Positions 1 through 35,074 of a stretch of DNA of 35,074 nt are shown piece by piece. The notes below the pieces were generated by a model that searched no databases, was not told the DNA's origin, and saw only the letters and a list, made by a program, of their open reading frames with translations. The stretch comes from a virus, in IMG/VR virus record IMGVR_UViG_3300022752_000208, positions 1-35,074 of that record; one strand, 5' to 3'. Both the position numbers and the translations under genes were made by a program. Within the stretch, counting starts at the first letter, position 1. Every line of letters starts with the position of its first letter.

Positions 1-196
1 TTACTTTTACAGTAGCCTCTTGCTCAATAAAGTCATAGTTCCAGTATGGGTTTAGTCCACTGCGGTTAGCACGCATGATGTCGTCACCTGTCGAAGGATC
101 AGCAACAGTTGTGTTTGGGCGTACCTTACGATACTTACCGTCAGTTGCTCCCTCGTTTAGAGATGTGTTTAGTGAGCGTGATTCATTAGTTGCCAT
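1..196 (-). CDS. Hypothetical protein, 3' end cut by window edge
   Basis: The ATG at 196-194 opens a frame that stays open for 65 codons to the left edge, so the C-terminus is missing. The TTA at 1-3 is out of frame and is not its stop. The visible part is polar, starts MATNESRSLN and has a stretch rich in Asn, Trp and Tyr near residues 48-55. The start overlaps the stop of the upstream gene by one base (TAATG), indicating translational coupling. I recognise no family. Its place at the far end of a run of small basic proteins gives no firm clue to its job. Confidence 0.6.
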   Translation of the reverse strand, partial: MATNESRSLNTSLNEGATDGKYRKVRPNTTVADPSTGDDIMRANRSGLNPYWNYDFIEQEATVKV

Positions 197-417
197 TATT
201 GACCTTTCTTAGGTGCTGGAGATTTAACACTTGTTTCTTTATCTCTGCGATAAAGTCCACTAGGACTTTGTAAGTCTGAGTTCTTAATGCTCCAAGGATC
301 TGCAGCATGAGCTTCATTGCCTGCTCTAGCGGCGCCAGTAGCTTTTGCTAAAAGAGATAATCCATCGGGTGAACTAAACCCTTTACGTACTTTCTCACGA
401 CGAGGTACAAACTTCAT
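196..417 (-). CDS. Small basic hypothetical protein (73 aa)
   Basis: A 73-residue protein with a strongly basic N-terminus (KFVPRREKVRKG) and a basic Lys/Pro tail. There is no membrane segment, cysteine pair or enzyme motif. The ATG at 417 overlaps the stop of the 45-aa gene by four bases (ATGA), and its own stop overlaps the next start, so it sits inside a tightly coupled minus-strand operon. Function is unknown. Nucleic-acid binding or a minor virion role would be guesses from charge alone. Confidence 0.6.
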   Translation of the reverse strand: MKFVPRREKVRKGFSSPDGLSLLAKATGAARAGNEAHAADPWSIKNSDLQSPSGLYRRDKETSVKSPAPKKGQ

Positions 418-551
418 TTTTTACCGGCTTTCTTTGGTGACTTCTTGGCTTTTAACTTTTCCTTCTCCTTAGCGGCATCCGCAGCAGTCTTTACCTTTAA
501 AGGTACGACCTTATATGCGGCTTTCTTGCCGTCAGGAGTAGTAATAGCCAT
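414..551 (-). CDS. Lysine-rich small protein (45 aa)
   Basis: The ATG at 551-549 begins a 45-residue frame ending in TGA at 416-414. It starts MAITTPDGKKAAYK and turns into a Lys/Ala-rich helix followed by a KKSPKKAGKK-like tail. About a third of the residues are Lys. The stop overlaps the next ATG (ATGA) and the gene fills an otherwise empty 130-base gap, both of which favour a real gene. Histone-like or nucleic-acid-binding behaviour is only an inference from composition. Confidence 0.6.
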   Translation of the reverse strand: MAITTPDGKKAAYKVVPLKVKTAADAAKEKEKLKAKKSPKKAGKK

Positions 552-575
552 AATGTTAGTATCTCTCTATTTTCT

Positions 576-863
576 TTAATTGTCAGCCTTTGGGCGTTTT
601 TGTATACGTGGACGAATAACACGTTTTGTCCTAGCCACATACTTTTTAGTGTTTCTGCGCCTAGCTATGCCTTGTTCTGATCCCGGAGCAAGAGTGTAGG
701 CCTGTCCACCTGTCCAACGACCAGAAGAGCGTCGGTCCCATTCTGGGGTTCGTACTTGACGAGTAGAAGCTTCTGCTCTTTTTCTAGGCTTAGTCGCTTT
801 AGGTGCAGCTGCGGATCTAGGTACAGAACGACGTGGTGGCTTACCGCCTGTTTTAGCGCTCAC
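576..863 (-). CDS. Arg/Lys-rich hypothetical protein (95 aa)
   Basis: A 95-residue, very basic protein read from a GTG at 863-861. The first 35 residues are Pro/Arg/Lys-rich and disordered-looking. The centre carries a WDRRSSGRWTGGQAY stretch and the C-terminus is again Arg/Lys-rich. It overlaps the upstream zinc-ribbon gene by 11 bases in another frame. No domain is recognised. The composition would suit binding to nucleic acid or to other virion proteins, but nothing in the sequence proves either. Confidence 0.6.
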   Translation of the reverse strand: MSAKTGGKPPRRSVPRSAAAPKATKPRKRAEASTRQVRTPEWDRRSSGRWTGGQAYTLAPGSEQGIARRRNTKKYVARTKRVIRPRIQKRPKADN

Positions 864-1023
864 TCATAGCTCGTTTCATATGTTTACCGTAGAGCCCATT
901 ACGACAAGTTGGGCACATTTTTCCGTCTGTGTACATAGCTTGAACTGGGGTCATAAATAACCCGCATTTAGGACACTCAACACTACCATCATAGATAGTT
1001 TCAGTTGTGACTGGCTCTACCAT
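853..1023 (-). CDS. Zinc-ribbon mini-protein (56 aa)
   Basis: A 56-residue protein from the ATG at 1023-1021 to the TAA at 855-853. It carries two CxxC pairs (C17/C20 in ECPKC and C37/C40 in MCPTC), the classic treble-clef or zinc-ribbon arrangement, followed by a basic tail. It overlaps the genes on both sides, which supports it as a real operon member. Such ribbons usually bind nucleic acid or another protein; the partner is unknown. It is one of several zinc ribbons in this window. Confidence 0.7.
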   Translation of the reverse strand: MVEPVTTETIYDGSVECPKCGLFMTPVQAMYTDGKMCPTCRNGLYGKHMKRAMSER

Positions 1024-1367
1024 ACTGACTCACTAACGTTACGTCCTGTTCCTTGGTAAGAACCTGCGGATTGACTAAAGTCAGTTCTTGTTGGTTGGAA
1101 TTCCGAATCAACATTCATAACATCTTCTACACCAAGCTCACGGGTTCTGTAGCCAAATCTTGGTGGGAATAGTTGTACCTGAGGTAGTGGTGGTCGAACA
1201 ATGTCTTGAATCATCATTGCTGGAAGAGTTACTGAGCGAACAGCTCTAGTTAACAAAGCTTCTTGTACGCTACCGAAGGGCCCCATGTAGTCGTACCGGA
1301 TCTCCGGTCCGTTATCTACTATCGGGCGTCCTTTAGTATGATCATAAATACTATCTTGTTGTGGCAT
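1017..1367 (-). CDS. Hypothetical protein (116 aa)
   Basis: I chose the ATG at 1367-1365 because it overlaps the upstream stop (TAATG) and has AGGTGG a few bases upstream; a GTG nine bases earlier (1376) is possible. The protein has a PPLPQVQLFPPRFGYRTREL segment in the middle and polar ends, with no membrane segment or known motif. The start MPQQDSIYDHTKGRP looks soluble. It shares the operon with two other uncharacterised proteins. Confidence 0.6.
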   Translation of the reverse strand: MPQQDSIYDHTKGRPIVDNGPEIRYDYMGPFGSVQEALLTRAVRSVTLPAMMIQDIVRPPLPQVQLFPPRFGYRTRELGVEDVMNVDSEFQPTRTDFSQSAGSYQGTGRNVSESVW

Positions 1368-1900
1368 TACTTCCACCTAGGTTGTAGATGTACAAACTGC
1401 TGTGCAACTCTTGGGTTAAACTCAGCGGGTACATTTGAAGAAATATTTGCTTTGCCATCATTTACTAGATGTGGTCTTGGAGCTAGGGCTTGCTTAGGAG
1501 CATTTCTACGAACATTCATAGTCTGTGCGCCATCATTTTCTACCAACTCTACACCGATCTTTAATCTACGATCTGGTTTTAAAGCTGAAGGCCACATGTA
1601 CTCACCCGGATCAATACGCTCACCTTTGTGAACTCCGCGTTGATATCCTCTTTGATTCTGTCTTGCTTTAAGAGAATCTAAAACAGTATCTGTACCATTA
1701 CCACGGTCATCACGACGTGAACGAATAGTTCCTAGATAACCATCAGGATATTCTGCAGAGGGAGTTCGTCCTACACCTAGACGCAAGAAATCCATAGAGC
1801 TGCGAGGTACGATAGGCGTGCCGCCACCACCTGTTGTGGTGTAAGCGCCTATGTACCCGCTAGCCCCTAGGTACTGCCAATTCTGATGTGAGGATGCCAT
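1367..1900 (-). CDS. Hypothetical protein, possibly structural (177 aa)
   Basis: A 177-residue protein with a Gly/Tyr/Thr-rich N-terminus (residues 10-30) followed by a charged Arg/Asp-rich body and a C-terminal NPRVAQQFVHLQPRWK. There is no catalytic motif and no signal peptide. Length and composition resemble minor virion or assembly proteins, but that is inference only. The stop overlaps the next start by one base. The start at 1900 has only a weak AGAAG-type ribosome site. Confidence 0.6.
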   Translation of the reverse strand: MASSHQNWQYLGASGYIGAYTTTGGGGTPIVPRSSMDFLRLGVGRTPSAEYPDGYLGTIRSRRDDRGNGTDTVLDSLKARQNQRGYQRGVHKGERIDPGEYMWPSALKPDRRLKIGVELVENDGAQTMNVRRNAPKQALAPRPHLVNDGKANISSNVPAEFNPRVAQQFVHLQPRWK

Positions 1901-1918
1901 ATCAGAAGTTTACTTCTT

Positions 1919-2194
1919 CTACTTGGCTTTGGCCTTCTTAGTAGCCTTTTTATTTGATGCTTCCTGGGTATCAGCAAGGAATTTCATAACTGAAGGTAGG
2001 GCTGCAGTTACGATACCGAATGCTGGGTCCTTTGGGTTCAATGCACGGATTGCTACTGGAAGAACGGCTGCTAGACCTGCTGCAATTAATGCCTTAGGGT
2101 CTGTGTTTCCGGTTGTCCATAGAGCTACCGCTGCTGCAAGAAATGAGCGGCCATAAGATGAAAGCATTGCTTTAGCTTTTGAATCGAACTTCAT
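1919..2194 (-). CDS. Holin-like small membrane protein (91 aa)
   Basis: A short basic N-terminus (KFDSKAKAMLSSYGR) is followed by two hydrophobic stretches (about residues 17-27 and 35-52), a third weaker one (about 58-72), and a Lys-rich tail (KKATKKAKAK). Small size, short helices and a positive C-terminus are typical of phage holins, which open the inner membrane so that the endolysin can reach the wall. It has a good AAGGAG six bases before its ATG. It lies on the strand opposite the endolysin cassette, so the holin role is inferred from topology only. Confidence 0.6.
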   Translation of the reverse strand: MKFDSKAKAMLSSYGRSFLAAAVALWTTGNTDPKALIAAGLAAVLPVAIRALNPKDPAFGIVTAALPSVMKFLADTQEASNKKATKKAKAK

Positions 2195-2204
2195 TTATTA
2201 CTCC

Positions 2205-2405
2205 TTATTTATGTTTCTCTAATAGTAATACATAGAGATCGTCAACTCTTTGTTCTAAACGGTTAACAGAATCTTTTAAACTGCTGCCACCATTTGGTTT
2301 AAGTTCTGTAAGATAGTGTTTAACCATCCAACGAACCATAATAGCTATTGATCCGACAAGTGAAGCAATTGTAAGGCAAAAAGCTGCCCAATCTTGTGGT
2401 GACAT
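2205..2405 (-). CDS. Single-pass membrane protein with coiled-coil tail (66 aa)
   Basis: I placed the start at the ATG at 2405-2403, with GGGAGA six bases upstream, rather than at a GTG 45 bases earlier that has no ribosome site. Residues 5-27 form one hydrophobic helix (WAAFCLTIASLVGSIAIMV), followed by a linker and a C-terminal amphipathic heptad-like helix (LKDSVNRLEQRVDDLYVLL). One helix plus a coiled coil is common among phage accessory lysis proteins and small holin partners. It is the first gene of the leftward operon, next to the holin-like gene. Confidence 0.6.
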   Translation of the reverse strand: MSPQDWAAFCLTIASLVGSIAIMVRWMVKHYLTELKPNGGSSLKDSVNRLEQRVDDLYVLLLEKHK

Positions 2406-2452
2406 TAATTCTCCCGAAGAATCTAGAATTGTGGGATAACTATGATACACAA

Positions 2453-2480
2453 GTTACACCATGTCATGTTAAAGTATGAT
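2453..2480 (+). promoter_or_regulatory. Candidate promoter for the plus-strand lysis cassette
   Basis: A near-consensus -10 box TATGAT lies at 2475-2480, with a weak -35-like GTTACA at 2453-2458 (16-base spacer). The -10 box forms part of a 10-base palindrome TATGATCATA (2475-2484). A transcript from here would start about 15 bases upstream of the first codon of the secreted protein. It sits in the only divergent gap of the window, where a promoter is required. The -35 match is poor. Confidence 0.4.
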
Positions 2481-2500
2481 CATAGATAGAAGGAGAAAAA

Positions 2501-5113
2501 ATAATTCTACTGCGCCTATTCGCAGCACTAATCCTCATACTATTTCTCTCTATTCTGGGACAAAATTCAGCAACAGCAGAAGACACGCCTGTAACTACGG
2601 TGGTAGTTAGTCCTGCTTCCACACCGTCTTCGAACGAAGCGACTCCAACTCCATCTCCAAGTCCAGAACCCGTTGTTGTAACTTCGGCCCCTCAAACCTC
2701 CAATACGACAAGTTCTGCTGAGGCAAGTCCATCCCCGACGCCAAGTTCTTCGCCAACTTCTGGTTCATCCGAGCCAAGTCCGACTCCTGCGCCTGTATCT
2801 TCGCCTGAGCCCACTTCAACTGAATCGACAGCTTCAAACAGTTCTTCTTCTCAGGCTGGTACCACTGTATCCACGACACAAGGTAGCCCAATACAAACGT
2901 CACCAACAACAGTAGAGACTCCAACGGTAACCTCCGTTCAAGCAAAAATAGAGGGTGCAACTGTAACACTCAACACAGCTATTCAAGGTGCAAGTACAGA
3001 ACAAAAGACTGCAGCAGCTCCTGAAGTTCAAGCTGCTCAAGTTGCAATTACTGCAGCGGAGTCAGCTACTGCCGTAGCTGTTGTAGCTCAAGCTGCTGTG
3101 GATTCCCAAACAGCTGTAGTGGCTGTTGCTACCACTGCAGTTGATTCTGCCACTGCAACTGTAGCAACAGCAACTGCGGCAGTAGATTCTCAAACAGCTG
3201 TAGTTGCTACAGCTACTACTAATTTAACAAACGCTCAAGCTACTTTAACTACGCTTCAAAATACCCCAGTAAATAGTAAAACATACACAACTGCTGGATA
3301 TGTAGCGCCAACCCCAGTAGACACGCCAACCGTTACTACCACCACTTTGCCGGTCATGTATGACGCGGCAACTAAAATTCAAACCCCATTTGATATAAAG
3401 ATGGGGAATACCGTTTACGAAGGTCAGGGCGCAAACAGTCAGATCTATGTAACTTCTAAAGCAACTATTACGTTTGGTACCGGAGACTATAACTGGTGGG
3501 ATTTCCCTAACGGCCCAAGCATCTCTGTGTTTGCTAGCGATTATCAGAACGCTGGACCTGGAGCATCAACAGTAGTTAAGACTACGGAAACCACGTTAGA
3601 AGTTGACTGGAATCTTCATAAGTTTGCTGACCCAAATGGTCCAATCACTAACGTTAATTGGAAGATGACAGTCAACCCTACAACTGGTGAGTGGACGGGT
3701 AGCGGGACTATCTCAGGCAACACGACAGGGTTATGGAATGGTCCTCGTACAGGTGTGCGTGAGGCCTCAGGTCAGCCTGTGCAGCAGATGACTAATGTAA
3801 CTAATGAAACATTGACTGCTCAAATTGCAACTCAAACTGCAGTTGTTGCTGATAAAACAGAGGTAAAAGCAGAAGCAATAACTACTTTAACAACTTTAAC
3901 AGCTGAAAAAACAACAGCAGAGACAAATTTAACTGCTGCCCAGACAACGCTATCAACAGAGCAGGCAAACCTAACTACTACTCAAACAAACCTAACAAAT
4001 GCTGTAACTACAGCAAACGCTTTAGCAGATACTGCAACAGCAACAGTTGCCTCTGCGGTTACAGCTCTTCAAACTCCGATTCCTCAGCCGACTCCAACAC
4101 CTGAGCCAACTCCCGCACCGCAACCAGAGCCGATGCCACAGCCAACACCACAACCGACACCGCAGCCAACACCACAACCCGAACCTTCACCACAACCTAC
4201 TCCTCAACCCGAGCCAACTCCTGAACCTGCGCCGCAGCCAACCCCAGAGCCTGCACCAGTTCCTGAGCCAACTCCTGAACCTGCTCCTGAGCAGCCTGCA
4301 GAGCCAGAGCCAACTCCTGAAGAGCCACCTGTGGCAATTCCTGATCCTGAGCCATTGCCTACTGAGCCTGCCATAGAAGAGCCAGAGAAACCCACAGAAC
4401 CCCAACCAGAACCGGTAGAACCCGAAGCGCCACCCGTAGAACCCGAGGCGCCTGAGGAACCTTCCACACCCGAGGAACCAACACCAGAACCAGAGTCACC
4501 AGAGCCAGAGCCAGAAAATCCGTCCACAGAACCATCACAACCTCCTATTGAAGATACAACACCTGAGCCTACCACACCTGCAGAAGAAGTTGCATCAGCA
4601 GTAAAAGATGCTAAAGCTGATGGTGTGGTAACTGAAGCAGAAAAAGCTGTGATTGCTAACGCTTTAATTGAAGCGGCTAATGGCGGTCCGGTGTCTGCTG
4701 CTGCAATTGTTGAAGCTGGTCTTGAGTACAAAGATCTTCCACCAGAGACTCCGGTAGAGGTTAGACAGGATGAAAATGGTAACGAAGTTATAATTACAGC
4801 AGACGTTGCCGCAGCCCTCGTACTACTAGAGAACCCTGCGGAGTTAATTGGCGCAATATTTAGCGATCCGGGCGAAGCCCTTAAAGCACTTGGAAACATA
4901 GGTGCTGATATGTCACCAGAAGAACGAGAAGAAGCACAAAAAATGGTAGTTGCTGCAATTATTGCGGGTAATGCCGCACTTAATGCAGTAGGTATTGCTG
5001 CAGCTGCTGCAGGTGGAACCACAACGGGTGGATCAACTGGTGGTGGAGGCGGAAGTTCTGGTGGCGGTGGCGCTTCCGGAGAAACTAAAGGCGTTAGGAG
5101 ACGTAGACCTTGA
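2501..5113 (+). CDS. Large secreted Thr/Ala- and Pro/Glu-rich protein with non-AUG start
   Basis: The frame has no ATG, GTG or TTG before 2600, yet codons 2501-2578 encode a textbook signal peptide (hydrophobic core LFAALILILFLSIL, then SATA before EDTP). AGAAGGAG at 2490-2495 is followed by ATA (2501) and ATT (2504), so I infer initiation there; an in-frame TAG at 2483 rules out anything further upstream. From ATA the protein has 870 residues: signal peptide; Ser/Pro/Thr linker; Ala/Thr/Val coiled-coil-like helix (about 120-255, 28-residue repeat); a globular beta-rich domain (about 260-420) with many Trp and Tyr; a second helical Thr/Ala region; a Pro/Glu region (about 525-693); an EF-hand-like loop DAKADGVVTEAE (about 702); a weak hydrophobic helix (about 815-840); a Gly-rich linker and RRRR tail. 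I do not recognise the family. Its position ahead of two membrane proteins and an endolysin suggests a cell-envelope role during lysis or infection. Confidence 0.75.
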   Translation: MILLRLFAALILILFLSILGQNSATAEDTPVTTVVVSPASTPSSNEATPTPSPSPEPVVVTSAPQTSNTTSSAEASPSPTPSSSPTSGSSEPSPTPAPVSSPEPTSTESTASNSSSSQAGTTVSTTQGSPIQTSPTTVETPTVTSVQAKIEGATVTLNTAIQGASTEQKTAAAPEVQAAQVAITAAESATAVAVVAQAAVDSQTAVVAVATTAVDSATATVATATAAVDSQTAVVATATTNLTNAQATLTTLQNTPVNSKTYTTAGYVAPTPVDTPTVTTTTLPVMYDAATKIQTPFDIKMGNTVYEGQGANSQIYVTSKATITFGTGDYNWWDFPNGPSISVFASDYQNAGPGASTVVKTTETTLEVDWNLHKFADPNGPITNVNWKMTVNPTTGEWTGSGTISGNTTGLWNGPRTGVREASGQPVQQMTNVTNETLTAQIATQTAVVADKTEVKAEAITTLTTLTAEKTTAETNLTAAQTTLSTEQANLTTTQTNLTNAVTTANALADTATATVASAVTALQTPIPQPTPTPEPTPAPQPEPMPQPTPQPTPQPTPQPEPSPQPTPQPEPTPEPAPQPTPEPAPVPEPTPEPAPEQPAEPEPTPEEPPVAIPDPEPLPTEPAIEEPEKPTEPQPEPVEPEAPPVEPEAPEEPSTPEEPTPEPESPEPEPENPSTEPSQPPIEDTTPEPTTPAEEVASAVKDAKADGVVTEAEKAVIANALIEAANGGPVSAAAIVEAGLEYKDLPPETPVEVRQDENGNEVIITADVAAALVLLENPAELIGAIFSDPGEALKALGNIGADMSPEEREEAQKMVVAAIIAGNAALNAVGIAAAAAGGTTTGGSTGGGGGSSGGGGASGETKGVRRRRP
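3095..3220 (+). repeat. 84-base (28-aa) tandem repeat in coiled-coil-like region
   Basis: The peptide AVDSQTAVVA starts at 3095 and again at 3179, exactly 84 bases apart, with a related AVDSATATVATAT between them. 28 residues is four heptads, which fits an extended helical stalk. The second copy is partial. The repeat belongs to the secreted protein beginning at 2501. Confidence 0.6.
4075..4580 (+). repeat. Degenerate Pro/Glu/Thr (PxP, PEPTPEP) repeat region
   Basis: About 168 residues built from short units such as QPTPQP, EPTPEP and EPEAP. At DNA level this is a low-complexity run of CCA/CCT/GAG/CAA codons. Such Pro-rich stretches act as stiff spacers that cross cell-wall layers (TonB is a familiar example). 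The first half uses Gln/Thr between the prolines and the second half shifts to Glu, so the strand becomes increasingly acidic towards the C-terminus. Confidence 0.75.
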
Positions 5114-5280
5114 AAATTATTAAAGACATGATTGACCAACTATGGACATTGTTAGGCATGTTTATTGCCTGGGTTGTTCTGGATGGATCTGCAAAGACCG
5201 TAGTTGGCTATGCAATTGTCGGAACATTAATTGCTTGGGCAATCACCTATCCCCTTCGTAATCCAAAGGATGAGGAATGA
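5110..5280 (+). CDS. Small two-helix membrane protein, holin-like (56 aa)
   Basis: It begins at a TTG (5110) that overlaps the previous TGA stop (TTGA); AGGAG lies nine bases upstream, while the in-frame ATG at 5128 has no ribosome site. After a short amphipathic head, residues 12-24 (WTLLGMFIAWVVL) and 31-47 (VVGYAIVGTLIAWAITY) are hydrophobic, and the tail is NPKDEE. It has the small, two-span layout of class II holins and sits between the secreted protein and the endolysin. With another membrane protein directly after it, the pair could be a holin and antiholin; this is inferred from position and topology. Confidence 0.65.
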   Translation: MKIIKDMIDQLWTLLGMFIAWVVLDGSAKTVVGYAIVGTLIAWAITYPLRNPKDEE

Positions 5281-5669
5281 AATCAATCGGAAATATTATT
5301 TTAAGAATTGTAGCTACATTTGCAGCTAGCGGACTATCAGTAATTGGTGCCGGAGCTATTGCAGGAGTAGATACTATCACCGCCGTAACAGTTGCTGGTC
5401 TTACAGCAGTTGCCGCAGTCGTAGAGAAGCTAGCACGTGGCTTTATGAATGACGGCAAACTTGATCTTGATGAAATTAACGCAGCGTTTGCCGCTGTGGA
5501 TACTAAGGCAAAAAGCGCCGCAGATCTTCAAGTTGAAGCTAAACAAAACGGACAGAACATAACAATTGCTGCAACTGGAGCAGTATCTTATGCAGCAGCA
5601 ACTAAGCCAGATGGACAGGTTCCAGAAGAACACCCTGTTGATGAAGATTGGGCTAAGGAGAACAACTAA
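5277..5669 (+). CDS. Membrane protein with EF-hand-like loop, holin-like (130 aa)
   Basis: The ATG at 5277 overlaps the previous stop (ATGA). Residues 6-48 form two closely spaced hydrophobic helices rich in Ala, Gly and Val. They are followed by FMNDGKLDLDEINAAF, which resembles a calcium-binding EF-hand loop next to a helix, and then by a hydrophilic Ala/Lys/Gln-rich C-terminus ending EEHPVDEDWAKENN. Its place just before the endolysin supports a holin or lysis-control role. The EF-hand match is partial (one loop only) and metal binding is not shown. Confidence 0.65.
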   Translation: MKSIGNIILRIVATFAASGLSVIGAGAIAGVDTITAVTVAGLTAVAAVVEKLARGFMNDGKLDLDEINAAFAAVDTKAKSAADLQVEAKQNGQNITIAATGAVSYAAATKPDGQVPEEHPVDEDWAKENN

Positions 5670-6220
5670 TGGCAGATCAAGGCACAGCAGCAAAACTTAT
5701 TGAAGTTGCTACAGCAGAACTAGGAACTATTGAAGGTCCTAAAGATAATGAGACAAAGTACGGCGCTTTCACTAAGGCTAATTTCCAGCCATGGTGCGGC
5801 TCTTTCGTAATGTGGTGCGCTAACGAAGCTGGAGTAAAGGTACCTAATACCGTATACACCCCAGGTGGCGCAGCGGCATTTAAGAAAGCTAATGCTTGGA
5901 TTGACGGAGACCTTGCAGACCCAGAACCAGGGGATATCGCTTATTTTGATTTCCCATCAGACGGTGTCGATAGAATCAGTCACGTAGGTATTGTTGTAAA
6001 AGACAATGGCGATGGAACAGTTTGGTGTATTGAAGGAAATACCAGCCCAGATGAAAAGGGCTCACAGCGTAACGGTGGACAGGTTTCTAAGAAGCTCCGT
6101 GCTTATAAGAAGAACCCTAAGAAGGTAATGATTTCTATCGTTGGCTTTGGTCGTCCTAAGTTCAAAGATACAAGAGCTGCATCTGCAGCACCAGCAAAGT
6201 GTGCTTGCTGCGGTAAGTAA
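5669..6220 (+). CDS. Endolysin, CHAP-type peptidoglycan amidase/peptidase
   Basis: A 183-residue cell-wall hydrolase of the CHAP (NlpC/P60-like cysteine peptidase) type. The catalytic Cys is C43 in QPWCGSFVMWC, the His is H105 in ISHVGIVV, and the third polar residue lies in IEGN (E122/N124). PEPGDIAYFDF, the strand before the His motif, is typical of the family. It would cut peptide bonds of host peptidoglycan at lysis. No signal peptide is present, so export depends on the neighbouring membrane proteins. There is no clear separate wall-binding domain; the tail is a basic Lys-rich segment ending in a CACC cluster that might bind metal. Its start overlaps the previous stop (TAATG). Confidence 0.85.
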   Translation: MADQGTAAKLIEVATAELGTIEGPKDNETKYGAFTKANFQPWCGSFVMWCANEAGVKVPNTVYTPGGAAAFKKANAWIDGDLADPEPGDIAYFDFPSDGVDRISHVGIVVKDNGDGTVWCIEGNTSPDEKGSQRNGGQVSKKLRAYKKNPKKVMISIVGFGRPKFKDTRAASAAPAKCACCGK

Positions 6221-6235
6221 TAGTTAAATAAAAGA

Positions 6236-6262
6236 CCCCCGGTTATTAGCCGGGGGTTTTTT
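6236..6262. terminator. Bidirectional intrinsic terminator
   Basis: A 7-bp GC-only stem (CCCCCGG at 6236-6242 with CCGGGGG at 6250-6256) and a 7-base loop, followed by six T on the plus strand. On the minus strand the reverse is followed by a TCTTTTATTT tract. It lies between the endolysin and the metallophosphoesterase, which converge, so one hairpin can stop both operons. Confidence 0.9.
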
Positions 6263-6263
6263 A

Positions 6264-7436
6264 TTATCCTCCAAGAACTACTAGTTCTCGTCTAGGATCA
6301 ATATCTTTACCAATTAGTAGAGAAATAATTCCTGGAGCACTATCCAACCCAGACTTATCTCTAAACCAAGCTGACCCATTATCCATAGATGGGTTTTGAA
6401 TAAACAATCTTGGACCTACATTTTGTGCACGATAATGATGGTAGTGACCAACGTTAAGGATATCTGCATCCGCTACTGAACAACGTCCCATTACCTGACC
6501 TTGCCACCACTTAACCATATCTCGTGCTTGATGACCATGAGCCATGCCATACATGACCCCACTTAGGTTTACAGTCAATGTACTGTCATCTGCTGCAGGA
6601 TATCTAAACTCTACACGTTCACGTAAGAAATCATTTTCTTTACAGATGTCTTCTACTTGCGCTACAACATCAATCTGCCAAGAATCCTCTGGTCGACCTA
6701 CTAAGAAGCGCTGCACTTCATCATGATTTCCAGGCACTACTGGAACAATAATCTTTGCAAATGGAGCAAGAGCCTTAATCTGCGCTAAAAGCATTCTACG
6801 TCCTACACGAACTTGCTCTGATACGCCAATATCATGACGCCCCATTACTTTACCTTTTTGGCTAGTCATACCCTCAATACAATCACCAAGTTGTGGCAAA
6901 GCAATTTGTCCAATTGCATTTGGATACTTTGCCACCAAGTATTCGTGATGCGCTACAGACTCGTCAATAGATTTAAGAACCCTATCAATAATTGCAGGGG
7001 TATCATCTTTACCGTACTGTGTATCGCCTACGCTATACACAGCTGTTAGATCTCCAGTAAAACTACGTTCGTATGCTTGTGGAGACCAATCAGAAATCTT
7101 TGTCAATAGTCCTTCTAAATCATAATCTGGTTTTGTTTGAGTTTCAGCGGGTACAACGTTAACTCTGAAAGACTCTAACCAATCACCATTAAACGTTTGC
7201 CAACGAGATCTACGATGAGATACAACAGTCCATTCAGCTGGATCTAGTTTTGCTTCAATTAAAATTTCTTCTGCGCCAGGAGTATTGCCATCTGGACGTG
7301 GGGTGGAAACAATAAAGCCACCATCAGTTCCAATTTCGGAACGAGGTCTCCAAGCTTCTGGAATGTTTTTATTAGCTTTATCTGAACCTTGATTACCTGC
7401 TTGTATGATTGAATCATAATCATCTGCTAAAGACAT
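6264..7436 (-). CDS. Calcineurin-like metallophosphoesterase (Mre11/SbcD-like)
   Basis: 390 residues from the ATG at 7436, which has GAGGAG seven bases upstream; a TTG two codons earlier is less likely. The two-metal phosphoesterase motifs appear in order: GDTQ (D138), GD (184-185), GNHD (236-239), HGH (300-302) and GHYHH (330-334). These residues coordinate Mn/Fe in Mre11/SbcD nucleases and related phosphodiesterases. The N-terminal 130 residues lack known motifs. No Rad50/SbcC-like ATPase is visible in the window, so it acts alone or with a host partner. It is the last gene of the long DNA-metabolism operon, consistent with DNA end processing. Confidence 0.85.
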   Translation of the reverse strand: MSLADDYDSIIQAGNQGSDKANKNIPEAWRPRSEIGTDGGFIVSTPRPDGNTPGAEEILIEAKLDPAEWTVVSHRRSRWQTFNGDWLESFRVNVVPAETQTKPDYDLEGLLTKISDWSPQAYERSFTGDLTAVYSVGDTQYGKDDTPAIIDRVLKSIDESVAHHEYLVAKYPNAIGQIALPQLGDCIEGMTSQKGKVMGRHDIGVSEQVRVGRRMLLAQIKALAPFAKIIVPVVPGNHDEVQRFLVGRPEDSWQIDVVAQVEDICKENDFLRERVEFRYPAADDSTLTVNLSGVMYGMAHGHQARDMVKWWQGQVMGRCSVADADILNVGHYHHYRAQNVGPRLFIQNPSMDNGSAWFRDKSGLDSAPGIISLLIGKDIDPRRELVVLGG

Positions 7437-7660
7437 ACACAATCTCCTCTACGGTGGTCACGAACAGCGGTTTTACCGAACGTGCCCCCAGCACGACGGA
7501 GCAATAAAAATAAATCTTTTGTGCTTAAGTCATCATCTTCCATAGCGAATTCAAATGCTTTTTTATCTTCGTCTGAAAGAGTGGCGGCCCATTGGCCTAC
7601 AATGCAATTCTTTATACTTCCCAATGACTTTGCTTCTGCGTACAAATCTTGTAGCGACAC
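7427..7660 (-). CDS. Small HTH-like phage protein (77 aa)
   Basis: It starts at a GTG (7660) with AAGGAGG five bases upstream. It is helical throughout, with an acidic centre (AMEDDDLSTKDLFLLLRRAG) and a basic, Cys-containing end TAVRDHRRGDCVC. The helix / turn / basic-helix pattern with a terminal HRxGxCxC resembles small DNA-binding proteins of actinophages, but I cannot assign a family with certainty. Its stop overlaps the phosphoesterase start region by about ten bases. It may be a regulator of the downstream gene. Confidence 0.65.
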   Translation of the reverse strand: MSLQDLYAEAKSLGSIKNCIVGQWAATLSDEDKKAFEFAMEDDDLSTKDLFLLLRRAGGTFGKTAVRDHRRGDCVCL

Positions 7661-7690
7661 TAGTGCCTCCTTTTATGCTCCAATTGCAGT

Positions 7691-7723
7691 ACTAGGCCCT
7701 AGAGGAAACCTCTAAGACCTAGT
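7691..7723 (-). promoter_or_regulatory. Symmetric 33-base hairpin between operon segments
   Basis: ACTAGG (7691-7696) pairs with CCTAGT (7718-7723), and TAGAGG (7700-7705) with CCTCTA (7709-7714), separated by a 3x3 internal loop and capped by three A. It lies in the 80-base gap between two minus-strand genes and has no T-tract on either side, so a simple intrinsic terminator is unlikely. It could be an operator, a processing site or a transcript stabiliser. Confidence 0.55.
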
Positions 7724-7740
7724 AACTAGCATACACGAAA

Positions 7741-8109
7741 TTAGTAAGAAGCGCCTGCTCCGGAATCGAAGTTAGTACGATCACGCTTTACAGCAGTCTT
7801 GATAATCTTTCCATTAGCCTGTGTTTGACCGGCTGAAGGATCGGTTAGCTTTGTGTAACGAGCCTTGATTGAGTATGCAGCTCCGTTACGATCTTGAGCA
7901 GGTAGTGAAGCTTGAACGTTTGAACGTGGAGCACCTTTTGATCCGTATGGATCTCCAGCCTGTGCGCCTTTCTTAGGTACAAGTGTTCCTGCTTTTGGTG
8001 ATGCAGAAGGAGAGCTAAAGCCAATTCCCTCTTTCATCATAGGTTGACGGCCTTGCTTTGCCATACCTGCAAGCGCCTCGTCAGGGCTTGGGATTGAGCT
8101 TTTTGCCAT
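7741..8109 (-). CDS. Hypothetical Gly/Ser/Lys-rich protein (122 aa)
   Basis: A 122-residue protein starting MAKSSIPSPDEALAGM. After a short helix it becomes Gly/Ser/Pro/Lys-rich and probably disordered (residues 28-75), with a more ordered end around YSIKARYTKLTD and DRTNFDSGAGASY. No motif is recognised. The upstream gap contains a palindrome AGAGATCTCT (8127-8136). AGGAA precedes the ATG. The surrounding genes deal with DNA, but nothing in the protein itself ties it to that. Confidence 0.6.
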   Translation of the reverse strand: MAKSSIPSPDEALAGMAKQGRQPMMKEGIGFSSPSASPKAGTLVPKKGAQAGDPYGSKGAPRSNVQASLPAQDRNGAAYSIKARYTKLTDPSAGQTQANGKIIKTAVKRDRTNFDSGAGASY

Positions 8110-8152
8110 GGGGTTCCTAACTGTTTAGAGATCTCTTAAAATAAAGAATATA

Positions 8153-8437
8153 TCAACTTACATTGATAGTAAAGACTATCGCTGAAATTTGTCCGTCCCG
8201 TGAGTCCACGGTAGTAAATCCTGGTCGGCAGCTAAGGTCTAAACCTCTAGGGGCAACGTAGCCTCTAGCAATAGCAATAGCCTTGACAGCCTGGTTTACA
8301 GCGGATGCTCCTACTGCACGCAGTTTAACCTGCGGACGCTCATAGAGCGCATGAGCAATAGCTGAGCCCACTGATTGAGCATTAGATCCTGCGCTTACAC
8401 GTAGGAACTGCTCCTCTGTTGTATCTTTTTCAATCAC
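8153..8437 (-). CDS. spoVS-like: SpoVS-like (Alba-fold) protein
   Basis: 94 residues from a GTG (8437). From residue 12 on it follows the stage V sporulation protein S family closely: LRVSAGSNAQSVGSAIAHAL, then AVGASAVNQAVKAIAIARGY, then VAPRGLDLSCRPGF, then a strand ending IVFTINV. The length matches the usual 86-90 residues plus a short N-terminal extension. SpoVS has an Alba-like fold and acts in sporulation and cell division in spore formers; its molecular role is poorly known, though nucleic-acid binding is suspected. In a phage it might bind DNA or RNA, or alter host development. Confidence 0.85.
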   Translation of the reverse strand: MIEKDTTEEQFLRVSAGSNAQSVGSAIAHALYERPQVKLRAVGASAVNQAVKAIAIARGYVAPRGLDLSCRPGFTTVDSRDGQISAIVFTINVS

Positions 8438-8497
8438 GAGTTTGTAGTCCTTTGGATTCGATTATTAGTCGCCCACCCAAGGAAAAAGGTACGTTAT

Positions 8498-8848
8498 TTA
8501 CGGAGTTAAGTCAGGGTATCCAGCTTCTTTTAATAGCCTAATTAGATCGTCTAAACGTAAAACTGCTGGCCAATCACCGATAGTTGCAGGCCCTTGTCCA
8601 TTAAGGCGAAGAACAGCTATAGGGAGAGTAACCCCATCGCTACGTTCTTTTAGCTGTTTTATAGCTGCACTGGGGTTAAAGTCTTTTCTAGCCTTTACTT
8701 CCCAATCAATGCCTATAGTTCCCGTGACATCGGTACCTGATCTTCCGGCCCCAGTAGATTTTGCATAGGGCCACCCCTCTGCAACAAGCTTCTCTGCCAA
8801 GATATCTTGAGATTTATAGCCACGATGTTTTCTACCTTGTGAAGGCAT
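8498..8848 (-). CDS. PD-(D/E)XK nuclease, Holliday-junction-resolvase-like
   Basis: A compact 116-residue protein with a basic N-terminus (GRKHRGYKSQ), a conserved STGAGRSGTD stretch and the catalytic pattern D40...E50-V-K52 (SGTDVTG...WEVKAR). This fold is shared by archaeal and phage Holliday junction resolvases and VRR-type nucleases, which cut branched DNA using Mg2+. It overlaps the dNMP kinase gene by 17 bases and lies in the DNA-metabolism operon, so resolving recombination or replication intermediates is the likely role. The exact substrate cannot be read from the sequence. Confidence 0.75.
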   Translation of the reverse strand: MPSQGRKHRGYKSQDILAEKLVAEGWPYAKSTGAGRSGTDVTGTIGIDWEVKARKDFNPSAAIKQLKERSDGVTLPIAVLRLNGQGPATIGDWPAVLRLDDLIRLLKEAGYPDLTP

Positions 8849-9431
8849 CTTGCATCCTAACTTGAATTAAGAACTTAAGATCATCAATAGAACCGTTATT
8901 AAGAAAGATTTGATCTACTTTGTACCCATCCATTTGCGTCTCAGATATGTGAGCGTTTACTGCTTCAACACCGGGACGCTTTACACGCCACAACTGTCCG
9001 CCTAGCTCAGATATGTGCTTAGCCTCGTTCTCAAAACGAACATCAGTAATAACTACACGATCTCCTGGAGAAACGCTACGTAAAGCAACCTTTACCCAAA
9101 TATCTTCGTCAATTAACTTACGAGCTGCTACGCCTAAATCTTGAAGCAACCTGCGTACTTGTGGTTCTTGTTTTGCATTGTCCCATCCAACTAAGTTGAC
9201 TAAGTCTTTTAAGTAACCTGTTGGACTGCAGGAAACCATAGGGTTAACCTCATAGATAAATTCACGTATCGCATCAGCAAAAGCTACACGTCGATATCCA
9301 TAACGCTCTACAAGAATACTTGCAAGCGTATCTTTACCGGACTGTGCGTAGCCTGTAAGGCCAATTACGTCATAAGACTTTTTAATACCAAGCTCTTCAT
9401 CTGTAAATAAAGACATTTGTTCCCAGGTCAT
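8832..9431 (-). CDS. Deoxynucleoside monophosphate kinase
   Basis: 199 residues from the ATG at 9431, which overlaps the upstream stop (ATGA); an earlier TTG at 9443 is possible. A P-loop GYAQSGKDT (residues 27-35) and the later VITDVRFENEA stretch are hallmarks of the phage dNMP kinase family (T4 gp1-like). The enzyme phosphorylates dNMPs to dNDPs, feeding nucleotides released from host DNA, including modified ones, back into phage replication. Its place among replication and recombination genes fits. Confidence 0.85.
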   Translation of the reverse strand: MTWEQMSLFTDEELGIKKSYDVIGLTGYAQSGKDTLASILVERYGYRRVAFADAIREFIYEVNPMVSCSPTGYLKDLVNLVGWDNAKQEPQVRRLLQDLGVAARKLIDEDIWVKVALRSVSPGDRVVITDVRFENEAKHISELGGQLWRVKRPGVEAVNAHISETQMDGYKVDQIFLNNGSIDDLKFLIQVRMQDAFTR

Positions 9432-9928
9432 GGTGTCAACCAACTGCTTCTGCCGGTTGCCTTATTAATATTTACACGGCGGGTAATCTCACGATTGATA
9501 AGAGAAATATCTTTTGATAAACGTTCAGAGATAATATGAATAAGACCGTGATAGTTGGATAGTTCCTGCAAAGCGTTAACCTTTTCACGGTAGTCTGGAT
9601 CAACCTCGATCTCAGCATCAATCATAGCGATGGCTGTGCCATTCTTTTTTAATGCTAGGCGTTTCTGAGCTTTAACAAAAGAAAGATTCTTATCAGCTTC
9701 AGCCTTATCTACCTCAGCACACCATAGTTGTAAATTAATAAATTCTAAGTAGGCTACGTACTTTGTATACAAATCCATAACCTGTTCTTCCATCAAACCT
9801 GTAATGTCTGAGGGTAACGAGGGGGCATCATAACCATAGTGTTGGTTTACTGACATACCTTGTTGTTCTAAAGCGGTGATAGTTTTACTACTAGCCTCCG
9901 CTACTTTTAATTCGATTGGACTCATCAT
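9428..9928 (-). CDS. Helical hypothetical protein (166-167 aa)
   Basis: Two adjacent ATGs (9928 and 9925) follow GGAGG. The first overlaps the upstream stop (TAATG) and the second has better spacing (seven bases), so the true start is one of these. The protein is nearly all alpha-helical with heptad-like runs (YTKYVAYLEFINLQLW, KAQKRLALKKNG, LIHIISERLSKDISLINREI) and a basic C-terminus. No catalytic motif is visible. A long helical bundle would suit a scaffolding, binding or recombination-mediator role, but no family is recognised. Confidence 0.65.
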   Translation of the reverse strand: MMSPIELKVAEASSKTITALEQQGMSVNQHYGYDAPSLPSDITGLMEEQVMDLYTKYVAYLEFINLQLWCAEVDKAEADKNLSFVKAQKRLALKKNGTAIAMIDAEIEVDPDYREKVNALQELSNYHGLIHIISERLSKDISLINREITRRVNINKATGRSSWLTP

Positions 9929-10098
9929 TATGCCTCCACATTCTCTTTGAGCCAGATTGCCCACTCTTTTTGTAGATCCTCTTCTTCTATAGAGTCATCG
10001 TAACCCATCTCTAGAAGATGTTCAATAAAGTCGTCATCTACTATATAGACAGGTAAGCCATCTAAAGTAATACCATTTTCTGTGCGTTCGACATTCAT
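9928..10098 (-). CDS. Small acidic hypothetical protein (56 aa)
   Basis: I placed the start at the ATG at 10098, which overlaps the upstream stop (ATGA); the longer frame to 10176 runs through the neighbouring gene. The protein is acidic (DDDFIEHLLEMGYDDSIEEEDLQKEW), with a short beta-type start and a C-terminal amphipathic helix. Such small acidic proteins are often inhibitors or DNA mimics, but nothing specific supports that here. Confidence 0.6.
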   Translation of the reverse strand: MNVERTENGITLDGLPVYIVDDDFIEHLLEMGYDDSIEEEDLQKEWAIWLKENVEA

Positions 10099-10265
10099 TG
10101 TCCGCCCCATCCTCCGCCTTTTAAGTGAATCCCAAAGTTTGAGTACTGACGAAAAGCTTCGCCACCACACTCGCATAATACAGCTGGTGTTGGGCCTTCT
10201 GCAATTGGGAAGAAGGTCTCAAAGACAACCTGACACTTAGGACACTTGTACTCGTAGTTAGGCAT
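10095..10265 (-). CDS. FmdB-type zinc-ribbon protein (56 aa)
   Basis: The start MPNYEYKCPKC is the signature of the FmdB regulatory zinc-ribbon family: C8/C11 pair with a second knuckle C31/C33 (LCECGG). The tail FRQYSNFGIHLKGGGWG also matches the family, whose members often end in a Gly-rich segment. I chose the ATG at 10265, with AGGAG five bases upstream; upstream frame extension runs into the nuclease gene. The family is common in bacteria and phages, without a well-defined activity. Confidence 0.8.
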   Translation of the reverse strand: MPNYEYKCPKCQVVFETFFPIAEGPTPAVLCECGGEAFRQYSNFGIHLKGGGWGGQ

Positions 10266-11145
10266 CGGTGCTCCTAAAAGGCTCACAACGTTTGCAGCCG
10301 TTGATTGGGTCTATATTACATACTGGTGGGCGCTTGTTATCAACTGCCCAGGCAACATCTAAGGCGCTCTCAAAGATCTCTTTTGTGTACTCTGGGTTAT
10401 AAGTGACCACGAACTCTTTATAATCTTGAGTTGATTTAAGCTCATAGATAAATACAATCTCATTTGGTGCTGAGGGTATCTCTCCAGCTTCAACCATCAA
10501 GTGAGTTAGGTGCAGGTAAACCTGACCCTGAAGTTGGTGTGCTCTAAAGGGAGCCCTAATATTCCGCCAAGCCTTCTCTATATCTCCGTCTGCCTGTGTT
10601 AACAAAGCAGGGGCTTCAAAGCGCAGTGTTCCCGGACCAATTGATTTAATCTCAATAAGAAAGTCTTCTCCCAAACCTTTTACCCAGCCGTCAGAGTGAC
10701 CAGAGATCATATGCTTAGGGCTATGCAAGGGAACTTCACGGTACTCAAAGGTACCGCACTCATCATTAAAATCTAGTTCGGAAGCAAGTTCCCAGTCTGA
10801 TGGGCCACAGCCACTGCACTCCCACTTACCGTACAGTACGCCCATCTCTTTAAGCCATGTTTGCCACTTGTCATGAATGTAGTGACCTTCAGCAAAGATA
10901 GAAGCTAAGCGTAGATTTGGTTTCTCACGAACCTCTTTATAGTTACCTGATAATGCATGATAAGAAGCTAGGTGACACCACTCAGGTTTAATGATGTCAG
11001 AAGGATGTAGAACGGCCATATTACGAGAATCAAAAGGCTTAGACAATAGGTGGCGTTCGATAGCCCCCACTAAACGACTCTCACGCTTATTAGCATCTAG
11101 GAATGCCTTTAATGCGCTTGTTTTAGGTTTGCCCGTACTTACCAT
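10258..11145 (-). CDS. Cas4/RecB-like PD-(D/E)XK exonuclease with Cys cluster
   Basis: 295 residues. The nuclease core is HMISGHSDGWV (H150, D152) followed by FLIEIKS (E165, K167), the RecB/Cas4 catalytic pattern. C57 (PEWCHLAS) plus C276, C284 and C287 near the C-terminus (CNIDPINGCKRC) form the four-cysteine arrangement that holds a 4Fe-4S cluster in Cas4 and AddB. A further CSGC (C110/C113) and C130 may bind zinc. Such proteins process DNA ends, often as 5'-3' exonucleases. No other cas gene is present, so this is a phage recombination exonuclease rather than part of a CRISPR system. It overlaps WhiB by 23 bases. Confidence 0.8.
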   Translation of the reverse strand: MVSTGKPKTSALKAFLDANKRESRLVGAIERHLLSKPFDSRNMAVLHPSDIIKPEWCHLASYHALSGNYKEVREKPNLRLASIFAEGHYIHDKWQTWLKEMGVLYGKWECSGCGPSDWELASELDFNDECGTFEYREVPLHSPKHMISGHSDGWVKGLGEDFLIEIKSIGPGTLRFEAPALLTQADGDIEKAWRNIRAPFRAHQLQGQVYLHLTHLMVEAGEIPSAPNEIVFIYELKSTQDYKEFVVTYNPEYTKEIFESALDVAWAVDNKRPPVCNIDPINGCKRCEPFRSTDA

Positions 11146-11452
11146 CCTGGTTTATCCATTCGTCTAATGTTAATCCTTGTTTTGTATATTTTCTTTGAGC
11201 TGCATTTCTTTCTCTGTGGGACATGCCCCCAAATATTCCGTGCAACTCATCGTTTATGATAGCTTCTTTAAGACACTCTTTGCGAACTGGACATGCCGGT
11301 CGGCCGTCCTTCCCCCAACAGATTGCTTTAGCTTTATCCGCTATCGGTTTGTATAGAGCCTTATCTCTTGGAGGAAAAAACATCTCTGTATCTTCTCCGC
11401 GACACTTAGCACTATAACGCCAAGCCCACTTGGGCTCGTCTGGGTTTTCCAT
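11123..11452 (-). CDS. WhiB-like transcription factor with stretched Cys spacing (CX8C)
   Basis: 109 residues with clear WhiB features: CRGEDTEMFFPP (C17), a cysteine block, then GIFGGMSHRERN, the G-[IVL]-[WF]-G-G turn and DNA-contact region. WhiB proteins bind a 4Fe-4S cluster through four Cys and act with the host sigma factor. Normally the central pair is CxxC; here C45 and C54 are eight residues apart (ICWGKDGRPACPVRKEC), with the last Cys at C60 in normal CX5C spacing. Six residues have been added exactly in the cluster site, which may alter redox behaviour. GAGGTG lies before the ATG. It would regulate phage or host genes. Confidence 0.85.
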   Translation of the reverse strand: MENPDEPKWAWRYSAKCRGEDTEMFFPPRDKALYKPIADKAKAICWGKDGRPACPVRKECLKEAIINDELHGIFGGMSHRERNAAQRKYTKQGLTLDEWINQDGKYGQT

Positions 11453-11770
11453 TTAGTCACCTCTGATTGAATTACGAAGTTCAAAGAAATCCTCCTCTAC
11501 TAAAACTACGTAGTTCTCTCCGTCAAGGTGAAGACCTAAAACTGGGATGCGACTATCTAAAATCGCCTCAGTAGTGATCTTCTTTAGAACATCTGATTTA
11601 ATGGTTACTGACTTTTTGCCAGTCCATTTGTGCTCAATCAAAAGTTCGTCATTGCGTACATCCCCTTTACGAGACCAAAAAGCTCCAGAAGCTGCGGATC
11701 GTTTTCCGTCAATCTTCTTAGCCAATCGCTTCTCATGTTTTAGTGATTGCTTCTGTCCCTCACTCTTCAT
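11453..11770 (-). CDS. Small PD-(D/E)XK nuclease-like protein (105 aa)
   Basis: I chose the ATG at 11770 because GAGGA lies five bases upstream; ATGs at 11782 and 11791 are in frame but inside the recA-like gene. A basic N-terminal helix is followed by AASGAFWSRKGDVRNDELLIEHKWT, where D37, E46 and K48 match the PD-(D/E)XK active site, and a C-terminal beta-alpha-beta region. The size matches phage Holliday junction resolvase-like or VRR-type nucleases. It is sandwiched between RecA/UvsX and WhiB, so a recombination role is likely. Confidence 0.7.
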   Translation of the reverse strand: MKSEGQKQSLKHEKRLAKKIDGKRSAASGAFWSRKGDVRNDELLIEHKWTGKKSVTIKSDVLKKITTEAILDSRIPVLGLHLDGENYVVLVEEDFFELRNSIRGD

Positions 11771-12821
11771 CCGAGTCCTCATGTAATGCAAGGATAGGCT
11801 GTGCCTTAAGAGTACTTAAGACTGCCGTACTTAGCTCTTCTCTAAGATCAATCTCTTCTCGTAAAGAGTCGATCAGAGCTTGAGCACCCTGCCACTTACG
11901 GTCACCATAATACATCCATCCTCCACGGCGTTCTACAATCCCGTTAAGAATAGACAGGGCAACAATTTCTTTTCCTGTGTCATAGCCACCGGCATCTATA
12001 GCTCCACCGTCAGCAAAGTAGAAATCAAGGTATGCAGTCTGTTGTGGTGGGAAAGTCTTATTCTTAATAGTTCTTACGCGGATAGTCTGACCCACCCGAC
12101 GCTTGCTCTCTCCAGTGCCCACCTCTAGCCAATCATCGCGCTTTACTTCGCATCGAACGCTATAGGCGTAGTCCTTGCCAAGCCCACCAGGGGTGGTTCT
12201 AGGATCTCCGTGCATAACACCGATCTTCATTCGATACTGATTAATCATAATTCCTAAAACTGGTCGTTCTGATTCGATGAGGTCTCGTTTGGTAGCTGAC
12301 GCCACTTTTCTAAAAAACTTATTGGTAATAAGTGCGCCACGACCCACAGTAAATTCTTCCATGTGTTTTTCATCTTCTGCGCTAGGAACAAGGGCTGGAA
12401 GGGAATCCACAACAACCATGTCAACAGCCTTGCTTTCCATAAACTGAATGACCGCATCAAAAGCATCCTCCATACTATTAGTTTCTACAAGTAGAACTCG
12501 ACTGTTATCAACTCCGCAAAGCTCTGCGTACTTTGAATCAAAATCTTCTGCTGCAATCCAAACTGCAGTAAAGTCTGGGTTGAGCTTTTGATTAGCAGCA
12601 ATTGTCCTTAGAGCAATAGCTGTCTTGCCATGTGATGCCTCTCCAACTAGTTCAACCCAACGATTCATGGGCCAACCACCGCCAAGAACAACATCAAGAG
12701 TTAACGATCCAGATGTAATTCGTTTAGAGATCTGAGCATCACCGGCCAACACGACAGTGTTTGCGCCAAGCTTCTTATTAATACCCGCAGCAATTTTTAA
12801 AGCTTCTGCACTAAGTGACAT
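11760..12821 (-). CDS. recA: RecA/UvsX-like recombinase
   Basis: 353 residues. Walker A GEASHGKT (60-67), Walker B MVVVDS (135-140) and the L2 region (about 193-213, INQ...TTPGG) place it in the RecA family. It forms filaments on single-stranded DNA and drives strand exchange with ATP. The C-terminal part carries the wing-like region GGYDTGKEIVALSILNGIVERRGGWMYYG and an acidic end. It lacks the long N-terminal helix pattern of bacterial RecA and is closer to phage versions. The start overlaps the upstream stop by one base (TAATG). Confidence 0.9.
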   Translation of the reverse strand: MSLSAEALKIAAGINKKLGANTVVLAGDAQISKRITSGSLTLDVVLGGGWPMNRWVELVGEASHGKTAIALRTIAANQKLNPDFTAVWIAAEDFDSKYAELCGVDNSRVLLVETNSMEDAFDAVIQFMESKAVDMVVVDSLPALVPSAEDEKHMEEFTVGRGALITNKFFRKVASATKRDLIESERPVLGIMINQYRMKIGVMHGDPRTTPGGLGKDYAYSVRCEVKRDDWLEVGTGESKRRVGQTIRVRTIKNKTFPPQQTAYLDFYFADGGAIDAGGYDTGKEIVALSILNGIVERRGGWMYYGDRKWQGAQALIDSLREEIDLREELSTAVLSTLKAQPILALHEDSDEE

Positions 12822-13207
12822 TATCCGATCCTATCTACGATTATTGTTGGATTAAATCCTCCGCCTTGTGACGGTTGTTTAGCTGCAATAGGTGTGCCAC
12901 CTTGTCCGGTACCACCAACTCCAGTTCCAGCCTGAACAATTGGATAGCCGCAATCATAACAACGTTTACGTTGTGTGCCAACTGGGGCCATGTAATTGCC
13001 AGACATACATCCAGGACAACGTTCAGAGTCACGGGCGCTTTGTGCTCTAGTAACTAACTGATCTTGTTGTGGATCATAAGATACTTGAACATTGGGTGTC
13101 TGTTGAGGTGCTCGGTAAACGTTAGGTGCTGGGGGAGAAAGTGGCGGAGTATTTTGTGAAGGAGTTTGAGTACCTAATTTTTTTGACCACCAGTCATTAT
13201 TCGCCAT
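12821..13207 (-). CDS. Zinc-ribbon protein with Pro/Gln-rich flanks (128 aa)
   Basis: The start is the ATG at 13207, with AGGTGG six bases upstream; a TTG at 13228 is less likely. Residues 1-60 are Pro/Gln/Asn-rich and disordered. A single zinc ribbon follows (C64/C67 in RCPGC and C83/C86 in RCYDC), and a Gly/Gln-rich tail ends in NPTIIVDRIG. The conserved-looking tail could be a protein-docking peptide. It is directly upstream of recA and overlaps the preceding gene by 11 bases. The exact role is unknown. Confidence 0.65.
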   Translation of the reverse strand: MANNDWWSKKLGTQTPSQNTPPLSPPAPNVYRAPQQTPNVQVSYDPQQDQLVTRAQSARDSERCPGCMSGNYMAPVGTQRKRCYDCGYPIVQAGTGVGGTGQGGTPIAAKQPSQGGGFNPTIIVDRIG

Positions 13208-13616
13208 CTGATACCACCTTTGATTCAATTAATCCGATATTTGCTAAAGTTGAAACGCAAGAAACTGCAGCAGATAGGGAAACCATACGGAACAAATGGT
13301 TAAGCTGATCTACTTGTTCTGGAGTCATATCCTCATTATTATCCTCGTCTAACATATACGCAGAGGTGGCAATCTTTGCTGCGATATCTGCGTGTGCGTC
13401 TATAAAAGGAATTAAACCAGATATGTTTGAAAGCCTGTCTTGGCTAGCTTGTTCTTCCATATCAGCAACTTCTGAAGATATTGGAGGTAAACCCATGAGC
13501 TCTGCAATACCCTCTGTTGGGGTTAGCATTGCGTCATAAATAATTTCACGCATTAGTACAGTGAGAGGCACCTGTGTAATAGAAAGCCTCTTCTTCTTAC
13601 GTCGAAATAGCCTCAC
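13197..13616 (-). CDS. Hypothetical helical protein (139 aa)
   Basis: It starts at a GTG (13616) that overlaps the DNA polymerase stop (GTGA). It begins with a very basic stretch (RLFRRKKKRLS), followed by helical segments and an acidic loop (LDEDNNEDMTPEQVDQL). The C-terminal helix SLSAAVSCVSTLANIGLI is moderately hydrophobic, but I would not call it a membrane span. Being translationally coupled to the polymerase suggests a replication accessory role; that is inference only. Confidence 0.65.
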   Translation of the reverse strand: MRLFRRKKKRLSITQVPLTVLMREIIYDAMLTPTEGIAELMGLPPISSEVADMEEQASQDRLSNISGLIPFIDAHADIAAKIATSAYMLDEDNNEDMTPEQVDQLNHLFRMVSLSAAVSCVSTLANIGLIESKVVSDGE

Positions 13617-15589
13617 TTAGCTTCTCCCCATCGTTTAACGGTAGTTATGTCCGCAAGTAATGGGACAGTTAATGCGTTAATACCTTCCATAGCCAACCTA
13701 ATTTGTTCAGCAGTTTCTTCTGCTAGTTCTGTAGGAGTTACAGTAACTAGTTCATCGTGAACTGTGAGTATCAGGTTTGCCTCCCCCGGTATCATTTTAT
13801 TAGCCCTAATCATAGCAAGCTTAATGATGTCCGCTGCCGACCCCTGGATAACAGTATTAAAGGCTTGACGTTCTGCTCTAGAGCGTTTCCAGACCTCATT
13901 TGATCTTAGATCGGGAAGATACCTGCGACGCTTTAGAAGGGTACTTGCAAAAGGAATTGGGGCATGACGACGGCTCTCACTAATCACCTGGCGTTTATAC
14001 CTAGCAACAGATGGAAATTTAGAAGTAAAGTCATCAAGTAAATCTCTAGCCTCAGCTAAACTACACCCGATAGATGTAGAGATTTTATCTGGGCCTACAC
14101 CGTAAGCTAAAGACAAAACTAATACTTTACCAGCTTTACGATCAACTCCCATAGTATTTCCAATAGTTGTATAGATATCTTCTCCGTTTAAGTAAGCACC
14201 GCACATAATTCTGTCTTGGCTAAACGAAGCAATTACACGAGGTTCAATCTGAGAATAGTCAGCAACTACTAAAGAATATCCTTCAGGGGCAACAAAAAGA
14301 TTACGAATTGCTTTACCATTAGCAGTGTGCGGAGCCGGCACATTCTGCAAATTCGGATTACGGCTTGAGAATCGGCCGGTCTCCGCACCATACTGAACAA
14401 AGTCAGTGTGAATACGGCCCTTAAGCATTAAGCTCTTCTTAGCAGTAACTTTAGATTTACCTGCAAGAGTTCTAGTAATATCCCCGCCAAGATAAGGGAT
14501 TACATAAGTAGTTAATAATTTATTTAAATCTGAATACTCAATAAGAGCATCTACTAATGGATCCTTTCCAGCCAGACCTTGTAAAGCCGGTTCAGATACA
14601 GAGAAGTCAGAAACAGAAGCAGGCTTACCCTCGTCAGCCCGCTTCTGCCCTGCTGGGGTTAAAACTTTAGGCTTTAAACCCCTGCCTCCATCTTTCTTGA
14701 TGGAGAACAGTAACTTTTGTTTTTCTGGAACACTGTTAATATTAAAAGCCCTACCAGCTAATCTATAGATAGTTGCTTTGGTGGTCTCTAGCTGAACTTC
14801 TAGGTTAACCTTTAACTTTTCCAACTCGTTCACATCTATATCTGCACCGCGTAATTCCATGCGACAAATAACCTCAAGCACATCCATCTCAAGGTTAAAG
14901 ATTCCACGAAGTCCATCTGCATCTAGTTGATTAGATAGTTTCAACCATAATTTCCAAGTCCACTCTGCGTCTAAACCAGCATAAGTGGCTACTTCATCAA
15001 AGCTATGCTTTTCTACCTCTTTACCAACACCCTTAACCATGTGATATCCGAACTCACGCTGCAGGCAGTCATCAAGTCCAAGAGAGTTACGGTTTTGATT
15101 ATCTAAAATAAAAGAAGCGTTGAGGGTACAGGCGTACGGCTGAGAAGGCAGGCCACCGATGTACTTAGATACGCTTTGCAAATCAAACTTAAGATTATGC
15201 CCAGCCTTTACCTTAGAGCTGTTAAGTAAAGGCTTAAGAGCCTTAAACACCTCACCGGCAGTTAACTGTTCAGGAGCAGGGCCAAAAATACGTGTGGACT
15301 TACGCTCATCTTTACTGTAGTCAGAGTCACGAAGCTCTAAACCTTTTGCTACACGAGAGGCAGCTGAAGGGAGCAGCGGGTATTCGGTACGAAGATACTC
15401 ACCGTTTGGATGACCCATGGGAATAACATCAACTCGATCATAGGTTGCTAATGCAATCCAGGTAACAATATTTTGACGAGGATCGCCTCTATGATCTCCA
15501 ACAGTTTCTACGTCAAAGCAAAAAGCATCTACTGCGCCATAAGCAGTAACTAACTCATCGAGTTGTTTTTGTGTAGTAATAATGTTCAT
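13613..15589 (-). CDS. polA: Family A DNA polymerase (Pol I-like) with 3'-5' exonuclease
   Basis: 658 residues with an N-terminal proofreading domain (D26-V-E28, HNLKFD with D136, YAGLD with D207) and a polymerase domain: motif A VVADYSQIEPR (D444), O-helix DRKAGKVLVLSLAYG (R484, K488, Y496) and motif C VHDE (H611-E613). There is no 5'-3' exonuclease domain, as usual for phage replicative enzymes. At the site matching E. coli Phe762 (four residues after the O-helix Lys) it has Leu (L492), a class that viral-metagenome studies have linked to slower, often temperate, phages. GGGAG precedes the ATG. It would replicate the phage genome with the helicase and primase encoded nearby. Confidence 0.92.
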   Translation of the reverse strand: MNIITTQKQLDELVTAYGAVDAFCFDVETVGDHRGDPRQNIVTWIALATYDRVDVIPMGHPNGEYLRTEYPLLPSAASRVAKGLELRDSDYSKDERKSTRIFGPAPEQLTAGEVFKALKPLLNSSKVKAGHNLKFDLQSVSKYIGGLPSQPYACTLNASFILDNQNRNSLGLDDCLQREFGYHMVKGVGKEVEKHSFDEVATYAGLDAEWTWKLWLKLSNQLDADGLRGIFNLEMDVLEVICRMELRGADIDVNELEKLKVNLEVQLETTKATIYRLAGRAFNINSVPEKQKLLFSIKKDGGRGLKPKVLTPAGQKRADEGKPASVSDFSVSEPALQGLAGKDPLVDALIEYSDLNKLLTTYVIPYLGGDITRTLAGKSKVTAKKSLMLKGRIHTDFVQYGAETGRFSSRNPNLQNVPAPHTANGKAIRNLFVAPEGYSLVVADYSQIEPRVIASFSQDRIMCGAYLNGEDIYTTIGNTMGVDRKAGKVLVLSLAYGVGPDKISTSIGCSLAEARDLLDDFTSKFPSVARYKRQVISESRRHAPIPFASTLLKRRRYLPDLRSNEVWKRSRAERQAFNTVIQGSAADIIKLAMIRANKMIPGEANLILTVHDELVTVTPTELAEETAEQIRLAMEGINALTVPLLADITTVKRWGEAK

Positions 15590-15612
15590 TCGCGCTCCCG
15601 AAGATTAGGTGC

Positions 15613-15660
15613 GCTGAGGGCTCATAGAGAAAAGGAGACACCAAGAGATGAGCCCTCAGC
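15613..15660 (-). promoter_or_regulatory. 13-bp perfect inverted repeat before the polymerase gene
   Basis: GCTGAGGGCTCAT (15613-15625) and ATGAGCCCTCAGC (15648-15660) are perfect complements separated by 22 bases. In the minus-strand transcript this makes a strong hairpin about 25 bases before the polymerase start, between it and the SSB gene. No T-tract follows. The 3' arm contains an ATG opening a six-codon reading frame (MSPQRT, stop at 15607-15605). It could be an attenuator, an operator or a processing site. Confidence 0.65.
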
Positions 15661-15674
15661 ACGATTATTTGAGG

Positions 15675-16376
15675 TTAGTTAGCTGATGCAATTTCTCGAG
15701 CAATTTCAGCAAGTTCAGCCTTGGTAGAAGTGTGAAGTGCTTCTGGTCCAAGTGGCTTCATTGTTTTAATTAGCTCTGCTGCTGCAACAGGGTCAATACC
15801 CCAATCCTCAGCGAGGTCACGCTCTTTCACAGGATTGATTGTGTAAGAGGTTTTTGTACCGGTTCCACTCTTGCTTACAGCCCAGTATAGATCTGGACGG
15901 TTTAGAGGTCCGGTCTTTGCATTTGAATCAAGCTTCTCAAGCTGTCCGCATAGACGAATGCCTACAACCATTAACTGTAGTTGTGGATCTTCGTCAGACA
16001 AGTTAAGGACAGTAAACGCAAACTTTTGATCTGGCTTACTACCAACAGCAATGAGTGGGTCGCCCTCACCAATGCTAATAAATGATTTCTTACCAGGACG
16101 ATTTACCCAGTGCTGCATGAAGGTCATTGGTTCATTACCAATAAACTTGATTAGCTGGACATCTTCGTCAAAACGGAAATCAGTTGCGAAGGATTTACTG
16201 GACTTGGCTACAGCCTTTTTAGCAGCTGCCCAACCAGTTTGAATGATAGAAGAACGTTCAGGAGTTTCTGTCTCGTCTTCTGCTGCGAAGATCTCTTCGA
16301 GAACTTCTTGAGTAGGGGTCTCGCTCACATATGTGTCGAGATTAGGTGTTGCTTGGTTTTCAATGCGGATACCCAT
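15675..16376 (-). CDS. Single-stranded DNA-binding protein (phage type)
   Basis: 233 residues with an acidic N-terminal tail region, a Lys-rich QTGWAAAKKAVAKSSKSF segment and a beta-rich OB-like core: FRFDEDVQLIKFIGNEP, MTFMQHWVNRPGKKSFISIG, then KFAFTVLNLSDEDPQLQLMVVGIRL. This layout matches phage ssDNA-binding proteins that coat template strands for the replisome and RecA/UvsX. It sits directly upstream of the DNA polymerase. Its start codon is inside a perfect hairpin, described separately, which suggests translational control. The assignment rests on pattern and context, not on a strict motif. Confidence 0.75.
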   Translation of the reverse strand: MGIRIENQATPNLDTYVSETPTQEVLEEIFAAEDETETPERSSIIQTGWAAAKKAVAKSSKSFATDFRFDEDVQLIKFIGNEPMTFMQHWVNRPGKKSFISIGEGDPLIAVGSKPDQKFAFTVLNLSDEDPQLQLMVVGIRLCGQLEKLDSNAKTGPLNRPDLYWAVSKSGTGTKTSYTINPVKERDLAEDWGIDPVAAAELIKTMKPLGPEALHTSTKAELAEIAREIASAN

Positions 16377-16385
16377 TTGGGTATC
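16368..16385 (-). promoter_or_regulatory. RNA hairpin enclosing the SSB start codon
   Basis: In the transcript, GATACCC-AAAT-GGGTATC folds as a perfect 7-bp stem with a 4-base loop. The A and T of the initiating ATG (16376-16374) fall in the loop and its G in the stem; the GGAG ribosome site abuts and partly enters the 5' arm. A bound protein or the fold itself could block initiation. A TATGAT box at 16402-16407 could start a short leader just upstream. Confidence 0.6.
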
Positions 16386-16421
16386 TCCTTTCAGTCAATG
16401 GATCATAGGTTGATGGTCATA

Positions 16422-16889
16422 TTAAGTTGTTTCTTGAGTATGAATCTTAGTCCACTTTTCCATCAATTCAATTGATAGATCGTGATGTCGATTCCAATCA
16501 ACCCTGGGTGCTTCAAGAAGTCCCCGAGATTGAAAGCTCTCGATAGTTGCTTCGACAATTGCTCTGCTGTACATCCGCCATCCGGGCTTCTTTACACCAT
16601 TAACAATCATTGACTTTAAGCGATAGGGTGCACGTGGTATATACCCTTTTCGTTCCCAAAGTCTCAAAGTAACTAACGGTCTGTTTAGCGCAAGTCCCAA
16701 AGAACCTGCACTGAACAATTCTAGCACCTTTCCATTTGGAAGAGTCTTTACCTGAGGTTCAGAATCCCAAGCTTCTGGTGTAGAAACTTTTCTAGGTTTT
16801 GCTTTTGGATCTGGAGCACGACGTTTGCGCTTTGACCCTGGGTAGTAATCATCCAGGCTTTCAAAGAGCTTGTCAACTTCGTCGTTCAT
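16422..16889 (-). CDS. MerR-like winged-helix DNA-binding protein (155 aa)
   Basis: Residues 1-45 are charged and basic (KRKRRAPDPKAKPRK). Residues about 58-115 contain a helix-turn-helix of MerR type: SAGSLGLALNRPLVTLRLWERKGYIPR followed by a wing and GWRMYSRAIVEA, matching the MerR pattern where the R-x-W-E-R-x-G motif precedes the wing. The C-terminal helix is basic and aromatic. MerR-like phage proteins act as excisionase-like or transcription factors. It lies upstream of the SSB gene in the same direction and could control the replication genes. Confidence 0.75.
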   Translation of the reverse strand: MNDEVDKLFESLDDYYPGSKRKRRAPDPKAKPRKVSTPEAWDSEPQVKTLPNGKVLELFSAGSLGLALNRPLVTLRLWERKGYIPRAPYRLKSMIVNGVKKPGWRMYSRAIVEATIESFQSRGLLEAPRVDWNRHHDLSIELMEKWTKIHTQETT

Positions 16890-16897
16890 ATATAACC

Positions 16898-17332
16898 TTA
16901 AGATTTAGAAGGAATAAAGGCCCAGACCACTTTCTTAGGAAACATCGTATCAATTTCCTCTTCAGTAAGCAAACCTTCGTAGAGGCAAGACATTACTGCG
17001 TCTTCATTTAAAACTGGTTGCATCTCGAAACAACGCGAGTATAGATCCTTTTCTGTAAGGATCCTTGTTGCCTGCGCCATGTCTAAAGATTGAGAAACTT
17101 TACGTTGACGTTGAAGAGAACGGTAACCTTCTACTTCTTGGTCTAGCGAATACCACAGATGACCTTTGTCATCCGGCACACCTTCTTTATCAACTAAGTC
17201 TGATAAGAAAGATTTTACTTCTGATTGTTCTTTAGTTAGATCTTCAATTCGACGCTTTAAATTAACAAAGTGTTGAACCTTAGCAAGAATTGAATCTACG
17301 GGCTTCTTGTCTGGTGGAATGATATTTGGCAT
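16898..17332 (-). CDS. Hypothetical coiled-coil protein (144 aa)
   Basis: GGAGGG sits just before the ATG at 17332. Residues 13-50 form a heptad-like helix (ILAKVQHFVNLKRRIEDLTKEQSEVKSFLSDLV), then a short beta hairpin (GHLWYSLDQEVEGY), and a helical C-terminus ending in FPKKVVWAFIPSKS. The helix plus hairpin recalls small phage proteins with a long helical hairpin, but no family can be named. Its own candidate promoter lies upstream (17355-17382). Confidence 0.65.
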   Translation of the reverse strand: MPNIIPPDKKPVDSILAKVQHFVNLKRRIEDLTKEQSEVKSFLSDLVDKEGVPDDKGHLWYSLDQEVEGYRSLQRQRKVSQSLDMAQATRILTEKDLYSRCFEMQPVLNEDAVMSCLYEGLLTEEEIDTMFPKKVVWAFIPSKS

Positions 17333-17354
17333 GGTGCCCTCCTTTGAATACCAG

Positions 17355-17382
17355 CCTATACCATCCCACCGACAAGATGCAA
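17355..17382 (-). promoter_or_regulatory. Candidate minus-strand promoter
   Basis: A -35-like TTGCAT (plus-strand ATGCAA, 17377-17382) and a -10-like TATAGG (plus-strand CCTATA, 17355-17360) are 16 bases apart, with TGG directly before the -10 (extended -10). It lies in a 51-base gap before the 144-aa gene. The same TGGTATAG core is found before the Hsp20 gene. Confidence 0.4.
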
Positions 17383-17383
17383 A

Positions 17384-17887
17384 TTACTTAATAGGGATTT
17401 GCTTAGGCTTCTTTTCTTCAGGCAAAATGCGCTCCACGGTGATGGTTAGGAGGCCGTCTTCAAACTCAGCCTTGGTAACCTCCATGTGGTCAGCTAGGGT
17501 AAACTCTTGATCAAAGTCACGTCTAGCAATTCCCTGATGAATGTAGTCAAACTCGTTGTTACCAAGATGACTATTGATCCCCTCACCTGATACCGTAAGA
17601 ATATTTTCTTGCTTAGAAATAGACAAACCGCTTTTATCAAAGCCAGCTAAAGCCATCTCAATATAATAAAGATCTTTATTTACCTGACGAATGTTATATG
17701 GCGGATACGAAGCTTGCTTTGCAGCAGTAGACACCTCTTTAAATACTGTAAGAAGAGGGTCAAATCCAATAGCCCAGCGATCAAAGTTTGGAAATAAACT
17801 ATTGATTGTTACTGGCTTTGGAAGTACTTGCTTTGGCTGACCCCATTCGTGATCTGGGTAGCCTTTAGGGTTGGGCATAAATGCCAT
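17384..17887 (-). CDS. hsp20: Small heat shock protein (Hsp20/alpha-crystallin)
   Basis: 167 residues with an N-terminal FDRWAIGFDPLL segment as in IbpA-type proteins, then the alpha-crystallin domain (about 63-150): YPPYNIRQVNKDLYYIEMALAGFDKSGL, then NILTVSGEG, then the strand and A-x-x-x-x-G-L-L type end AEFEDGLLTITVER. The C-terminal tail KKPKQIPIK contains the I-x-I anchor motif (IPI). It holds unfolding proteins and would protect virion or replication proteins. AAGGAG is placed well before the ATG. Similar genes are known in cyanophages. Confidence 0.9.
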   Translation of the reverse strand: MAFMPNPKGYPDHEWGQPKQVLPKPVTINSLFPNFDRWAIGFDPLLTVFKEVSTAAKQASYPPYNIRQVNKDLYYIEMALAGFDKSGLSISKQENILTVSGEGINSHLGNNEFDYIHQGIARRDFDQEFTLADHMEVTKAEFEDGLLTITVERILPEEKKPKQIPIK

Positions 17888-17952
17888 AATTATCTCCTTA
17901 GACGATAACTAGTTAATGACCCCCCAATTTGGGCAGGTCGTAGTGCATAACA

Positions 17953-17961
17953 ACTATACCA
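17953..17961 (-). promoter_or_regulatory. Candidate extended -10 promoter element before Hsp20
   Basis: TGGTATAGT in the minus-strand sense lies about 65 bases upstream of the Hsp20 start, in an 80-base gap. No convincing -35 box is present, as expected if an extended -10 is used. A short GACC...GGTC hairpin (about 17920-17941) follows it in the leader. Confidence 0.3.
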
Positions 17962-17967
17962 GGAAAT

Positions 17968-18111
17968 TTATTCCTTGATGTATGCCTTTAGAGCCTCAAC
18001 AATAACGTCAGTAACCGTACGGCCTTCAATAGCGGCCTTTTCTTTTACGGCAGACCAAAGGTCTGTAGCAACACGGATAGTACGTGTTGGGGTCTTAGGT
18101 GCGTTAGGCAT
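17968..18111 (-). CDS. Ribbon-helix-helix DNA-binding protein (47 aa)
   Basis: A 47-residue frame from the ATG at 18111 to the TAA at 17970-17968. After a short Pro/Thr tail it shows the beta strand RTIRV and two helices (TDLWSAVKEKAAIEG and TVTDVIVEALKAYI), the exact size and pattern of the CopG/Arc/MetJ fold. These dimers insert their beta ribbon into the major groove and act as repressors. It lies ten bases downstream of the SNF2 helicase and just upstream of the Hsp20 promoter region, so it may autoregulate or control Hsp20. No strong ribosome site is visible. Confidence 0.75.
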   Translation of the reverse strand: MPNAPKTPTRTIRVATDLWSAVKEKAAIEGRTVTDVIVEALKAYIKE

Positions 18112-18120
18112 TTGACTATG

Positions 18121-19674
18121 TTAAACGAAGGCTGCTTCTAGGAAAGCCTTAAGTGAACCAAGATTTAAGCTAACTCCACCCCTATCGTCAATTCCTTCAC
18201 CATCTACGACCGCATTTGCTATAGCCAATTTTTGTGTAAGCATTGCATGTTGACGCTCTTCAATTGAATCCTGCATAAGTAAATCTTGAATAACTATTGT
18301 TTTCCATTCGCTAGACGCCCTACGAATACGACCGTTCCTTTGTACAGCGAGGCCAGCATTCCACGGCAAGTCATAGTTAACGAGTAGATTAGCTTGAGGC
18401 AAGTCCACGCCATAGCCACCAGCATCAGAACTAACAAGGATGCGAACATTAGGATCAGTCTGAAACTTAAGTTTAGAAGACTCTTTATCTTTAGCATTCA
18501 TTTCTCCGGTATACGGCGTGGATATATCTCGCCCTAGAGTCTCACGGATTATGTCAACCATCTTTACATAACTAGTGAATATAACTACTTTATTGCCTTC
18601 GTAGTCATCTAGAAAGGTATTTACATACTCTTTTAGTACGGAAAGCTTAGGAGACTTTGATAAAGAGCCTAGTAGGTTTAACTCCTTTAACTCTGCGGCA
18701 TACTTAGAAGACTCTGCGGATACAGACAATAACTCTGGATGATCGCACAACATTCTTAAAGACAAAAGACGAGACATAATCTTTCCGCGTAATGCGTTTT
18801 CTTGATTGTCTCCACCATCGTAGTGTGAGAACAAATCAAAAGAAGAACCAAAAGACTCTATAGCTTCATCAAGAGTTGCTAATAAATCTCTGACAATATA
18901 CTTATAAAGCTTAGCTCCAGCAGAATCAAAAGGAACAAGAATGGGCTCAGCAAAAATTGTTTCTGGAAGATAAGGGGCAACATCAGGATCTGATTGACGC
19001 TTACGAACACAAGCCTCGGACAAGGTCTTATTTAGTAAAGGTAAGTTGCGGTATCGTTCAACACCACCAAACCGATTACGTACAATAAAAGTTTGATCAA
19101 AAAGATCAAATCTACCTAAGACCTTAGAGTCAACAAATTGCATAATAGAGTAGAGCTCTTCTGGTTTTCCGTTTTCTACCGGTGTACCAGTAAGAGCAAA
19201 CTTATAAGGACTAGATAATTTTTTTACGTGTCTGGATCGTTTTGATTTAAAGCTCTTGATTGCTGTGGCTTCGTCGCAGACAATGAATCCTGTAGGGAGC
19301 TGTCGTACATACTCCCAGTCGTTAACAACTTGCTCGTAGTTAATAATGACGTAATCCACGAGTGTATGCCCCCAGTCAAAGGCTTCTTGGTATTGGGCAG
19401 CACGCTGTTTTGGCGTTCCGTCAATAACCAAAGGTGTTGAAGATCCATCGGTAAACTTCCTTATCTGATCAGCCCATTGATACTTAAGGCTGGAAAGGCA
19501 AATAATAATGCCTGGCTCTGTTATTGAACCCTCATCCATGAGACGTTCTATAGCGGCAATAGTTAAAACAGTTTTACCCAAACCAAGATCGTATGCAACC
19601 AACATCTTTCCTCGGGTACACATGGCGTTTACTGCATCCGGTTGATACGGAAGCAGAGTGCCAGTAAATGTCAT
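18121..19674 (-). CDS. SNF2-family DEAD/DEAH helicase
   Basis: 517 residues with the two RecA-like lobes of superfamily 2: motif I DLGLGKT (29-35), motif II CDEAT (133-137), motif III LTGTP (161-165), and in the second lobe VVIFTSY, SSDAGGYGVDLPQANL, then NYDLPWNAGLAVQRNGRIRR (arginine finger region, about 435-455). SNF2/UvsW-like phage helicases move along double-stranded DNA or branch-migrate junctions during recombination and repair. The start ATG overlaps the upstream stop (TAATG) with only a weak GGGG ribosome site. It works alongside RecA/UvsX and resolvases encoded downstream. Confidence 0.88.
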   Translation of the reverse strand: MTFTGTLLPYQPDAVNAMCTRGKMLVAYDLGLGKTVLTIAAIERLMDEGSITEPGIIICLSSLKYQWADQIRKFTDGSSTPLVIDGTPKQRAAQYQEAFDWGHTLVDYVIINYEQVVNDWEYVRQLPTGFIVCDEATAIKSFKSKRSRHVKKLSSPYKFALTGTPVENGKPEELYSIMQFVDSKVLGRFDLFDQTFIVRNRFGGVERYRNLPLLNKTLSEACVRKRQSDPDVAPYLPETIFAEPILVPFDSAGAKLYKYIVRDLLATLDEAIESFGSSFDLFSHYDGGDNQENALRGKIMSRLLSLRMLCDHPELLSVSAESSKYAAELKELNLLGSLSKSPKLSVLKEYVNTFLDDYEGNKVVIFTSYVKMVDIIRETLGRDISTPYTGEMNAKDKESSKLKFQTDPNVRILVSSDAGGYGVDLPQANLLVNYDLPWNAGLAVQRNGRIRRASSEWKTIVIQDLLMQDSIEERQHAMLTQKLAIANAVVDGEGIDDRGGVSLNLGSLKAFLEAAFV

Positions 19675-19871
19675 TAGTTACCCCTTATTATTGCCATTAC
19701 TTCTACAAGTATAGCAGTGGCAGATTTAGGGCTTCCACTTTGGTAAAACTCGCTTACGTGAGCAATCTCGTTAATAATACGAGCACGCAGTTCAGCCTCA
19801 GTCTCCGTATATCGCTTTTTCCCCAAATACGCAGTGCTTAGCTTTTGTGATGCCGTACTGGATCTGCTCAT
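19674..19871 (-). CDS. Small helical protein overlapping primase (65 aa, start uncertain)
   Basis: The stop (TAA at 19676-19674) overlaps the SNF2 start by one base, and the C-terminal half (ETEAELRARIINEIAHVSEFY...KSATAILVEVMAIIRG) is outside any other gene, so something is encoded here. The only ATG (19871) lies 74 bases inside the primase gene, preceded by GGAG nine bases upstream. A TTG further in (about codon 16) is an alternative. It is helical and soluble, and unrecognised. Confidence 0.5.
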   Translation of the reverse strand: MSRSSTASQKLSTAYLGKKRYTETEAELRARIINEIAHVSEFYQSGSPKSATAILVEVMAIIRGN

Positions 19872-20775
19872 ACCCCATGTCTCCTATATCTTTTATACCG
19901 CTGGCTCCGTAATTAAAGAACAAGCATTCAAAGCCCTGCTCCTTACTTAGGGCAAGCATTTCCTTAGAAGCTTTTTCCCCCGCCTTATCAATATTAGGAT
20001 TATCAAAAGCAAAAATCAACTTCTCAGCTTTACGAAACAAAGCAACCTGCTCTGAGCTAACACTGGCTCCAAAAGTTGATACGCCTTGACTCAACTTCAT
20101 TGAGCTTAGTTTTACGACATCCAAAGGAGACTCAACTACGACCATAGTTGTAGAAGTCCAAACATCTAAACCAAAGAGCGTAGTAGATTTCTTGACTCCA
20201 GTAGGTCTATTGCGAAAAGTCCTATTGCTCTGACCCTTTTCCTGCCAACCCAAAAGCTTTGCATTCTCAGGATTTCTTATAGGAGTAATCCAAGCCTCTT
20301 GACGTCTATCCCACTTAACTCCATAAGTATCGCAAGCCGCCTCTGTAAGTTGGCGTGCTTGTAATGCCCAATCAGGTGGCCTGTCAAACACTGCAAGGCG
20401 TGCTTCGCTCATCTCTACCGGCTTAGGTAAAGAAACGTAAGACTCCCTGAGTTCCTCTAACTGTTTGGTTAGTTGTTCAAAATCAACCTCAACATTTGCA
20501 CGAAGCCACTCTTTTGCAGCTTCAAGATCTAACCGGCCCCAAGAAGTGTTTAACTCCTTAACCTCGGCTACAAGAGTTAGAAGTGTGCCTTTGTATCCAC
20601 AGGAGAAGCAGTGGTGGACACCAGAATCACAATTCATAGACCAAGAAGGGTTGTGATCTTCCCGACCAACACGCTCTAAGTGCATAGGACAATAACCCTG
20701 TAGCTCTCGGTTACGTTGTTCTGTTAGAACACCGAGACGCAACAAAGCCTGTTGAACATCTCCATCACGATACAT
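19798..20775 (-). CDS. dnaG-like: DNA primase (CHC2 zinc finger plus TOPRIM-like)
   Basis: 325 residues. The N-terminus has a CHC2 zinc finger: C29, H32 (GYCPMH), then C56 and C59 (HHCFSCGYKG), preceded by the usual SWSMN strand. The C-terminal half shows a TOPRIM-like fold with VVVESPLDVVKL (catalytic E) and FAFDNPNIDKAG (the DxD-like metal site). Primases make short RNA primers for lagging-strand synthesis. It is smaller than bacterial DnaG and lacks a helicase-binding C-terminal domain. The gene lies a few hundred bases from the DnaB-like helicase. Confidence 0.88.
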   Translation of the reverse strand: MYRDGDVQQALLRLGVLTEQRNRELQGYCPMHLERVGREDHNPSWSMNCDSGVHHCFSCGYKGTLLTLVAEVKELNTSWGRLDLEAAKEWLRANVEVDFEQLTKQLEELRESYVSLPKPVEMSEARLAVFDRPPDWALQARQLTEAACDTYGVKWDRRQEAWITPIRNPENAKLLGWQEKGQSNRTFRNRPTGVKKSTTLFGLDVWTSTTMVVVESPLDVVKLSSMKLSQGVSTFGASVSSEQVALFRKAEKLIFAFDNPNIDKAGEKASKEMLALSKEQGFECLFFNYGASGIKDIGDMGYEQIQYGITKAKHCVFGEKAIYGD

Positions 20776-20991
20776 CTATGAAAAGTCAGCAATCACTCGA
20801 TACATAACCTCAGTGTAGACCGCAGCATTAGATGCTAGGTCTTCTGGATGATGCAATTCCTCAGCGGTGCTTGGCCAGTTAGAGTACATATAACCACGCA
20901 AGCTTTCTGCAAACTTATCTACAAACTGATCAATAGTCATATATCCGCGTTCAATAAGCTGCTCATCTGTAGGCATTTTTAATTTAGCCAT
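20776..20991 (-). CDS. Hypothetical protein (71 aa)
   Basis: The start is the ATG at 20991, with GGGAG eight bases upstream; the longer frame extends through the upstream zinc-ribbon gene and is rejected. The protein starts MAKLKMPTDEQLIERGYMT and is mostly helical (TIDQFVDKFAESLRGYMYSNW, NAAVYTEVMYRVIADF). No motif is recognised. It ends immediately before the primase start (TAG then ATG), so the two are co-translated. Confidence 0.65.
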   Translation of the reverse strand: MAKLKMPTDEQLIERGYMTIDQFVDKFAESLRGYMYSNWPSTAEELHHPEDLASNAAVYTEVMYRVIADFS

Positions 20992-21172
20992 TGTATTCTC
21001 TCCCGTCGATAGGTGTAGGAGCTGTTGCGAGTGCATCACACAAGGCACACTGCATATCAAGCATGTATAAGGAAATCTCCCCATCCTCAAACATAGCCTT
21101 TACATTCCACAAAGTCGAACCGCAAACGCACACATGCAACGGAGCGTCTTTGTCTCTAAGATCTAAACTCAT
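20984..21172 (-). CDS. Zinc-ribbon mini-protein (62 aa)
   Basis: The ATG at 21172 overlaps the WhiB stop (ATGA). Two metal-binding knuckles, CxC (C15/C17 in HVCVCGS) and CxxC (C42/C45 in QCALC), are 25 residues apart with a beta strand between (GEISLYML), as in a zinc ribbon. It is wedged between the WhiB gene and a 71-aa gene, and its tail overlaps the latter by eight bases. Its function is unknown. Confidence 0.65.
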   Translation of the reverse strand: MSLDLRDKDAPLHVCVCGSTLWNVKAMFEDGEISLYMLDMQCALCDALATAPTPIDGREYNG

Positions 21173-21423
21173 ATTAATGCCCTCTTTCGTCGTCGCATAT
21201 TTCTACGTTCATTTGGAGTCGTAGCTCCCCAGATACCCTCAAGGCTTGAATCCTTGATTGCATACACCAAGCACGCTGAGGTTAAAGGACAGCTTTGACA
21301 AATAGCCTTTGCTTGTAGCACGGCTGCTTTGTCATCATAGTCTTCTGGAAAGAACATCTCAGGATCTACAGACGTACAAGCTTGAGTTCCATCAAATGGT
21401 ACTGATTCCAAATAGAGATCCAT
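21169..21423 (-). CDS. WhiB-like transcription factor, canonical (84 aa)
   Basis: I took the ATG at 21423; the longer frame upstream only reads through the helicase gene. Features: CTSVDPEMFFP (C16), ICQSCPLTSAC (C42, C45, C51; normal CxxCx5C) and GIWGATTPNERRNMRRRKR, with the turn followed by a basic DNA-binding tail. This is a standard-length WhiB that binds a 4Fe-4S cluster and a host sigma factor. Its gene overlaps the DnaB helicase by about 30 bases and leads the primase segment, so it may time replication genes. Confidence 0.88.
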   Translation of the reverse strand: MDLYLESVPFDGTQACTSVDPEMFFPEDYDDKAAVLQAKAICQSCPLTSACLVYAIKDSSLEGIWGATTPNERRNMRRRKRALI

Positions 21424-22633
21424 ACTCCTCGAACTTCCCTTCTTCCCAGTCCCATAGCAGATCACTTGTAGCCGGTCCGCAGTTACGGCTTGCAACGATA
21501 CGTAGTTCACGAGATGTGTCATCTTCCTCATCTTGCTTTTGCAAACCGAGGATTACATCAGAGTCTTGATAAAAAGATGATGAGTAACCAATAGCATCTG
21601 CTGATACCTGGCGCTTCTTCATCTTCCACAATAGAACCTGAGTAGAGATAACAATAGGAAGTTTCTTAGCCATAGCTAAGTGCTTTAGGTTACGAGTGAT
21701 GTTAGTAAGTGCTTGAGGACTATTGGATTCCCCAGTTACCTCATCAGTCATGAGATAGACACCATCTACAAATACGATGTCAGGACGAATCTTGTCGATC
21801 TTTGCAGCAAGACCTGTAACAGTCATTGCAGATACAGAATCGGTTAGATAGAACTTGTGCATCGTTTCCATTGCTTTCAACTCAGCCATGTAACGATCTT
21901 CTTCAGCTTTAGTCAGGGCCCCGCGAATGAGCCGAGAGTGAGCAATGCGAGCACGCATAGAATCGTGTCGCTGCTGCTGCTCTAAGTTGGTCATCTCAAA
22001 AGATTGGAACATTGGAACAAAGCCGTCTCTATGTACGTTGACTGCCATCTGCATTGCAAGGACTGATTTACCTGTCTTAGGTGGAGCAATAATGGTTACA
22101 AGTTGTCCTGGCTGTAAACCGGCAGTTGCCTCATCAATAGTTTTAAATCCTGTTGCAAAACCTAATAGACCATTTGGTCGTGTCTTAATATTTGTGTAAT
22201 CATCAAAGCGTTTAGTGGCATTATCGGTTAAATCAATATCCCCCGATTCACGAACGCCCTCGTCAATTAGTCTTGCTACACCTTGACTAAGAACAGCAAT
22301 AGCGCCGTTATGATCACCACTAGCAATAGCTTCGGAAGCATCCTGAACAACTGTGATTGCGTGCTGACGTTTGCGGTATTCAACTAACTGATCTAAAAGA
22401 TACTCAAGAGTGTCATCAACAGCTAACAAACGATAAGTTGGAAAGTTATCTAGAACAGTAACTGCAGTGGGAACTTCTTGATACTTAGTCCAATGTTGAC
22501 GTAAGAATCTCCATACTTGACGATTTTCATCAACAAAAAACCAGTCGTCAGTAACTCCTGCTTCAAGTAACGGAGATATATCTCGGGTTCGAACAGCTCG
22601 AGATAATAATCTGACCTCGTTGTCTGCTGCCAC
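21392..22633 (-). CDS. dnaB-like: Replicative DnaB-like helicase
   Basis: 413 residues from a GTG (22633) with GGGAGG five bases upstream, overlapping the previous stop (TAGTG). The N-terminal helical domain (1-130) resembles the DnaB primase-binding domain, followed by the RecA-like motor: Walker A APPKTGKS (183-190), an SFEM strand (211-214), Walker B DIVFVDGVYLM (about 283-293) and ISTQVL near 340. DnaB-type hexamers unwind DNA 5'-3' at the fork. It sits between the DnaC-like loader and the primase, as expected of a phage replisome. Confidence 0.9.
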   Translation of the reverse strand: MAADNEVRLLSRAVRTRDISPLLEAGVTDDWFFVDENRQVWRFLRQHWTKYQEVPTAVTVLDNFPTYRLLAVDDTLEYLLDQLVEYRKRQHAITVVQDASEAIASGDHNGAIAVLSQGVARLIDEGVRESGDIDLTDNATKRFDDYTNIKTRPNGLLGFATGFKTIDEATAGLQPGQLVTIIAPPKTGKSVLAMQMAVNVHRDGFVPMFQSFEMTNLEQQQRHDSMRARIAHSRLIRGALTKAEEDRYMAELKAMETMHKFYLTDSVSAMTVTGLAAKIDKIRPDIVFVDGVYLMTDEVTGESNSPQALTNITRNLKHLAMAKKLPIVISTQVLLWKMKKRQVSADAIGYSSSFYQDSDVILGLQKQDEEDDTSRELRIVASRNCGPATSDLLWDWEEGKFEEYGSLFGISTI

Positions 22634-23037
22634 TATAACCTCCCAGTATCAATAAACTTACTGCCGTATCTTAAACCTCTTGATGGGATATCTACAACTC
22701 CCATAAGTTCCGGCCTATATGGTAAATCTGCTACTAGATCAGATACTACCGGGTAGGCAATCGCGTAGTTAAATGGATTAGTCCCAAGATTATTTAAATC
22801 TTCTAAAACCTCGTCCATCTCTTTTTGTGAGTACCCAAACCCAACTAATTCTAAAGTGTAACTAAACTTTTCTGCAAAACGCCAAAAGAAAGAAAGTTGC
22901 TGCCGGTTGTATACAGACTCTTCGCTGAATACTGGTATGCCCAATACCTTTTTTACGTTAGGTCTTTTATCGAGAATACAATCTAGAGTTACTGCAATTC
23001 TTAAAGGAATCTCGTTAGATATGTCGCCCCCACGCAT
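22633..23037 (-). CDS. Hypothetical protein (134 aa)
   Basis: A 134-residue protein beginning MRGGDISNEIPLRIAVTLDCIL, with a Rossmann-like beta-alpha alternation, an aromatic helix (RQQLSFFWRFAEKFSYTLEL) and an end containing VVDIPSRGLRYGSKFIDTG. The first strand followed by Asp recalls HAD-type folds, but the DxDxT motif is incomplete, so I do not assign it. It lies between the SWIM protein and the helicase. Its ribosome site is weak. Confidence 0.6.
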   Translation of the reverse strand: MRGGDISNEIPLRIAVTLDCILDKRPNVKKVLGIPVFSEESVYNRQQLSFFWRFAEKFSYTLELVGFGYSQKEMDEVLEDLNNLGTNPFNYAIAYPVVSDLVADLPYRPELMGVVDIPSRGLRYGSKFIDTGRL

Positions 23038-23039
23038 AT

Positions 23040-23336
23040 TTACAGCACTTCAATTTTGCCGTAAGTAATCAGTAGGTCTCTAAAAGCTTTAGGATCTCTC
23101 TGTGCGACAGCAGCATCGAGTTTAGATGCTTTGCTAGAGATAGCTGTTGGATAGACTCCGTCGTTCTCATCCATACGGGTTTTTACAAAACGGGTATGTT
23201 TGCAAGAATTTCTAAAGCCAAACCCATCACAGTTACAACGTAACCTTAAAGAAGACATGTTGATCTCTACTTCGTGAACTCCTGTGTCTGAAAGAAACAA
23301 TTGCATTGCTTTCCAGTAAGTCATTGCTGTCCTCAT
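23040..23336 (-). CDS. SWIM zinc-finger protein (98 aa)
   Basis: The ATG at 23336 overlaps the DnaC-like stop (ATGA). Residues 34-47 give C34-x-C36-x8-C45-x-H47 (RCNCDGFGFRNSCKHTRF), the CxCx(n)CxH pattern of the SWIM domain, which binds DNA or protein and is found in recombination mediators and SWI2/SNF2-related complexes. The C-terminus is basic and helical. It is encoded between the helicase loader and the helicase, so a role in replication or recombination is likely. Confidence 0.75.
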   Translation of the reverse strand: MRTAMTYWKAMQLFLSDTGVHEVEINMSSLRLRCNCDGFGFRNSCKHTRFVKTRMDENDGVYPTAISSKASKLDAAVAQRDPKAFRDLLITYGKIEVL

Positions 23337-24007
23337 CTACGTCGATCCCCTTTCGCTATTATGTCAATTGGAATGAAAGCTTCGTATGCAAAACTACCCA
23401 TAGCTTCGCCATACACCGTGCTCCAACTTTTTAGTGGAACATTAGTTGTAACGATAGTTGGAAAACCAGCATTAAACCTAGAGCGTAGTAAAGCATCAAA
23501 TGTATTTTCCGCCCAACCGGTGGCTGTGCGGTGTTCTTTGCCCAAATCGTCTAGAACAAATGTTCGAACGTTATGTTCTCTGGAACCCTCTCCGTAAATC
23601 CCATTGATCATAGTTTCGATACTGTCATCAAACTCAGACCACTGAGCCTTCTGAATCCTAAGAAGCTTTGGATAGTCCATAAACAGGGCTGGGCGCTTTG
23701 GGTTCAAATCTGGCATGCCCCAGGCCTCCCTAGACATACCCCTAATAAGCTCCTGAAGGGCCGTAGAGGCGAGAGTAGTCTTCCCGTGACCTGGTTCACC
23801 TACCAGGAGCAATCCACGACCGCAATTGGGGTTTCCGGCTGCTTGGATAATCTTCCCAGCCTTAACCATCTCAACCCACATCTTGACCTTTTCCAGGGAA
23901 TCAGATGGCTCGATATCTGAGAACTCCCACCCAACAGTTTTCATTGGGAGGTTTGCTCCGTTGATTTGTGCCCGGAGTGTTCCGGGCAATTCTGAAATGT
24001 TATACAT
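23333..24007 (-). CDS. dnaC-like: DnaC/IstB-like AAA+ helicase loader
   Basis: I chose the ATG at 24007 (224 aa), which overlaps the upstream stop (TGATG) four bases after GGAGG; a GTG one codon earlier is possible. Walker A GEPGHGKT (70-77), Walker B FVLDDLG (150-156) and a sensor-like IVTTNVPL strand define a small AAA+ ATPase of the DnaC/IstB group. Such proteins open DnaB rings and place them on the origin. It follows the winged-helix protein and precedes the helicase segment. Confidence 0.88.
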   Translation of the reverse strand: MYNISELPGTLRAQINGANLPMKTVGWEFSDIEPSDSLEKVKMWVEMVKAGKIIQAAGNPNCGRGLLLVGEPGHGKTTLASTALQELIRGMSREAWGMPDLNPKRPALFMDYPKLLRIQKAQWSEFDDSIETMINGIYGEGSREHNVRTFVLDDLGKEHRTATGWAENTFDALLRSRFNAGFPTIVTTNVPLKSWSTVYGEAMGSFAYEAFIPIDIIAKGDRRR

Positions 24008-24906
24008 CACCCCTCCAACATCTTAAGTAACTTCTCTTGATGAGCCAACGTATCCTCGTCCAACTGAGTGGATTCTGCAACTCGACTAACAATTCCGTGA
24101 ACTGTTCCGTAGTATTTCATAAACCGCTGGTATACCGGCAAACCTACACCAATATCGTTCAACATTCTAGGGTCATCAAAAAACATACGCATACCCTTAA
24201 GAATAGATATACGGGCAACTCCTTGCCCAACCAATCTGTTAATCCAGGTAATCAAATGTTTTCCGTTTACTTGATTTGGAGCACCGGAATGGATCTTCAT
24301 GTACATGTCGTAAAACTCAGCAACTAGCTCACCAGTTGTCCAGTCTTCTTCTGGAACATTAATCCTGTCCCTAGACTCTTTCTCAACTTTAGTTTTCTTT
24401 GGTCGGGCACCCCCAACTTTTAGGGCGCTAACCTTTCCGATAGATCCTGAGTCATCTTCGGTATCTAGAACAACTTTGCGTTTTGGCTTTTCCGGGGTTG
24501 TGTTATCTCCGAGTCCTGGCCATCCCATTGCAACTTCTCCTTTTCCTTTTTGGGGCGCAGCCCCTATAGATACAGTTACGTTAGTAACTGTATCTATATC
24601 TTTACTACTAGTAGATAGATCACTAGTACTAGTTACTGTATCACTACCTATGTATAGAACGCCTGAAAATCCGTCGTCGGTGAATTTCAGTGTTGTACGC
24701 CATTGACCAGAGTTATCTTGGTGTCGGACAGCTTTAATGTACCTATGGAACTTAAGTTCTGACATAGCGTTTCTAATTGCATCGCGCCCTTCTGGAACAG
24801 ATGCAGACATTTCTTCCGCAGATAAAACGCGGCCTACTTCAACATAGTATGCAAAAAGACCCCTAGCACGAAGTGATAGGTTTGGGTCTGAATATGGTGA
24901 CTTCAT
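24007..24906 (-). CDS. Winged-helix replication initiator-like protein
   Basis: 299 residues. The N-terminal region (about 8-80) is a winged helix: LSLRARGLFAYYVEVGRVLSAEEMSAS, recognition-type helix REAIRN-like (GRDAIRNAMSELKFHRYIKAV) and a wing (QWRTTLKF). A long polar linker (90-190, Ser/Thr/Lys-rich) follows, then a C-terminal helical domain (GELVAEFYDMYMKIHSG...) resembling the DnaD or replication-initiator type. Placed directly upstream of a DnaC-like loader, it probably binds the phage origin or recruits the loader. Its ribosome site can be closed in a hairpin (24912-24926). Confidence 0.7.
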   Translation of the reverse strand: MKSPYSDPNLSLRARGLFAYYVEVGRVLSAEEMSASVPEGRDAIRNAMSELKFHRYIKAVRHQDNSGQWRTTLKFTDDGFSGVLYIGSDTVTSTSDLSTSSKDIDTVTNVTVSIGAAPQKGKGEVAMGWPGLGDNTTPEKPKRKVVLDTEDDSGSIGKVSALKVGGARPKKTKVEKESRDRINVPEEDWTTGELVAEFYDMYMKIHSGAPNQVNGKHLITWINRLVGQGVARISILKGMRMFFDDPRMLNDIGVGLPVYQRFMKYYGTVHGIVSRVAESTQLDEDTLAHQEKLLKMLEG

Positions 24907-24911
24907 AGTCT

Positions 24912-24926
24912 CCTCCTTCTTGGAGG
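24912..24926 (-). promoter_or_regulatory. Hairpin that pairs the ribosome site of the replication initiator gene
   Basis: In the transcript CCTCC-AAGAA-GGAGG forms a 5-bp stem whose 3' arm is the GGAGG ribosome site, five bases before the ATG at 24906. Pairing would block ribosome binding; opening would allow it. The stem is short, so the effect may be modest or temperature dependent. Confidence 0.5.
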
Positions 24927-24933
24927 ACAGACT

Positions 24934-25209
24934 CTATAGTGGAGGAACCCTTCTTGGCAAACCGCGAACAACTCGCTCTGGGGTTCCGGTCACAAGATTC
25001 TCAATAATTACCGATGAGGTTAGTCCTAGAAAAGCGGCAGCTAGTACATAAAAGATCTGGTCCCAGCCCATTGGCCTAAGAACTAAACAAGCTACTGTGC
25101 TCATAGATATGGCAAGTAAGCCTCTCCACTTTCCTAAGGATATTAATAGTTCTTCTATGGCCGTTAATACGCAGGCTACAGCCCAAGCTGCTACTAATAG
25201 TTCAGTCAT
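24934..25209 (-). CDS. Small multi-span membrane protein (91 aa)
   Basis: Residues 3-24 (ELLVAAWAVACVLTAIEELLIS), 30-46 (LLAISMSTVACLVLRPM) and 51-72 (IFYVLAAAFLGLTSSVIIENLV) are hydrophobic, and the tail is basic (RVVRGLPRRVPPL). Three short spans with a positive end resemble class I holins or phage membrane effectors. AAGGAG lies 13 bases before the ATG with a small palindrome (GTAGGAACCTAC, 25212-25223) between them, so a folded leader may bring the ribosome site close. It sits between the tail genes and the replication block; the position gives no firm role. Confidence 0.65.
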   Translation of the reverse strand: MTELLVAAWAVACVLTAIEELLISLGKWRGLLAISMSTVACLVLRPMGWDQIFYVLAAAFLGLTSSVIIENLVTGTPERVVRGLPRRVPPL

Positions 25210-25219
25210 GGGTAGGAAC

Positions 25220-28200
25220 CTACTCCTTAAAGATTACCTTGTCAAGGTGGAAGGTACGTCCCACACCCGTAGATGTTGGGTCGCAAGTTACCTCAACTTT
25301 TGCAAAAGAAACTCCAGTATTAGAGAATCTTGCAGAGCCAGTTACTTCAGTTTCCGCCAAGTTTGTAGCCGAACGGGTAAATGAGAACGTTGTATCTGTT
25401 ACAGACTCAATAGTTATGGTTCCAGATAAGGATGAGTAGTTGTTAACAGAGAGTGTTACGTCTTCCCCGACAGAAAACTTGTGAGATCCACGAGTAGTTA
25501 CTGTTACAAGGTTACTAGCCACAGATACGGCAGTTACAGCTACCGTTCTAGTGCCGGGGGCTACGATATCCATATACGCCCAACGATCATGTCTATTAAT
25601 TACCATAGAGGTAGTTTTTTCTCTTAAAAAGCCAGTGCTTTCTGCATACCACTTTAACTTCAAAGTATATGTTCCGTAAGCGTCCTCATTTTCTGGCTTT
25701 ATTGCAATTGATGTGTAATAACCAGTTACAGGATCTATATCAATTAGGTCGGTAATAATTCCAAAGCTAGTTGCCGCTGTAGAGGTTACTTTACAGAATG
25801 CTGCTCCCTGAGTTAGTAATTCATCAAAAATTGTTCCTCTAGAAATAGACCTCTTTAAGTTTGCTGAAACCCCATTCCAACCACTTAAGTTTAATTCAAA
25901 AGATGGGGATGTTAGAAGTGTTCCTGAGATCTCATTTAATCCTACGTTTGATTCGTGAGTTCTTACAGAAAATGTTGATCCAATTGGTGTTACAAGATTT
26001 AGAGAGGAAATAAGGCGTTGATACTTTTCAGTATAACGAACTCCATAAAAACTATACCCCGCGTTAACCATAGAAGCATACGTATAGGATACCGTTTCCC
26101 CAGATTGAGCTGGATTAGCAGTTGTAGTAGTTAAACTATTTGATGGATCAATAAACGGAGTGGCTACTCTTCCAAACTCTGCCTGAACTCCATCAACATG
26201 AAATACCTTTGTTCCTGACCCAGCTTCGCTTAAAGAAATTGTTATGTCAAAGCTAGTCTCTCCTACGTTTGCAATTCTGTTTACGTGAATGCGAGTCCAA
26301 GAAGAGGAGTTTGCTGAAGAAACTCTAAAAGAGTTTACTGCCTGACCGTTTGTTCCTATAGAGTATAGGCCGGCAACATTTTTAACGTAAGCAGAAATAA
26401 CTACGTCTTCTCCGCCAATACATGCACCTCTTGGGTAATAAACTGTTGTGGTAATAGATCCCCCACCAGTTGCAGATACGTTTCCTCTTTTTGTACCAAA
26501 TAATGGGTTGGAGGTAGAGACCGTAAAGGTAGTTCCAGATGCTGCGGTCCACTTACTTGTATCAGCAAATGCAGAGTTAGTGACCATATTAAGCTGGTTT
26601 CTGCTATCCCAAGTGCAGTCACTTGTAGGAAAAAAGCGTTGAAGATTTGGATTTGTTGGTACTGGTCCCCCATCTCCCTGGAAATAATCTGATATCTCAG
26701 GAAGCTCTACCATCATTACAGAGTCTACGTAAAATACGTCCCCCTCTTGTGCATCAGGGAAGTAAACAGAGGATTTAACTAAAGGATCGCTAAAGTCCTC
26801 TCCATTTACTGGGGACACTCCGTAAGCAGTAATTCTGGTAGCAGTTGCTGACAGCGTTGTAGTAGAACTATCCACATAGTATGGGGTTGTAGGGTAGTAC
26901 TTTCCATCATTGTCTGAAAGAATCTGAACCTGTTCTTCGTAAGACTGTTTAGACGAATACTCTAGTCTAACCACGGCGGTTCTTCCCACAGGCCCACTTA
27001 CATAAAATCCTACGGTATACGGAGTTCCTGGGTTAACTGTTTGCCAATCAGAAATTAAAGCTGCTTTAGCTGTAGACAAAGCAGTAATTTTAGCTACAGC
27101 TGTTCCAAAGATTTTTGCAGTAGACGGAGGATTAAAATCCTGAACTACTTCGGCGTTATACCCCTGCCACCAGCTAGTTCCTGAATCAAAACTTGGATTA
27201 AGAATAAAATTTTCTTGATCGGCTTCAATATTAACTTTAATTAATCTTGCGTCTTCGTACTCATAACTTGGTAGTTTACCTGCGTTAGTTATGCCTAAAT
27301 TATCTGCTTCTCTAAAATCAAACATATCAAATATAACTTTAGTTGAGCTTGAGTTTGCAGTAAGAGATATGGATATTTGTACATATTTTGAATTTATAGG
27401 GGCAAGCAATCCGTCGCTAATTCCCTCAGACGCAGATCTAATTTCTTGCCAAGAAGTAGTAGTTGTTACAGCTGTTCCTGCAGAACTTGTAGATAATGTG
27501 GATCCAGATTTATCTAGCCACTTTAAAGATATAGAAACGTTAGCAGAATCAGTTAAATGTCTAACCCATCCTTTAAATATGTATCTTTTACCTACTATAA
27601 CTGGAATTGTGGTGCTTGTTCCTGAGCCTAAATTTAAAGTTTTTGTTGCAGTATTTGATACTGTTACTACTCCGCATCCAACTTGACGAAGTGGCCACGC
27701 TGTACGAGATAGCGGTACTGTTGGTGGTACAAGAGAAGTACCTAAATCAGCTAAAGTTGTAGCATATTTTTGATGAACAATGGTTGCTCCGGTACTTGAA
27801 AAAGACCAATGACCTATGCTTTCTTCAAAAGAAGCATCATTATAGTCAAGAATAAGGTTTCTACCTTGCTGTACAGTAGCTCCCCAGTGAGTTAACGCTG
27901 TTGCGTATGTAGTAATAGCTGCTGAAGTTCCTTTAACAGCATTGATAAAGTTACCGTTTTTGTATAAAGACCTGTGGTAGGTATCCCCCAAAGAAGGTTC
28001 ATAAATAAATCCTAGATCTGTTACTTTATTTTTTAATAAAATTGATGGAATATTTCTAGCATCAGCATAGTCTTGAAGAAGAGACGCTTGTACCCTAAGC
28101 TTGTCGTACTCAAAACTATAAGCATCAATAATTTTACTTAAAGCAGTTTCTTCTGCTTCACCAATTGCGTCACCTATGCCGCTTGTTTCATTTAACCAAG

Positions 28201-28666
28201 CCGCTGGTAGCCAACGTTTAAAGTATTCGGGTGTTTGTGTAGAAGCAACGGTGTTTACTACAGTACTTCCGCAGTTTATCCAACGACTATTTGCATAGCT
28301 ATTTATATTTCCAGATCCGTCAACTGACGCAGTAAATACCCAAATAGTGTATGTAACTTCATGGTTTTCTGTAAGAGTTGACTCATCGTCTACATACGTA
28401 AGTCTAAATTCTGAAGGTAACGCTCCGTAATCTAATACGTCTCCAACGTATGGATTATCTGGGACACCGACATAACTTCTAACAAGACGCCAAGCTATAG
28501 GTACATATGGGGCATCATCTGGATCACTAATGATAGATTTCCAGGTTAGAGAAACAGTTTGGTAGTCGTATGACCAACCAAAAATACCAGAAGAATAGTA
28601 AAGGCGATTAGCATCTACTTCTCCGTACTTTGGTAGTCCATACGTACCAAAACCATATTTAGCCAT
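25220..28666 (-). CDS. Tail protein I-like protein fused to lectin-like modules (1148 aa)
   Basis: Domains in order: a beta-rich N-terminus (about 1-140, FN3-like); a P2 gpI-type tail protein domain (about 145-265, YDKLRVQASLLQDYADARN...LGDTYHRSLYKNG); then at least four jelly-roll, carbohydrate-binding-like modules, each opening with an N/S-P/A-S-F-x-x-W type line (starts near 270, 490, 680 and 880); and a C-terminal Ig-like strand region with SHKFSVGEDVTL. gpI joins the baseplate wedge to the fibres, and the modules probably bind host surface glycans. No chaperone or fibre-tip gene follows. It would be a receptor-binding element of the baseplate. Confidence 0.75.
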   Translation of the reverse strand: MAKYGFGTYGLPKYGEVDANRLYYSSGIFGWSYDYQTVSLTWKSIISDPDDAPYVPIAWRLVRSYVGVPDNPYVGDVLDYGALPSEFRLTYVDDESTLTENHEVTYTIWVFTASVDGSGNINSYANSRWINCGSTVVNTVASTQTPEYFKRWLPAAWLNETSGIGDAIGEAEETALSKIIDAYSFEYDKLRVQASLLQDYADARNIPSILLKNKVTDLGFIYEPSLGDTYHRSLYKNGNFINAVKGTSAAITTYATALTHWGATVQQGRNLILDYNDASFEESIGHWSFSSTGATIVHQKYATTLADLGTSLVPPTVPLSRTAWPLRQVGCGVVTVSNTATKTLNLGSGTSTTIPVIVGKRYIFKGWVRHLTDSANVSISLKWLDKSGSTLSTSSAGTAVTTTTSWQEIRSASEGISDGLLAPINSKYVQISISLTANSSSTKVIFDMFDFREADNLGITNAGKLPSYEYEDARLIKVNIEADQENFILNPSFDSGTSWWQGYNAEVVQDFNPPSTAKIFGTAVAKITALSTAKAALISDWQTVNPGTPYTVGFYVSGPVGRTAVVRLEYSSKQSYEEQVQILSDNDGKYYPTTPYYVDSSTTTLSATATRITAYGVSPVNGEDFSDPLVKSSVYFPDAQEGDVFYVDSVMMVELPEISDYFQGDGGPVPTNPNLQRFFPTSDCTWDSRNQLNMVTNSAFADTSKWTAASGTTFTVSTSNPLFGTKRGNVSATGGGSITTTVYYPRGACIGGEDVVISAYVKNVAGLYSIGTNGQAVNSFRVSSANSSSWTRIHVNRIANVGETSFDITISLSEAGSGTKVFHVDGVQAEFGRVATPFIDPSNSLTTTTANPAQSGETVSYTYASMVNAGYSFYGVRYTEKYQRLISSLNLVTPIGSTFSVRTHESNVGLNEISGTLLTSPSFELNLSGWNGVSANLKRSISRGTIFDELLTQGAAFCKVTSTAATSFGIITDLIDIDPVTGYYTSIAIKPENEDAYGTYTLKLKWYAESTGFLREKTTSMVINRHDRWAYMDIVAPGTRTVAVTAVSVASNLVTVTTRGSHKFSVGEDVTLSVNNYSSLSGTITIESVTDTTFSFTRSATNLAETEVTGSARFSNTGVSFAKVEVTCDPTSTGVGRTFHLDKVIFKE

Positions 28667-28687
28667 GTGTTATGCCCCTGTAGTTTC

Positions 28688-29209
28688 TTACATTCCTGAA
28701 AGTAAAAATGGATTAAATGGGTTTCCTTGAGCAACTTCATTTGCTGTATTTGCAGTGTTATTTAGAGTAGTGTACTCGGTGCTACCAACGTATAAAACGT
28801 TTGCTGATCCAACCTTTGGTAGTCCGTCAAAATTGACATTAAAACGCAGAGTATTTGCTGCGTTTCTAGTTTCTAATAGGTTAGCTGATCCAGCAGTGGT
28901 TTTAAGTATTACTCCGATAGTACCGGAAGCAGGGTTGATTGAATCTCCGCCCTTATTAAAATAAGGTGATCCAATTACTCCGCTTACAAGACCCGCCTCA
29001 ATATTTGCTAGTCGTGCTCCTACTGTTGACCACGATGTGGTCTGAGAAAATGTTCCTGCATAGTTAGAGCTAAGCACTAGGTTACCCAAAGTGGACTGTA
29101 CGGCACGTGTTTCATCTTGAAGAACGTTTACGTGGTCGGCAAATACGGTGTCTACTAAGTCTACTTTATTAGTAAAGGTTCTAACCGACGTCGGGTACTG
29201 TGCTGGCAT
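28688..29209 (-). CDS. Short tail-fibre-like protein (173 aa)
   Basis: It starts MPAQYPTSVRTFTNKVDLVDTVFADHVNVLQDETRAVQSTLG, a pattern common at the N-termini of tail fibres of Gram-positive phages. It is followed by Gly/Ser/Thr-rich beta repeats (ANIEAGLVSGVIG, INPASGTIGVILKTTAGSANLLE) typical of trimeric fibres. It has no chaperone domain or catalytic motif. It lies between baseplate J and the gpI-like protein, whereas in P2-type clusters J and I are adjacent. Confidence 0.7.
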   Translation of the reverse strand: MPAQYPTSVRTFTNKVDLVDTVFADHVNVLQDETRAVQSTLGNLVLSSNYAGTFSQTTSWSTVGARLANIEAGLVSGVIGSPYFNKGGDSINPASGTIGVILKTTAGSANLLETRNAANTLRFNVNFDGLPKVGSANVLYVGSTEYTTLNNTANTANEVAQGNPFNPFLLSGM

Positions 29210-29247
29210 TGTCTTACCTATCTCTCTAGTTTAGGTTATTTTCTAAC

Positions 29248-29280
29248 ACTGGCGGCTAGCTGTCATGACAAACCGCCAGT
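29248..29280 (-). promoter_or_regulatory. Inverted repeat at the end of the baseplate J gene
   Basis: ACTGGCGG (29248-29255) and CCGCCAGT (29273-29280) are perfect complements enclosing a second palindrome TGTCATGACA (29261-29270). The last codons and the stop of baseplate J lie inside the stem region. No T-tract follows, so it is a weak terminator at best; it may be a processing site or partial attenuator separating baseplate from fibre genes. Confidence 0.5.
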
Positions 29281-30819
29281 TACGTTAATAACTAGGTTTG
29301 CAGTTTGTAGTACAGGTATGTAGCCATCTGTAGAGGTTATGGACGGGGTTACTACAGACGACCCATTATCAGTATTAAATTTAGTTACGTTTACTGAAAT
29401 AACTCCATCAATTGCCTGTGCTTTTGCAATTACGGCAGACAACGCTACTGTTTGACCAAATGTTACTGTTTCATAAGAAAATAACCCACCAGGATTAATA
29501 AAAGCTGCCCTAATATTTCTAGCAATTTCTGAATTTCTATAAGAAGGCTTGGCTGTTATAGCTAGGGTGATATAAAAATCTCTATAAGTTGGTTCAATAA
29601 CTGTCAGGGTAGTTCCAGCAGGAATTTTTGATGCCATGTATGTCTTCACTGCATTTGAAACAGCAGTCCAGGTAGCTGTGGGCGATCCACTTACAATTCC
29701 TGGAGTAACAGAACCATCATTTTGAGTTTGTAAGTATAAATTTACAGCGGTGTAAACAGAAGAAGCTGCTTTTACTTTACCTACTTGCGGTACAAGGCTA
29801 GCTAAGGCTTCATAGTCAGTAAGAGTTACTGCACGTCTTTGAGCTGAGATTGCGTTTTTCACTTTAGTTCTAATTTGAGTATTGTCGTCGCCATCCGCAC
29901 CGCCATAGCTTGCTGCTGGATTTGTAACTGCTAGGTAACCAACAATTTCTGGAGTATTGTTTCCAGGAATGAACGTTACTTCTTCAATAGTATCTGCGGA
30001 TAGGTTTCCAGCTGCTCCTACAGAAACTTTATACAGTGCGCTAATGACTTGACCGTATGGCGGAATAGATCCGTTTACTCCATCACCAAATACTACTGAT
30101 GTTTTGCCCGTTTCATCTACGCTTGTTGTAAACACAAGTGCGGAAGGACCAAACTCAGATAAAGTGTCTACGAATGTCCAAGGAGCAAATGCTTCGCCTT
30201 GACCAACGTATACAACGATTGATGTATCAACAACATTTGTGTCTGTTAATTCAAAAGATTGATCAGCAGTTCCTGCAGATGTTCCTAAGTTAACTGGAAG
30301 AGGTTTATTAGTTGTTGCGCTAATTAAGTCAGGACGATCTGTGTTTACTGTTTTTCCTTCCTTAGCTAACAGAGTTATGTTATCTCCAGCAGCTAATTGT
30401 ACAGCACTCTCAATAGTCTCAAAATAAACTTCTGTATAGTTTCCGTAAAGAAGGGTTGCTAATACTTGAGTTCCTACCGGAATATCAATAGGACTATCGC
30501 TTATGTTCTCAAAACGAACAGATACTGTGGCTGGCGTTGGACCAGAAACTCGGTATCCAAAAAGCTTTCCAATATCAACAAGTGTTTTTCTACGAGCTGC
30601 GGTATCAATTGAAAGCTCGTTAGCAACTCTGTCAATGTAATAGGACATTACGTCACCCATGTAGGCAAAAGACTCCAAAATAACAGTGCCTAAATCATTA
30701 GGGTCGTCAGCACTCCAATCGGTGTCTGTTCTTACATTTACAAGACTTGTAAGGTCTGTTATTAGAGAGTAATAGTCTCTAGATGTATAATCTATTTGGT
30801 AAGGGACTTCATTAGCCAT
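29263..30819 (-). CDS. Baseplate J-like protein (gpJ/gp6 family)
   Basis: 518 residues. The N-terminus YQIDYTSRDYYSLITDLTSLV, followed by SADDPNDLGTVILESFAYMGDVMSYYIDRVANELSIDTA, matches the P2 gpJ / T4 gp6 family, which forms the inner baseplate wedge ring. The middle is beta-rich and the end (ISAQRRAVTLTDYEALA, then VIEPTYRDFYITLAITAKPSYRN) is also family-typical. GAGGTG lies nine bases upstream. It is flanked by the gp25-like gene upstream and the fibre gene downstream, as expected in a contractile tail cluster. Confidence 0.85.
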   Translation of the reverse strand: MANEVPYQIDYTSRDYYSLITDLTSLVNVRTDTDWSADDPNDLGTVILESFAYMGDVMSYYIDRVANELSIDTAARRKTLVDIGKLFGYRVSGPTPATVSVRFENISDSPIDIPVGTQVLATLLYGNYTEVYFETIESAVQLAAGDNITLLAKEGKTVNTDRPDLISATTNKPLPVNLGTSAGTADQSFELTDTNVVDTSIVVYVGQGEAFAPWTFVDTLSEFGPSALVFTTSVDETGKTSVVFGDGVNGSIPPYGQVISALYKVSVGAAGNLSADTIEEVTFIPGNNTPEIVGYLAVTNPAASYGGADGDDNTQIRTKVKNAISAQRRAVTLTDYEALASLVPQVGKVKAASSVYTAVNLYLQTQNDGSVTPGIVSGSPTATWTAVSNAVKTYMASKIPAGTTLTVIEPTYRDFYITLAITAKPSYRNSEIARNIRAAFINPGGLFSYETVTFGQTVALSAVIAKAQAIDGVISVNVTKFNTDNGSSVVTPSITSTDGYIPVLQTANLVINVTGGLS

Positions 30820-30825
30820 TATTCA

Positions 30826-31212
30826 TCACCTCGTAGTAGAGCCGTTTGGATTTAGGGTTGTGCTTAAAACGTTAACAGTTGTTGATGTAAAGTCCGGCAA
30901 AATAATGTTTACTTCTACCCCTACTTTTCCTGAATTATCAAAAGTGGTTACATTTACGGAATCCACATCTACTTCAGGTATCCAGGTGCTTATAGCTTTT
31001 CTAATAGCTTGATCAATAGCTTTTTTAGCATCAGTTTGGTTTTCAAACATGGCTCTAGCAACATCTGTGCCATACGTAGGGCGCATTGGTCTTTCTCCAA
31101 CGGCGGTGGATAGCAAGGTTAAAACCCTATCTTGATAGATTTTAGTTTGATTTTCTGTAGACTCTACAACACCAAATGGATCAAGAGTAAAAGGATATGA
31201 AATAGCTTTCAT
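30826..31212 (-). CDS. Baseplate wedge protein, gp25/gpW-like lysozyme fold
   Basis: 128 residues. YPFTLDPFGVVESTENQTKIYQDRVLTLLSTAVGERPMRPTYGTDVARAMFE is the gp25/gpW signature: the conserved R-x-x-x-L-L-T-x-x-G-E-R-x-x-x-P-x-Y-G pattern is nearly complete. The protein starts the wedge ring and sheath in contractile tails (T4 gp25, P2 gpW). The start overlaps the spike stop (ATGA). Confidence 0.88.
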   Translation of the reverse strand: MKAISYPFTLDPFGVVESTENQTKIYQDRVLTLLSTAVGERPMRPTYGTDVARAMFENQTDAKKAIDQAIRKAISTWIPEVDVDSVNVTTFDNSGKVGVEVNIILPDFTSTTVNVLSTTLNPNGSTTR

Positions 31213-31748
31213 TTAGGTTCCTGTACTCCTACCCATACTGGTTCGTTTACTAATCCCGCAACAAACATTACCCAAACTTTTTGTCCCTTTTTAGGCAATA
31301 GTCTGTGAAGAGTGTGCTCTTCTGTAGCGCCTATATCAGTAGCATCATTCCATTTTTTTGTGGTGTTTGCGACAGTTTTATGCGGATGTTTAAGGGTACC
31401 AGCCCCTGCTTTTGCTACCACTGTAAGCGCGGGTACAGTTACTGAGTGGGTATGAGCGGTGCCTGCAGAAGCGGCTCCGGAGGTCACCGTTGTGGCGGTA
31501 GTAGTTAATAGGGCGGCAATCTGAGCAGCGGTATGTTCTTGATGATCAGGATGGTTTGAATTTACCGTGATGGGAAGAAGAGCCCTAGCCCAGTTACTGG
31601 TTTCTTTACCAGTAACCGTAACAGAAAGCTTTATCCTGTTTTTCTTTAAAGGATCATTTATGTCTACTACAGTGCCTTCGTACAGGCCAAAGAATCTTGG
31701 CCTACCCTGAGGGTCTAACATGTATTCCATATCGTTAGCTATTGCCAT
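31209..31748 (-). CDS. Baseplate spike-like OB-fold protein (gp5/gpV type)
   Basis: 179 residues from the ATG at 31748 (TAATG overlap); an ATG 15 bases earlier lies inside the upstream gene. The N-terminus GLYEGTVVDINDPLKKNRIKLSV followed by NWARALLP is the OB-fold strand pattern of gp5/gpV-type spikes, and PKKGQKVWVMFVAG near the end completes it. Between them is a His-rich insert (H66, H69, H72, then H99-T-H101 and H121-P-H123). Paired HxH motifs bind iron at the spike tips of some contractile phages. It has no long beta-helix, so the spike would be short. Confidence 0.75.
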   Translation of the reverse strand: MAIANDMEYMLDPQGRPRFFGLYEGTVVDINDPLKKNRIKLSVTVTGKETSNWARALLPITVNSNHPDHQEHTAAQIAALLTTTATTVTSGAASAGTAHTHSVTVPALTVVAKAGAGTLKHPHKTVANTTKKWNDATDIGATEEHTLHRLLPKKGQKVWVMFVAGLVNEPVWVGVQEPK

Positions 31749-32335
31749 TATTTTGCCGCCCATGTTGTAGTTCGTTTAACGCTTGAAAAATTTGGTACCT
31801 CAGTTTTATATATGTTGGGTTCATAAGACGTAGGTGCTGCTGGTGCGTACGCTGGAGCTACTACTTTACTAGATGGCGCATATGCTACAGATGACTCTAC
31901 CTTGCCAGCGTTTACGCCAAAAGAGTAATCTGTAAGGGTGGATGGGGCCGCATCTAAAGACTGTTCTGCTAGTTCTGCGGCAAAATCGCGTACTTCTGTA
32001 TCTGCCCCCACATTCTCTGATACATCTCCAAGAACATCTGTACCAAGTAAAACTTCTAATTGATAAGAAGCGTTACCGCTACCAAACACGTGATCTACAC
32101 GTAAAACAGTCCAGTATCCAGACATTCCCTGAGAAAGTCCGTCTAGATAAATTAATTGACCAACTTTTACTCCGGCATCTCCAGCAAGTATTGCGACTCC
32201 TCGATATTTATATCTGTACGTTTCAGCTCGGTCAGTGGCTATGTACTTAGCATCTGCTAAGCTGGTAGCGCTTTCAAAAGGTAAATGACGTATAAAAGTT
32301 GCTTTATTTGTAGAAGAGGAATGAGTTGCAGTCAT
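31748..32335 (-). CDS. Tail/baseplate protein of unknown family (195 aa)
   Basis: A 195-residue protein overlapping the hub stop (TGATG) and the spike start (TAATG). The first half is beta-rich (HLPFESATSLADAKYIATDRAETYRYKYRGVAILAGDAGVKVGQLIYLDG, GYWTVLRVDHVFG) and looks like a compact barrel; the second half is Pro/Ala-rich linker (SSVAYAPSSKVVAPAYAPAAP). It lies between the gpD-like hub and the spike, so it is probably a hub or spike partner. Confidence 0.65.
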   Translation of the reverse strand: MTATHSSSTNKATFIRHLPFESATSLADAKYIATDRAETYRYKYRGVAILAGDAGVKVGQLIYLDGLSQGMSGYWTVLRVDHVFGSGNASYQLEVLLGTDVLGDVSENVGADTEVRDFAAELAEQSLDAAPSTLTDYSFGVNAGKVESSVAYAPSSKVVAPAYAPAAPTSYEPNIYKTEVPNFSSVKRTTTWAAK

Positions 32336-33174
32336 CAGATCTCTCCATTTAAATATGCTTGACTTGGTATAACAACGCCTAGCGTTTGTTTAGATCCAGG
32401 TTTAGAACTATGAGTAGTGCTTATAGGGGCATCTGTTACTTGATGGATACCAGTAACTACTCGATCCACAGTAGCTCCCAACATATCTGGAGCTTCATCT
32501 GAAATCATAGGTTTAAAGCTATATACGGTGCCAAATTGAGAAGCTACTTTAGATAGTGGCTTTATGTTTTCAGTATAAAAATATGGAGCAGAAGATCTGC
32601 TAGAAGATGACAACTTATCTTTAGACATAAAATATAGTGTTGTTTTTTCTGTCTTTAAAGCAAAACCTGTTTGATTAGCTAACGTACGAAGAAGTTGCCA
32701 GTCGCTTTGACCCGCTTGAGTTACAGCAGAAAACACTCTTGGATGTCTTTGGGTAACCGCTTTTAGACCGTACTTAGAAGCAATCTTAGAAACTACTGCA
32801 TCGGCAGTTACATTTTTATATATCTTTTGATCGGTATTTTTTAATAAATACGATGGAGATACGCAATATACTTCAGTTTCATTTTCTTCAATAGTGGTTG
32901 GTTTAATGCTATGCACATACCCGATAAAGGTGTTTTCGTTAATACCGCTAGTCCATTTAAACTCAACTGGATCACCAGAAACAATAGTTCCTTCGTTGCT
33001 GTTAACTTTTCCAGCAAAACGAAGGGTTAATATCTCATGCGAATCTAGCTCTTGTGTTAATCTTGCGCTTATTAAGGTAAGGGCAAAATCCGGGCTTTTA
33101 CTAAACGATACAGATCGACTGTGTGGACGTTCAATAGGCAAATTAGCACGTAAATTTTTACTTAAAATAGTCAC
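32335..33174 (-). CDS. Tail hub protein, gpD/gp27-like
   Basis: 279 residues from a GTG (33174) with AGGAG six bases upstream. It has the beta-barrel succession of the late-control D / T4 gp27 family: DFALTLISARLTQELDSHEILTLRF, then FIGYVHSIKPTT, then the VYCVSPSYLLKNTDQKIYKNVTADAVVSKIASKYGL stretch, then SDWQLLRTLANQTGFALKTEKTTLYF, a diagnostic line of this family. The hub connects the tube to the spike. It follows a LysM-like protein and precedes the spike, as in other contractile tails. Confidence 0.82.
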   Translation of the reverse strand: MTILSKNLRANLPIERPHSRSVSFSKSPDFALTLISARLTQELDSHEILTLRFAGKVNSNEGTIVSGDPVEFKWTSGINENTFIGYVHSIKPTTIEENETEVYCVSPSYLLKNTDQKIYKNVTADAVVSKIASKYGLKAVTQRHPRVFSAVTQAGQSDWQLLRTLANQTGFALKTEKTTLYFMSKDKLSSSSRSSAPYFYTENIKPLSKVASQFGTVYSFKPMISDEAPDMLGATVDRVVTGIHQVTDAPISTTHSSKPGSKQTLGVVIPSQAYLNGEI

Positions 33175-33176
33175 GG

Positions 33177-33458
33177 TTAACTCCTAGGAATCCGTATTAC
33201 AGTTCCCTCTTTTATAGAGAACGGGTCTTGGATAGTAGGGTTGATGTCCATAATTTTCCACCAAAGAGTTCCGTTACCAAGAAATACGTCCGCTAAATAG
33301 TCAATGCGGTCACCATCTACCCAGGTATAGTCAATATAACTAATCTGAGTTGCTCCTGGAAAGTCACGATAAACAGTCCAGTTAAATAAGCCGGTAGTTT
33401 TATTCTTGATTTGTTGAGCGTCTCCGGTGTAATAGCGTGATGATCTAAATACAGCCAT
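33177..33458 (-). CDS. LysM-like baseplate protein (gp53-type, 93 aa)
   Basis: 93 residues. The C-terminal half (VDGDRIDYLADVFLGNGTLWWKIMDINPTIQDPFSIKEGTVIRIP) has the LysM-like pattern found in small tail proteins near the hub (T4 gp53 and relatives), where it joins baseplate parts rather than binding peptidoglycan. The N-terminal half is a beta strand region (SSRYYTGDAQQIKN). The start overlaps the upstream gene stop (TAATG). Its role is inferred from pattern and position. Confidence 0.78.
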   Translation of the reverse strand: MAVFRSSRYYTGDAQQIKNKTTGLFNWTVYRDFPGATQISYIDYTWVDGDRIDYLADVFLGNGTLWWKIMDINPTIQDPFSIKEGTVIRIPRS

Positions 33459-35074
33459 TATTCAATACCCATAGCCCCTCTAGGAGGAACTCTTCTAGCG
33501 GTACTAGAAGAACCACTCGCTGTAGCAGACGCAGGAAGCGTCTGAATAAGCTTAGTCTTAGAGTCAATACTGAGGTACTTAGACTTGTCGTAGTAGAAGT
33601 CTGGAATACGCTCAAGAGTGAGGTCCACCAAACTTCTAATAGGGATCATTTCTTTAGTAAATAGATCGTGCTGTACCGTAAGACTAGAAAGAATTACTTT
33701 GTACCTTAGTTGATCGTTTAACTTAAAGATAAATGGCAAGGAAGTAACAAAGCCCAAGTTAGCAGTAGCCATCTCTAGGTTACCTACTGGGTTTCCTAGT
33801 AGGGGTGCTTTTTCAGGGTTACCGTTAAACACGCGGAACATGTACTCCATATCGTATTCAGTTCCACGTCGTAATAGCCCTTCACACTGCTCTGGGGTTA
33901 AATTAATAGGGTAGTTGGGGGCACCAATAGTAGCCGTTCTTCCATCCATAACCCATCTACGAACGGTGTTCATATCCGCAACTCTATCTAAAACTAAGCG
34001 TAGAGATATTGTTCCTCCGCCAGTAATTAATACGGCGTTATTTTCGTTTTTTCTACCCCAGTCAACGTTATTAGTTTGAGACATTTGATAGTTGTAAAAA
34101 GTAGGGTTAAAGATAAACCTAAAACCCCAAAACTTTTGTACCTTGCTGTCGTAAACCTTTGCAGTATTAGATACCAGATCAGGATCTTGATAAAACATGC
34201 CTAGTTGATTGTAGGAGTTACCGTCATCGTATGAGTCAGTTCCACCCCAGGCTATAGGAGAAAAATGACGTGTCATAATGTGTGGAGGGGGGTTAAATGT
34301 CTCAGCAGACTTTAAAGTTTCTGTAGTGGTTACGTTTGGTGCTGCTGGAGGAGTAGTAGCCGGTGTTACTCCAGAAGCTTTGCTGCAATCAGTACTTTCT
34401 AATTTTTTGCGATAAGCAATAGCTTCATTTCGATAAGATTGAGCAGTAATGGTTGCCTTTGTTCCTGGTTCAACGTATGCTTTTCCTGTAGATACCCAGT
34501 CCCAACCAGCTGATTGCCAAATATTTGTTTTAACTCGTCCTGCGGCAGCATGATCTGCATATGTTGCTGTTGGATAGGCTTTAACATCTGATTCAAGAAC
34601 ACCAACAATGTAGTATTGAACCTGTCTTTTATCCGCAGTTTGTTGTTGAGCAACGGTTATTACTTTCTTAGCCTTAGCATCCCAATAACGATACCTAGCT
34701 TTAATTCCAATAAATCTTTTGTTACATACGTCAGATACAAAGCTTTCTACGTCTGCAGCACCGTCAAATACACCCTTTGGGGTGGCAGTTTTTACGACAC
34801 GTTTTGTAAAAATAACACTAGGCACCTTTACGGTTTGCCACTTATAACCACCTGGCCCTCTGCTTATAAGGCCCCAGTCTTTAGTCGTGTTTTGTCTAGG
34901 AACGTCAATAGTTAACGTTAGGTAACCTTCAGTTGCCTGCGTATAAGTTGTTCCATCAAAGTCAACAATTTTAGTTTTATTTGCAGCTCTAATAGGTCTA
35001 GCAGAGATGTTACCTAGCCAAGGAATTGTGGTAAAACTTTGCTGCACTACTATAATAGTTAAAGAAGGAGTATA
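33458..35074 (-). CDS. Tail protein, 5' end cut by window edge
   Basis: An open frame runs from the TAA at 33460-33458 to the right edge without an upstream stop; the GTG at 35047 is the first candidate start but has no ribosome site, and the frame continues (TPSLTIIVV) to the edge, so I treat it as truncated at the 5' end. The visible 538 residues include a Pro/Ala/Thr linker (about 230-255) between a beta-rich N-terminal part and a larger C-terminal domain (HFSPIAWGGTDSYDDGNSYNQLGMF, NFGNPVG-type loops, LTLERIPDFYYDKSKYLS). It heads the hub genes and is probably a tail-tube-proximal baseplate protein; I cannot name a family. Confidence 0.65.
   Translation of the reverse strand, partial: YTPSLTIIVVQQSFTTIPWLGNISARPIRAANKTKIVDFDGTTYTQATEGYLTLTIDVPRQNTTKDWGLISRGPGGYKWQTVKVPSVIFTKRVVKTATPKGVFDGAADVESFVSDVCNKRFIGIKARYRYWDAKAKKVITVAQQQTADKRQVQYYIVGVLESDVKAYPTATYADHAAAGRVKTNIWQSAGWDWVSTGKAYVEPGTKATITAQSYRNEAIAYRKKLESTDCSKASGVTPATTPPAAPNVTTTETLKSAETFNPPPHIMTRHFSPIAWGGTDSYDDGNSYNQLGMFYQDPDLVSNTAKVYDSKVQKFWGFRFIFNPTFYNYQMSQTNNVDWGRKNENNAVLITGGGTISLRLVLDRVADMNTVRRWVMDGRTATIGAPNYPINLTPEQCEGLLRRGTEYDMEYMFRVFNGNPEKAPLLGNPVGNLEMATANLGFVTSLPFIFKLNDQLRYKVILSSLTVQHDLFTKEMIPIRSLVDLTLERIPDFYYDKSKYLSIDSKTKLIQTLPASATASGSSSTARRVPPRGAMGIE

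Follow-up and report, generated by a model that had tools for sequence, protein, structure and literature searches.

A predicted phage surface protein with exchangeable tip domains, paired with a small two-TM protein at the head of a lysis operon

Results

The surface-protein gene is the first gene of a lysis operon

The window, that is the whole stretch of DNA analysed, is a 35,074-base IMG/VR record (IMGVR_UViG_3300022752_000208). A single open frame extends from behind TAG 2483–2485, or an equivalent in-frame stop, to TGA 5111–5113, and relatives share this frame. The ORF is a genuine gene and heads a lysis operon of four overlapping genes, which encode the surface protein, c15, the r1t-holin-like c3 and the CHAP endolysin c2 (Table 1). 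The initial annotation had placed the protein at the head of a lysis cassette, which the endolysin and the operon order bear out; it missed the 56-aa c15 at 5110–5280. c2 matches PF05257 in Pfam (E 6e-12) and endolysin PHROGs (E values to 2e-25), and the holin matches of c3 are weak (PF16945, E 0.028; phrog_443, E 0.005).

An endolysin lies at most 4 kb downstream of the surface-protein gene in 102 of 122 non-redundant loci. The gene order surface–c15–c3–endolysin was observed in 69 of the 122 and the order surface–c15–lipoprotein–endolysin in 30, with other orders in the remainder. A different membrane protein occupies the place of c3 in the two lipoprotein-order loci that were read (L005 and L031), and the surface–c15 pair is constant while the holin-like gene varies between loci. 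In the 30 loci, c15 and the holin-like gene are separated by the gene of a small lipoprotein-like protein, which bears an RYPCQDP motif (L031, 6695–6898; L005, 8234–8473) and has no match in Pfam or PHROG.

The DNA polymerase and the endolysin nearest to those of the window belong to Streptomyces phages. Together with two WhiB genes, these similarities point to a host among the Actinobacteria and stop short of proof. Cultured freshwater Nanopelagicales phages carry whiB and have a similar GC content (PMC10202952). In the window, an Hsp20 chaperone and the two WhiB proteins are encoded on the minus strand (17384–17887, 11123–11452 and 21169–21531). The same strand encodes a 1148-aa tail-region protein with a CBM_4_9 domain (25220–28666), which is likely to be a tail fibre or receptor-binding protein.

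Table 1. Features of the surface-protein locus in the window.
Feature	Position	Strand	Basis
Promoter-like element, GTTACA, 16 nt, TATGAT	2453–2480	+	Consensus scan, 9/12
Shine-Dalgarno AAGGAG of the surface-protein gene	2490–2495	+	Sequence; kept in near relatives
Surface-protein gene, probable AUA start 2501, stop TGA 5111–5113	2501–5113	+	
Signal peptide (ending in LFLSILGQNSATA, followed by ED)	2501–2578	+	Translation; core and AxA conserved in relatives
Ser/Thr/Pro-rich linker	2579–2929	+	Translation
First T/A/V-rich coiled-coil-like stretch	2930–3268	+	Translation
Tip domain type A, all-beta, 179 aa	3269–3805	+	AlphaFold2 fold; other domains at this place in relatives
Second T/A/V-rich coiled-coil-like stretch	3806–4069	+	Translation
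Pro/Glu stalk, about 170 aa	4070–4579	+	Translation, relatives
C-terminal anchor module, helices and beta hairpin, conserved	4580–4912	+	Family alignments, AlphaFold2
Long hydrophobic helix, putative membrane segment	4913–5011	+	AlphaFold2 helix; KD 1.93; weak alone
Gly/Ser-rich linker, low predicted order	5012–5092	+	
Shine-Dalgarno AGGAG of c15, within the RRRR codons	5096–5100	+	
c15, 56-aa two-TM partner, TTG start over the surface-gene TGA	5110–5280	+	
c3, r1t-holin-like membrane protein, ATG overlaps the c15 stop (ATGA)	5277–5669	+	Weak matches, position
c2, CHAP endolysin, abuts c3 at 5669	5669–6220	+	

The C-terminal codons of the surface protein carry the ribosome-binding site of c15

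The 56 residues of c15 contain two hydrophobic segments (KD 1.70 and 1.74). c15 is thus a small two-TM protein adjacent to lysis genes, as a holin-like protein would be, and it has no significant match among holin families. The gene directly follows the surface gene in all 115 members with enough downstream sequence, and the stop and start codons overlap nearly always. The reverse search gave a similar picture: the C-terminal module is encoded upstream of 73 of 77 c15 genes, and the other four stand at a contig start (three) or behind a short ORF (one).

An AGGAG-type sequence is present at nearly all of the surface/c15 junctions examined. The RRRR end had been read as a feature of the protein. 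A tail that serves membrane topology or nucleic-acid binding explains it less well than the ribosome-binding site of c15, because AGGAG persists where the peptide reads YRRKP, GGRRW or RRGKW. With c15 constant and its Shine-Dalgarno sequence within these codons, the basic C-terminal motif is, in part at least, a signal at the nucleic-acid level.

Translation most likely starts at an AUA codon

No ATG, GTG or TTG precedes the signal-peptide core in the surface gene of the window, and a start at GTG 2600, the first one listed, would leave out the signal peptide. Relatives that share the signal peptide have ATA, ATT, ATC, ATG or TTG as the third codon ahead of a conserved CTG, a pattern that is expected of a start codon and for which we conceived no alternative. 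This register, the AAGGAG at 2490–2495 and the sigma-70-like promoter at 2453–2480 make AUA 2501 the most likely site of initiation. A start at ATG 2476 followed by slippage on the A-run was rejected; the frame offset varies among relatives, and the codon sits inside the -10-like hexamer.

Of 79 distinct start regions, 20 lack any ATG, GTG or TTG ahead of the hydrophobic core, and an ATG is present in 12. In the endolysin gene of the operon, the start codon is ATG in 55 of 55 cases. The use of weak start codons suggests that the surface gene tends towards low expression. A motif at 2463–2479, GTCATGTTAAAGTATGA, overlaps the promoter-like element and is unique in the window. A looser form of it occurs once per locus, just upstream of the surface gene, in 14 relative loci, and the motif may be a dedicated promoter of this gene.

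Export, stalk and membrane end of the surface protein

The surface protein comprises a signal peptide, a Ser/Thr/Pro linker, a T/A/V coil, the tip, a further coil, a Pro/Glu stalk and the C-terminal module, followed by a hydrophobic helix, a Gly/Ser linker and a basic end. This order confirms the coiled-coil-like flanks and the long Pro/Glu spacer described by the initial annotation. Its call of a secreted protein also stands: signal peptides, assessed by motif and hydropathy statistics, show a hydrophobic core followed by AxA, which is present in 83 of 94 full relatives against a baseline of 46% of segments drawn at random from these proteins. Some relatives have an A/E/K/R helical stalk instead of the Pro/Glu stalk, and the Gly/Ser linker is missing from short relatives that end in AAYRRKP. 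By simple arithmetic, an extended Pro-rich stalk of 170 residues would measure tens of nanometres, enough to cross a wall.

The AlphaFold2 model of the C-terminal module has a mean pLDDT of 70.4 and a pTM of 0.48 (pLDDT 68–88 over 4580–4912), and the module has no match in a structure search of the PDB. The C-terminal membrane anchor proposed from the sequence is plausible, and hydropathy alone is weak evidence for it: the best 19-residue KD is 1.82 at the C-terminal end and 1.67 elsewhere, so that the anchor helix does not stand clearly above Ala-rich stretches of the same protein and a TM call on this basis is not discriminating. The family median charge around the helix is -3 before and +4 after. 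No LPXTG-like motif was observed in the family alignments directly before the C-terminal helix and basic tail.

What had been taken for an EF-hand-like loop is a single copy of a helical repeat, DGxhTxxE, which occurs in several copies in some relatives. Loop residues 1 and 3 are not acidic, contrary to an EF hand (DxDxDG, 12th Glu), and the closest Pfam family of the multi-copy relatives is TerB (1.2e-4), below the cutoff. The window protein has no Pfam or PHROG family above cutoff. An Ig_mannosidase match (residues 751–789) also fell below it, whole-protein phmmer matches in the PDB were mainly to Pro/Glu low complexity, and a PADLOC match to JetC over the T/A/V coil (E 0.003) was judged compositional.

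Tip domains are exchanged on a constant base

The compact Trp/Tyr-rich central domain singled out by the initial annotation is predicted with high confidence. Residues 257–435 form an all-beta fold in AlphaFold2 (pLDDT 95.0, pTM 0.92). A match to a virion fibre or decoration protein had been named as one finding that would speak against a surface protein; comparison with solved structures in the PDB, virion fibres included, gave no match (best TM 0.24). The only two matches in BFVD, at E of about 1e-9, are A0A6J5NEV5 ('TerB_like domain containing protein') and A0A6J5P6J9, unannotated proteins of uncultured phages with automatic names. A PDB 'Tub' profile match (E 0.15) was set aside, having neither an independently significant stretch nor fold support. 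No relative of the tip was found in 84,980 prokaryote genomes scanned with an exact-peptide pre-filter, which could miss distant relatives of the tip or of the anchor module.

Other domains occupy the tip position in relatives. Besides type A and a divergent form C, these are PA14 (9e-7), SUEL lectin (5e-11), a weak FnIII and a small Cys domain. Tip type changes at least 18 times on the tree of the anchor module and c15, for which the minimum is 4 and the shuffled mean 38. Sister anchors can bear different tips, as in L066 (PA14) and L018 (A). The whole records of these two are colinear at roughly 75–90% nucleotide identity, and their surface genes align over 31% of the length owing to the replaced tip; a stretch of tail genes is also divergent, as seen between L364 (10547–13866) and L362.

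Searches that started from the tip recovered the C-terminal module in 76 of 78 type-A ORFs. One type-A ORF (L317, 3359–4639) lacks the module though its locus continues, a possible frameshift or truncation. In 26 records searched, the type-A tip is confined to the surface gene; its absence from the other genes of these phages gives no direct sign of a receptor shared by tip and tail fibre. Since the tip of the window has no relative of known function, sugar binding is suggested by analogy with the alternative tips. The rapid exchange, on a constant base, of tips that are known or likely to bind carbohydrates would be expected of a protein that has to match variable surface glycans.

Distribution and a parallel fused family

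A single-sequence search with the window protein retrieved 40 viral contigs, and the C-terminal anchor module alone retrieved at least 579 IMG/VR contigs; the contigs of the viral scan are partly redundant. The module was likewise not found in the 84,980 prokaryote genomes under the same pre-filter. The window protein, a short PA14-tipped relative and c15 have no match in INPHARED. The surface proteins range from about 400 to 1000 aa, exactly one copy is present in each of 30 whole records, and the surface–c15 system spans many phage groups, with contigs up to about 100 kb.

A parallel family has the same layout with the partner fused. In DSL-LC01, a metagenome-assembled Actinomycetia phage, a 944-aa protein ends in a two-TM hairpin; in 57 contigs of this family a long ORF ends in the fused c15-like hairpin, and in L224–L228 the hairpin is a separate gene behind a similar long protein. 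A comparison of c15 with the hairpin in hhalign gave a probability of 88 (E 3e-6 for a single comparison), and the hairpin profile retrieves c15 genes at E < 1e-3. As both are short membrane hairpins, these links make homology likely and fall short of proving it. The fusion brings the C-terminal end of the surface protein to the membrane. Judging from its basic N-terminal end, the hairpin would be preceded by a cytoplasmic stretch. The tips of the parallel family include L-type lectin (6e-43), SUEL, PA14 and fn3 domains, and a c3-like gene lies downstream in 19 of 30 of its loci. One member (L229, 1686–5171) combines an L-type (legume) lectin domain (E 6e-43), a SUEL domain and the fused two-TM tail.

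Discussion

The exported, tethered layout of the surface protein is well supported, and its function is one that we infer. The initial annotation had proposed that the phage encodes a surface protein whose outer domains are joined by a stiff spacer to an attachment at the C-terminal end. The signal peptide, the binding-type tips of relatives, the linkage to an endolysin and the fused c15-like hairpin of the parallel family all agree with it. The sequence does not discriminate between the roles then suggested, namely envelope stress, superinfection blocking and host coating.

We tentatively favor a lysis-stage, membrane-tethered, lectin-like mast that acts on host-surface glycans, either in exclusion or in freeing progeny from debris. 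Sequence comparison supports the export signal, the module layout, the c15 pairing, the lysis-operon linkage, the tip exchange and the weak start codon; the membrane topology, the contact with c15, the glycan binding of type A, the timing and the function in exclusion or release are putative. The protein would be made at the lysis stage and exported by Sec with cleavage of its signal peptide. Its C-terminal end would be held at the cytoplasmic membrane by the anchor module and the two-TM partner c15, and the Pro/Glu or coiled-coil stalk would carry the exchangeable lectin-like tip out through the wall. Late in infection the tip would bind glycans of the host's own surface; their occupancy could prevent competing phages from adsorbing (superinfection exclusion) or keep released progeny from being lost on debris. 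The scheme suggests that viruses redecorate the surface of a cell about to burst.

Production with the lysis genes fits such a masking of receptors, but the position in a lysis operon also fits a direct role in lysis and in that respect counts against the mast. The protein could be a lysis component or timing sensor, the exported part of which senses or pulls the outer layers while c15 is the effector or is restrained. The overlap of the surface gene and c15 with a holin-like gene and the endolysin, the pairing and fusion of c15 and the retention of the pair while the holin-like gene is exchanged agree with such a sensor, and a lysis gene whose dose matters would be well served by a weak start codon. 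A timing sensor would not be expected to change lectin-type tips so often, however, and c15 lacks a significant holin-family match; this reading is the main rival of the mast and the less probable of the two. Models for it are the T4 RI antiholin with the T holin and the spanin-like tether. Like T4 RI/T and the spanins, the surface protein would be an exported protein that works with membrane lysis genes; unlike them, it has no sequence or profile match, bears lectin-type tips and is expected in a monoderm-type host. Actinobacteria are normally monoderm, and spanins link the inner and outer membranes of a diderm host.

That infected or dying cells become sticky, so that progeny are freed beside new hosts or on particles, is improbable. 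A cell-cell adhesin of this kind would account for the bacterial-adhesin layout and for PA14, L-type lectin and SUEL tips, but the late, lysis-linked position leaves little time for it to act and no tip relative was found in the prokaryote genomes scanned with the exact-peptide pre-filter. The layout itself is that of MSCRAMM/LPXTG adhesins: a signal peptide, an exposed binding domain, a Pro-rich wall-spanning stalk and C-terminal anchoring. In contrast to these, the surface protein is encoded in a phage lysis operon, has no sortase motif and has an obligate two-TM partner, and the codons of its basic C-terminal residues also serve as a ribosome-binding site. A stalk with an exchangeable tip is also typical of virion fibres. 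A fibre or decoration protein with an incidental hydrophobic N-terminal end is nonetheless decidedly unlikely, because most members have an AxA signal peptide, a two-TM protein accompanies the surface protein or is fused to it, and the gene lies in the lysis operon rather than among tail genes; the tip fold matches no fibre in the PDB or BFVD. Least probable of all is a secreted or displayed effector directed against grazing protists, or against organisms other than the host and phages. Lectins and a freshwater setting would suit it, whereas the design is tethered and no toxin or catalytic domain was found.

If the mast acts in exclusion, its nearest functional counterparts are T5 Llp, phi80 Cor and TP-J34 Ltp, small superinfection-exclusion proteins that are mostly lipoproteins. 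These are likewise phage-encoded, exported and presumed to act at the host surface, whereas the surface protein has about 400–1000 aa with a swappable tip and a stalk, and its exclusion role is putative. It is possible, and we put it forward with reserve, that the swappable lectin-tipped mast and c15 constitute a phage-specific two-component system that couples lysis or exclusion to the state of the cell surface. The tip domains include well-known folds; what appears to be new is the pair of anchor module and c15 and its place in the lysis operon. Literature searches that covered lectins of phages, exclusion and the lysis cassettes of freshwater phages yielded nothing on the surface–c15 system, and no such system is known to have been described.

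Freshwater phages, probably of abundant Actinobacteria, would thus possess a dedicated and rapidly diversifying surface-display system that is unnamed in the annotation libraries searched. A role in blocking superinfection or releasing progeny would add a widespread layer of phage competition, and from the tip type one could read which glycan the host surface bears. Three features, namely c15 pairing, natural fusion and tip exchange, open the system to direct tests.

Another PA14 relative has a single match in INPHARED, through its PA14 tip, to gp018 of the Pelagibacter phage HTVC008M (NC_020484.1; L125, 3763–8164). gp018 adjoins phage-encoded curli genes of the CsgF, CsgG and CsgB types, and HTVC008M, a SAR11 phage, may be a second phage that builds surface appendages.
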